This document shows positions 1-38,230 of a stretch of DNA of 38,230 nucleotides, piece after piece. The stretch spans positions 1 through 38,230 of the forward strand of contig JAIDWS010000018.1 in the NCBI GenBank assembly GCA_029059055.1. Reading direction: 5' to 3'. This DNA is from Alphaproteobacteria bacterium (GTDB taxonomy: Bacteria; Pseudomonadota; Alphaproteobacteria; Rs-D84). Each line of letters opens with the position of its first letter. Position 1 is the first letter of the stretch. Made by a program: the position numbers and the translations under genes. Below the pieces are notes generated by a model. That model searched no databases and was not told the DNA's origin. It saw nothing but the letters and a program-made list of their open reading frames with translations.

Positions 1-66
1 ATGTGGACCCCCAACAACCCCTGACCCGCCAGGGTTGATTTCGGGGTGGGGCGGGGCCTTTGGCAC

Positions 67-95
67 TTGCGCGGGGTGTAAAAATTTGATATACT
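67..95 (+). promoter_or_regulatory. Promoter of the amidase gene, probably leaderless
   Basis: A TTGCGC box at 67-72 and TATACT at 90-95 are separated by 17 nt. The ATG follows the -10 box after only 9 nt and no Shine-Dalgarno sequence is visible, so the transcript would start at or within a few bases of the start codon. Bases 1-66 hold no feature I can support. Confidence 0.6.
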
Positions 96-104
96 TTTGA
101 CCAG

Positions 105-1256
105 ATGCAAATATCCAGAAGAAGTCTTTTAAAAGTCACGGGGTTGGGGATACTGGTTATCGGTTTCCTGCCGCGGGTTGCCGTGGCGGCGCGCAATTCT
201 TTGAAATCTATGCGAACGGGACTGCAACCGGGGAACAAAACCCGATTGGTTATTGAAACGACCGGTCGACCGTCGTACACATTGTCATATCCGGAAAATA
301 AATTGATTGTCAGTTTGGCCAATACGACCGCCAACACCGCGGTAAAGCCGACCTTGGCCGGGGGGGCATTGATTAAATCCATCACCCAGACCCAGGTGGG
401 CGACCGATTGCAAATTACCGCCCAATTATCACAATCCATCAACACCATTCCCAAAAGCCAGATTATGATTCTGGAACCCAATGGCGATACAGATTATCGG
501 TTGGTCTTGGACTTTGCGGCCGGCGCCCCGATTACCGTATCCAGCGGCAATTCCACCACCACACAATCCGCCCCCGCCCAGAAACATGTTATTGTCATTG
601 ATGCGGGCCATGGGGGCAAAGACCCGGGCTGTATCGGCAAAGCCGGGACCAAGGAAAAGACGGTGGTTTTATCCGTCGCCAAGAAGTTAAAGGCCAAATT
701 GGATGCGGCCGGGTTTAAAACATATTTGACGCGCAGTACGGACGTTTATTTAAAATTGGCGGAACGGGCGCAAATTGCCGAACGGCGCAAGGCTGATTTA
801 TTTCTGTCGTTGCACGCAAATGCCAACCCCAGTCGCGCGATGAAGGGATTTTCGATTTACACTCTGTCGGAAAAGGCATCCGACGAAGAAGCCCGCAAAT
901 TGGCCGAGGCTGAAAATGCCGCGGACAAGATTGACGTGGCCGGATTTACCAATTTTGAAAAAGAAATCCGTGTGGCACTGTCATCGTTACAGCAGCATGC
1001 GGTTGCCGAAATGTCCGAAGAATATGCAACCGGATGTTCCAAATCATTCCGTAATGCCAACATCACGCAACAACCCGGCCCCGGCGTACGTCATGCCCCG
1101 TTCGCGGTTCTGCGTTCAACGGTGCCGGGCGCATTGTTGGAATTGGGGCATTTATCGAACGCCGCCGAAGAAAAATTGTTGGCATCCGACGCACACCAAG
1201 ATAAATTGGTCGCCGCCATTGTAAAATCGGTCCGCGCATATAATTTTGATGTTTAA
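105..1256 (+). CDS. amiC: N-acetylmuramoyl-L-alanine amidase (AmiC-type, Tat-exported)
   Basis: This is a zinc amidase that cleaves the bond between N-acetylmuramic acid and the stem peptide, normally to separate daughter cells. The N terminus has a twin-arginine motif (SRRSLLK, residues 4-10), a hydrophobic stretch and an Ala-rich cleavage region near residue 30, so export by Tat in folded form is likely. Residues about 35-135 resemble the AMIN septum-targeting domain. Residues about 160-380 are the Amidase_3 fold: IDAGHGGKDPG carries the first zinc histidine, SLHANA the second, and ALLELGHLSN the catalytic glutamate, with His where Phe is usual. At 383 aa the length fits E. coli AmiC. The gene is convergent with the lysozyme gene and overlaps its stop by 3 nt (1253-1256 region). 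Confidence 0.92.
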   Translation: MQISRRSLLKVTGLGILVIGFLPRVAVAARNSLKSMRTGLQPGNKTRLVIETTGRPSYTLSYPENKLIVSLANTTANTAVKPTLAGGALIKSITQTQVGDRLQITAQLSQSINTIPKSQIMILEPNGDTDYRLVLDFAAGAPITVSSGNSTTTQSAPAQKHVIVIDAGHGGKDPGCIGKAGTKEKTVVLSVAKKLKAKLDAAGFKTYLTRSTDVYLKLAERAQIAERRKADLFLSLHANANPSRAMKGFSIYTLSEKASDEEARKLAEAENAADKIDVAGFTNFEKEIRVALSSLQQHAVAEMSEEYATGCSKSFRNANITQQPGPGVRHAPFAVLRSTVPGALLELGHLSNAAEEKLLASDAHQDKLVAAIVKSVRAYNFDV

Positions 1257-1804
1257 TGATAATTCATTCGGATTCCGCTGTAATCTGCATCATGATACAA
1301 TCGCCATTCGGCATCCCGACGGGAATCCAATGTCCCACGGTTTCTGAACGCTTTCCACGCATGTTCCGGGGTGGGATAGACTGCGTCCTTATAATTCTTG
1401 TTATTCAAATATTTGCGAATGGTGGATTGGTATAATCCGCGATTGGCGTTTGACGGGGCCGCAGAACCGGGACCAATGTTAAATACCAACGCAACCAACG
1501 CGTCATATTCATGTTGTTTCATCGATGCCAACACATCGCAATTAATCTGTTTGGCAATCGTGTCATATGTTGCTGTTAAATCTTGCTGTAATAATTGGGT
1601 CGCTTGGGCTTCGGTTAAACCGTTGCAAAAATCTTCGCCGCGCCGTATCAAATGCCCATATCCAATTGTGGCCCCCGCCGGCATCAACGTATTTTTATGA
1701 ACCGGGCGGCCGGTCGCATCATCATAAACAACATGTTTGCCATTGACGATGATGCGTCCCTCTAATCTTTTTAAAAATTCAATTCCTTTTGCACTCATTT
1801 TCAT
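1253..1804 (-). CDS. Phage-type lysozyme (glycoside hydrolase family 24)
   Basis: A muramidase cleaving the glycan strand of peptidoglycan. The T4-type catalytic triad is recognisable: Glu15 in LKRLEG, Asp28 or Asp29 in VYDDATG, and Thr46 in TIGYGH. The later segments (LLQQDL, EYDALVALVFNIG, RRDAEWRLY) are typical of GH24. The protein has 183 aa and no signal peptide, so it would need a holin, a SAR-like route or lysis to reach the wall; no holin gene is nearby. The ATG at 1804 is preceded by AGGAT at a normal distance; a second in-frame ATG lies at 1798. The family is common in prophages but no other phage gene is present. The leader has two terminator-like hairpins (separate entry). Confidence 0.88.
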   Translation of the reverse strand: MKMSAKGIEFLKRLEGRIIVNGKHVVYDDATGRPVHKNTLMPAGATIGYGHLIRRGEDFCNGLTEAQATQLLQQDLTATYDTIAKQINCDVLASMKQHEYDALVALVFNIGPGSAAPSNANRGLYQSTIRKYLNNKNYKDAVYPTPEHAWKAFRNRGTLDSRRDAEWRLYHDADYSGIRMNYH

Positions 1805-1826
1805 GGTCGTATCCTGTTTAATAAAT

Positions 1827-1881
1827 GAAAAAATCCCGCGTGGGCGGGATAATAAAAAACGAACAGGATGTTCTGTTCGCG
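1827..1881 (-). promoter_or_regulatory. Lysozyme mRNA leader with two tandem terminator-like hairpins
   Basis: Transcription from the promoter at 1888-1916 would start near 1881. The leader then forms hairpin 1 (GAACAG at 1873-1878 region paired with CTGTTC, spanning 1861-1878) followed on the minus strand by six T at 1854-1859. Hairpin 2 is ATCCCGC paired with GCGGGAT across 1833-1850, again followed by a T-run at 1828-1832. Both lie between promoter and start codon, so they may act as attenuators of lysozyme expression. This is inference from structure alone. Confidence 0.5.
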
Positions 1882-1887
1882 CCCATT

Positions 1888-1916
1888 ATTATACCATAAT
1901 TTCGCCAATAACACAA
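1888..1916 (-). promoter_or_regulatory. Promoter of the lysozyme gene
   Basis: On the minus strand TTGTGT (1911-1916) and a perfect TATAAT (1888-1893) are spaced by 17 nt. The start site would be near 1881, leaving a leader of about 77 nt with two hairpins. Confidence 0.6.
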
Positions 1917-1961
1917 GGAAATGACACCAAAATCCCCGTGTCCCCGGGACAAATCTTTTTA

Positions 1962-1990
1962 TTGACATCAATATTTGTGGAATTTATCCT
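1962..1990 (+). promoter_or_regulatory. Promoter of the unknown gene at 2011
   Basis: A perfect TTGACA at 1962-1967 and TATCCT at 1985-1990 are separated by 17 nt. The expected start near 1997 is followed by AAAGGA and then the ATG at 2011. Confidence 0.55.
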
Positions 1991-2010
1991 GTATGCCAAA
2001 GGATTATTTA

Positions 2011-2574
2011 ATGGCCATCAATAAATTCAAAATTATTGCCTATGTCTTGTGCAGACGGATGCAGGGCTATCAATTATTACGAAACCCCGCCGGCACACCC
2101 GGGACATCGGTTAAAATGATAAAAGCCCGACATTGGATATCCCCATTTACACTGGATGTATACAGCACGCATGACACTGTGTCGGTTGATTTTTCTGATT
2201 CCAATAGCAAAGAAAAAAATGAATACTTGGTTTGTATCCGTTATGCTTTCTGGGCTGAATCCGCGTCCAAGATAAATTATCAGAAAGAAATGCGGTATTA
2301 CAAAATGCGGCCGGCCCCGGTTATAACCAGGCACAAAAACATTATGGATTCCGATATCCTGGGCGCGCGCAATCTGGCCTATATAAACCAGGTTGTGGGA
2401 AAAACCACCGGATTTAAACCTGTTTTATTTGGTTTCTTGCTGTTGGGGCATCGGGCATATGATCGGGACATAACCCGGGGCGAAAATATGGTAAATCAAT
2501 TCCGTGATGCGCACGCCCATCGCCGGCATCCCCGGGGATTTTTAAAAACACTGTATCATAATTTAAGCCGTTAA
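2011..2574 (+). CDS. Hypothetical protein, 187 aa
   Basis: I do not recognise this family. The ATG at 2011 is chosen over the upstream in-frame codons at 1975 and 1993 because AAAGGA lies 7 nt before it and the promoter at 1962-1990 would place transcription start close to 1997, downstream of the other two. The protein is basic near its ends, has mixed alpha/beta composition, and has one short hydrophobic stretch around KPVLFGFLLLG that is weak for a membrane span. There is no signal peptide and no catalytic motif I can name. It stands alone, followed by a terminator at 2585-2608 that faces the tRNA-Ser region. Confidence 0.65.
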   Translation: MAINKFKIIAYVLCRRMQGYQLLRNPAGTPGTSVKMIKARHWISPFTLDVYSTHDTVSVDFSDSNSKEKNEYLVCIRYAFWAESASKINYQKEMRYYKMRPAPVITRHKNIMDSDILGARNLAYINQVVGKTTGFKPVLFGFLLLGHRAYDRDITRGENMVNQFRDAHAHRRHPRGFLKTLYHNLSR

Positions 2575-2584
2575 TAACGAAAAT

Positions 2585-2608
2585 AAAACCACCCATGCGG
2601 GTGGTTTT
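2585..2608. terminator. Bidirectional terminator
   Basis: AAAACCACCC and GGGTGGTTTT pair around a four-base ATGC loop. It closes the unknown gene on the plus strand and any transcript running out of the tRNA-Ser region on the minus strand. Confidence 0.75.
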
Positions 2609-2622
2609 AAGATTTTAATTCC

Positions 2623-2640
2623 TGGCGGAGACGAATTCCC
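2623..2640 (-). repeat. Third, shortened copy of the tRNA-Ser 3' end
   Basis: TGGCGGAGACGA repeats the last bases of tRNA-Ser, including the CCA and acceptor strand, then continues as ATTCCC after loss of about four bases relative to the copy at 2731. On the minus strand it reads GAGGGAATTCGTCTCCGCCA. Confidence 0.7.
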
Positions 2641-2730
2641 TCCTCGACAAACAATAACAAAAATCACAAAAAACTCTGATTAACAACATCCGTTTTTTGG
2701 ATTGCCCCACAATGGGGGCTTTTTTTATCC
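2641..2730 (-). repeat. Second unit between tRNA-Ser 3'-end copies
   Basis: This 90-bp AT-rich segment lies between the copies at 2623 and 2731 and contains a hairpin (GCCCCAC/GTGGGGGC type at about 2703-2719, with a T-run at 2720-2726 on the plus strand). It has no ORF and no visible similarity to the first unit. It is bounded by direct repeats in the same way as the first unit, so it may be a remnant of another insertion. Confidence 0.4.
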
Positions 2731-2750
2731 TGGCGGAGACGAAGGGATTC
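2731..2750 (-). repeat. Second copy of the tRNA-Ser 3' end (20-bp direct repeat)
   Basis: TGGCGGAGACGAAGGGATTC is identical, base for base, to 2887-2906, the 3' end of tRNA-Ser (T-stem 3' strand, acceptor strand, CCA). On the minus strand it follows GCCGAGGG, the same junction found at the tRNA-Gly locus, and it lacks the T-loop bases TTCG. Confidence 0.85.
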
Positions 2751-2886
2751 CCTCGGCTGCGCCTGCGGGGAAACCGTGACGGCGCGACTGCACTACGTTT
2801 GTCTTGCCTACTTGTTTTCGAACCCTTGGGTTCTCATAACACCATGGCCGCCAAAAATTAACCCGCCATAACGGCGGGTGAATTTC
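2751..2886 (-). mobile_element. tRNA-tail element, tRNA-Ser copy (136 bp, no ORF)
   Basis: Read on the minus strand, the element starts directly after the tRNA CCA with a GC hairpin and T-run (CCGCC/GGCGG, about 2854-2880), then carries a 31-nt core at 2796-2826 and a 23-nt core at 2761-2783. Both cores are identical to segments of the element after tRNA-Gly (26718-26748 and 26761-26783). It ends in GCCGAGGG, fused to the duplicated tRNA end. There is no credible reading frame, so it is either non-autonomous or a remnant. Confidence 0.7.
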
Positions 2887-2976
2887 TGGCGGAGACGAAG
2901 GGATTCGAACCCTTGATACCGTTGCCGGTATACACGATTTCGAGTCGCGCGCATTCGACCACTCTGCCACGTCTCC
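2887..2976 (-). tRNA. tRNA-Ser (anticodon CGA)
   Basis: The full cloverleaf can be drawn: acceptor GGAGACG/CGTCTCC, anticodon stem CGCGA/TCGTG around loop CTCGAAA (anticodon CGA), a long class II variable arm ATACCG-GCAA-CGGTAT, and T-arm AAGGG-TTCGAAT-CCCTT. CCA is encoded at 2887-2889. It reads UCG codons. A promoter lies at 2987-3014. Its 3' end is duplicated twice just downstream. Confidence 0.96.
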
Positions 2977-2986
2977 GATGGTGCGC

Positions 2987-3014
2987 ATTATACAGGTTTG
3001 AATTCTTTTTGCAA
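2987..3014 (-). promoter_or_regulatory. Promoter of tRNA-Ser
   Basis: On the minus strand TTGCAA (3009-3014) and TATAAT (2987-2992) are 16 nt apart, placing the start a few bases before the tRNA 5' end at 2976. The region is shared with the divergent promoter of the alkyltransferase-like gene. Confidence 0.6.
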
Positions 3015-3023
3015 GGGTTTATA

Positions 3024-3051
3024 TTGACTTTGTGTCGCCCAGCGGTAAAAT
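3024..3051 (+). promoter_or_regulatory. Promoter of the alkyltransferase-like gene, probably leaderless
   Basis: TTGACT (3024-3029) and TAAAAT (3046-3051) are 16 nt apart. The ATG at 3060 comes 8 nt after the -10 box and has no Shine-Dalgarno sequence. Confidence 0.55.
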
Positions 3052-3059
3052 TATGCACC

Positions 3060-3401
3060 ATGAAAACATTTAATGAACAAGTTTACGATGTTGTCGCACG
3101 AATCCCCGCCGGGCGCGTCGCCACATTCGGTCAAATCGCCCGGATGATTGGACGCCCGCGAATGGCACGTTTTGTCGGTTATGCGTCGAATAACAAGGCC
3201 TCATGGCATCTGCCGTGGCATCGTGTCGTATTCAAAGACGGCAGTCTGTGCAGTGGATTTTTTGATGAACAATACAAATCTTTAAAGGCCGAAGGTGTCA
3301 AATTCACCAAGGACAAGACCGTCATCATGGACCAATTCCAGTGGGACCCGGAACGCGATGCCGCGCCATTGGATGTCCGGGATTTGCCGTTGGTATTCTA
3401 A
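3060..3401 (+). CDS. Alkyltransferase-like (ATL) DNA repair protein
   Basis: The 113-aa protein is the DNA-binding domain of the O6-alkylguanine transferase family without the N-terminal domain. The helix-turn-helix region (VATFGQIARMIGRPRMARFVGYA) is typical. The active-site PCHR motif of true transferases reads PWHR here, the change that defines ATL proteins such as YbaZ and Atl1: they bind alkylated guanine, cannot dealkylate it, and pass the lesion to nucleotide excision repair. The ATG at 3060 gives the standard start MKTFNEQVYDVV; a longer frame opens at 2913 but runs through the tRNA. The gene converges on mutY with overlapping stops, so two DNA repair genes share the locus. Confidence 0.9.
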   Translation: MKTFNEQVYDVVARIPAGRVATFGQIARMIGRPRMARFVGYASNNKASWHLPWHRVVFKDGSLCSGFFDEQYKSLKAEGVKFTKDKTVIMDQFQWDPERDAAPLDVRDLPLVF

Positions 3402-4414
3402 ATCAGATTTTTACGCCGCGCGGCGGTGAACGCCTTTTTCATCAATGTCGACATTGGATATGTGTCCAATTCGTTGGCGGATATGAACAATCCGTCCAAA
3501 TCCACTGCGTCCGCATCAATTATTTTAATATCCAGATATAATTTAAAGTGCGTGAATGTGTGCGTCACGGCAACGCCGGTTTCCGCCGCCGGCAAATGAA
3601 TCACGGGCGTCCCATCGTCTGTCCATGGCAATTCGTATAACCCCGCCAATAATCCGCGTCCCGGGCGACGGCGGATAAAAAATTGTCCATGCGCATTCTT
3701 TATCAAATATGCCACGCCATGACGTTCTTTCTTGGGCGGCTTTGCCGTTATTGGGATTTGGTCAACGCGCCCCTGTTGCCGGGCGCGACAATATTGCGCG
3801 ACGGGACATGTTTCACATTGCGGGTTGCGGGGCGTGCATACGGTGGCGCCAAAATCCATAATGGCGGACGTATAATCCGCCGGGTGGGTGTGACTGGTCA
3901 ATGCGCACGCGCGCGCATGGATTTCATTACGGATTTCACCCACCGGCCGGTCCAGTCCATATAATCGGCATACAACCCGGGTCACATTGCCATCGACCGC
4001 GGTTTCCGCCCGATTAAACCCCAGGGCCATAATACTGGCCGCGGTATACGGACCGATGCCGGACATCCGCAACCATGTGTCGTGATTATCCGGAAATTTG
4101 CCCCCAAATTCATTGGCCAAGATACCGGCGGTTTTATGCAGCGACCGTGCGCGCGAATAATATCCCAATCCCTGCCATAATTGATAGACATCTGTGATGT
4201 CTGCGTTCGCCAACGCAATGACATCGGGGAATCGTTCGATAAATCGGTGAAAGTATGGTCCCACGGTTTGCACTGTGGTTTGTTGCAACATGACTTCGGA
4301 CACCCAGACATGATACGGGTTGGGATGCGCCCCACCACGATATCGCCAGGGCAGGTCGCGTCCATGCAACGCGAACCATTCCAATAACAATATTGTAATA
4401 CCAGAATCCATCAT
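3398..4414 (-). CDS. mutY: A/G-specific adenine DNA glycosylase
   Basis: MutY removes adenine mispaired with 8-oxoguanine, preventing G:C to T:A changes. The catalytic glutamate lies in SEVMLQQT, the helix-hairpin-helix in MSGIGPYTAASIMALGF, and the catalytic aspartate in VDGNVTRV. The four cysteines of the [4Fe-4S] cluster follow in CTPRNPQCETCPVAQYC. The C-terminal third (from about HGVAYLIKNAHGQFF) is the NUDIX-like domain that senses 8-oxoG, with a short THFKL segment. I start at 4414 because a good promoter (4421-4449) lies 6 nt upstream; a longer frame from 4453 would begin upstream of that promoter. ATG 4411 is equally possible. Confidence 0.93.
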   Translation of the reverse strand: MMDSGITILLLEWFALHGRDLPWRYRGGAHPNPYHVWVSEVMLQQTTVQTVGPYFHRFIERFPDVIALANADITDVYQLWQGLGYYSRARSLHKTAGILANEFGGKFPDNHDTWLRMSGIGPYTAASIMALGFNRAETAVDGNVTRVVCRLYGLDRPVGEIRNEIHARACALTSHTHPADYTSAIMDFGATVCTPRNPQCETCPVAQYCRARQQGRVDQIPITAKPPKKERHGVAYLIKNAHGQFFIRRRPGRGLLAGLYELPWTDDGTPVIHLPAAETGVAVTHTFTHFKLYLDIKIIDADAVDLDGLFISANELDTYPMSTLMKKAFTAARRKNLI

Positions 4415-4420
4415 GGCCGT

Positions 4421-4449
4421 ATCATGAAAAAAGCACAAAAAAATGTCAA
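4421..4449 (-). promoter_or_regulatory. Promoter of mutY, probably leaderless
   Basis: Perfect TTGACA (4444-4449) and CATGAT (4421-4426) are 17 nt apart. Only 6 nt separate the -10 box from the ATG at 4414. Confidence 0.5.
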
Positions 4450-4459
4450 ACAATTAAAA

Positions 4460-4487
4460 TGGGCCCAAGTGTGAGATCCGTGGGCCC
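4460..4487 (-). terminator. Possible terminator after the peroxiredoxin gene
   Basis: GGGCCCA and TGGGCCC pair over a 13-base loop; on the minus strand the hairpin is followed by ATTTTAATT, a weak U-tract. It lies between the peroxiredoxin stop and the mutY promoter. Confidence 0.4.
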
Positions 4488-4520
4488 GGGGCGTCGAAAA
4501 TCTCTTTGCGTACAGATTTA

Positions 4521-5294
4521 TTATTTCTTTTTGGTGTTTTTCGATGGCTTCTCCTGTGGTTGTTTGGATTTTATTTTGGCCAATAACATATCAGCCGGCA
4601 GTTTTGTAAATGTCATAAACCACGTCACAACATTCCAACCGGATTTCTTGTTCTGTACACGTTCTTGGACACCCGCAGATGTTTTTGGCGCGGCGACCAA
4701 AACATCGTCACCGGGAACCCAATCGGCGGGGGCGGAATATCCAAACGCATCCGTCATTTGTAAACCCATTAAAATGCGCTTGATTTCCGCAAAGTTACGT
4801 CCCAATGACGCCGGGTAATATAAAATAGTGCGAATAATGCCGGCCGGATCGATGACAAAGACCGCGCGGACCGCCATCGTATCGGATGCCGCCGCGTGCA
4901 ACATGCCGTATTTCTTGGCGATTTCCATTTTCATATCGGCAATAACCGGGAATGTGATTTCCATATTTTTCCAGCCCCGAAATTCAACGTCGGTCTGGAT
5001 ATCGCGCAGCCACGCCAAATGTGATGAAACGGTTCCGATGGACAATCCGATGACATCGGCATTTAATTCACGAAATTCGGGAATCATGGCCTGGAACGTC
5101 ATGAATTCAGATGTGCATACAGATGTAAAATCAGACGGATGCGAAAACAAAATCACCCATTTGCCCCGGTAATCGGCCGGGAAATTAACGGTCCCATCGG
5201 TTGTTTCTGCAACAAATTCAGGCGCCCGATCCCCAATCAGGGGCATAGTAGGGGCGACATCATCAGCCCCACACATATCGAATATGTCGTTCAT
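4521..5294 (-). CDS. Peroxiredoxin, 1-Cys Prx6-like (AhpC/TSA family)
   Basis: A thiol peroxidase reducing hydrogen peroxide and organic hydroperoxides. The active-site loop HPSDFTSVCTSE holds Pro53, Thr57 and peroxidatic Cys60. The only other cysteine is Cys8, so there is no canonical C-terminal resolving Cys and an external thiol is likely. The C-terminal domain (DWVPGDDVLV) matches the Prx6 type. At 257 aa it is longer than the usual 210-220, with a Lys/Pro-rich tail ending KNTKKK. AAGGAG precedes the ATG at 5294, unlike neighbouring genes with no Shine-Dalgarno, which fits a highly translated stress gene. Confidence 0.88.
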   Translation of the reverse strand: MNDIFDMCGADDVAPTMPLIGDRAPEFVAETTDGTVNFPADYRGKWVILFSHPSDFTSVCTSEFMTFQAMIPEFRELNADVIGLSIGTVSSHLAWLRDIQTDVEFRGWKNMEITFPVIADMKMEIAKKYGMLHAAASDTMAVRAVFVIDPAGIIRTILYYPASLGRNFAEIKRILMGLQMTDAFGYSAPADWVPGDDVLVAAPKTSAGVQERVQNKKSGWNVVTWFMTFTKLPADMLLAKIKSKQPQEKPSKNTKKK

Positions 5295-5473
5295 GATACT
5301 CTCTCCTTTGGTTCACAGGCCAGCGTATCATGCCCCGCGCCCGGACGTTACAGGATGCTATTCCCTTTTGTCCATGCGGTAAAAACTTTATTCTTGATAA
5401 AATGCGCGAAGATTATAATAATATATGAACACAGGCTTGATACAGGAAGATAACAAATAAAAGGGGAATGCAG

Positions 5474-5752
5474 ATGAAACGTTCAGACATCGTTCGATCA
5501 ATCCAGGTCCAGTTTAAGCATATGCGGGCATCTGATGCCGCGGCAATGGTGGATACGGTGGTCGACCATCTGATTGATTCCGTTGCCCAGGGTGACCGTA
5601 TTGAAATCCGGGGGTTCGGCACGTTTCAGCCGCGCATGCGCGCGTCCAAGGTTGGATATAACCCATGCACGGGTAAACCGATGCATCTGGACGCCGGCAC
5701 CACCATTTTGTTCAAGCCCAGTCGTGAATTAACAAAAAAAATGAACGGATAA
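5474..5752 (+). CDS. HU/IHF family DNA-binding protein
   Basis: A small nucleoid protein that bends DNA as a dimer. The 92-aa chain has the two N-terminal helices and the beta-arm region RIEIRGFGTFQPRMRASKVGYNP, which contains the DNA-intercalating proline in the YNPCTGK segment. The RIEIRGFGTF wording is closer to IHF-beta than to HU, but I would not separate them by eye. ATG 5474 is preferred over ATG 5468 because GGGG at 5463-5466 is then 7 nt upstream. The accDA fusion starts 4 nt after the stop, so both are probably cotranscribed. Confidence 0.9.
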   Translation: MKRSDIVRSIQVQFKHMRASDAAAMVDTVVDHLIDSVAQGDRIEIRGFGTFQPRMRASKVGYNPCTGKPMHLDAGTTILFKPSRELTKKMNG

Positions 5753-5756
5753 AGAT

Positions 5757-7499
5757 ATGTTGTTTGGTAAAAAATCTGGAATCAAAAATCGTAACCGTGA
5801 CAGATATGACCGCGTGCGTCGCTTGATGTGGATTAAATGTGAAGCATGCGGACGCCTGGTTTATTACAAAGATTACAAAGACAATCATTATATTTGCCCA
5901 CGCTGTAATCGTGCGTTTATCATGACCCCGAAACAGCGGTTTGACCTGTTGTTTGATAACAACACGTGGGAACGCATTACATTGCCGACGGTGTCCGATG
6001 ACCCGTTGAACTTTGTCGACCGCGTCGCATACAAAGACCGCCTGGCCGAAGCGCGCGCCGACACCGGATACAGCGATGCCATCACGACCGCCGACGGCAC
6101 AATCGGTGGCATTGCAACAACGATTTGCGTATTAAACGGTGATTTTATGATGGGGTCCATGGGGCGCGCGGCGGGTGACTGTATCGTGGCCAGCATGGAA
6201 CACGCCATTGAAAAGAAACAGCCGTTTATCATGGTCACGTCCAGTGGTGGCGCCCGGATGCAGGAAAACATCTTGTCATTGATGCAGATGGCCCGGACAA
6301 CCGTCGCCGTCAACAGATTGCACGCCAATGGAATTCCATATATCGTATTGCTGACCGACCCGACATTCGGGGGCGTGACCGCATCATTCGCGATGCTGGG
6401 CGATATCCATATTGCCGAAGCCGGTGCCCGTATCGGATTTGCCGGCCGTCGCGTGATTGAACAAAATATTCGCGAAAAATTGCCGTCGAATTTCCAAACC
6501 GCTGATTACCTGTATGAACACGGGATGGTCGACATGGTTGTCCCCCGCGCGGAATTAAAGGGGAAATTGGAAAAAATTCTGGCGGTGCTGACGAAACAAG
6601 AACGGGAACCAAAAACAATTTCCATCACAACACCGGAATTGGATTCGTCCAAGAAAATCCGTGGCATGGGCGAAACCGACGCATATGACAAAGTCTTGCT
6701 GGCCCGTCACGAAAACCGTCCGCATTTCTTGGATTATATTAACGGCATTGTCGACGATTGGACATATCTGGCGGGCGACCGCACATTTGCCGAAGACCCC
6801 GCCATGGGCAGTGGTATTGGCTTTTGGCGCGGGATTCCGGCCGTCATCATCGGCCAGGAACAGGGCCGCACCATCGAAACCCGTCAAAAACATCGCTTTG
6901 GCATGGCCAATCCCGACGGTTATCGCAAGGCCCAGCGTATGATGCGTTTGGCGGAAAAATTCGGGTTGCCGATTATTTCACTGTTTGACACGGCGGGCGC
7001 GTTTGCCGGCCGCGAAGGCGAAGAACGCGGCCAGTCCCAGGCCGTCGCCGCATCCATTGCAACGGGGCTGTCGGTCAAAACACCGTACATTGCCGTCAAC
7101 GTGGGCCAGGGTGGTTCCGGCGGGGCGATTGCCATCGGTACGGGCGACCGCGTTTTGATGCTGGAAAATGCGATTTATTCGGTGATTGCACCGGAATCAT
7201 GTGCCAGTATTCTGTGGAAAGATAACAAGTTCAAGGCCACCGCCGCCCAGGCAATGAAATTGACGGCGCGCGACATGGCGTCTTTGAACGTTATTGATAA
7301 AATTATCGAAGAACCGGCGGGTGGGGCGCATACCGATTGGCAGACAACCATGCAATTGCTGTCTGTGGCGGTGGCGGAACAAATCAACGAATTGTCGGAA
7401 ATCCCCCGCGAAGAATTGCCGGCACGCCGTGCGGAAAAATTCATCGCCATGACACGTGACGTTGAAATTTACCAACCGGAACATAAAACCGAACAGTAA
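5757..7499 (+). CDS. accDA: Fused acetyl-CoA carboxylase carboxyltransferase (AccD-AccA)
   Basis: The carboxyltransferase half of acetyl-CoA carboxylase moves CO2 from biotin to acetyl-CoA, giving malonyl-CoA for fatty acid synthesis. Residues 1 to about 285 are the beta subunit: a zinc ribbon with Cys28, Cys31, Cys47 and Cys50, then SSGGARMQE and GGVTASFAMLGDI. Residues from about 300 to 580 are the alpha subunit: FAEDPAMGSGIGF, RFGMANPDGYRKA, FDTAGAFAGREGEERGQS, GQGGSGGAIAIG and CASILWKD. The helical N terminus of free AccA is missing, so the fusion (580 aa) is shorter than the E. coli pair combined. No frameshift is needed. Alphaproteobacteria normally carry accA and accD as separate genes. 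The gene follows the HU/IHF gene and ends at a strong terminator. Confidence 0.95.
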   Translation: MLFGKKSGIKNRNRDRYDRVRRLMWIKCEACGRLVYYKDYKDNHYICPRCNRAFIMTPKQRFDLLFDNNTWERITLPTVSDDPLNFVDRVAYKDRLAEARADTGYSDAITTADGTIGGIATTICVLNGDFMMGSMGRAAGDCIVASMEHAIEKKQPFIMVTSSGGARMQENILSLMQMARTTVAVNRLHANGIPYIVLLTDPTFGGVTASFAMLGDIHIAEAGARIGFAGRRVIEQNIREKLPSNFQTADYLYEHGMVDMVVPRAELKGKLEKILAVLTKQEREPKTISITTPELDSSKKIRGMGETDAYDKVLLARHENRPHFLDYINGIVDDWTYLAGDRTFAEDPAMGSGIGFWRGIPAVIIGQEQGRTIETRQKHRFGMANPDGYRKAQRMMRLAEKFGLPIISLFDTAGAFAGREGEERGQSQAVAASIATGLSVKTPYIAVNVGQGGSGGAIAIGTGDRVLMLENAIYSVIAPESCASILWKDNKFKATAAQAMKLTARDMASLNVIDKIIEEPAGGAHTDWQTTMQLLSVAVAEQINELSEIPREELPARRAEKFIAMTRDVEIYQPEHKTEQ

Positions 7500-7501
7500 G
7501 A

Positions 7502-7529
7502 AAAATCCCGCCAACCGGCGGGATTTTTT
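7502..7529. terminator. Bidirectional terminator after accDA
   Basis: AAAATCCCGCC and GGCGGGATTTTTT pair around AACC. It serves accDA and the convergent gene at 7545. Confidence 0.85.
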
Positions 7530-7544
7530 AATCATTAAAACAGA

Positions 7545-8111
7545 TTAATCTTTTTCACGACCCATCTGCATTTGCATCACACTGGGGCCGGATTCGCGGG
7601 ACAATTCGGGCATTTGGACCATAAACTTTGACCGACGCACCACCGCCATAACATCCGGGAATTCGGTATCCAGTTGTTTGATGTTTAATGTAAATTCATC
7701 TGAATTCTGGGCCACCTGTTGATTAATGTATTTTAATGCGGCGTTATGCAGATAATTGTTCAGGCGGGTAATTTCGCCCCGAATTTTTGGCGTGACCCGG
7801 TCGGGATGAAAATTGTATGCCGGATATCCGGCGGCAATCGCCACCCGCACCGCATCGGATAATTCCGGCGTGTCCGGAACCGGCGTCAAAATTTCAGAAT
7901 CCACGTATGGATTAAAATAATACAAGATGTTTTTCTTGATATACGAATGCGCCATCATTTTGGCCACCGCATCAGCATTTTGCCCAACGAAATCGCGCCG
8001 TTTTATATCCGCAAAACGTATTTGGGTGGTGTCATTGCCCCATGTTATTTCTTTGAACCAATCCGTCATGGCGGCGGCGTTAACAATATTTAATCTTTTG
8101 TATTCTGTCAT
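7545..8111 (-). CDS. Hypothetical protein, 188 aa
   Basis: I do not recognise the family. The protein has no signal peptide or membrane span, is predicted mixed helical by composition, and ends in a Met/Gln-rich tail. Motifs that stand out are YYFNPYVDSEI, AAGYPAYNFHPDRVTPKIRGEI and FPDVMAVVRRSKFMVQ, none of which I can link to an activity. The start at 8111 is well supported: a promoter of good quality lies at 8118-8146, 6 nt upstream, so the mRNA is probably leaderless. It is monocistronic and shares a terminator with accDA. Confidence 0.75.
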   Translation of the reverse strand: MTEYKRLNIVNAAAMTDWFKEITWGNDTTQIRFADIKRRDFVGQNADAVAKMMAHSYIKKNILYYFNPYVDSEILTPVPDTPELSDAVRVAIAAGYPAYNFHPDRVTPKIRGEITRLNNYLHNAALKYINQQVAQNSDEFTLNIKQLDTEFPDVMAVVRRSKFMVQMPELSRESGPSVMQMQMGREKD

Positions 8112-8117
8112 GCTGGT

Positions 8118-8146
8118 ATTTTATCATATTTCTGATATTTGTCCAA
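8118..8146 (-). promoter_or_regulatory. Promoter of the 188-aa gene, probably leaderless
   Basis: TTGGAC (8141-8146) and TAAAAT (8118-8123) are 17 nt apart on the minus strand; the ATG at 8111 follows after 6 nt. Confidence 0.55.
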
Positions 8147-8188
8147 GGGATTTATGCCGCGGGCGGGGCGGATAAAAAAGCTTGCCAT

Positions 8189-8350
8189 ATGGTGAAAATA
8201 ATGTATCATATGGTGGTGAAGATTAAATTTGGCACGTTTATCCGCAGCCAAAAAATAAAAATTCCCCCGCGATATGGATTTGTTCTTTTATTGTTACAAA
8301 GCGACCATGAAACGGGGCTGTCCGCGACGTCACGGATTCACTACGAATAA
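8189..8350 (+). CDS. Possible small ORF upstream of RNase J, 53 aa
   Basis: An open frame from ATG 8189 to TAA 8348-8350 encodes a basic 53-residue peptide with a hydrophobic middle (YGFVLLLLQ). There is no good Shine-Dalgarno sequence and its end runs into the hairpin at 8328-8384. It could be a small gene or chance; the remainder of the 8112-8424 interval holds no other coding signal. Confidence 0.2.
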   Translation: MVKIMYHMVVKIKFGTFIRSQKIKIPPRYGFVLLLLQSDHETGLSATSRIHYE

Positions 8351-8384
8351 AGCGACGGCTTTATTAGCAATGGATTCTGTGACG
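8328..8384 (+). promoter_or_regulatory. Nested hairpin upstream of RNase J
   Basis: An inner perfect 8-bp stem AATAAAGC (8346-8353) / GCTTTATT (8358-8365) with loop GACG sits inside an outer stem CGTCAC (8328-8333) / GTGACG (8379-8384). There is no T-run, so it is not a normal terminator. It may lie in the 5' leader of the RNase J mRNA and could allow RNase-based autoregulation; that role is inference. Confidence 0.4.
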
Positions 8385-8424
8385 GCGCGAAAATATGAAC
8401 CATAGAACCAAAGGAATAGATTAT

Positions 8425-10224
8425 ATGGTAAAAGTACGTGAAAAAAAGGCGCCCGCGCCGCAGAAGTCGGCCGCGCCCAAAACACCGGCGAAAATATCCG
8501 GTATGAACAAACATGAAAATGACAAAAACGACGACAAGATTTACTTCTTGGCGTTGGGTGGGTTGGAACACGTCGGCCAGAACATGTACGTGTACAAGTA
8601 CAAGGGCAAATATCTGGTCGTGGATTGCGGTATGGGATTTCTGGAAGAAGAAATCGGCGCCGGCGACGTGCAATATTGCGACACCGCATGGTTGGAAAAG
8701 CGCAAGAAAGACGTCGTGGGCTTTGTCATCACCCATGGCCACGAAGACCACATCGGTGCATTAAAATTCATCTGGCCCAAATTCAGAAAGCCGATTTATT
8801 GCACCCGTTTCCCGGGCGAAATTATTCGCCGCACGTTTGCGGGCTGTGAAATCGATTTCAATCCGAAAAAAGATTTGGTTATCTTTGACCACAACGGTGC
8901 GGAATTTTCGTTGCCGCCGTTTGATATCGAAACATTCCACGTCACCCATTCTGTACCCGAAGCCCAAATGATTATCATCAAAACACCGGCCGGGAAAATT
9001 CTGCATACGGGTGACTGGACATTCAACGATGACAACCCGTTGGAAGCCCCGACCGATTTCGCCCGTCTGCGCGAAATTGGGTCCGACCCGAAATTGCTGG
9101 CGGTGATGTCGGATTCCACATCTGTATCCCGTCAATCCAAACAAACCACCGAAACCCAGGTCCGCGATTCCCTGGCCGAAATCATGAAAAATGCACCGGG
9201 CCGCGTTATCGTTACCGGTTATTCCCGCAGTATTGCGCGTCTGAAAATGTTTGCCGCCGCCGCCCGCGCATCGGGCCGCGTTGCCGCCATCAAAGAACGC
9301 AGTAACCCGAACCCGGTACCGTACGTCGGATTGCCGGAATTCCGCGAAATGGGCATCGAATTCGGATACCTGGACAAAGACGAAGTTTATCTGCACAGCG
9401 AAATCAAAGATTTGCCGGCGGAAAAACAGGCTATCTTCTTGACCGGGTCCCAGGGGGAACAATATGCCATGTTGACCCGCCTGTGCCGCGGCCATGTAAA
9501 AGAAATGAAATTACAGCCGACCGACACCGTGATTTTCAGTGCGATTATCATCCCCGGCCGCGAACAGGATGTATCTTTCCTGTACAACAAATTGGCGCGT
9601 ATGGGTATCCGCACGCACACCATTTTCGACACCGACCATCTGCACGCCAGCGGGCATGCCGGACGTCCGGAATTCGAACGCTTTTACGACATGGTCCACG
9701 CCCAGGTGGCCGTTCCCATGCACGGTGATTACATCAACGAAATGCTGAACGGTAAAATGGCGATGGAACGCGGCGGGTCCAAATTCATGATGGTTGTGCA
9801 TAACGGCGAAATGATTGCATTGGCCGATGGTGCCGAACCGTATGTCACAGAAACCGTTCCGACCGGCTTTGTCGTTATGGAAGGGGAAACCGAACGCAGC
9901 GCCAACGACCAGGTTTACAAAAACCGCCGCAAAATTGCGACAAACGGCGCCGTATTTGTAACGTTGCCGGTGGACAAGCGCGGATTCTTAAAGGGTGTCC
10001 CCGAAGTATCCAGTGCCGGTATCTTTGAAACCGACGACACCGGATTTATGAAGCGCCAGATTCAAATTGAAATCACACGCGCGATTGATGCGTTGACCAA
10101 AACAGAACGCAAAGACCGCGACAATCTGGTTCGCGCGGTGCAAATTGCATCGAACAAGGTTGTACGTGCCGCACTGGGCGCGGATAAAAAACCGCAATAC
10201 AGTGTGCATTTCGTATTGAAATAA
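8425..10224 (+). CDS. rnj: Ribonuclease J
   Basis: A metallo-beta-lactamase/beta-CASP nuclease with endo- and 5'-3' exoribonuclease activity in mRNA decay and RNA maturation. The zinc-binding motif HGHEDH is at residues 104-109 of this 599-aa form; later metal ligands include HTGDWTF and the histidine in HASGHAGRPE (beta-CASP motif C), and the C-terminal domain ends near VHFVLK. ATG 8425 has AAGGA 9 nt upstream, whereas an earlier in-frame ATG at 8395 has none. It leaves about 30 residues of Lys/Ala/Pro-rich extension before the conserved fold; ATG 8503 would give the usual bacterial start but has no ribosome site. It is monocistronic, with a terminator at 10231. Confidence 0.94.
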   Translation: MVKVREKKAPAPQKSAAPKTPAKISGMNKHENDKNDDKIYFLALGGLEHVGQNMYVYKYKGKYLVVDCGMGFLEEEIGAGDVQYCDTAWLEKRKKDVVGFVITHGHEDHIGALKFIWPKFRKPIYCTRFPGEIIRRTFAGCEIDFNPKKDLVIFDHNGAEFSLPPFDIETFHVTHSVPEAQMIIIKTPAGKILHTGDWTFNDDNPLEAPTDFARLREIGSDPKLLAVMSDSTSVSRQSKQTTETQVRDSLAEIMKNAPGRVIVTGYSRSIARLKMFAAAARASGRVAAIKERSNPNPVPYVGLPEFREMGIEFGYLDKDEVYLHSEIKDLPAEKQAIFLTGSQGEQYAMLTRLCRGHVKEMKLQPTDTVIFSAIIIPGREQDVSFLYNKLARMGIRTHTIFDTDHLHASGHAGRPEFERFYDMVHAQVAVPMHGDYINEMLNGKMAMERGGSKFMMVVHNGEMIALADGAEPYVTETVPTGFVVMEGETERSANDQVYKNRRKIATNGAVFVTLPVDKRGFLKGVPEVSSAGIFETDDTGFMKRQIQIEITRAIDALTKTERKDRDNLVRAVQIASNKVVRAALGADKKPQYSVHFVLK

Positions 10225-10230
10225 AAAAAC

Positions 10231-10258
10231 AAAATCCCGCAATTATGCGGGATTTTTT
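10231..10258. terminator. Bidirectional terminator after RNase J
   Basis: AATCCCGC and GCGGGATT pair over a short AT loop with A and T tracts on both sides. It also closes the convergent secreted protein gene. Confidence 0.85.
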
Positions 10259-10915
10259 TCAACTGCAATAATATGAATCCCCATCATATGTCCCACTGCC
10301 GGTGCCATCATAAAAACTGCTGCTTTTGGGAACATAGCATTCGGTGACACTGGTCGCACCGGGGCCGGCGGTGATGGCCCGGGCGCTGGTACCGGTCGAC
10401 GGACATGCACTGCATGATGCAACATTGCTTCTGTAATATCCCTGGGGGCATGTAAATCCAGATTCCGTACACGTGACCGCATTGGATGGACATGCGACAC
10501 ATGAACCGTTGTATTTGAAATATCCATCCAGACAATATCCGCACGATGTATTTGCATGAACCGTTGTCGTCGCACCCGCGGCGCCCGTCGCACATGCCAC
10601 ACATCCACTGGACGTATAATACTGCGCTTTTTCACATGCGCCGGACACAACGGAACATCCGTTTAAAATATACGGATTGACGGCCGTGCCAGCGCCACCG
10701 GATTGTGATGCATAACTGATTCTGACATAGCCAAATTTTGCCCCGTCTGAAAAACTGATGCTGTTACTGCACTTGTAATATGTGGAGGACATATTGGCAT
10801 TGGGAAATGTACCGGAAACATTGGACCCGCCGGCGAATATTTCCGCCGCATGTGCCGCATGCGCCACCATTATTGCCGCCCCCAAACCGACGTTTGGAAT
10901 CAGCAAAAACCGCAA
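10259..10915 (-). CDS. Secreted cysteine-rich protein
   Basis: An exported protein of about 218 aa with many cysteines in repeats of the type CVACPSNAVTC and CPQGYYRS...CSACPS, similar in layout to TNFR/EGF-like disulfide repeats. The hydrophobic leader ends in AHAAHAAE. The C-terminal block (CYV, then SGTYDGDSYYC) recurs in the gene at 36938 (SGRYDGNSYYC), so both belong to one family. No ATG fits: the frame opens at TTG 10915 or TTG 10906, without a Shine-Dalgarno site. The promoter and leader (10900-11044) match those of the gene at 32158 without gaps. A signal-peptide-like sequence in another frame upstream suggests the true N terminus may involve a frame change. The function is unknown; surface exposure is likely. 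Confidence 0.72.
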   Translation of the reverse strand: MRFLLIPNVGLGAAIMVAHAAHAAEIFAGGSNVSGTFPNANMSSTYYKCSNSISFSDGAKFGYVRISYASQSGGAGTAVNPYILNGCSVVSGACEKAQYYTSSGCVACATGAAGATTTVHANTSCGYCLDGYFKYNGSCVACPSNAVTCTESGFTCPQGYYRSNVASCSACPSTGTSARAITAGPGATSVTECYVPKSSSFYDGTGSGTYDGDSYYCS

Positions 10916-10948
10916 ATAAAAAGGGGCAGAAAATGGGGATTTTTAAAT

Positions 10949-10990
10949 TTAATAATATGTACAGGACAATCGTCCCATTGGATTCGGCAT
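10949..10990 (-). CDS. Conserved leader ORF upstream of the secreted protein gene (copy 1)
   Basis: ATG at 10990 encodes MPNPMGRLSCTYY. The same ORF, with the first 11 residues identical, occurs in copy 2 at 32074, and the codon differences are synonymous (CCG/CCT, TTG/TTA, ACA/ACG). It begins 25 nt after the -10 box in both copies. It lacks a Shine-Dalgarno sequence. Selection on the peptide, or on an overlapping RNA element, would explain the pattern. Confidence 0.45.
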   Translation of the reverse strand: MPNPMGRLSCTYY

Positions 10991-11015
10991 ATCAAAATCC
11001 GACCCAACACCAATG

Positions 11016-11044
11016 ATTATACCGCATTGCGCCGTTTTTTACAA
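11016..11044 (-). promoter_or_regulatory. Promoter of the secreted Cys-rich gene (copy 1)
   Basis: TTGTAA (11039-11044) and TATAAT (11016-11021), 17 nt apart. The sequence aligns without gaps to the promoter at 32020-32048 and onward through the whole leader. Confidence 0.65.
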
Positions 11045-11053
11045 GCCGAAAAT

Positions 11054-12706
11054 TCAATGGCGAATCAATGTTTTTGCCGTGGCAATTGATTCCGGGGTAA
11101 TTTCGGCCCCGCTGATAATACGGGCGATTTCGTTAACCCGCATGTCATCCGTAATTTCCGTCACACTGGTCGTGGTGACATCTGCATCTGCACGCTTTTG
11201 AATTTTAAAGTGTTTATCGGCATAGCCCGCCACCTGGGCGGAATGGGTGATAACCAATGCCTGGCCACCATGGGCCAACCGCGCCAGACGCTGGCCAACG
11301 GCACTGGCGGTGGCACCACTGATTCCGGTATCAACTTCGTCAAAGACAAACGTATGATTGCACGTCCCATTCGTCAGCACCACGCGCAGCGCCAACATCA
11401 ATCGCGCCAATTCCCCGCCAGATGCACTTTTATGCAGCGGGGCAAACGGTGTACCGGGATTGGTTTTTATCATAAACAGAATGTCATCCGCACCGCCCGA
11501 TGATGGGGTGGCGGCACCAATATCCACGGTAAAATCGGCCTGGCCCAGTTTTAAATCCGGTAATTCCGCCAAAATCTGTCCGCGCAAATCCGCCGCCGCC
11601 GATTTACGCGCCGCGGTCAACGCCGCGGCCGCGGCATCAAATTCTGAACGCCGCCGCACGACATCGGTCTTTAACTTCTGCAATTCGGCATCCGAATTAT
11701 CAATCGCATTTAACTGCGTCGCCATCTGTTCCAGCTTGGCCGGTAATTCGTCGGCCGAAATGCGATGCTTGCGCGCGGCGGCCCGAATGGCAAACAGCCG
11801 TTCTTCGATGGCGTCCAAATTATCCGTATCCGTATCGTCCGGCACCAAAGCCGTCGAAATTTCCGCCACCGTTTGCGCAACATCATACAATGTGTCAATC
11901 TGTTCTTGGTACGGGTTGGGGTCGGTCTTGATACGCTGTAAAATATGCGCCACCGCACAAATTTGCCCGTCCAATGATACGCCACGCGGCGCCAATGCAT
12001 CGGTGGCTTCCTGTAATATGGCGGCATTTTTTTCGGCATTCATCATGGCGGCACGCCGGGTGGCCAAATCTTCTTCTTCGCCAATTTGCGGATTCAACGC
12101 AGACAATTCCGACACATTATGTGCCAAGAAATCGCGTTCCGCCGCCGCACGTTCCAGCATATCGTTCAATTCCCGCAACCGACTGTCGGCCGCATGATAC
12201 GCCGTATACGCATCACGCACGCGGCCCAAAATATCACCATATTCCGCCATATGGTTCAATGCAAATTCATCCAATGTATGGCGATGCGTCGTCGGGTCCA
12301 ACAAAGCATGATTTTCAAATTGCCCATGAATTTCGACCAGGGTATCGCCAACCTGTTTCAATGTCTTGACCGATACGGGGCAATCGTTTATCCATGCGCG
12401 GCTTTTCCCGTCGGCCGCCAATGTACGGCGCAAAATCAAAACATCATCCACATCAATGCCGTTTTCATCCAGAATGGCCCGCACACGCGCATTGCAATCA
12501 TCAAATTCTGCAATAACCGACGCGCCGTCACAGCCATGACGAACCAGCCCGGCATCCGACCGCGCCCCCAGTGCCAACGACAGGGCATCCATCAAGATAC
12601 TTTTACCCGCGCCCGTTTCGCCCGTCAGAATATTCAAGCCCCCGCCGAATTCCAGATTCAGCTTTTCAATCAAAACAATGTTGGAAATAATCAGCCTGTT
12701 TAACAT
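11054..12706 (-). CDS. recN: DNA repair protein RecN
   Basis: RecN is an SMC-like ATPase acting early in double-strand break repair by recombination. The Walker A motif is GETGAGKS (residues 29-36), the middle is long coiled coil (about 150-390), and the C-terminal ATPase half has the ABC signature region SGGELARL, Walker B FVFDEVDTGISG and a late ALVITHSAQVA switch segment. Length 550 aa is standard. The ATG at 12706 has no Shine-Dalgarno but a strong promoter ending 6 nt upstream. It lies next to the AddA genes in the same orientation, giving a small DNA repair cluster. Confidence 0.96.
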   Translation of the reverse strand: MLNRLIISNIVLIEKLNLEFGGGLNILTGETGAGKSILMDALSLALGARSDAGLVRHGCDGASVIAEFDDCNARVRAILDENGIDVDDVLILRRTLAADGKSRAWINDCPVSVKTLKQVGDTLVEIHGQFENHALLDPTTHRHTLDEFALNHMAEYGDILGRVRDAYTAYHAADSRLRELNDMLERAAAERDFLAHNVSELSALNPQIGEEEDLATRRAAMMNAEKNAAILQEATDALAPRGVSLDGQICAVAHILQRIKTDPNPYQEQIDTLYDVAQTVAEISTALVPDDTDTDNLDAIEERLFAIRAAARKHRISADELPAKLEQMATQLNAIDNSDAELQKLKTDVVRRRSEFDAAAAALTAARKSAAADLRGQILAELPDLKLGQADFTVDIGAATPSSGGADDILFMIKTNPGTPFAPLHKSASGGELARLMLALRVVLTNGTCNHTFVFDEVDTGISGATASAVGQRLARLAHGGQALVITHSAQVAGYADKHFKIQKRADADVTTTSVTEITDDMRVNEIARIISGAEITPESIATAKTLIRH

Positions 12707-12712
12707 GTGGGA

Positions 12713-12742
12713 ATTATAGCCAAATTTTTAATGCCTTTTCAA
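12713..12742 (-). promoter_or_regulatory. Promoter of recN, probably leaderless
   Basis: TTGAAA (12737-12742) and a perfect TATAAT (12713-12718) are 18 nt apart, with the ATG 6 nt after the -10 box. Confidence 0.65.
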
Positions 12743-12748
12743 GGCTTT

Positions 12749-13189
12749 TTACATGCGTTCCAATGTCCAGTCATGTATCCATAAAATAAAACCACGAACC
12801 GTAAAATCCGGGTAAATTTCAGACAGCAACGTCATATATTCACGCAATTGCGCCGCATATTTTTCACGCCGCGCCACGCGGTCAACGTCCGTCTTGTAAT
12901 CCAAGACCCACACCGTACGGGCATCGGGGTCGACAACCATGCGGTCGATGCGGCGGCTGATAAATTTTCCGCGATATATGCCGGCAATGGGAACTTCGCC
13001 CCGGGAATTGGGGCCAAAAAACGGAATCAAATTTTTATTGGCGCGAATCCGGGCAACCAATTCCGCGTCACCGCGGTCACCACCCGCATCATCCAGCGTC
13101 ACCATACGCAACAGTGCATGCATGCGCACGCCGGCATCCGTTGCGAATTTCATATGCGTATTTTGTGCGATTAATTCAGACAGTTTCAT
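12749..13189 (-). CDS. AddA C-terminal nuclease domain as a separate gene
   Basis: The 146-aa product matches the PD-(D/E)XK nuclease domain that normally ends AddA. The start region (DAGVRMHALLRMV) matches the usual RG-x-x-H-x-LL helix, EVPI carries the first acidic ligand, RIDRM leads to VLDYKTD with the catalytic Asp and Lys, and AAQLREYMTLLSEIYP is the QxxxY motif. All catalytic positions seem intact. The gene overlaps the helicase gene by 14 nt; AGGA lies 5 nt before its ATG, within the helicase coding sequence, which suggests translational coupling and not a random frameshift. It likely works in trans with the helicase. Confidence 0.82.
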   Translation of the reverse strand: MKLSELIAQNTHMKFATDAGVRMHALLRMVTLDDAGGDRGDAELVARIRANKNLIPFFGPNSRGEVPIAGIYRGKFISRRIDRMVVDPDARTVWVLDYKTDVDRVARREKYAAQLREYMTLLSEIYPDFTVRGFILWIHDWTLERM

Positions 13190-15782
13190 TGGTTATCCTG
13201 ATGCAATCGTTTGTGATACCGTGTATCGCCCCCAGTTTTTGCCACAATTGGGTATGCCATGCGATTTCAGGCGGATTCTTGTTCGTGGTAAAGCCATATA
13301 TATACAATCGGTCCCGCGCACGCGTCATCGCCACGTACAACAATCGGTAATATTCTGCAATCTTGGCATCCATTTGGCAATCTGCCGCCGTCGCCATTTT
13401 TTCACTGGCATTTTTTTGCGGCGCCCATAACCATATCGGCAATGACGCATCCACCCCCGACAACATCTGGGCCGAAACGGGAAATATTTTTTCCGGTTTA
13501 TCCCGTGGTGTTCGGATTGTATCGACCAGAAAAACGACCGGCGCTTCCAACCCCTTGCTGCCATGGACGGTGACGATACGCACCCCCTGGGACGCGTCCA
13601 TATCACGTTTGATTTCACTGCCGCCGGTGATAAACCATTTCAAGAAATGACGCAGTGTCCCCGGCTGGGTACGTTCATATGCCAGACAAATTGTCAAAAA
13701 TTCTTCCACGGGGTCAATAATTTGTTCCCCCAACGCCGCAATCATTTTTTGCCGGCGATTACCGGTCCCCAGCACGCGTTCAAAGAAAGAATAGGGCCCC
13801 ATTTCACCCGCCCATTCCACAATCGTCCCCAGGTCGGCAAAAATGTCCGGATGTGCCGTTGCCAACACGTCCCAGACCGTCTGGCCGGTTTTATTTTTTA
13901 TTTCACACAAATTAAAAATATCACGTTCATTCAATCTGTAAAACGGACTTTTTAAAACACAACATAAACTAAAATCATCATCCTGCTTCAAACAAAATCG
14001 CACCAGATTCAGCATATCACGCACCGCGGGAAATTCCGGCAAAACGATACGGTCGCTGCCGGCGACATCCAGACCACGCGATTTTAATTCACGCACCAAT
14101 GGGGACGCAAACGGATTGCGCCGCTGGACCAGGACCATGATATCCCCCGGCCGAAATCCATCATCCCGGACCAGGGTCTGAATCTGGTCGGCGATGGTTT
14201 TTATATAATCGGCCCGGCGCGGCGGTTCGGATTCCCGACACACCAGTTTATGCAATTCCACCAGCCCCGGCGCATCCGCCCGAAAACATTTGTGATTATT
14301 GTTAACAAACCCCGTTTTGGCCACAATATCCGCATCGTCAAAGAACGCGTCCACCGTCGCCAAAACAGGGGCCGTGGAACGAAAGCTCTGGGCCAGGGGG
14401 ATTTCTTGGATTGACCGGGCATTGTGTTGAATTTGGGCGGCAATTTGTTCACGACTGGCGGCGAATGCGTCGGGGTCGGCACCCTGGAACCCGTAAATGG
14501 ATTGTTTGGTGTCGCCAACAACAAACAACGAACGCATCGCATCCGCCGTCACCCCATCGGTAAAGAAATCCCCCGCCAACATCCGCAAAATATCCCACTG
14601 TTGGGGGCTGGTATCCTGGGCTTCGTCAACCAAGATATGGCTTAATGCCAAATCCAGCTGTGACAACACCCATCCCATTGTGTCGGGCGCAGAAAACAGT
14701 TTGCGCGTATACAAAATCAAATCGTCAAAATCCAGAACATTTCGTTCCGCCTTTATCCGGCGATAAACATCCGCAAATGCCGCCGATAAATCAAACAGTG
14801 CCACCGTATCTTCGAACGCAACCCGGTTTAAATTGTATTGATTTTGCGCATGAACACGGTCCTGTTCGGCGACCAGATAATCTTTCTTGGCCACGTTGGC
14901 GATTTTGGTATCCGTGGCCGTTAAATACGCCGTTTTATATTTTTCAAAATCTATTGTCGTGTCAATGAATTGTTTTGTTAAGTTAACAATGTTTAACAGG
15001 TACGCCGCCGGCTTTTTTGATGATTTTATATCGATTTCGGCATTTTCAATGATTTTTTCCAAACTTTCACGGGTCGGCGCGGCGGGTGGCGTCAAATTGC
15101 ATTCTAAAAAATTACGTGTTTTATCAATAAAGTAATCGCGATACTTATCAAGATTTTCAATCTGGAAAAAGTTTTTATATTGGCCCGTCAAAATCCCCAA
15201 CAATTCGTCCAGCGAATGTTCCGATATCCGTCCCACAATATGCGCAAACGCATCACGAATGCGGGGCGACGACGGCGAATTTATCAGATGCCGAAACGCA
15301 TCATCCAATAAAATCTTTTGCCCGGCATCCTGGACCAATGACCATGCGGGGCTGATACCGGCTTCTAATGGGAATCGATGTAAAATTTCTTCGCAGAAAC
15401 CATGAATGGTTTTAATTTTTAACATATCGGGCTGGTCAATATATCGGAAAAAGATATCCCGCGCACGCGCCAAATCGTCGGCATTCGCCGGTCGATTTTC
15501 CGCAACACCGTCCAACAAATCACGCAACGCATCGTCGTCCGCCATTGCCCAGGTCCGCAACGCCGCCAGAATTCGATTCCGCATTTCACTGGCCCCGGCA
15601 TTGGTATATGTCAGGCATAAAATCCCCGACGCGCGCCCATCGTTTGCACGAAATAAAATACGCAACAAACGCTGGACCAGAACGCTGGTTTTTCCGGTAC
15701 CGGCGTTGGCCTGGACCCATACGTTTTCCGCCGGATTGGCGGCTAAATCCTGTTGCGGTGAAAGACTGCGTTTTCCTGCCAT
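13176..15782 (-). CDS. addA: AddA-type UvrD-family helicase (helicase part)
   Basis: This is the 3'-5' helicase subunit of the AddAB recombination nuclease, which processes broken DNA ends for RecA. Walker A is QANAGTGKT (24-32), Walker B ILVDEAQDTSPQQW, motif IV FVVGDTKQSIYGFQGAD, motif V VTVHGSKGLEAPVVF, motif VI VAMTRARDRLYIYG. At 868 aa it stops right after the helicase core, where alphaproteobacterial AddA normally continues for 250-300 residues into a nuclease domain; that domain is in the overlapping downstream gene. No addB lies beside it, although addB is the usual neighbour. The divergent gene at 15877 lies upstream. Confidence 0.9.
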   Translation of the reverse strand: MAGKRSLSPQQDLAANPAENVWVQANAGTGKTSVLVQRLLRILFRANDGRASGILCLTYTNAGASEMRNRILAALRTWAMADDDALRDLLDGVAENRPANADDLARARDIFFRYIDQPDMLKIKTIHGFCEEILHRFPLEAGISPAWSLVQDAGQKILLDDAFRHLINSPSSPRIRDAFAHIVGRISEHSLDELLGILTGQYKNFFQIENLDKYRDYFIDKTRNFLECNLTPPAAPTRESLEKIIENAEIDIKSSKKPAAYLLNIVNLTKQFIDTTIDFEKYKTAYLTATDTKIANVAKKDYLVAEQDRVHAQNQYNLNRVAFEDTVALFDLSAAFADVYRRIKAERNVLDFDDLILYTRKLFSAPDTMGWVLSQLDLALSHILVDEAQDTSPQQWDILRMLAGDFFTDGVTADAMRSLFVVGDTKQSIYGFQGADPDAFAASREQIAAQIQHNARSIQEIPLAQSFRSTAPVLATVDAFFDDADIVAKTGFVNNNHKCFRADAPGLVELHKLVCRESEPPRRADYIKTIADQIQTLVRDDGFRPGDIMVLVQRRNPFASPLVRELKSRGLDVAGSDRIVLPEFPAVRDMLNLVRFCLKQDDDFSLCCVLKSPFYRLNERDIFNLCEIKNKTGQTVWDVLATAHPDIFADLGTIVEWAGEMGPYSFFERVLGTGNRRQKMIAALGEQIIDPVEEFLTICLAYERTQPGTLRHFLKWFITGGSEIKRDMDASQGVRIVTVHGSKGLEAPVVFLVDTIRTPRDKPEKIFPVSAQMLSGVDASLPIWLWAPQKNASEKMATAADCQMDAKIAEYYRLLYVAMTRARDRLYIYGFTTNKNPPEIAWHTQLWQKLGAIHGITNDCIRITNETV

Positions 15783-15876
15783 TTATGCCCTTGCTTTATC
15801 TTTTAGATTCTAGTATAAATTTCATAGAACTTCAAGAACGATATCAAATCGCGTTTTTTTCAGGGAGAGATTAAAA

Positions 15877-17829
15877 ATGGAAGCCGACCATACATTATTT
15901 ATTGCCAACCATATCTTGATGATTATCAGTGGCGGTTTGGGATTTTTACTGTTGATGACATTGGGGGCGTTGTTTTTCGTGTCGCGCCGTTCGCAAAAGG
16001 TGATGCAGTCATTGCTGACACTGATGACGCGCCCCGAACGGGCCAAGGTTCATGACGCCACCCGCGTCTTGCAGACCATACTGGCCGACGAAATTGCCAA
16101 GATTCAGGCGAACTTTCAATCCATGTCGGATACACTGGCCGCACAAATTGCATCCGCCCAAGAATTAAAACAGGAATTATCCGTCCACAATGAAAACTTG
16201 GTCAATTTGGCGGGCGACGCGACCAAGCGATTGGCCCAAATGTCCCAGCGATTGGACAACACGGTCACCGGCTTGCAGGGTATCGTTGAATCCCCCAGCT
16301 GGACCGAAGTCGAACAATCGACCGACAGATTTACATCAAATATCAATGAATTATTGTCAAAAATTGACACCACGACCCAAGAAACCACCGACCGCACCAA
16401 TCAGATTCAAAATCAAATTGACGCATGGCACAGCGCCAGCGATAAAATGTCCCAGCAGTTGCAATCGGACTTTGACCGCAACGCCAATCAGATGAAGACC
16501 ATGACCGACAGTGCCACCGAAATGCAACAGACACTGACCAATTTGGCCCAGACGACCACCGATGGATTTAATAATGTCCGGACCGCCGCCGCCGATTATG
16601 CAACGCTGATGGAATCCAACGATAAATTATTAAGCGGCCATTTGACCAAAATGGACACATTCACCAAACAATCCAAGAAACAGCTGGCGACCCAAATGAA
16701 CACATTGACCAGCACCGCCAACGTCGTCGGCGGCCAGGTTCGCTTGGCAGAATCTTCGATGGAAAAACAAATTCGCAAATTGGCCGACGCCGTCGAAATA
16801 TTGATGACATCCGCCGCATCCACAGAATCGTCTGTACGCGGTATTTCAACGGAATTGGCGACATTAACCAACCGTTTCAACAGCGAAATCAAAGAATTTG
16901 CATCCGGCGTCGTCAACGAATTAAAAACAGTGTCGGGCGTGGCGAATGTCACACTGGAAAATACCAAGACCGCCGCCGGCGCGTTTTCGGAATCTGTTCG
17001 CGCCATGGCGACCGGCGTGCGCGAAACGTTGATGGAAATGAACACCGCCCACACCCAGTTATCGGGCCAATCGGCAAATCTGATAAAGATGTCCGCCGAA
17101 ACCACCAATCAATTGCAACCGCTGTCTGAATTGATTGAACGGTATTACGCCGCGTTACCGGATTTGTCACGCGGTTCCGCAGAAATGAGCCAGAATTTAG
17201 AAAAAATCGTCACATCGTTGCATGAAAAAATCGATCTGATGAAAACCACCGTGTCTGAATCCATGACCACCATTGCGGATTCGTCGGTAAAATTGGAAGA
17301 TTTGGCCGGTCAATCGCGCCAGCAAATGATTGATTTGATGTCTGATTATGCCAAGGCCGTCAACACCATGCAAACATTGAACAAGCAAATGATGGTGGCA
17401 CGCGCAACCGCGCCCATGGACGCGATTAAGGCCGCCCCGTCGGTCGCCACCATCGGCCACATCAGCAGCCAAGATTTTATCCAACAAAGCGAACGGCAAA
17501 TCGAAAAGATGCACGAACAATCCATGGATTTGACGCGCGCATTGGGGGCGGAAATTCCCGATGTTGTATGGAAAAAATATCACGCCGGCGATATGACCAT
17601 CTTTTCCAAATGGCTGGCCAAGATGTTGACGGCGGCGGACAAAAAACGCGTTCGCGACATGATGAAATCCGACAGCGTATTCCGGTCCCAGGCAACCCAG
17701 TTTGTCCGCGCATTCGGCAAAATATTGACGACCGCGCAACAGGCGGACAATTCTGAAACATTGATAAAAACATTTATGAAAACGGACCTGGGGCAGATTT
17801 ACACAATTCTGCGTGGCCAGATTCAATAA
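15877..17829 (+). CDS. Membrane-anchored coiled-coil protein, unknown function
   Basis: A 650-aa protein with one N-terminal membrane span (about residues 10-36, ILMIISGGLGFLLLMTLGAL) followed by a basic stop (SRRSQK) and a long helical region rich in Thr, Ser, Gln, Met and Asn (about 60-540), which looks like extended coiled coil similar in style to chemoreceptor signalling arms or RmuC. A compact C-terminal domain (from about EIPDVVWKKYHAGD to the end) is distinct. I know no function; I would guess a role at the inner membrane such as a scaffold. AGGGAGA precedes the ATG at 15877. Monocistronic, closed by a terminator. Confidence 0.85.
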   Translation: MEADHTLFIANHILMIISGGLGFLLLMTLGALFFVSRRSQKVMQSLLTLMTRPERAKVHDATRVLQTILADEIAKIQANFQSMSDTLAAQIASAQELKQELSVHNENLVNLAGDATKRLAQMSQRLDNTVTGLQGIVESPSWTEVEQSTDRFTSNINELLSKIDTTTQETTDRTNQIQNQIDAWHSASDKMSQQLQSDFDRNANQMKTMTDSATEMQQTLTNLAQTTTDGFNNVRTAAADYATLMESNDKLLSGHLTKMDTFTKQSKKQLATQMNTLTSTANVVGGQVRLAESSMEKQIRKLADAVEILMTSAASTESSVRGISTELATLTNRFNSEIKEFASGVVNELKTVSGVANVTLENTKTAAGAFSESVRAMATGVRETLMEMNTAHTQLSGQSANLIKMSAETTNQLQPLSELIERYYAALPDLSRGSAEMSQNLEKIVTSLHEKIDLMKTTVSESMTTIADSSVKLEDLAGQSRQQMIDLMSDYAKAVNTMQTLNKQMMVARATAPMDAIKAAPSVATIGHISSQDFIQQSERQIEKMHEQSMDLTRALGAEIPDVVWKKYHAGDMTIFSKWLAKMLTAADKKRVRDMMKSDSVFRSQATQFVRAFGKILTTAQQADNSETLIKTFMKTDLGQIYTILRGQIQ

Positions 17830-17830
17830 C

Positions 17831-17858
17831 AAAAATCCCGCCATCCGGCGGGATTTTT
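17831..17858. terminator. Bidirectional terminator between the coiled-coil gene and xseA
   Basis: AAAAATCCCGCC and GGCGGGATTTTT pair around ATCC. The two genes are convergent. Confidence 0.85.
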
Positions 17859-17871
17859 GTTCAGCGAATAT

Positions 17872-19113
17872 TTAATTATCCAAATGCACAATACCATCGG
17901 CAAATTCAATGGTCACAGGGCGGGGCGCATTTTCCGCCCGTCCGATAATCCCGCCGGCCCCATCGCGAACAATTGCATATCCACGTGACAACACGCTTTT
18001 ATAACTAAGCGAATTCAGCATCTGCCCCATGTGGGCAACCGCCTGGGTCATGCGGGCCATACGATTTTCCATTATCATTGGGAACGTGGTCGTCGCATCC
18101 AATTTTTGACGCGCCGCGGCCATTTTGGCCCCCATAATGATGGACAGTGTACGCGTAATATCATCCAAACGCTGGGCATGTTCCATGACCAATTGGCGTG
18201 GATTTTTGACACTGATGGCATCGACCCGCTGGCGCGCATTGACCAAACGCGTGGCAAAATGTCCCGAAAACCGATGCCACATGTTATCCAAATCCTGGAC
18301 CAGGGATAATTTGGTCGGCACGACGGTTTCCGCCGCCCCGGTTGGTGTCGGCGCACGAAAATCCGCCGCATAATCAATCAGCATCCAATCCGGTTCATGA
18401 CCGACGCCCGATATCAATGGAATTTCACTGGCGGCGGCGGCCCGAACAACGATTTCTTCGGAAAAAGGCAACAAATCTTCCAATGCGCCACCACCACGCG
18501 CAACGATAATCACATCCACATTTTTGGCACGATTAAAATATTCAATACCGGCCGCAACTTCGGCCGCGGCGGTTGCCCCCTGGACCGTGGCGGGATACAA
18601 AATAACATGCACCGGGAAACGTTCACGCAAACGATTTTGAATATCTTGGAATGCGGCGCCGGTGGGACTGGTTACGACGCCGACGCGCCGGGGCAAACGT
18701 GGCAAAGGCTTCTTGCGGGACGCATCAAACAAGCCTTCGGCGGCCAGTTTACGTTTGCGTTCTTCCAGCATTTTCAGCAATGCCCCCACGCCCGCCATTT
18801 CAATTTCATTAACGATAATCTGATAATTGCTGCGGGCGGGATATGTGGTGAACCGCCCGGTGACGATGACTTCCATCCCTTCTTCCAGGCGGAACGACAC
18901 AGGCGTCCCGCGCCAAATAATGACGGAAATGGCGGCGCCGGCATCTTTTATCGTCATGTACATATGACCCGACGATGCGCGTGTAATCTGGGACAATTCA
19001 CCGCGAATTTTAATGCGCGGGAATGCGGTTTCAACGACGCCCTTTAACAAAGACGCCGCATCGGTAACACTGAAAATCGTGTCCGGTTTAACAAACGGTT
19101 CTGGTTTTTGCAT
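17872..19113 (-). CDS. xseA: Exodeoxyribonuclease VII large subunit
   Basis: Catalytic subunit of ExoVII, which degrades single-stranded DNA from both ends in repair. The N-terminal OB-fold (FSVTDAASLLKGVVE, IRGELSQITRASSGHMYMTIKD) is followed by the catalytic domain with VGVVTSPTGAAFQDI, IIVARGGGALEDLLPFSEE, ISGVGHEPDWMLIDYAAD and RAPTPTGAAE, and then a coiled-coil region. At 413 aa it is slightly short for the family (about 400-460). The C terminus GYAIVRD...GRAENA is normal. xseB is not nearby. The ATG at 19113 lies 7 nt after a -10 box. Confidence 0.95.
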   Translation of the reverse strand: MQKPEPFVKPDTIFSVTDAASLLKGVVETAFPRIKIRGELSQITRASSGHMYMTIKDAGAAISVIIWRGTPVSFRLEEGMEVIVTGRFTTYPARSNYQIIVNEIEMAGVGALLKMLEERKRKLAAEGLFDASRKKPLPRLPRRVGVVTSPTGAAFQDIQNRLRERFPVHVILYPATVQGATAAAEVAAGIEYFNRAKNVDVIIVARGGGALEDLLPFSEEIVVRAAAASEIPLISGVGHEPDWMLIDYAADFRAPTPTGAAETVVPTKLSLVQDLDNMWHRFSGHFATRLVNARQRVDAISVKNPRQLVMEHAQRLDDITRTLSIIMGAKMAAARQKLDATTTFPMIMENRMARMTQAVAHMGQMLNSLSYKSVLSRGYAIVRDGAGGIIGRAENAPRPVTIEFADGIVHLDN

Positions 19114-19120
19114 AATATTT

Positions 19121-19150
19121 ATGATACAATAAAAACATAGCTGAAAACAA
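19121..19150 (-). promoter_or_regulatory. Promoter of xseA, probably leaderless
   Basis: TTGTTT (19145-19150) and TATCAT (19121-19126) are 18 nt apart on the minus strand; 7 nt separate the -10 box from the ATG. The divergent kinase gene uses overlapping sequence. Confidence 0.4.
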
Positions 19151-19160
19151 GGTTAATATT

Positions 19161-20153
19161 ATGAGCAACCTGGATAATTTGCAACAAATAAATACAAACA
19201 GTCCGCGCGAAACCGTGGTATATGCCGCCGACGGATTGGTTTTTAAACGCCCGACCAAGCGCATGTCTGAAACAGGATGGCTGGCCAAGCAACGGCACGC
19301 CCAACTGGTTATGCAGGACATCAATCGCGTGGCCAGTTCCGAATACTTTGTGCCGCAAATGCTGGAAATATCAACCACAGAAAAATTTGCCGTGGAACAA
19401 CGCGCATACGGTCATCCGGTGTCATCGTCGTATTTTGACAAACTGCCGCCCGCCGACCAGGACAAGATTTACCGGGCCATGGCGCATTTTATGAACGACA
19501 TGAACCAAATGCGGCCCGTGTTGCAACAGCGACACCTGTTTGACGCCACAGACGATGCAGAAGATTTGGACAACATCCCACTGAAAGATGTTTTAATCAA
19601 ATTGAAGAAGCATATTCCGGAAAAAGAATTATCGGTGGTCAAAAGTGCCAAGAAATGGTTTGATGTGGCATCTGAATCCGATGCCAGTATGGTCTTTTCG
19701 CACGGCGATATGAACGAAAACAATATCTTTTACGACCCGACGCGTGGCGTGGTTTCTTTTATTGACTTTGCAGACGCCCGGTACGAAAACGCCGATTACA
19801 TGTTTGAACGCGACTTTGCAAAACTGGGGTGGTTGGATTTGGACCGGATTCGCGCCGAATATATGGCGTTACCACGGACCCAGCCTGTTATTATAAAATC
19901 CGACCCGCATGTATCCGATATGCGTAACGCACTGCAAAGCTTTAAATGGGGCGCAATCGAATTTCTGAAACGACCACAGCTGGCCACCGCGGTGCGCATC
20001 AAAATGTTACGCGAAGATATTGCGAAAATTAAAAAGTATCACGACCGGGCATTGGCCGCCGAAAAGTTTGCCCGCGGCACCCAGGCCATTAATGCCGCCG
20101 GCAAATTCGCAGAAAAAAACAGCCCCGTACCATCACGGGACCGCCAGAAATAA
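19161..20153 (+). CDS. APH-family phosphotransferase (aminoglycoside kinase-like fold)
   Basis: A 330-aa protein with the small-molecule kinase fold. SHGDMNENNIFYD is the catalytic loop (HGDxxxxN) with the base Asp and metal-binding Asn, and VSFIDFADARYENADYMFERDF contains the IDF metal-binding Asp. The nucleotide-binding N lobe is weak (VFKRPTK may carry the ATP Lys). Substrates in this family include aminoglycosides, choline, homoserine and sugars; nothing here decides which, and a resistance role is not implied. AAGG precedes the ATG at 19161. It is divergent from xseA and convergent with tsaD. Confidence 0.75.
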   Translation: MSNLDNLQQINTNSPRETVVYAADGLVFKRPTKRMSETGWLAKQRHAQLVMQDINRVASSEYFVPQMLEISTTEKFAVEQRAYGHPVSSSYFDKLPPADQDKIYRAMAHFMNDMNQMRPVLQQRHLFDATDDAEDLDNIPLKDVLIKLKKHIPEKELSVVKSAKKWFDVASESDASMVFSHGDMNENNIFYDPTRGVVSFIDFADARYENADYMFERDFAKLGWLDLDRIRAEYMALPRTQPVIIKSDPHVSDMRNALQSFKWGAIEFLKRPQLATAVRIKMLREDIAKIKKYHDRALAAEKFARGTQAINAAGKFAEKNSPVPSRDRQK

Positions 20154-20160
20154 ATTAAAC

Positions 20161-21285
20161 TTATTCCTGTAATTCTGTCAATGGCCAGCGGGGGCGGGGC
20201 GCAATCGGCGTTGTCACCACGCGGCCCAGACGGTAATTTTCCAACCCCGCCCATGCAATCATTGCCCCATTATCCGTACATAAATTCATCGGCGGGGCGG
20301 CAAATGTCATATTAAACCGCGCGGCCAATTTTTCCATGGCCATACGAATGGCACTGTTTTTCGCGACACCGCCGGCCACGACCAAGAATTTTGGTGCCGC
20401 CGCACGCACGCGCGCATCCGCCATGGCGTGTTCCAAACGATTGACGATGCAATCAACAACGGACGCCTGGAACGATGCACAAAAATCATTGATGAATTCA
20501 TCACTGTGCGGGGCCGGATTGCGGTCCAGAAATGTTCGCGCGGCGGTTTTGATACCACTGAACGAAAAATCACACCCCGGTTTATCGCACAGGGGACGCG
20601 GAAATTTAAAAGCCCGGGGATTACCGCACGCCGCACGCGCATCCACAATCGGCCCGCCCGGATACCCCAGCCCCAACATTTTTGCGACCTTATCAAACGC
20701 TTCGCCGGCACTGTCGTCCAGGGTTTGGCCAATTAATTCATATTGACCGACACCACGCACCAACAAAATCTGGCAATGACCGCCGGACGCCAACATCAAT
20801 AAATACGGAAATTCAACCGCCGCGGTCGTCCCGTCTGTCGCAGACGCCGACATCAAACGCGGGACCAAGGCATGACCTTCTAAATGATTCACCGCAACCA
20901 ATGGTTTGCCGGTTGCCTGGGCAATGCCGGTCGCCGCCATCCAGCCCACCAATACACCGCCGATCAATCCCGGGCCGGCCGTTGCCGCAACAACATCAAT
21001 GTCATCAATTGTTTTGCCGGCACGTTCCAATGTGGTACGAATAACGTCGTCAATGGCCAAAATATGGGCGCGCGCCGCCAATTCCGGAACCACACCGCCA
21101 TATTTTTGATGTTCGGGAATTTGCGAATATATAATATGCGACAAAATATTGCGATTGGAATCAACAATGGCCGCCGACGTTTCATCGCATGACGATTCAA
21201 TCCCCAGACACAATGTCCCGGCTGATGTCGCACCATCACCGGTGGCGCCCATATCCATACAAATAATCTTGTCTTGGGGGGTCAT
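20161..21285 (-). CDS. tsaD: tRNA N6-threonylcarbamoyladenosine transferase subunit TsaD
   Basis: TsaD transfers the threonylcarbamoyl group to A37 of ANN-decoding tRNAs. The ASKHA-fold motifs are all present: LGIESSCDETSAAI, HLEGH with the two metal-binding His, SGGHCQ, DDSAGEAFDKVAKMLGLGYPGGP, FSFSGIKTA and VVAGGVAKN, CTDNGAMIAWAG. I start at ATG 21285, 2 nt after the stop of the gene upstream; a longer frame from 21324 overlaps that gene. This leaves about 23 residues before LCLGIESS, longer than usual, so an internal Met may be the true start. It is the last gene of a four-gene operon. Confidence 0.95.
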   Translation of the reverse strand: MTPQDKIICMDMGATGDGATSAGTLCLGIESSCDETSAAIVDSNRNILSHIIYSQIPEHQKYGGVVPELAARAHILAIDDVIRTTLERAGKTIDDIDVVAATAGPGLIGGVLVGWMAATGIAQATGKPLVAVNHLEGHALVPRLMSASATDGTTAAVEFPYLLMLASGGHCQILLVRGVGQYELIGQTLDDSAGEAFDKVAKMLGLGYPGGPIVDARAACGNPRAFKFPRPLCDKPGCDFSFSGIKTAARTFLDRNPAPHSDEFINDFCASFQASVVDCIVNRLEHAMADARVRAAAPKFLVVAGGVAKNSAIRMAMEKLAARFNMTFAAPPMNLCTDNGAMIAWAGLENYRLGRVVTTPIAPRPRWPLTELQE

Positions 21286-21287
21286 GA

Positions 21288-21593
21288 TTAAATATTTTCT
21301 TTTAATTGAATACCGGTGTGGCACAGGGATGCCGCATCACGAACCGCCATTTCACCCGCATCGGGCAGGGCCGCAATTTTATCCAAACATGCAACCATCA
21401 ATTCTGTATGTTCGTCCGACCCGGTCATGATTTTCACGGCCGCAACACGCCGGTCACTGGACGCGGCCAACCAATTGCGCATATTGCCGTTTTCCAAATC
21501 CCCCGACCGTTGAACAAAGAAAAATACGCATCCGCACAGAATCAGCACCGCAATGCCAATCAAAATCTTGAAATATTTTTTGATAAATTTCAT
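21288..21593 (-). CDS. Small single-span membrane protein, 101 aa
   Basis: Unknown family. One N-terminal hydrophobic segment (ILIGIAVLILCGCVFFFV, about residues 10-27) after a basic start, then about 70 residues predicted outside the cytoplasm with three Cys in total beyond the membrane part or in it. The start overlaps the stop of the preceding gene as ATGA, so translation is coupled. The stop is 2 nt from the tsaD start. Confidence 0.8.
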   Translation of the reverse strand: MKFIKKYFKILIGIAVLILCGCVFFFVQRSGDLENGNMRNWLAASSDRRVAAVKIMTGSDEHTELMVACLDKIAALPDAGEMAVRDAASLCHTGIQLKENI

Positions 21594-22006
21594 TTTATTT
21601 TCCCCTTGGTTCTTTGAATCATATTTACCGTCGGTGACATCATATCATGCGCATTGTTCTGCGCCGGAACCGCATCGGCCAATTTGGATGCCGCGCGATG
21701 AAACACGGGGGCATCCACAATAATCTTGGTCGCGTCATGCGTCCAAAACATATCCCGTTCCACGCGGTCGCATTTAATCATCGGCGATGTCACATGATAA
21801 ATTGTGGTCCACACAGGATTATATCTGTCGACAAACCCACGCTGGGACGATTCCAGAATACGCATCGCCGCATCCAGTGTCCGGCACACATAAACCAACG
21901 TATCACGTGACAACCACGCACCACCGGACGCCGGCATATGGCGCGCATTGCCCAGCATATATCCGGACAAGTTTTGAATATTTATTTGAACTGTATCATC
22001 TGTCAT
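21590..22006 (-). CDS. Hypothetical protein, 138 aa
   Basis: Unknown family. ATG 22006 is chosen because it lies one base after the stop of the DUF2155 gene; the longer open frame to 22120 runs through that gene. The product is soluble with no signal peptide. Segments such as LVYVCRTLDAAMRILESSQRGFVDRYNPVWTTIY (read in parts) and MFWTHDATKIIVDAP suggest a compact domain. It sits between a periplasmic protein and a membrane protein, so an envelope-related role is possible but unproven. Confidence 0.75.
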   Translation of the reverse strand: MTDDTVQINIQNLSGYMLGNARHMPASGGAWLSRDTLVYVCRTLDAAMRILESSQRGFVDRYNPVWTTIYHVTSPMIKCDRVERDMFWTHDATKIIVDAPVFHRAASKLADAVPAQNNAHDMMSPTVNMIQRTKGKIK

Positions 22007-22007
22007 A

Positions 22008-22361
22008 TTATTCACACCGCACCAGCCATACATCATAATCCGCATTTTGCAATGGATTGTCACCCGGTTCGTTACGGTCCATCCATCCGCTGAAAATGCG
22101 CCCTTCGGCTTTCTTGTCAATTTCGATAAACATATGGAAATTTTCTGCCTGGAACGGGTCCGTCTGCTTGCAAGAACGCACCGTCATGGTCAATTTTTCA
22201 AATTCCACCGAACGCCCCACCGGCAAATTAACCGTTTGGGCCTTACCGGCGGCCTTGTTCATGACGCGCACAACGGCATTATCACGTTCAACATACGCCG
22301 ACGCCATAACCGGCGCCATCATCCCGCACAAGACTAATAAATGGGCTATCTGTTTTTTCAT
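22008..22361 (-). CDS. DUF2155 family periplasmic protein
   Basis: A 117-aa exported protein typical of alphaproteobacteria. A signal peptide (MKKQIAHLLVLC...MASAY) is followed by the family pattern: LPVGRSVEFEKLTMTVRSC, QAENFHMFIEI, GRIFSGWMDRNEPGDNPLQ and YDVWLVRCE, with two cysteines that probably form a disulfide. The function is not known. ATG 22361 is supported by the signal peptide and by a promoter 7 nt upstream. It heads the operon leading to tsaD. Confidence 0.85.
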   Translation of the reverse strand: MKKQIAHLLVLCGMMAPVMASAYVERDNAVVRVMNKAAGKAQTVNLPVGRSVEFEKLTMTVRSCKQTDPFQAENFHMFIEIDKKAEGRIFSGWMDRNEPGDNPLQNADYDVWLVRCE

Positions 22362-22368
22362 ACTGAAT

Positions 22369-22397
22369 ATCTTAGCGGGATGCCCGCCCAAAGTCAA
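22369..22397 (-). promoter_or_regulatory. Promoter of the DUF2155-tsaD operon, probably leaderless
   Basis: TTGACT (22392-22397) and TAAGAT (22369-22374) are 17 nt apart on the minus strand, with the ATG 7 nt after the -10 box. Confidence 0.55.
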
Positions 22398-22433
22398 TTT
22401 GATAAATAACCATTGCGCGTCAAATTTCGCGAT

Positions 22434-22466
22434 AAAAAAATCCCGCAAAATTTGCGGGATTTTTTG
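22434..22466 (-). terminator. Terminator after rplS
   Basis: ATCCCGCAAA and TTTGCGGGAT pair almost without a loop, flanked by A and T tracts. It ends the ribosomal operon on the minus strand. Confidence 0.8.
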
Positions 22467-22480
22467 TTGGAACAAATCGA

Positions 22481-22873
22481 TTATTTGTTCGCATTTTTTT
22501 CAGCAGATGCCGCCGCCAAGTCTTCGACGATACGGGCCTTTTTACCAGACAGACCACGCAGGAAGAACAACTTTGCACGACGTACTTTACCGATGCGAAC
22601 CTTTTCGATTTTTTCAATCGCCGGGCTGTACAGCGGGAACTTGCGTTCAACGCCAACACCATAAGATTCACGGCGAACTGTAAATGATGCGTTGTTACCA
22701 TCACCACCGTCACGGGCAATCACGACACCTTCGAACAACTGGATACGGAATTTGTCACCGTCTTTGATTTTGACGTGAACTTTCAGTGTATCACCCGCCT
22801 TGAACGCCGGGATTTTCTTGTCGCCTTTCAGTTTTGCGATTTGCGCCTGTTCGATTTTTTTGATAATGCTCAT
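22481..22873 (-). CDS. rplS: Large ribosomal subunit protein bL19
   Basis: bL19 lies at the subunit interface. The core matches the family: [62 protein letters not shown], and [21 protein letters not shown]. At 130 aa it has a short C-terminal extension ([15 protein letters not shown]). A Shine-Dalgarno (AAGGAAAAG) lies upstream of the ATG. Last gene of the rpsP operon. Confidence 0.97.
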
Positions 22874-22874
22874 T

Positions 22875-23555
22875 TTACTTTTCCTTTATTAAATCCGGTC
22901 GACGTTCCTTTGTTATGTCAACCGATTGTTGTTTCCGCCACCGTTCGATATTGCCGTGGTGACCGGACAGCAGGACTTCTGGGACACTGCGTCCACGCCA
23001 TACTGACGGGCGGGTATATAACGGCCATTCCAACCCCCCGATTTCGAAACTTTCATTTGCGGTGGTTTCCGTACCACCATGGACCACATTATCCATCACG
23101 CGAACGCAACTGTCAACAAAAACCTGGGCGGCGATTTCACCCCCCGACAGGATATAGTCCCCAATGGATAATTCCATTATATCATATTCATCAATGATTC
23201 GCTGATCAATTCCTTCGTACCGGCCACACAACAGGGTATACGTCGCATCCGGCATCGCGGCAAATTCACGAACCATTTTTTGATCCAAACGCGGTCCGCG
23301 GGGCGAAAAATAGATGATTTTTCCCGGATTTTTAATGGAATCCAATGCCGCCCCCAGACAATCGGGCCGCATTACCATCCCGGCCCCGCCACCAAATTGG
23401 GTGTCATCGACACTGCCATAATTATTGATGGCAAAATCGCGGATATTGATAACATCGCACGACCAGATTCCCCGTTCCAATGCGCGTCCGACAACCCCGC
23501 CGGCCAACGTCCCGGGAAACATTTCTGGAAAAATGGTCAGAATGTTAAAGTGCAT
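22875..23555 (-). CDS. trmD: tRNA (guanine37-N1)-methyltransferase
   Basis: TrmD methylates G37 of tRNAs with G36, which protects against frameshifting. It is a SPOUT trefoil-knot enzyme; [13 protein letters not shown] and [16 protein letters not shown] form the SAM-binding knot, and the C-terminal part ([24 protein letters not shown]) is the tRNA-binding domain. At 226 aa it is normal. The stop is 1 nt before the rplS start region. Confidence 0.97.
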
Positions 23556-23566
23556 GTTGCCATATC

Positions 23567-23830
23567 TTATCTGTGGCGGATTCGTCCCGCATTAAATATA
23601 CATTCGTTGCAAATTTCAACGGCATCAGAATACATATCCCACGCCGACGTCCCCACGCACGATGTCAAACGTCCGTCCAGAACCCCATTGCACGTCACCG
23701 CAGAATATTGGATACACGGATTGTGGTCCGCCATATTGTGCAACGGGCACCGCGACACAGGATTTACACACGTAATCACAACGTCTTGGCTCATGACAAC
23801 GATTGAACTGTTTGGTTTATTGGATGACAT
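23567..23830 (-). CDS. Small Cys-rich protein inserted between rimM and trmD
   Basis: Unknown. The 87-aa product has seven cysteines (21, 28, 39, 47, 58, 74, 77), including a CNEC pair and C-PLHN, so metal binding is possible, but a sevenfold odd count and no fixed spacing make a known zinc ribbon unlikely. There is no signal peptide. It starts 12 nt after the rimM stop and ends 11 nt before trmD, all on one strand, with AAGG about 9 nt before the ATG. The position within a conserved translation operon argues that it is a real gene. Confidence 0.65.
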   Translation of the reverse strand: MSSNKPNSSIVVMSQDVVITCVNPVSRCPLHNMADHNPCIQYSAVTCNGVLDGRLTSCVGTSAWDMYSDAVEICNECIFNAGRIRHR

Positions 23831-23841
23831 TAAAAATAACC

Positions 23842-24291
23842 TTATTTAACAACAATCCGACGGGCGACCACATCAACATCGGCACCGGCAAACGGCACCA
23901 TGTCACCACCGGCGATATCCAAAACATCCCCGGCGCCAAAATTATATACGGCATCAACCGTCCCCAGAACGGTATCCCCACGCACGACCTGCATCCCGAT
24001 TAAATCCGTCTGATAAAACTGACCATCGGGCAGGGCCGGCAACGCATCACGCATAATATACAATTCTGTTCCGCGCAAACTTTCCGCGGCATTGCGGTCG
24101 GTCACACCATCAATTTCACAAATGGCGACACCACGCCCCGCCGCACGGACAAAGCGCAATTTTACATCGACAATGGGCAACGTCGCCAAATCCGCCGGCG
24201 TTTCCGTAAAGGTTTGGACGCGAACCTGGCCCCGAATCCCCTGGGGGGCGACGATTTTTCCGACCAAGATTTTATCGTTGCTGCTGTTCAT
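23842..24291 (-). CDS. rimM: Ribosome maturation factor RimM
   Basis: RimM binds uS19 and helps 30S head maturation. The N-terminal domain (LVGKIVAPQGIRGQVRVQTFTE) and the PRC-barrel (FYQTDLIGMQVVRGDTVLGTVDAVYNFGAGDVLDI, read in parts) are both present, and the C terminus VPFAGADVDVVARRIVV is standard. At 149 aa it is compact. Third step of the rpsP operon order. Confidence 0.94.
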   Translation of the reverse strand: MNSSNDKILVGKIVAPQGIRGQVRVQTFTETPADLATLPIVDVKLRFVRAAGRGVAICEIDGVTDRNAAESLRGTELYIMRDALPALPDGQFYQTDLIGMQVVRGDTVLGTVDAVYNFGAGDVLDIAGGDMVPFAGADVDVVARRIVVK

Positions 24292-24326
24292 ATAGACATA
24301 TCCCGTTAATGGGTCGACATCAGATA

Positions 24327-24356
24327 AAATTACCCAGGCGAACCCGGGTAATTTTT
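24327..24356 (-). terminator. Hairpin between rpsP and rimM
   Basis: On the minus strand ATTACCC and GGGTAATTTTAT pair over a GC-rich loop, with T-rich sequence after the stem. It could partially terminate transcription after rpsP, so that S16 is made in excess of RimM and TrmD. Confidence 0.5.
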
Positions 24357-24361
24357 ACAGA

Positions 24362-24781
24362 TTATTCCGCGGATTCTGCCGGGGTTTCGGCTTCGGCCTG
24401 GGCGGCAGCTTCTGCGGCGGCCTTTTCTTCGGCGATTTTCGCCAATTTGGCTTCTTTGTCTTTGATCTTCATCTGGGTCTTTTCAGACTGCAAATGTTTT
24501 TTGGTCTGAACCGGAATTGCCTTTTTCGCAACCAGGCCCGCATTCGCCAAGAATTTATAAACGCGGTCGGACGGCTGGCCCCCCTTGGCCAACCAAGCCT
24601 TGATTTCATCAATTTTCAAAACGACGCGCTTGTCGCTGTCTTTGGCCTGCATCGGGTCGTATTTACCCACTGTTTCCAATACGTTACCGGAATTACGCGC
24701 ATTGCGGGAATCCGTCACAACGATGTGATAATACGGACGTTTTTTCGCACCGAAACGTGCCAAACGAATAACTGTTGCCAT
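24362..24781 (-). CDS. rpsP: Small ribosomal subunit protein bS16
   Basis: bS16 has the usual start VIRLARFGAKKRPYYHIVVTDSRNARNSG and then VGKYDP and GAKPSDRV-like QPSDRVYKFL. At 139 aa it is much longer than the 80-90 aa core because of a charged Lys/Glu/Ala tail (from about LQSEKTQMKIK), a feature seen in other alphaproteobacteria. AAGGAG precedes the ATG at 24781. Confidence 0.96.
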   Translation of the reverse strand: MATVIRLARFGAKKRPYYHIVVTDSRNARNSGNVLETVGKYDPMQAKDSDKRVVLKIDEIKAWLAKGGQPSDRVYKFLANAGLVAKKAIPVQTKKHLQSEKTQMKIKDKEAKLAKIAEEKAAAEAAAQAEAETPAESAE

Positions 24782-24822
24782 TTTGTTTACTCCTTACTTT
24801 TATTGTTTATTTTTATTTTGTG

Positions 24823-24999
24823 TTAACGGACCCGCTGTCCCAAGACACAGTCCAGGGCAAAAAATCTTTGCTGGGCCGCCTGTAACTTGGCCGCATCCAG
24901 GGGCTTGCCACATTGCAACGCCCGCGCATTACGCACAGCACTGGTCGGTTGCAATAAATCTTCGTAATTTAAACGTAACCAATCATACTTTTTGCTCAT
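24823..24999 (-). CDS. Small hypothetical protein, 58 aa
   Basis: Unknown. Three Met codons occur in a row; the third (24999) lies 7 nt after AAAGG and is my choice, giving MSKKYDWLRLNYEDLLQP at the N terminus. The product is soluble and basic. It lies 41 nt upstream of rpsP on the same strand, so it may head the operon. Confidence 0.55.
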   Translation of the reverse strand: MSKKYDWLRLNYEDLLQPTSAVRNARALQCGKPLDAAKLQAAQQRFFALDCVLGQRVR

Positions 25000-25164
25000 C
25001 ATCATACCTTTATATTTCCGACAAAATGCACACCAAACAATCATCATCAAGAGCGAAACTCGCCGGTTGATGTTCCACACGCATACTGCGAACTGGATGT
25101 ATTATGATGGCAATCTGTGGGATTTGCGGACTTATTATGAATCTTTTTTTGTCAAAAGTCAAAT

Positions 25165-25192
25165 AAAAATCCCCCAACCCGGGGGGATTTTT
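25165..25192 (-). terminator. Terminator after glutamate dehydrogenase
   Basis: AAAAATCCCCC and GGGGGGATTTTT pair around a short ACC loop just beyond the gdh stop. Bases 25000-25164 show no other feature. Confidence 0.8.
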
Positions 25193-25195
25193 GAA

Positions 25196-26449
25196 TCAGC
25201 GCCATCCACGCAGCTGCATCGCGGCCGCAACGCGCCGTATCGAATGCATATATGCCGCTTCGCGCATGGACACATTGTATTCGGTTTTGATTTTATAAAT
25301 CGCATCAAACGCGTTTTTCATGGCGATTTCTTCTTTTTGTTCGACTTCGTCTTCGCCCCAGTAATAGCCATAGCGATTCTGGACCCATTCAAAGTACGAC
25401 ACAGTCACACCACCGGCATTGGCCAAAATATCCGGCACAATCGTGACCCCACGTTCGCCCAAGATTTTTTCACCGTCCAACGTGGTCGGACCGTTTGCCC
25501 CTTCGACAATCAGATTTGTTTTAATCAGCGGGGCCGTTTCCGCATTAATGGTGTTTTCCATCGCGCACGGGGCCAACACATCAACGTCCAATCCCCAGAA
25601 TTGGGTCGCATCGATTTCGGTTGCACCCGGGAATCCCTGGATATTACCATGGTTTTCGGATTTAAATTTCATCAGCGCATCGATATCCAAACCGGATTCG
25701 TTATACAAAATCACGTTCCATTCGGCGATGGCGACAATTTTGGCCCCCATATCGTGCGAACATTTGGCGGTAAAGCTGCCGACGTTACCAAATCCCTGGA
25801 TTGCGATTTTGGCACCACGCATGTCTTTGTTCTGGGTTTTCAATGCTTCGGCGATAACGATGGAAATCCCCAGACCGGTGGCCTTGGTACGGCCCAGACT
25901 GCCGGCCAATTCAACCGGTTTGCCGGTAAATGTGCCGAACGACGCGTCACCGGACAATTTGATGTATTCATCAATCATCCACGCCATGATTTGGCCGTTT
26001 GTGTTAACGTCGGGGGCAGGGACGTCTTTCTTTTCACCCAAAATCGGATAAATGGCGTCGACATACCCGCGGCACAACCGTTCCAGTTCGCCGGTCGACA
26101 GCGTTTTCGGGTCGACGATAATGCCGCCTTTGCCGCCACCATACGGGATGCCGGTAACCGCGCATTTGAACGTCATCCAAATGGACAGCGCAGACACTTC
26201 GTCTTTGGTTACCGCGGTATGGAAACGCACGCCACCCTTGGACGGACCAATGGCCGTGTTGTGCTGGGCGCGATATCCTGTAAAGACACGCACCGACCCA
26301 TCATCCATTTTTACCGGGATGGACACTTCCAGGGTACGTTGCGGATTTTTTAAAATTTCATAGACCTGTGGCGCCAACCCCAATTTATCACAGGCACTTT
26401 TAACACGCTGCTGTGCGGCGACCAAAGGATTCATATTTTCGTTGCTCAT
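25196..26449 (-). CDS. gdhA: Glutamate dehydrogenase (hexameric class)
   Basis: Interconverts glutamate and 2-oxoglutarate plus ammonia with NAD(P). The substrate site is clear: GYRAQHNTAIGPSKGGVRF, SALSIWMTFKCAVTGIPYGGGKGGI with the catalytic Lys region, and APDVNTNGQIMAWMIDEY. The Rossmann domain has IQGFGNVGSFTAK. At 417 aa it resembles the GudB/RocG type. ATG 26449 is chosen because GGAG lies 6 nt upstream; the frame extends to 26653 through the tRNA-Gly gene and must be artefactual there. Cofactor choice cannot be read with confidence. Confidence 0.95.
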   Translation of the reverse strand: MSNENMNPLVAAQQRVKSACDKLGLAPQVYEILKNPQRTLEVSIPVKMDDGSVRVFTGYRAQHNTAIGPSKGGVRFHTAVTKDEVSALSIWMTFKCAVTGIPYGGGKGGIIVDPKTLSTGELERLCRGYVDAIYPILGEKKDVPAPDVNTNGQIMAWMIDEYIKLSGDASFGTFTGKPVELAGSLGRTKATGLGISIVIAEALKTQNKDMRGAKIAIQGFGNVGSFTAKCSHDMGAKIVAIAEWNVILYNESGLDIDALMKFKSENHGNIQGFPGATEIDATQFWGLDVDVLAPCAMENTINAETAPLIKTNLIVEGANGPTTLDGEKILGERGVTIVPDILANAGGVTVSYFEWVQNRYGYYWGEDEVEQKEEIAMKNAFDAIYKIKTEYNVSMREAAYMHSIRRVAAAMQLRGWR

Positions 26450-26578
26450 AATTTTCTCCATGTTGTATAAGCGGAATAAATGTAGGCCCGAAAAAATCAA
26501 AAAGCAACGGAAAAAGTATTGTTGCGATTTATGCTGGACATTTGCGAACAAAAGGTATAAAATCGTGCCGACAGTTTC

Positions 26579-26652
26579 GCGGGCGTGGTATAATGGTAGC
26601 ACGTCAGCTTCCCAAGCTGAAGACGAGGGTTCGATTCCCTTCGCCCGCACCA
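26579..26652 (+). tRNA. tRNA-Gly (anticodon CCC)
   Basis: Acceptor GCGGGCG/CGCCCGC, anticodon stem TCAGC/GCTGA around loop TTCCCAA (anticodon CCC), T-arm GAGGG-TTCGATT-CCC, encoded CCA at 26650-26652. It reads GGG codons. A -10 like box TATAAA lies at about 26555. Its 3' end is repeated at 26798 and, less exactly, at 27146. Confidence 0.96.
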
Positions 26653-26797
26653 AGAATTCAACCGCCCGTGTGGCGGTTTAATTTTTGGCCTGTGGCGATG
26701 GAATTGAACCCGACCAGAGGGTTCGAAAACAAGTAGGCAAGACAAACGAAGTGCTGTCGAGCCGTCACGGTTTCCCCGCAGGCATATAATGCCGAGG
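26653..26797 (+). mobile_element. tRNA-tail element, tRNA-Gly copy (145 bp, no ORF)
   Basis: It starts right after the tRNA CCA with a GC hairpin and T-run (ACCGCC/GGCGGT at about 26661-26685), then contains the 31-nt core at 26718-26748 and the 23-nt core at 26761-26783, both identical to the element after tRNA-Ser (2796-2826 and 2761-2783). It ends GCCGAGGG, joined to a copy of the tRNA-Gly 3' end. It has no credible ORF. Confidence 0.7.
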
Positions 26798-26817
26798 GAT
26801 TCCCTTCGCCCGCACCA
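26798..26817 (+). repeat. Copy of the tRNA-Gly 3' end (20-bp direct repeat)
   Basis: GATTCCCTTCGCCCGCACCA is identical to 26633-26652 of tRNA-Gly. Upstream it reads CGAGGG, so the T-stem 5' strand is also restored but the T-loop bases TTCG are missing, as at the tRNA-Ser locus. Confidence 0.88.
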
Positions 26818-26904
26818 GCCTATGTTCGCAAGCGAACTTCGGCTGGCAAGCCGAGTAAGCGTTGAGAACTGGCTGCCCGCCGGAACAAAGAGCAGGAGGG
26901 CAAC

Positions 26905-27147
26905 ATGTATTATGTCTATATCTTGCAAAGTATATCTCACCCAACCCAATATTATACAGGCATGACATCCGATTTAAAAACGCGGATACAACAACACAAT
27001 CACGGATATGTATCACATACGTCTAAGTTTACACCGTGGAAACTGCTGGCATATTTTGCACTGGACAGTCGCGACAAGGCAGCAAAATTTGAACAGTATT
27101 TGAAATCCGGTTCTGGGCGCGAATTTGCAAAAAAGCATTTTCGCTGA
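26905..27147 (+). CDS. Single-domain GIY-YIG endonuclease
   Basis: The 80-aa protein is a complete minimal GIY-YIG nuclease: YYVYIL and YYTGMT supply the two tyrosine strands, LKTRIQQH the catalytic Arg, and KFEQYLKSG the metal-binding Glu. It belongs to the UvrC-like/UPF0213 single-domain group whose natural role is poorly known. AGGAGG at 26894-26899, the strongest Shine-Dalgarno in the window, precedes the ATG by 5 nt and sets the gene apart from its neighbours. The TGA stop overlaps the first base pair of a copy of the tRNA-Gly 3' end, so the coding region runs precisely to the repeat. I infer it is part of a tRNA-targeting element. Confidence 0.88.
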   Translation: MYYVYILQSISHPTQYYTGMTSDLKTRIQQHNHGYVSHTSKFTPWKLLAYFALDSRDKAAKFEQYLKSGSGREFAKKHFR

Positions 27148-27165
27148 TTCCCTTCGCCTGCACAG
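27146..27165 (+). repeat. Degenerate third copy of the tRNA-Gly 3' end
   Basis: GATTCCCTTCGCCTGCACAG differs from the tRNA end at three positions (C to T at base 14, and CA to AG at the end). It overlaps the stop codon of the GIY-YIG gene. Confidence 0.7.
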
Positions 27166-27175
27166 GCCTGTAAAA

Positions 27176-27203
27176 AAAACGCAGCGGATGCTGCGTTTTT
27201 TTC
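27176..27203. terminator. Bidirectional terminator
   Basis: AAAACGCAGC and GCTGCGTTTT pair around GGAT, followed by more T. It separates the GIY-YIG unit from the TM2 gene. Confidence 0.85.
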
Positions 27204-27608
27204 TTATTTAGCCTTTTTCTTGGCCGGTTTCGATTTCGGGGCGGATTTTTTAACCACCGGGGCCGGGATATCCACAACCGGGCTGTGCGCGGCGGCAATT
27301 TTATTGACATACGCGTCATCGCCGGCATGAACCAACAAAATCACCCAATCCACAAAATTCCAAATCGCCGTCACCAGCATCCCGACAATTGTACATGTCA
27401 AAATCGTCATCACGACCGCCGATGCCGTCTGGCGCAGATAGTAACGATGCGCACCAATCATCCCCAAGAACCAGCACAGCAAGAACGCAATCCACCATTT
27501 CTTTTCGCCGGCCGCCGGATTTACGCGGTTCGGGGCGCCACATGTCGGACACGCATGGGCAGATTCACTGATTTTCTTGCCACAATCTGTACAATATACC
27601 ATTGCCAT
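27204..27608 (-). CDS. Zinc-ribbon plus TM2-domain membrane protein
   Basis: A 134-aa protein with an N-terminal zinc ribbon (CTDCGKK...CPTCGAPN) followed by a TM2 domain: two membrane helices (WWIAFLLCWFLGMIGAHRYYL and VVMTILTCTIVGMLVTAIWNFVDWVILL, in parts) joined by the short Gly/Asp-type turn GAHRYY. The tail is Lys/Ala/Pro-rich. The family is widespread and of unknown function. AAGGA lies before ATG 27608; ATG 27602 (MVYC) is also possible. Confidence 0.88.
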   Translation of the reverse strand: MAMVYCTDCGKKISESAHACPTCGAPNRVNPAAGEKKWWIAFLLCWFLGMIGAHRYYLRQTASAVVMTILTCTIVGMLVTAIWNFVDWVILLVHAGDDAYVNKIAAAHSPVVDIPAPVVKKSAPKSKPAKKKAK

Positions 27609-27666
27609 TTTTATTCCTTTTGTTTTATGACGGATGCCATTTTACCACCATGTGGGATTTTTTACC

Positions 27667-27693
27667 ACAAAAAAACATGGGGCCGTCGCCCCA
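27667..27693 (-). terminator. Terminator after the HNH nuclease gene
   Basis: On the minus strand ACATGGGGC and GCCCCATGT pair around GACG, followed by a run of T. Confidence 0.8.
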
Positions 27694-27700
27694 TGTCATA

Positions 27701-28132
27701 TCAACGCTTTTTACCACGCCGGTCGATAAATCCCATTTCCGCAATCTGATGCGGTTTCAAATGTGTGACTTTACGATTTTTCTTTTTCTTGCGCTTTTCT
27801 TTGCGTGCAATCAGTTCAATGCGAACCTCGGTCGTGATTGTATATTCGGTATCAAAATATTGTTCTTGGACAATATCAGATTTTGCTTCGTTACATACGC
27901 GATGCATCGGTTGCATGTTCCGGATATCATGACTGCCGCCGCGGGATGCCGGATAAATATGGTCCCACGAAAAATCTTGCATGGTTGTAATCGGCTGGTG
28001 ACAGGCCGGACAAATCGGATATTTGCCACATGCAATCATCATGCGATACAGTTCTTTGACCTGGTGCTTGTTCAATTTGTCCGCACAGGCAGCCAAACTG
28101 AGTATCAATTTTTTAATATCTTCGGGACGCAT
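27701..28132 (-). CDS. HNH endonuclease
   Basis: The 143-aa protein has a classical HNH site: CPACHQ as first zinc pair, DHIYPASRGGSHDIRNMQPMHRVCNEAK (shown in parts) with the catalytic His in SWDHIYP, the Asn in RNMQ and the last His/Cys pair. The C-terminal part is strongly basic (KEKRKKKKNRK), suited to nucleic acid binding. It follows the LysM gene by 5 nt on the same strand. HNH enzymes of this size are found in defence, phage and host genes; nothing here tells which. Confidence 0.85.
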   Translation of the reverse strand: MRPEDIKKLILSLAACADKLNKHQVKELYRMMIACGKYPICPACHQPITTMQDFSWDHIYPASRGGSHDIRNMQPMHRVCNEAKSDIVQEQYFDTEYTITTEVRIELIARKEKRKKKKNRKVTHLKPHQIAEMGFIDRRGKKR

Positions 28133-28137
28133 GGTTC

Positions 28138-29298
28138 TTATTCTTCCACTGGGATTTGCAGAATTTGTTTCGGAAAAATCAAATTCGGGTTTTCAATATT
28201 GTTGCGTTCGGCAATAATGCTGAACAATACACCACGACGCAGGAAATTGCGCGCAATAATCCACAAACAATCCCCGCGACGCACGGTATAGAATGTATCA
28301 CTGTCGCCGGTGGGTTGGGGCATGGTGAATTTATGGGTTATGGTTGCGACCGCGCGTCCATCCCCATCATGCAAACGCACCGCCAATTCATATTCATTTC
28401 CGGGAACCAACGCATCAACATCCGCCCCCAAACCAAAATGTTTGTGGTCAGACACACGGGCAAAACCCAAATACCGGTCATTCAGTGTCAACGACACGCG
28501 CAGACGCGGCAACGCATCACCCGTCACAACAATGCGTCCATTGTCCAGATAATCAATCTTGGACACGACCAAATCGCCATCCACCAATTTCGGCGCCTGT
28601 AACAGGGTGCTGCCGTCTTTGGTCATTAACAGGGAAACAGAATTTTTATACCCGTGCGGGGACACGTACAAAAAAACCTGGTCATCGGATTTGACATCCG
28701 GGTCGGTCCCAATCAGTGACACTGTGTAATTGCCCGGGGCCAATGCGCGTGTCGGCGCATACACAAATTCACCACGGGAATCCGTACGTTCGGTCGCGAC
28801 AATTTTACCGTTCATCACAATGGAAATATTTTGATGCGCCAACCACCGGCCCGCCACAACAACGGCACCACTGCGGTCAATACGAACAATATCGAATGTG
28901 GGAACGGACACTTCACGTGGGACCGCCTGGACCACCGGTTCCGGGACCGCCGGCACAACAACAACCGCAGGGGCACTGGTACGAATAAACGCCACCCAAA
29001 CTGCGACAAAGATAACCACCAACGCGCACACAATCGGGAACCAATACGCACGCCATACACTGCGGTTTTTCTGTTCAGACGCAGTGACCGTCGGATTTGA
29101 CGCACCGTCAACGGTGGCACTGTTCTTTTTGGCCGGATTTGGTTTGGCAAACACATTCAAACTGTGGAAAAAGCGGCTGGCAAACGTGCGACGCTGTTCC
29201 ATCCATGTGTTTTGACGCGCGATGGCGTCTTCGATAATAGAATCTGTGGACCGTTTGGTTTTGCCCATATTGCTGGATTTTGTGCTCTTTTTGGCCAT
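28138..29298 (-). CDS. Membrane-anchored LysM-domain protein
   Basis: A 386-aa envelope protein with a charged cytoplasmic N terminus, one membrane span (about residues 82-105, YWFPIVCALVVIFVAVWVAF), a Pro/Val-rich linker, two or more Ig-like beta-domains (about 130-320), and a C-terminal LysM domain (YTVRRGDCLWIIARNFL, NNIENPNLIFPKQIL). It most likely binds peptidoglycan from the inner membrane. GGGGAG precedes the ATG at 29298 and a TATAAC box lies about 24 nt upstream, so this gene has a normal leader. Confidence 0.88.
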   Translation of the reverse strand: MAKKSTKSSNMGKTKRSTDSIIEDAIARQNTWMEQRRTFASRFFHSLNVFAKPNPAKKNSATVDGASNPTVTASEQKNRSVWRAYWFPIVCALVVIFVAVWVAFIRTSAPAVVVVPAVPEPVVQAVPREVSVPTFDIVRIDRSGAVVVAGRWLAHQNISIVMNGKIVATERTDSRGEFVYAPTRALAPGNYTVSLIGTDPDVKSDDQVFLYVSPHGYKNSVSLLMTKDGSTLLQAPKLVDGDLVVSKIDYLDNGRIVVTGDALPRLRVSLTLNDRYLGFARVSDHKHFGLGADVDALVPGNEYELAVRLHDGDGRAVATITHKFTMPQPTGDSDTFYTVRRGDCLWIIARNFLRRGVLFSIIAERNNIENPNLIFPKQILQIPVEE

Positions 29299-29445
29299 TG
29301 TGCGAACTCCCCGGTTATATCGGATTGGACTTTTTGATTAATTTAGACAAATTATTCCAAAAAATATTTCTTTGTCAACTTAATTTGTGATATAATCGCA
29401 TGGCGAAATTCAAAAACAAATATTCAAAAAGGAAAGGAATATCAT

Positions 29446-30525
29446 ATGAAAAGAATTGGTATCATGACCACGGGGGGGGACTGTTCGGGATTGAACACGG
29501 TTCTGCAACGCGTCGTGGTTGGTGCAACACTGCGCGGATGGGACGTTATCGGAATTTGCGATGGGACGGACGGGTTGTATTCCAGACCGGTTAAGGCCAT
29601 TACATTAACCCCGGAAACATTGCCGATTGAATTGGCGCGCATGTCGGGCAGTTATCTGTGCAATGGGCGCGACGGCGTGATGAATTTTGAATCTGCGGCC
29701 GCATGCGGGAAATTGGACGAATTCAAGAAAACCCTGCGCGAAGGTTTGCGCAGCCTGGAATTGGATACGCTGATTATCGTGGGTGGAAATGGTTCATTGT
29801 CGCTGGCGTGGAATAATCATGACATTTATGCCGATGTGAATTTGGTCTGTATCCCGAAAACCATCGATATGGACGTACCGTTGACCGACAACACGATTGG
29901 ATTTGACACCGCCGTGCAACAGTTGGTGGAATATGGCGACCAAATTTTATTAACCGCCCGCAGCCACCACAGATGGTTCGTGATTCAGGCCATGGGGCGC
30001 GATGTCGGCAGTTTGGCCCTGCATGCGGGGGTGGCCCTGGGGACGGACGCGATTTTAATTCCGGAAATCAAATTCGACATGGACACGTTGGTTGAACGCG
30101 TCAAAAACAGCCCGCGCGATTACGGCATCATCATGGTATCCGAAGGTGTATCCGTACGCGGTCATTCCGGCCATCCGGCGGACATCATTTCCCGCGCGTT
30201 AAAAGCGGCCGGTATCACCAACCGCGCATTATTCCCGGAACATATCCAGCGTGCCGGCGACACAATTGCAACAGACCGCATTTTGGCATCATCCATGGCC
30301 GATTGCGCATTGCGTGCGATTGAAAACAAAGAAACATATGTCATGACCGCGATGCAGGATGGCGCATGCAAAACGGTTGCGCTGTCTGAATTCTTTGCGA
30401 ACGGTGCCATTTTGTCGGACCCGCATATTTCCGGCCAACAGGTTTCCAACGCATACGTATCGCCCGACGACCCGTTATTGGCGGTCGCGTCCAATATGGG
30501 CATTTACATTGGCGAAACCAAATAA
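29446..30525 (+). CDS. pfkA: 6-phosphofructokinase with mixed ATP/PPi-type active site
   Basis: Phosphorylates fructose 6-phosphate in glycolysis. GGDCSGLN (10-17) and the catalytic Asp141 in PKTIDMD (137-143) mark the family, with MGRDVGSLALHAG and PEHIQRAGDTIATDRILAS downstream. The donor site mixes types: Gly116 in GGNGS follows the ATP enzymes, but Lys138 (PKTID) follows PPi enzymes, and the usual Asp of GGDGS is Asn115 while PGTIDND Asn is Met142. Donor use (ATP or pyrophosphate) is therefore uncertain. Length 359 aa. The start at 29446 has AAAGGA upstream, after an AT-rich leader from a TATAAT at 29390. Confidence 0.88.
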   Translation: MKRIGIMTTGGDCSGLNTVLQRVVVGATLRGWDVIGICDGTDGLYSRPVKAITLTPETLPIELARMSGSYLCNGRDGVMNFESAAACGKLDEFKKTLREGLRSLELDTLIIVGGNGSLSLAWNNHDIYADVNLVCIPKTIDMDVPLTDNTIGFDTAVQQLVEYGDQILLTARSHHRWFVIQAMGRDVGSLALHAGVALGTDAILIPEIKFDMDTLVERVKNSPRDYGIIMVSEGVSVRGHSGHPADIISRALKAAGITNRALFPEHIQRAGDTIATDRILASSMADCALRAIENKETYVMTAMQDGACKTVALSEFFANGAILSDPHISGQQVSNAYVSPDDPLLAVASNMGIYIGETK

Positions 30526-30531
30526 TAATCG

Positions 30532-30555
30532 GCCCCCAAATGGGGGCTGTTTTTT
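30532..30555 (+). terminator. Terminator after phosphofructokinase
   Basis: GCCCCCA and TGGGGGC pair around AA, followed by TG and six T. Confidence 0.85.
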
Positions 30556-30562
30556 ATTGTGC

Positions 30563-30591
30563 TTGTGTTTATCCGCCAAATCAACTATACT
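30563..30591 (+). promoter_or_regulatory. Promoter of the structured RNA
   Basis: TTGTGT (30563-30568) and TATACT (30586-30591) are 17 nt apart, just after the phosphofructokinase terminator. Start expected near 30598. Confidence 0.6.
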
Positions 30592-30597
30592 GATTTC

Positions 30598-30834
30598 GAA
30601 TCCACAGGGATGTGGGTTCGGGACTTAGAAAATCCCATAATTACACGGTGTGGCGCGCCGCACCGAAATCCGACAAAGAAACACGTCGGCGCAATTGCGC
30701 CAATTGTTTTCTTGTCCCGACTGTATTCGGCCGGGAAGCCACGGTGATAAGGGGGCCATCCCCAAAAGCCGTGGGGTCATTTGTAATTATGATTTTTCTA
30801 ACTTCCCGACCACCAAAGGATTTGGTGGTTTTTT
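30598..30834 (+). ncRNA. Structured RNA of about 237 nt, class unknown
   Basis: A long closing helix joins 30619-30645 to 30782-30808 (about 22 pairs, with a perfect 10-bp run TGTAATTATG/CATAATTACA at its inner end). Inside are hairpin CGGTGTGG-CGCG-CCGCACCG (30646-30665), hairpin 30672-30716 with apical GGCGC-AATT-GCGCC, a hairpin near 30717-30736, and CCACGG/CCGTGG (30739-30774) enclosing GGGG/CCCC. A 5' hairpin CCACA/TGTGG precedes it and a terminator (CCACCAAA/TTTGGTGG plus six T, 30810-30834) follows. It could be a stand-alone RNA or a leader/attenuator for the secreted gene at 30854, whose ATG is 19 nt after the T-run. It does not match tmRNA, RNase P or SRP signatures; a 6S-like identity is not excluded. 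No ORF of note lies in it. Confidence 0.62.
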
Positions 30835-30853
30835 CTGTTGGGGGAAATTTGAT

Positions 30854-31279
30854 ATGTTGCGCTGCGTCTGTTCCACTGTGATTACGGTCACCCTGGCCAT
30901 GGGGATGACGTATGCCGACACGCGATGCGTCAAATTAAATGCCGCAACCGTATGCACATCATCCGCAGATTGTTACAACACATCGGATTGCGCCGTTACA
31001 TGCACGGGCGTCACGGTCAATTTGGCGGGCCGATGCAGCACCAACAGCGGCACAGAAAATTTTACCACGGCGGAAAATTTGAATCTGGGCACAGATAATA
31101 AATTCTGTTGGTGCGCGGTGGTTCACCCGGCCACATCAAAATGGGTTCTGCGATATCAATACAGTGATGAAAACAATTGTTTGAAAAATTGCGCACGCGG
31201 ATGTCGCAACGGATTCATATTCGACAATACCGATGACATTAATTTTCGCAACACCGTGCATGCCAACCTGATGGGATAA
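30854..31279 (+). CDS. Secreted cysteine-rich protein with CWC module (141 aa)
   Basis: A short signal peptide (MLRCVCSTVITVTLAMGMTYAD) leads to a Cys-rich mature part. The C-terminal module has CWC (85-87), PATSKW (92-97), and Cys109, Cys113, Cys117 in the order C-x3-C-A-x2-C, ending FRNTVHANLMG. The next gene ends in the same module (CWC, PATSAW, C-x3-C-A-x2-C, FRGALFNNFLP), so the two are related there. Role unknown. ATG 30854 follows GGGGAAA and lies just after the RNA terminator; an upstream open frame exists within the RNA but lacks support. Confidence 0.75.
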   Translation: MLRCVCSTVITVTLAMGMTYADTRCVKLNAATVCTSSADCYNTSDCAVTCTGVTVNLAGRCSTNSGTENFTTAENLNLGTDNKFCWCAVVHPATSKWVLRYQYSDENNCLKNCARGCRNGFIFDNTDDINFRNTVHANLMG

Positions 31280-31288
31280 GCAAATCAG

Positions 31289-32023
31289 ATGCGCCGAACA
31301 TTGTTCTTTTTTCTGATATTATCATCCCACGCATGGGCGGCGGTATGTCCATCGGGCCATATGGCCATCACGGACAGCGACGGCATTTCATTGGGCGCGA
31401 CATGCGACAACGGCATCAGTTTGGGGACCATATCCCCCGATTGCAGCAACGGCACCATATGCGCACCACATCTGAAATGTAATATTGGCATAACATCCGT
31501 CCGTATTGGCAATGGCGCCCGGATACAGTTGTTTGCCAATCAACACACAACGCCGGCATTGCATGTGGCAACGGATAACGGGACATGTTATGCCAATTTG
31601 ACAACAGGTAATGGGGGCGGGGCAATCAACATTCAAATGGGCGGCGCCACATATCATACGACCGGATTGTTACGCTGTTTTGGGACAAATGCCGCCGCCA
31701 CAGCCACCGCCGAAACGCCGGCCACCAATTCGGTTAATTGGAACGCACGCAGTGGCCCGGTTTCCATATCCGGCATATCCCACTGTGGCAGTTTATCGGG
31801 TACAATCGGCAAAACCGCCGGGGCCGTGACCACCGCCAACCCATCGACACAAAACACCCATTGTTGGTGCCGGATGATAATACCGGCCACATCCGCGTGG
31901 ACATTTGGCGCCACGCACACCAACGCATCGACATGCAGTGCGACATGCGCACAAACATGCGCCAAAAACTTTACGGAAAATGCGACCTTTCGCGGGGCGC
32001 TGTTTAACAATTTTTTACCTTGA
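31289..32023 (+). CDS. Secreted cysteine-rich protein with TTP and CWC modules (244 aa)
   Basis: Signal peptide MRRTLFFFLILSSHAWA, then three parts: a Cys-rich N-terminal region (20-64), a beta-rich module (about 70-125: VRIGNGARIQLFANQHTTP, then LHV, CYANLTTG, TYHTT), and the C-terminal CWC module (192-224). The beta module is also found in the partial gene at 37774 (KVYLRSTKKTTPSLNVKIG, YYGNMST, TTYSVHD). The gene starts 9 nt after the previous stop and its own stop overlaps the promoter of the next gene. Likely a surface or periplasmic protein; function unknown. Confidence 0.78.
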   Translation: MRRTLFFFLILSSHAWAAVCPSGHMAITDSDGISLGATCDNGISLGTISPDCSNGTICAPHLKCNIGITSVRIGNGARIQLFANQHTTPALHVATDNGTCYANLTTGNGGGAINIQMGGATYHTTGLLRCFGTNAAATATAETPATNSVNWNARSGPVSISGISHCGSLSGTIGKTAGAVTTANPSTQNTHCWCRMIIPATSAWTFGATHTNASTCSATCAQTCAKNFTENATFRGALFNNFLP

Positions 32024-32048
32024 ACGGAATTGCGGTGACGGGTATAAT
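32020..32048 (+). promoter_or_regulatory. Promoter of the secreted Cys-rich gene (copy 2)
   Basis: TTGAAC (32020-32025) and TATAAT (32043-32048), 17 nt apart, overlapping the stop codon of the gene before. Sequence from here to 32190 aligns without gaps to 10870-11044. Confidence 0.7.
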
Positions 32049-32073
32049 ATGTGGCGTTGGGTTGGATGACACT

Positions 32074-32109
32074 ATGCCTAATCCAATGGGACGATTATCC
32101 TGTACGTAA
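32074..32109 (+). CDS. Conserved leader ORF (copy 2), 11 aa
   Basis: Encodes MPNPMGRLSCT, identical in residues to copy 1 at 10949-10990, with synonymous codon changes. It starts 25 nt after the -10 box, as in copy 1. Confidence 0.45.
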   Translation: MPNPMGRLSCT

Positions 32110-32157
32110 TATTAAATTTAAAAATCCCCATTTTCTGCTCCTTTTGCTGTGTAGATT

Positions 32158-32496
32158 TTGCCGAATTTAATCGTCGGTTTGGGTGCGGCATTTTTTATCG
32201 CGCCATCGGCCCACGCCGCACTGACACTTTGTATGTCCGCGGACCAATGTTTAAACTTTGCCACGGCGGCAAAGCCATGTTGTTGCCCGGACGGCAAAAC
32301 AAAAATTGTCTATAATTGTCCATCGGGGTGGGCGGTGTCGGGAACAACATGCGTCCGCACCGGAACCAGCAACGCCAGCGACAGCACCGGCGCATACGAA
32401 ACATCATACGGCACATGCGACGCCACACCTGAAACCATCCAATGCCACGAGGCATCCGCCCAGACGAATTTATGTCCATGCCGCCAGATACACTAA
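32158..32496 (+). CDS. Secreted cysteine-rich protein, short (112 aa), TTG start
   Basis: The frame opens at TTG 32158, two codons after an in-frame TAG, so no ATG start is available. The leader (PNLIVGLGAAFFIAPSAHAA) ends in a good signal peptidase site but lacks a basic start. Upstream in another frame, from ATT 32111, a Lys-rich hydrophobic sequence (IKFKNPHFLLLLLC) would supply it, as in copy 1. The mature part holds about 12 cysteines (LCMSADQC, CCCPDGK, CPCRQIH). No Shine-Dalgarno. It may be a truncated member, since the homologue at 10259 is twice as long. Confidence 0.6.
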   Translation: MPNLIVGLGAAFFIAPSAHAALTLCMSADQCLNFATAAKPCCCPDGKTKIVYNCPSGWAVSGTTCVRTGTSNASDSTGAYETSYGTCDATPETIQCHEASAQTNLCPCRQIH

Positions 32497-32507
32497 TGAT
32501 ACAAATG

Positions 32508-32540
32508 AAAAACCCGCCGAATGGCGGGATGTTTTATTTT
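32508..32540. terminator. Bidirectional terminator after the Cys-rich cluster
   Basis: CCCGCC and GGCGGG pair around GAAT with A tract before and T-rich sequence after. It also ends the convergent gene at 32534. Confidence 0.75.
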
Positions 32541-33019
32541 TGATATTCTTTTAAATGGGCCTGTCTGACGTTTTCCAAAACCTGAACCTGGGTCTTTAAC
32601 GCGTTGACACCGCGGCTGAACACACTGGGGCGCACATGTGGCAATTGCTGCACAGTTTGTTCAATTTCATGATTCAGGGCAGACAGCTGGCGCGCCTGGA
32701 CATAAACTTTGCGCTGGGCCAAGGCCTGGGCCAGAATGACCAGAATATCATGGTCGCCTTGGACGTGGAACTTATAAAATCCATTGCCATCCAGATGCCC
32801 CTGAATCCCATAGCGGTTCAGACATTTGTCCAATTTTTTCTGATTATCCACACCGCCATTGAAATCCAAGGCGACATGCCCCTGGCGCCATGTGCCGATT
32901 GACGGAAAGCTGTCGGTAAAAGTATTATCATCGAACCAAAAACGAATACGGACGACCGTCTGTCTTAAAAATGTCACATCGGCCAAAACTTGTCTGATAT
33001 CTGCCTGCATAATTTCCAT
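32534..33019 (-). CDS. Hypothetical protein, about 160 aa
   Basis: Unknown family. A soluble protein with segments RQTVVRIRFWFDDNTF, GHVALDFNGGVDNQKKLDKCLNRYGIQ (in parts) and a helical C terminus (HEIEQTVQQLPHV, ALKTQVQVLENVRQAHL). ATG 33010 (GGATGG upstream) is an alternative to 33019. Bases 33020-33107 upstream contain AT-rich sequence only. Confidence 0.65.
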   Translation of the reverse strand: MEIMQADIRQVLADVTFLRQTVVRIRFWFDDNTFTDSFPSIGTWRQGHVALDFNGGVDNQKKLDKCLNRYGIQGHLDGNGFYKFHVQGDHDILVILAQALAQRKVYVQARQLSALNHEIEQTVQQLPHVRPSVFSRGVNALKTQVQVLENVRQAHLKEYQK

Positions 33020-33107
33020 CCTGTTTTTTAATGCCTGGTTATTTATCTATACGCCATATATAGTACACACAATAATATTTGTCAATACTTTCACACAAAA
33101 AAAACAA

Positions 33108-33135
33108 GAACCCCCGCATACGCGGGGGATTCTGA
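33108..33135 (-). terminator. Terminator after dnaK
   Basis: CCCCCGC and GCGGGGG pair around ATAC; on the minus strand a T-rich tract (TTCTTGTTTTTTTT) follows. Confidence 0.75.
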
Positions 33136-33150
33136 TTTGATGCCGACAAA

Positions 33151-35043
33151 TTATTTCTTTTCAGAAAAATCTGCATCACGGGCGCCATCATCGGCCGGTT
33201 TATCATTACCGGCATCGGCGGCGGCCGCTTCTTGGGACGCTTTGTAAACAGCTTCGCCCAGTTTCATTGCCTTTTCCGTCAGACTGTCCGTCTTGGATTT
33301 CAGGCTTTCCACCGTTGCATCTGCCTTGGCCAATTCGTCCGCCAATTCTTGTTTGGCATCTTCGATGGCTTTCTTTTCATCGGCGCTGATTTTATCACCG
33401 TGTTCTTTTAACGATTTTTCAATCGAAAAGACCGCGGCTTCGGCCGTATTTTTGGCTTCGACCAATTCGCGCTTTTTCTTGTCCGCTTCGGCATTGGCTG
33501 CGGCTTCATCAACCATCTTTTGAATATCCGCTTCCGACAGACCGCCATCGGATTTGATGGAAATCGTCTGTTCTTTGCCGGTGCCTTTGTCTTTGGCGGA
33601 AACATGCACAATACCGTTGGCGTCGATATCAAACGACACTTCGATTTGCGGCATGCCGCGCGGGGCAGGGGCGATACCTTCCAAATTAAATTGGCCCAAC
33701 AATTTGTTGTCCGCCGCCATGTCGCGTTCACCCTGGAACACGCGGATGGTCACGGCCGACTGGTTATCTTCGGCGGTGGAAAACACCTGGGACTTCTTGG
33801 TCGGGATGGTGGTGTTACGGTCGATTAAGCGTGTAAATACGCCACCCAATGTTTCAATCCCCAGCGACAACGGTGTCACGTCCAACAACAGAACGTCTTT
33901 GACATCGCCCTTTAACACGCCACCCTGGATTGCGGCACCATCGGCCACCACTTCGTCGGGGTTAACACCCTTGTGCGGTTCACGGCCAAAGAATTCTTTG
34001 ACGGTTTCCGCAACTTTCGGCATACGTGTCTGGCCACCGACCAAAATCACTTCGTTAATTTGGGATTTATCAACACCCGCGTCTTTTAATGCCATGCGGC
34101 ACGGTTCAATTGTTTTCTTAATCAAATCATCAACCAACGATTCCAATTTCGCACGGGTCAATGTTGTGTTAAAGTGCTTTGGCCCGGTCGCGTCCGCGGT
34201 CAAGAACGGCAGGTTAATATCAGCCGTTGTTTTGGACGACAATTCGATTTTGGCTTTTTCCGCCGCTTCTTTCAAACGCTGCAAGGCCAGTTTGTCATTC
34301 GACAAATCGATACCGGTCTGGGCCTTGAATTCACCGATTAAGTATTCCAAAATACGCGCGTCGAAATCCGATCCCCCCAGGGCTGTGTCACCATTGGTGG
34401 ATTTTACTTCGAATACGCCGTCGACAATTTCCAAGATGGACACGTCGAACGTACCACCGCCCAAGTCATACACGGCAATCAAACCGTCTTTGTCTTTTTC
34501 CAGACCATATGCCAACGCGGCGGCCGTCGGTTCATTGACAATACGCAGAACATTCAGACCCGCGATACGACCGGCATCCTTGGTCGCTTGGCGCTGGGAA
34601 TCATTAAAGTACGCAGGAACAGTAATAACCGCATCGGTTACCGGTTCGCCCAGGTAATTTTCGGCGTCTTTTTTCAATTTCGCCAAAATCATCGCGGAAA
34701 TTTGGGACGGGGCATATTTTTTGCCTTCGATTTCGACCCATGCGTCGCCGTTATCGCCGGCAACAATTTTGTACGGAACGCGTGCGGCAATTTCTTTGAC
34801 CGCCGGGCTGTCATACCGCAACCCCATCAAGCGTTTAATTTCATAGATTGTGTTTTCCGGATTGGTGACCGCCTGGTTTTTGGCTGTGACGCCGACCAGC
34901 TGTTCGCCACCGGGGGTAAATGCAACAACAGACGGTGTTGTGCGTTGCCCTTCGGCATTTTCGATGATTTTCGGGTCATTTCCATCCATGAACGCCATGG
35001 CGGAATTGGTTGTCCCCAAATCGATACCCAGTACTTTTCCCAT
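33151..35043 (-). CDS. dnaK: Chaperone DnaK (Hsp70)
   Basis: ATP-dependent folding chaperone. The nucleotide-binding domain has [53 protein letters not shown] and [13 protein letters not shown]. The linker [19 protein letters not shown] and the substrate domain follow, then a helical lid. At 630 aa it is normal; the tail ([16 protein letters not shown]) lacks the usual EEVD-like end, as in other bacteria. AAGGAG precedes the ATG. dnaJ is not directly downstream; a terminator follows at once. Confidence 0.98.
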
Positions 35044-35075
35044 TTTTCACTCCTTGTAAAAAAATTCGCTTAGCC

Positions 35076-35106
35076 ATCATATAGTTACCCGAAAACGCAT
35101 TTCAAG
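35076..35106 (-). promoter_or_regulatory. Possible heat-shock promoter of dnaK
   Basis: CTTGAAA (35100-35106) matches the -35 box of sigma-32 promoters; TATGAT (35076-35081) lies 18 nt on. The -10 part is closer to sigma-70 than to the sigma-32 pattern, so the assignment is weak. Confidence 0.35.
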
Positions 35107-35130
35107 ACCACAGGAAAAAAAATAATACAA

Positions 35131-35155
35131 AAAACCGCCCCAATGGGACGGTTTT
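35131..35155 (-). terminator. Terminator after rplY
   Basis: AAAACCGTCCC and GGGCGGTTTTTT (minus strand) pair around ATTG, with one G-T pair, followed by T-rich sequence. Confidence 0.75.
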
Positions 35156-35174
35156 CAATGATACGAATCCGGAC

Positions 35175-35789
35175 TTATTTTTTCGCCGCATCGGCCGCCG
35201 GGGCAGATTTTGCATTGTCCGCTTCTTCGGGCATTTTACCGCCGATTGTCGCGAATGCCAATTCCGCCTGGTGCAGGCCCAGCTGAACACCGGCCGGCAA
35301 TACCAAGTCCGAACCATGAACAGAATCGCCAATGGTCATATTGGTCAAATCGATTGTGATTTTTTCCGGAATCACATCAACCAAACCAACCAACGCCACT
35401 TTACGTACGGCAAAGTTCAATACACCGCCCAGTTTCAGCCCCTTGGACGTTTCGACATTGATAACTTCGACCGGCACAACAACGTTGACAGGCTTTTTAA
35501 CATCGATACGTTTGAAATCAACGTGAATCGGTGCATCGGTTACCGGATGATATTGAATGTCCATCAACATGGCATCTTCGTTGCCATTGGATGTTTCAAT
35601 TTGGAACAATTTTGTCCGCAAACCGGGCTGTCTGATCAGCATTTCGAACGCCTGGCCGTTCAATTCGATTGCGACCGGGGCTTTCTTTTCGCCATAAATG
35701 ACGGCGGGGATGTTCTTGTTTTTGCGGATGCTGCGTGCGGCCCCCTTGCCGGCAACGCTGCGAATTTCTGCGTTTAATTTAATTGCCAT
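35175..35789 (-). CDS. rplY: Large ribosomal subunit protein bL25 (Ctc/TL5 type)
   Basis: bL25 binds 5S rRNA. The N-terminal part (LNAEIRSVAGKGAARSIRKNKNIPAVIYG) and HPVTDAPIHVDFKRID are typical of the bL25 core; the C-terminal TL5/Ctc domain (from about VVPVEVINVETSKGLKLGGVLN) is present. At 204 aa it is the long form. AAGGA precedes the ATG. The usual neighbour pth is not adjacent. Confidence 0.95.
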   Translation of the reverse strand: MAIKLNAEIRSVAGKGAARSIRKNKNIPAVIYGEKKAPVAIELNGQAFEMLIRQPGLRTKLFQIETSNGNEDAMLMDIQYHPVTDAPIHVDFKRIDVKKPVNVVVPVEVINVETSKGLKLGGVLNFAVRKVALVGLVDVIPEKITIDLTNMTIGDSVHGSDLVLPAGVQLGLHQAELAFATIGGKMPEEADNAKSAPAADAAKK

Positions 35790-35878
35790 TTTATTTTATC
35801 CTTTGGTTGGCGCGACCTCCAAGGGTGCCGCGCGGGCCATATTATTAATCAAAAATCACGAAAAAGCAAGGTTTTTTA

Positions 35879-36436
35879 TCAGCCGCGCCGACGCATGATG
35901 ACAAATCGCGCCCGACCATACCGTTTATCCCGCAGAATTTCCCAAACATTTTCATCGGGGGTGAATTCATGACCGACTTCCTGTTCCCAGATGACGATGG
36001 CCCCGGGCTGCATCACACGCCCCAGGCGTGCAACCAAACTGCGCCCCAAATCCGCATCGGCATACGGCGCGTCGATAAACACCAAATCCGCATCCGCCCC
36101 AAATCGCGCCGCGGCGCCGACGGCATCGGCCTGGACCACCGTTGCACGCGCATCTGCGCCAATCGCGGCCAGATTTTGACGCACCGCCCGAATGGAATCC
36201 GGGGCCACATCGGTCAAAACAACACGCGCATCCGCAAACCGCGATAAACATTCAATCCCGAACGCGCCACTGCCGGCAAAGGCATCCCAAACCACGCGTG
36301 GGGCCGCATCCAAAATGGACGTCAACATATTAAACAACGCCATTCGCGCGCGATTTTGGGTGGGACGCGCCCCACGGGGCAGAACCAGTTTTCGCCCGCG
36401 ATACATTCCGGAAATGATTTGCAATTTTGAATCCAT
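35879..36436 (-). CDS. rsmD: 16S rRNA (guanine966-N2)-methyltransferase RsmD
   Basis: Methylates G966 of 16S rRNA with SAM. The opening IISGMYRGRKLVLPRGARPTQNRARMALFNML (in parts) is characteristic, and VWDAFAGSGAFGIECLSR is the SAM-binding loop. The catalytic motif IV usually reads DPPY or DPPF; here it is DAPY at VFIDAPYAD, replacing the first proline. Length 185 aa fits. It is divergent from tadA, with overlapping 5' ends. A -10 like TACACT lies 7 nt before the ATG. Confidence 0.9.
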   Translation of the reverse strand: MDSKLQIISGMYRGRKLVLPRGARPTQNRARMALFNMLTSILDAAPRVVWDAFAGSGAFGIECLSRFADARVVLTDVAPDSIRAVRQNLAAIGADARATVVQADAVGAAARFGADADLVFIDAPYADADLGRSLVARLGRVMQPGAIVIWEQEVGHEFTPDENVWEILRDKRYGRARFVIMRRRG

Positions 36437-36462
36437 ACGGTAAAGTGTACATTATGATATTT

Positions 36463-36912
36463 ATGAAGCAAGCGTTAATTTTGGCCGCACGTGCAGCGGC
36501 ACATGACGATGTCCCCATTGGGGCCGTGATTGTTCGCGATGGCAAAATCATCGCCCGTGGCGAAAACCAGGTACAGTTACGCCGCAACCCGACACTGCAT
36601 GCGGAAATTGTTGCGATAAACCGGGCGTGTAAAAAACTGGGGGTAAAATTTCTGGATGAATGTGATATTTATGTGACACTGGAACCATGCGCGATGTGCG
36701 CGACGGCAATTTCATTGGCGCGGATACGTAATGTCTTTTTCGCGGCCCCCGATGCCAAGGGTGGGGGAATATTATCCAATGCGCGCGTTTATGAAACCGA
36801 CCGCCATTTGTGGCGCCCAACCGTCACCCAGATGCCGGAATATGCCACGACAGCGGGCGACATGTTACGTGAATTTTTCCGAATGCGCCGCCCCCAGAAA
36901 TCAGAAAAATAA
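36463..36912 (+). CDS. tadA: tRNA-specific adenosine deaminase TadA
   Basis: Deaminates A34 to inosine in tRNA-Arg(ACG). The zinc and catalytic motifs are TLHAEIVAI (HAE) and LEPCAMCATA (PCxxC), with the deaminase fold from VPIGAVIVRDGKIIARGEN. I start at ATG 36463 (MKQALILAARAAA) because it matches the family start; ATG 36454 and the opening at 36427 lie in the divergent promoter region and overlap rsmD. About 149 aa, typical. It ends at a strong terminator. Confidence 0.93.
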   Translation: MKQALILAARAAAHDDVPIGAVIVRDGKIIARGENQVQLRRNPTLHAEIVAINRACKKLGVKFLDECDIYVTLEPCAMCATAISLARIRNVFFAAPDAKGGGILSNARVYETDRHLWRPTVTQMPEYATTAGDMLREFFRMRRPQKSEK

Positions 36913-36938
36913 AAATCCCCCGATTGGGGGATTTTTTT
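36911..36938. terminator. Bidirectional terminator after tadA
   Basis: AAAAATCCCCC and GGGGGATTTTTTTT pair around GATT, serving tadA and the convergent secreted protein gene. Confidence 0.85.
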
Positions 36939-37660
36939 TAGCCGCAATAATAACTGTTACCGTCATATCGACCACTGCCGGAACTGTTACTGAATGTGGT
37001 GCCGGTCGAAACATAACACGATGTGATGGTGGTGCCATTTCCGCCCGCAGATGTGCCGGCCACACCATCGACCGAGGGACACTGGGTGCATCCGGTCGAA
37101 CCGTTGGACGTGGACCCATAATATCCCGGGGCACAGCGGTATTCGGTTGACGTTTTGCACGTGTTACAAACCGCCGTCGATTTGATTCGCGATTGATATC
37201 CGGCGCGAATTGTTGTCCATGGGCCATCCGTACATGTGGCCGTTTTTGTACACGTACACACATTATAACCAATGTTACATGTTCCCCTGCGCATGCCGCC
37301 TGAATTAACAAACGTTATAGTATCCGTCTTGGATGTCTTGGTTGCCCCATCAACACATGTTTCACAATCTTGAAACCCCAGCCCGTATGCCCAAACAGTC
37401 GTGCTGCGGGTGCACATCCCAGACGCGACCTGGGGTTGTACAGTCGCCGCGTTAATAACATGGCACCCCGTGGAATAAGTGTCACCATCCATGGATTCCG
37501 ATTCCGCACATGTCTGATATGTAATTCCCCCATTACCAGGCCATCCCCCGGGACCAACAACCCCACCATCATAAGAGCAATCCACACGTGCATCAGCATA
37601 TACGTTGCCCGAAATTGCCGTGGCCCCGACAATAAACATCAGCAAAACAAAAAATCTCAT
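36938..37660 (-). CDS. Secreted cysteine-rich protein (240 aa)
   Basis: A signal peptide (MRFFVLLMFIVGATAISGNVYADA) leads to a mature part with many Cys pairs and C-x2-C motifs (CETC, CTCTKTATC, CNTCKTSTEYRC). The C-terminal third (CAPGYYGS, CTQCPS, ITSCYV, SGRYDGNSYYC) matches that of the gene at 10259, showing a shared domain. ATG 37660 is preceded by AGGAG at a good distance; the frame extends to 37690 upstream without support. The -10 box TATAAT at 37709-37714 is likely. Unlike the 10259 gene, it has a normal ATG and Shine-Dalgarno. Confidence 0.8.
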   Translation of the reverse strand: MRFFVLLMFIVGATAISGNVYADARVDCSYDGGVVGPGGWPGNGGITYQTCAESESMDGDTYSTGCHVINAATVQPQVASGMCTRSTTVWAYGLGFQDCETCVDGATKTSKTDTITFVNSGGMRRGTCNIGYNVCTCTKTATCTDGPWTTIRAGYQSRIKSTAVCNTCKTSTEYRCAPGYYGSTSNGSTGCTQCPSVDGVAGTSAGGNGTTITSCYVSTGTTFSNSSGSGRYDGNSYYCG

Positions 37661-37743
37661 TCTTAATCTCCTGCTATTTCCCAAATACAATTATCTTTGA
37701 CGTTCCAGATTATATCTTAAATTCGATAAAAATACCAGGAAAT

Positions 37744-37770
37744 AAAAATCCCACCGATGGTGGGATTTTT
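37744..37770 (-). terminator. Terminator after the partial secreted gene
   Basis: AAAAATCCCACC and GGTGGGATTTTT pair around GAT, just beyond the stop at 37774. Confidence 0.8.
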
Positions 37771-37773
37771 GTT

Positions 37774-38230
37774 TTATTTGCTGTCATCATGCACGGAATA
37801 GGTTGTCGTCCCATTCTTGACCCGCAGATTGCCCTTGGTGGCGGTACTCATGTTGCCATAGTACGTTTTGTCACCAATTTTGACATTCAATGACGGGGTT
37901 GTCTTTTTCGTGCTGCGCAGATAGACTTTGTTGCTGCCCACGTTCAAGACGCGACCGCAATCACCCGCTTCGTCGGCACCATTGCCATACCCAATGGTGG
38001 TCAATCCCGATGCACACGCGTTGCGGGTTCCGGCGCTGCCCTGGGACACGGTCGATGCCGCCGCCCAGTATCCGGCCCCAACATTGCTGCACGATGTGTT
38101 GTTCGCCGCCGCAATATATGTACCGCCGCCACACGAAATCTTGCAATCCGATGCCGCATCGTGGTCGGTGGCCGCAGTGCCACTGATGCTGTAATTGGTC
38201 AAACAACTGTTGACAGATGATGTCGACCCC
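37774..38230 (-). CDS. Secreted cysteine-rich protein, 5' end cut by the window edge
   Basis: The frame remains open to the last base of the window, so the start is not in view; an internal TTG at 38202 is not the likely start. Visible are Cys-rich repeats (CKISCGGGTY, SCSNVGAGYWAAA, ACASGLTTIGYG, DCGR) followed by the TTP beta module (VYLRSTKKTTPSLNVKIG, YYGNMST, TTYSVHD) also seen in the gene at 31289. Ends DDSK at 37774. Likely a large surface or periplasmic protein. Confidence 0.75.
   Translation of the reverse strand, partial: GSTSSVNSCLTNYSISGTAATDHDAASDCKISCGGGTYIAAANNTSCSNVGAGYWAAASTVSQGSAGTRNACASGLTTIGYGNGADEAGDCGRVLNVGSNKVYLRSTKKTTPSLNVKIGDKTYYGNMSTATKGNLRVKNGTTTYSVHDDSK

Follow-up and report, generated by a model that had tools for sequence, protein, structure and literature searches.

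Behind two tRNA genes of the window, a stretch of 38,230 nt from an alphaproteobacterium with a genome of about 1 Mb, lie two copies of one short, structured, non-coding cassette. We consider it probable that these cassettes are of the type of the tRNA-linked repeats (TLRs), that their cores move to junctions in tRNA loops, and that they spread by recombination.

Two units of the window share a core and end in local tRNA sequence

On the plus strand, an intact tRNA-Gly(CCC) gene (26579-26652, recognized by ARAGORN and Rfam) is followed by a unit at 26653-26817. This unit opens directly 3' of the CCA with a terminator-like GC hairpin (26653-26689, seen in the sequence and by folding) and continues with an imperfect inverted copy of the local tRNA-Gly 3' end (26690-26712, GTGGCGATGG-AATTGAACCC versus GGGCGAAGGGAATCGAACCC, identified by arm statistics). 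A second copy of the 5' half of the T-arm (AGGGTTCGA, 26718-26726) is joined to a structured core of about 75 nt, the family-1 core (26727-26798; covariation and a match to the covariance model R1 at 26720-26802, 96 bits), and the unit closes with a copy of the tRNA-Gly 3' end, from A58 to A76 (ATTCCCTTCGCCCGCACCA, 26799-26817). On the minus strand, the intact tRNA-Ser(CGA) gene (2887-2976) is followed by a unit at 2886-2731. Of this unit, 2750-2886 contains a hairpin, an inverted arm that is degenerate, GGGTTCGA and a family-1 core (model match 2746-2824, 87 bits), and 2731-2749 holds the tRNA-Ser 3' end copy, AATCCCTTCGTCTCCGCCA.

A sequence-only reading of the window had reported the likeness of the two segments, and this description holds: the 31-nt block AGGGTTCGAAAACAAGTAGGCAAGACAAACG (26718-26748 and 2826-2796) and the 23-nt block GCCGTCACGGTTTCCCCGCAGGC (26761-26783 and 2783-2761) are exact in both, a GC hairpin opens each segment right 3' of the CCA, and each closes with GCCGAGGG followed by a 19-20-nt copy of the 3' end of its own tRNA. 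The exact CCCTTCGCCCGCACCA recurs at 26802-26817 and the exact CCCTTCGTCTCCGCCA at 2731-2746, each as a second occurrence at the end of its unit. By contrast, the statement that the end copies lack the T-loop bases TTCG proved to be mistaken: GAGGG is part of the core, with the tail copy beginning only at A58/N59. GAGGG was rejected as a T-stem copy because it is constant core sequence whatever the tRNA, and pairs with a core-internal CCC; it is kept behind tRNA-Gln (GAGGGAATCAGCTGCCCC) although the T-stem of tRNA-Gln is GTTGG.

Three elements had been overlooked: the inverted tail copy ahead of the core, a unit of a second type behind the tRNA-Ser unit, and a GIY-YIG gene behind the tRNA-Gly unit. 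The second-type unit (2623-2730, minus strand) is truncated and consists of a family 2 end, TTTTTGTTATTGTTTGTCGAGGAGGG, and a degenerate tail copy, AATTCGTCTCCGCCA. The GIY-YIG ORF (26905-27147, plus strand, 80 aa; Pfam PF01541, 5e-15) lies in the next cassette of the plus strand (26818-27166), composed of a leader, the ORF and a degenerate Gly tail copy that closes the gene (27146-27163, plus strand), and is flanked by two Gly tail copies.

The core is a covarying fold found throughout the genus, mostly behind tRNA genes

The resemblance between the Gly and Ser units is not due to chance, because R1 matches 12 copies in the window's own genome and detects the core in 71 of the 78 genomes of the genus, with up to 23 copies per genome (one genome was sampled per species, and some counts are based on drafts). 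Weaker R1 matches were obtained in other genera of the family and, outside that family, in a single genome of the order, and an 85-bp query matched 22 of 59 relatives, all congeneric. The exact core pattern had no match in viral contigs. For 105 of 126 distinct copies, the 700 bp examined on the upstream side include a same-strand tRNA; in these tRNA-linked copies the core usually lies 55-95 bp past the CCA, and 20 isoacceptors are represented, for Pro, Arg, Ser, Met, Gln, Tyr, Gly, Lys, Val and Leu. Tandem arrays of units occur behind tRNA genes, with the orientation of the tRNA kept.

The search of the genome and its relatives that the sequence-only reading had suggested thus returned mostly tRNA-adjoining cores with local end copies, as well as empty loci among relatives. 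Fixed positions across relatives were not found, and copies away from tRNA genes and devoid of end copies were limited to a few exceptions, the family-1 cores L059 (genome G070) and L088 (G015), which have neither a nearby tRNA nor a tail copy. The L059 core is placed after the apparent 3' end of infA.

The core folds into a long helix and a two-part hairpin, with 18 base pairs that display strong covariation. Among 95 distinct core rows, 91.4% of the cells were paired, versus at most 47% when the partners were slid, and double changes were observed at 17 of the 18 pairs (285 double-change cells versus 82 in shuffles). The same result was obtained with 23 distinct A4 rows (73 versus 23 double changes), which were mostly outside model building, yet were aligned with that model. 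G-U and A-C counts in core pairs, compared for the strand of action, were 66 and 48, respectively.

Core pairing under selection is also what supports a different reading, namely that the units are immobile, vertically inherited ncRNA genes of tRNA operons, with a regulatory or decoy role, homogenised by gene conversion. Tails that are exact although the cores diverged argue in the same direction, as does the in vitro binding of Hfq and CsrA by the rRNA-linked E. coli TLRs RrA/B/F (PMC8144298). We nevertheless regard this reading as unlikely, in view of the comparisons between species described below; function and mobility are compatible with each other.

Unit ends follow the host tRNA

The unit frame comprises a hairpin, a partial inverted local tail, the local T-arm 5' half, a family-specific core and a local copy from A58 to the CCA. 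When tails were compared, the last 14 nt of the local tRNA ranked first among 41 tails in 60 of 74 scorable units, and the tail was exact over 14 nt in 53 of these. N59 matched the local tRNA in 61 of 74 units, including 10 G:G and 3 T:T cases. For the inverted arm, the local tRNA ranked first in only 12 of 76 units; the arm is clear at Arg(TCT), Val and Lys, and degenerate, often unreadable, in many family-1 units. As the arm is only partly local in family 1, we rejected the idea that it arises by exact mechanical copying of the tail.

In L114 (G143, Arg(TCT)), L081, L087 and L084, cores are joined head to tail with no intervening tail copy, through GAGGGA-ACACAAGTAG, family 1 then family 2. 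These fusions point to re-insertion at the same A58/N59-like junction.

We propose that the core itself is what would move, entering a junction within a tRNA loop, in the normal case the one that separates A58 from N59 in the T-loop. The target tRNA would survive owing to duplication of the stretch between the loop and the gene end. Spread between strains would proceed by recombination at the same tRNA gene, whereas unequal exchange between tail repeats would multiply the units and, likewise, allow their scarless loss. As to the trigger, the likeliest candidate in our view, though at less than even odds for this step alone, is that a strand of the tRNA loop breaks and that a core from another tRNA locus is copied in during repair, via the universal GGTTCGA/ATCC microhomologies. 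Such a break may come from a nuclease, e.g. the GIY-YIG proteins of sister cassettes, or from a recombinase.

Comparison of tRNA loci indicates gain, loss and exchange of units

The tRNA-Gly(CCC) locus was compared across 30 further genomes. At 11-12 of these 30 loci, only local sequence was found past the CCA, while the occupied loci hold at least five unrelated cassettes, each closing in a Gly tail. Family 1 is present in the window's own genome, G010, G096 and G075. A cassette of about 113 bp, with TTTGAATCGGGTATCC and a GTTGCTAATAACGCAAC hairpin, is found in G072, G026, G016 and G018, and three times in tandem in G097; it constitutes a separate family, devoid of the post-CCA hairpin (L123, L124, L127, L132, L121). 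A 69-bp cassette is present twice in G004, a longer cassette in G006, and another family with the hairpin frame in G017, G011, G083, G068 and G087. A clean empty site is provided by G012 (empty) compared with G018 (occupied), with the flank ATAAAAATAAAAAG common to both, right after the CCA. A survey of G067, whose tRNA loci were assembled from separate stretches, revealed families 1, 2 (...GTATACGAAGATGAACAATTAG...TGTGTATCAAGG) and 3 (...AAAGGGGCCC...GGGAATT...) downstream of many of the 44 tRNAs in this genome.

In G075, a core splits tRNA-Gly(CCC) within the T-loop (L033, JAIDLK010000050.1, 5106-4964, minus strand). An intact tRNA-Gly with its unit lies about 0.9 kb downstream of the split gene, in a partly duplicated region. 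No Rfam match to a group I intron was obtained; the interrupted tRNA is a single one, with an intact copy alongside. Occupied and empty sites at one tRNA, and one copy directly within a T-loop, are in agreement with the earlier proposal of a small element that targets the T-loops of different tRNAs. The parts of this proposal concerning the many tRNAs, the intact tRNA and the local 3' end stand; a tyrosine integrase as the agent is not supported, as detailed in the next section.

A further arrangement was observed in G097 (L057, G097:C1, minus strand), upstream of an intact tRNA-Ser(TGA): two tandem tRNA-Ser 5' halves end ...GCGGTCTTG at the anticodon loop, and behind each of them come a family-1-like core and AAAACCG. 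Judged from its sequence, this locus is a mirror-image, anticodon-loop form of the element. The anticodon loop is the other classical sublocation of integration in tRNA genes.

Near-identical cores of different, distantly related species adjoin the same tRNA. At tRNA-Gly, the core is identical and nearly the whole unit alike in the window's own genome (G000) and G075; the alignment ends at the CCA and the flanks are unrelated. A coding stretch of the window shows 67-71% identity to its counterparts in other species. Other cores shared at the same tRNA were found at Arg(TCT) in G200 and G188, at Gln(TTG) in G026, G017 and G034, at Ser(GGA) in G096 and G021, and at Ser(TGA) in G077 and G097. Nearest neighbours were located at the same tRNA in 17 cases, versus 4.5 in 200 label shuffles (maximum 13), and in the same genome in 12 cases, versus 2.8 (maximum 11, again 200 label shuffles). 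Within G010, the cores at Arg(TCT) and Arg(ACG) are 97% identical, with different terminators and local tails, and within G015 the Pro and Arg cores are 96% identical, with local terminators. This sharing of cores across tRNAs could be gene conversion.

Taken together, these comparisons count against immobile, vertically inherited ncRNA genes: orthologous tRNA-Gly sites are empty or hold unrelated cassettes, identity across species is limited to the unit while the flanks are unrelated, and one tRNA gene is disrupted by a core.

Integrases and GIY-YIG nucleases as candidate agents

The sequence-only reading had pointed to tyrosine integrases, which use sites from T-loop to 3' end of tRNA genes. 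One possibility is that the units are remnants or miniatures of tyrosine-recombinase islands inserted at the T-loop, the tail copies being attR scars and the cores fused island ends. Islands of this kind at tRNA genes share with the units the target sublocation, the restored tRNA, the leftover tRNA fragment and the direct repeat from T-loop to 3' end, and att sites typically have a direct repeat that reaches from T-loop to CCA (for partial tRNA genes left by integration, see PMC9897764). Also in line with this possibility are the patchy occurrence of P4-type integrases (PF00589+PF13356) in the genus and the one locus that has the mirror form at the anticodon loop. However, while close relatives of the P4-type integrase of G067 are present in about a dozen of the 78 genomes, none was detected in the window's own genome (E<=1e-10) or in G010, despite their 12 and 11 core copies, and this patchiness and absence led us to reject the G067 integrase as the mover. 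An integrase attP would bring the donor tail; the same core stands at 20 isoacceptors with local, not donor, tails, and integrase agency is therefore not supported. Furthermore, a random junction would not form a covarying fold, as the core does, and the units, which are gene-less, measure about 70-190 bp and are repeated throughout a family; an integrase gene would not fit inside one. We thus judge an origin from islands improbable.

A motif scan of G067 detected XerC-like and XerD-like proteins, and no convincing reverse transcriptase and no Cas1. The matches to the reverse transcriptase regular expression were discarded as DNA polymerase III, MraY, and membrane or lipoproteins.

GIY-YIG genes were found in 38 of the 78 genomes, and 24 of the 31 GIY-YIG loci examined in the genus are directly downstream of a same-strand tRNA. 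Their ATG is mostly about 90-270 bp past the CCA, at no fewer than 10 isoacceptors (L245-L274, L116 and the window), and their structured leaders begin at the CCA (TCCGTCTTCGCTTCGCTCCGTCGCGATT... or CACTTCGCGTCTGCGACGCTTCGTGTGG...). The window locus (at 27146), L116 and L264 close in local tail copies, and L257 and L258 abut family-1 fragments. These single-domain nucleases (PF01541) resemble the units in their post-CCA position, several being followed by tail copies, but they are coding. From their position, the GIY-YIG proteins are hotspot neighbours and candidate agents that may act on the units.

The frequent location directly behind a tRNA and the local tails or adjoining family-1 fragments of several loci would also suit a homing-type system, in which the GIY-YIG genes behind tRNAs act autonomously and the non-coding units depend on them. 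We give little credence to this system, since no GIY-YIG match was found in G067 (18-19 copies) or G010, two unit-rich genomes, the family-1 frame is absent from the GIY-YIG leaders, and a common hotspot may be all that small GIY-YIG proteins share with the units.

A probable variant of tRNA-linked repeats

TLRs have a literature that goes back to 1978 (Egan and Landy 1978; Rudd 1999; Bosl and Kersten 1991; via PMC8144298). E. coli has 22 of them, at ten loci, with 18-19 bp of end identity, and only the three rRNA-linked ones, RrA/B/F, depart from their lack of an assigned function or origin (PMC8144298). Like E. coli TLRs, including rtT of the tyrT operon (Rfam RF00391), the units described here follow a tRNA in the same orientation and carry a copy of the end of their own tRNA (18-19 bp in TLRs). 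E. coli TLRs are tandem units of about 160-180 bp, with an inverted local arm and then GATGAGAA and GGTTCGA, as here, where the frame comprises a partial inverted tail, GATGAGAA, GGTTCGA, core and tail; this motif is exact at the Pro(CGG) locus of the window's own genome and degenerate in the window copies. The three units of the rtT repeats at tyrV/tyrT of E. coli K-12 have the same frame (GGGGAAGGATGAGAAGCTTCGACCAAGGTTCGAC...AATCCTTCCCCCACCACCA). Unlike E. coli TLRs, the present units have other cores, occur as several families side by side, span 20 isoacceptors, show evidence of turnover and transfer, and reside in an alphaproteobacterial host. The Rfam RtT model (RF00391) matched none of them, E values up to 0.1 included, while in control searches it matched most tRNA-linked gammaproteobacterial copies.

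Since frame, position relative to the tRNA and end copy are those of TLRs, and the cores fall outside RtT, we file the units as a TLR variant, one for which the sequence comparisons provide evidence of movement. New relative to known TLRs are the group of hosts, the families of cores, the wide range of partner tRNAs and the evidence that units are gained, lost, moved to other partners and passed between species; mobile TLRs may have been reported before, as our coverage of the literature is incomplete.

REP sequences, which are moved by TnpA-REP transposases, have a GTAG adjoining a conserved hairpin. The resemblance to the units is limited to these two features; REPs are scattered intergenically and have no tRNA end copies.

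The pattern GGATGAGAA...GGTTCGA was found in 32 of 397 Pseudomonadota genomes; the reversed control pattern gave few matches. Matches near tRNAs (Tyr, Ser, Pro, Lys, Arg, Trp) follow them closely, most with local tails; those without a nearby tRNA are probably due to chance. The frame is thus present at gammaproteobacterial Tyr, Ser, Pro, Lys and Arg loci and at one alphaproteobacterial Trp locus. It is conceivable, though doubtful, that the TLR-type units of bacteria from Alpha- to Gammaproteobacteria belong to a single mechanistic class of mobile elements without genes, which enter tRNA loops (the T-loop, once the anticodon loop), keep the gene alive by duplicating the adjoining part of the tRNA and gain a local end at each site, with the GIY-YIG cassettes as coding partners.

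In conclusion, a genus with changing tRNA partners, empty sites, nested families and copies shared across species makes the origin and movement of TLRs directly testable. tRNA 3' ends host very small cassettes, nuclease genes included, that are invisible to current annotation.
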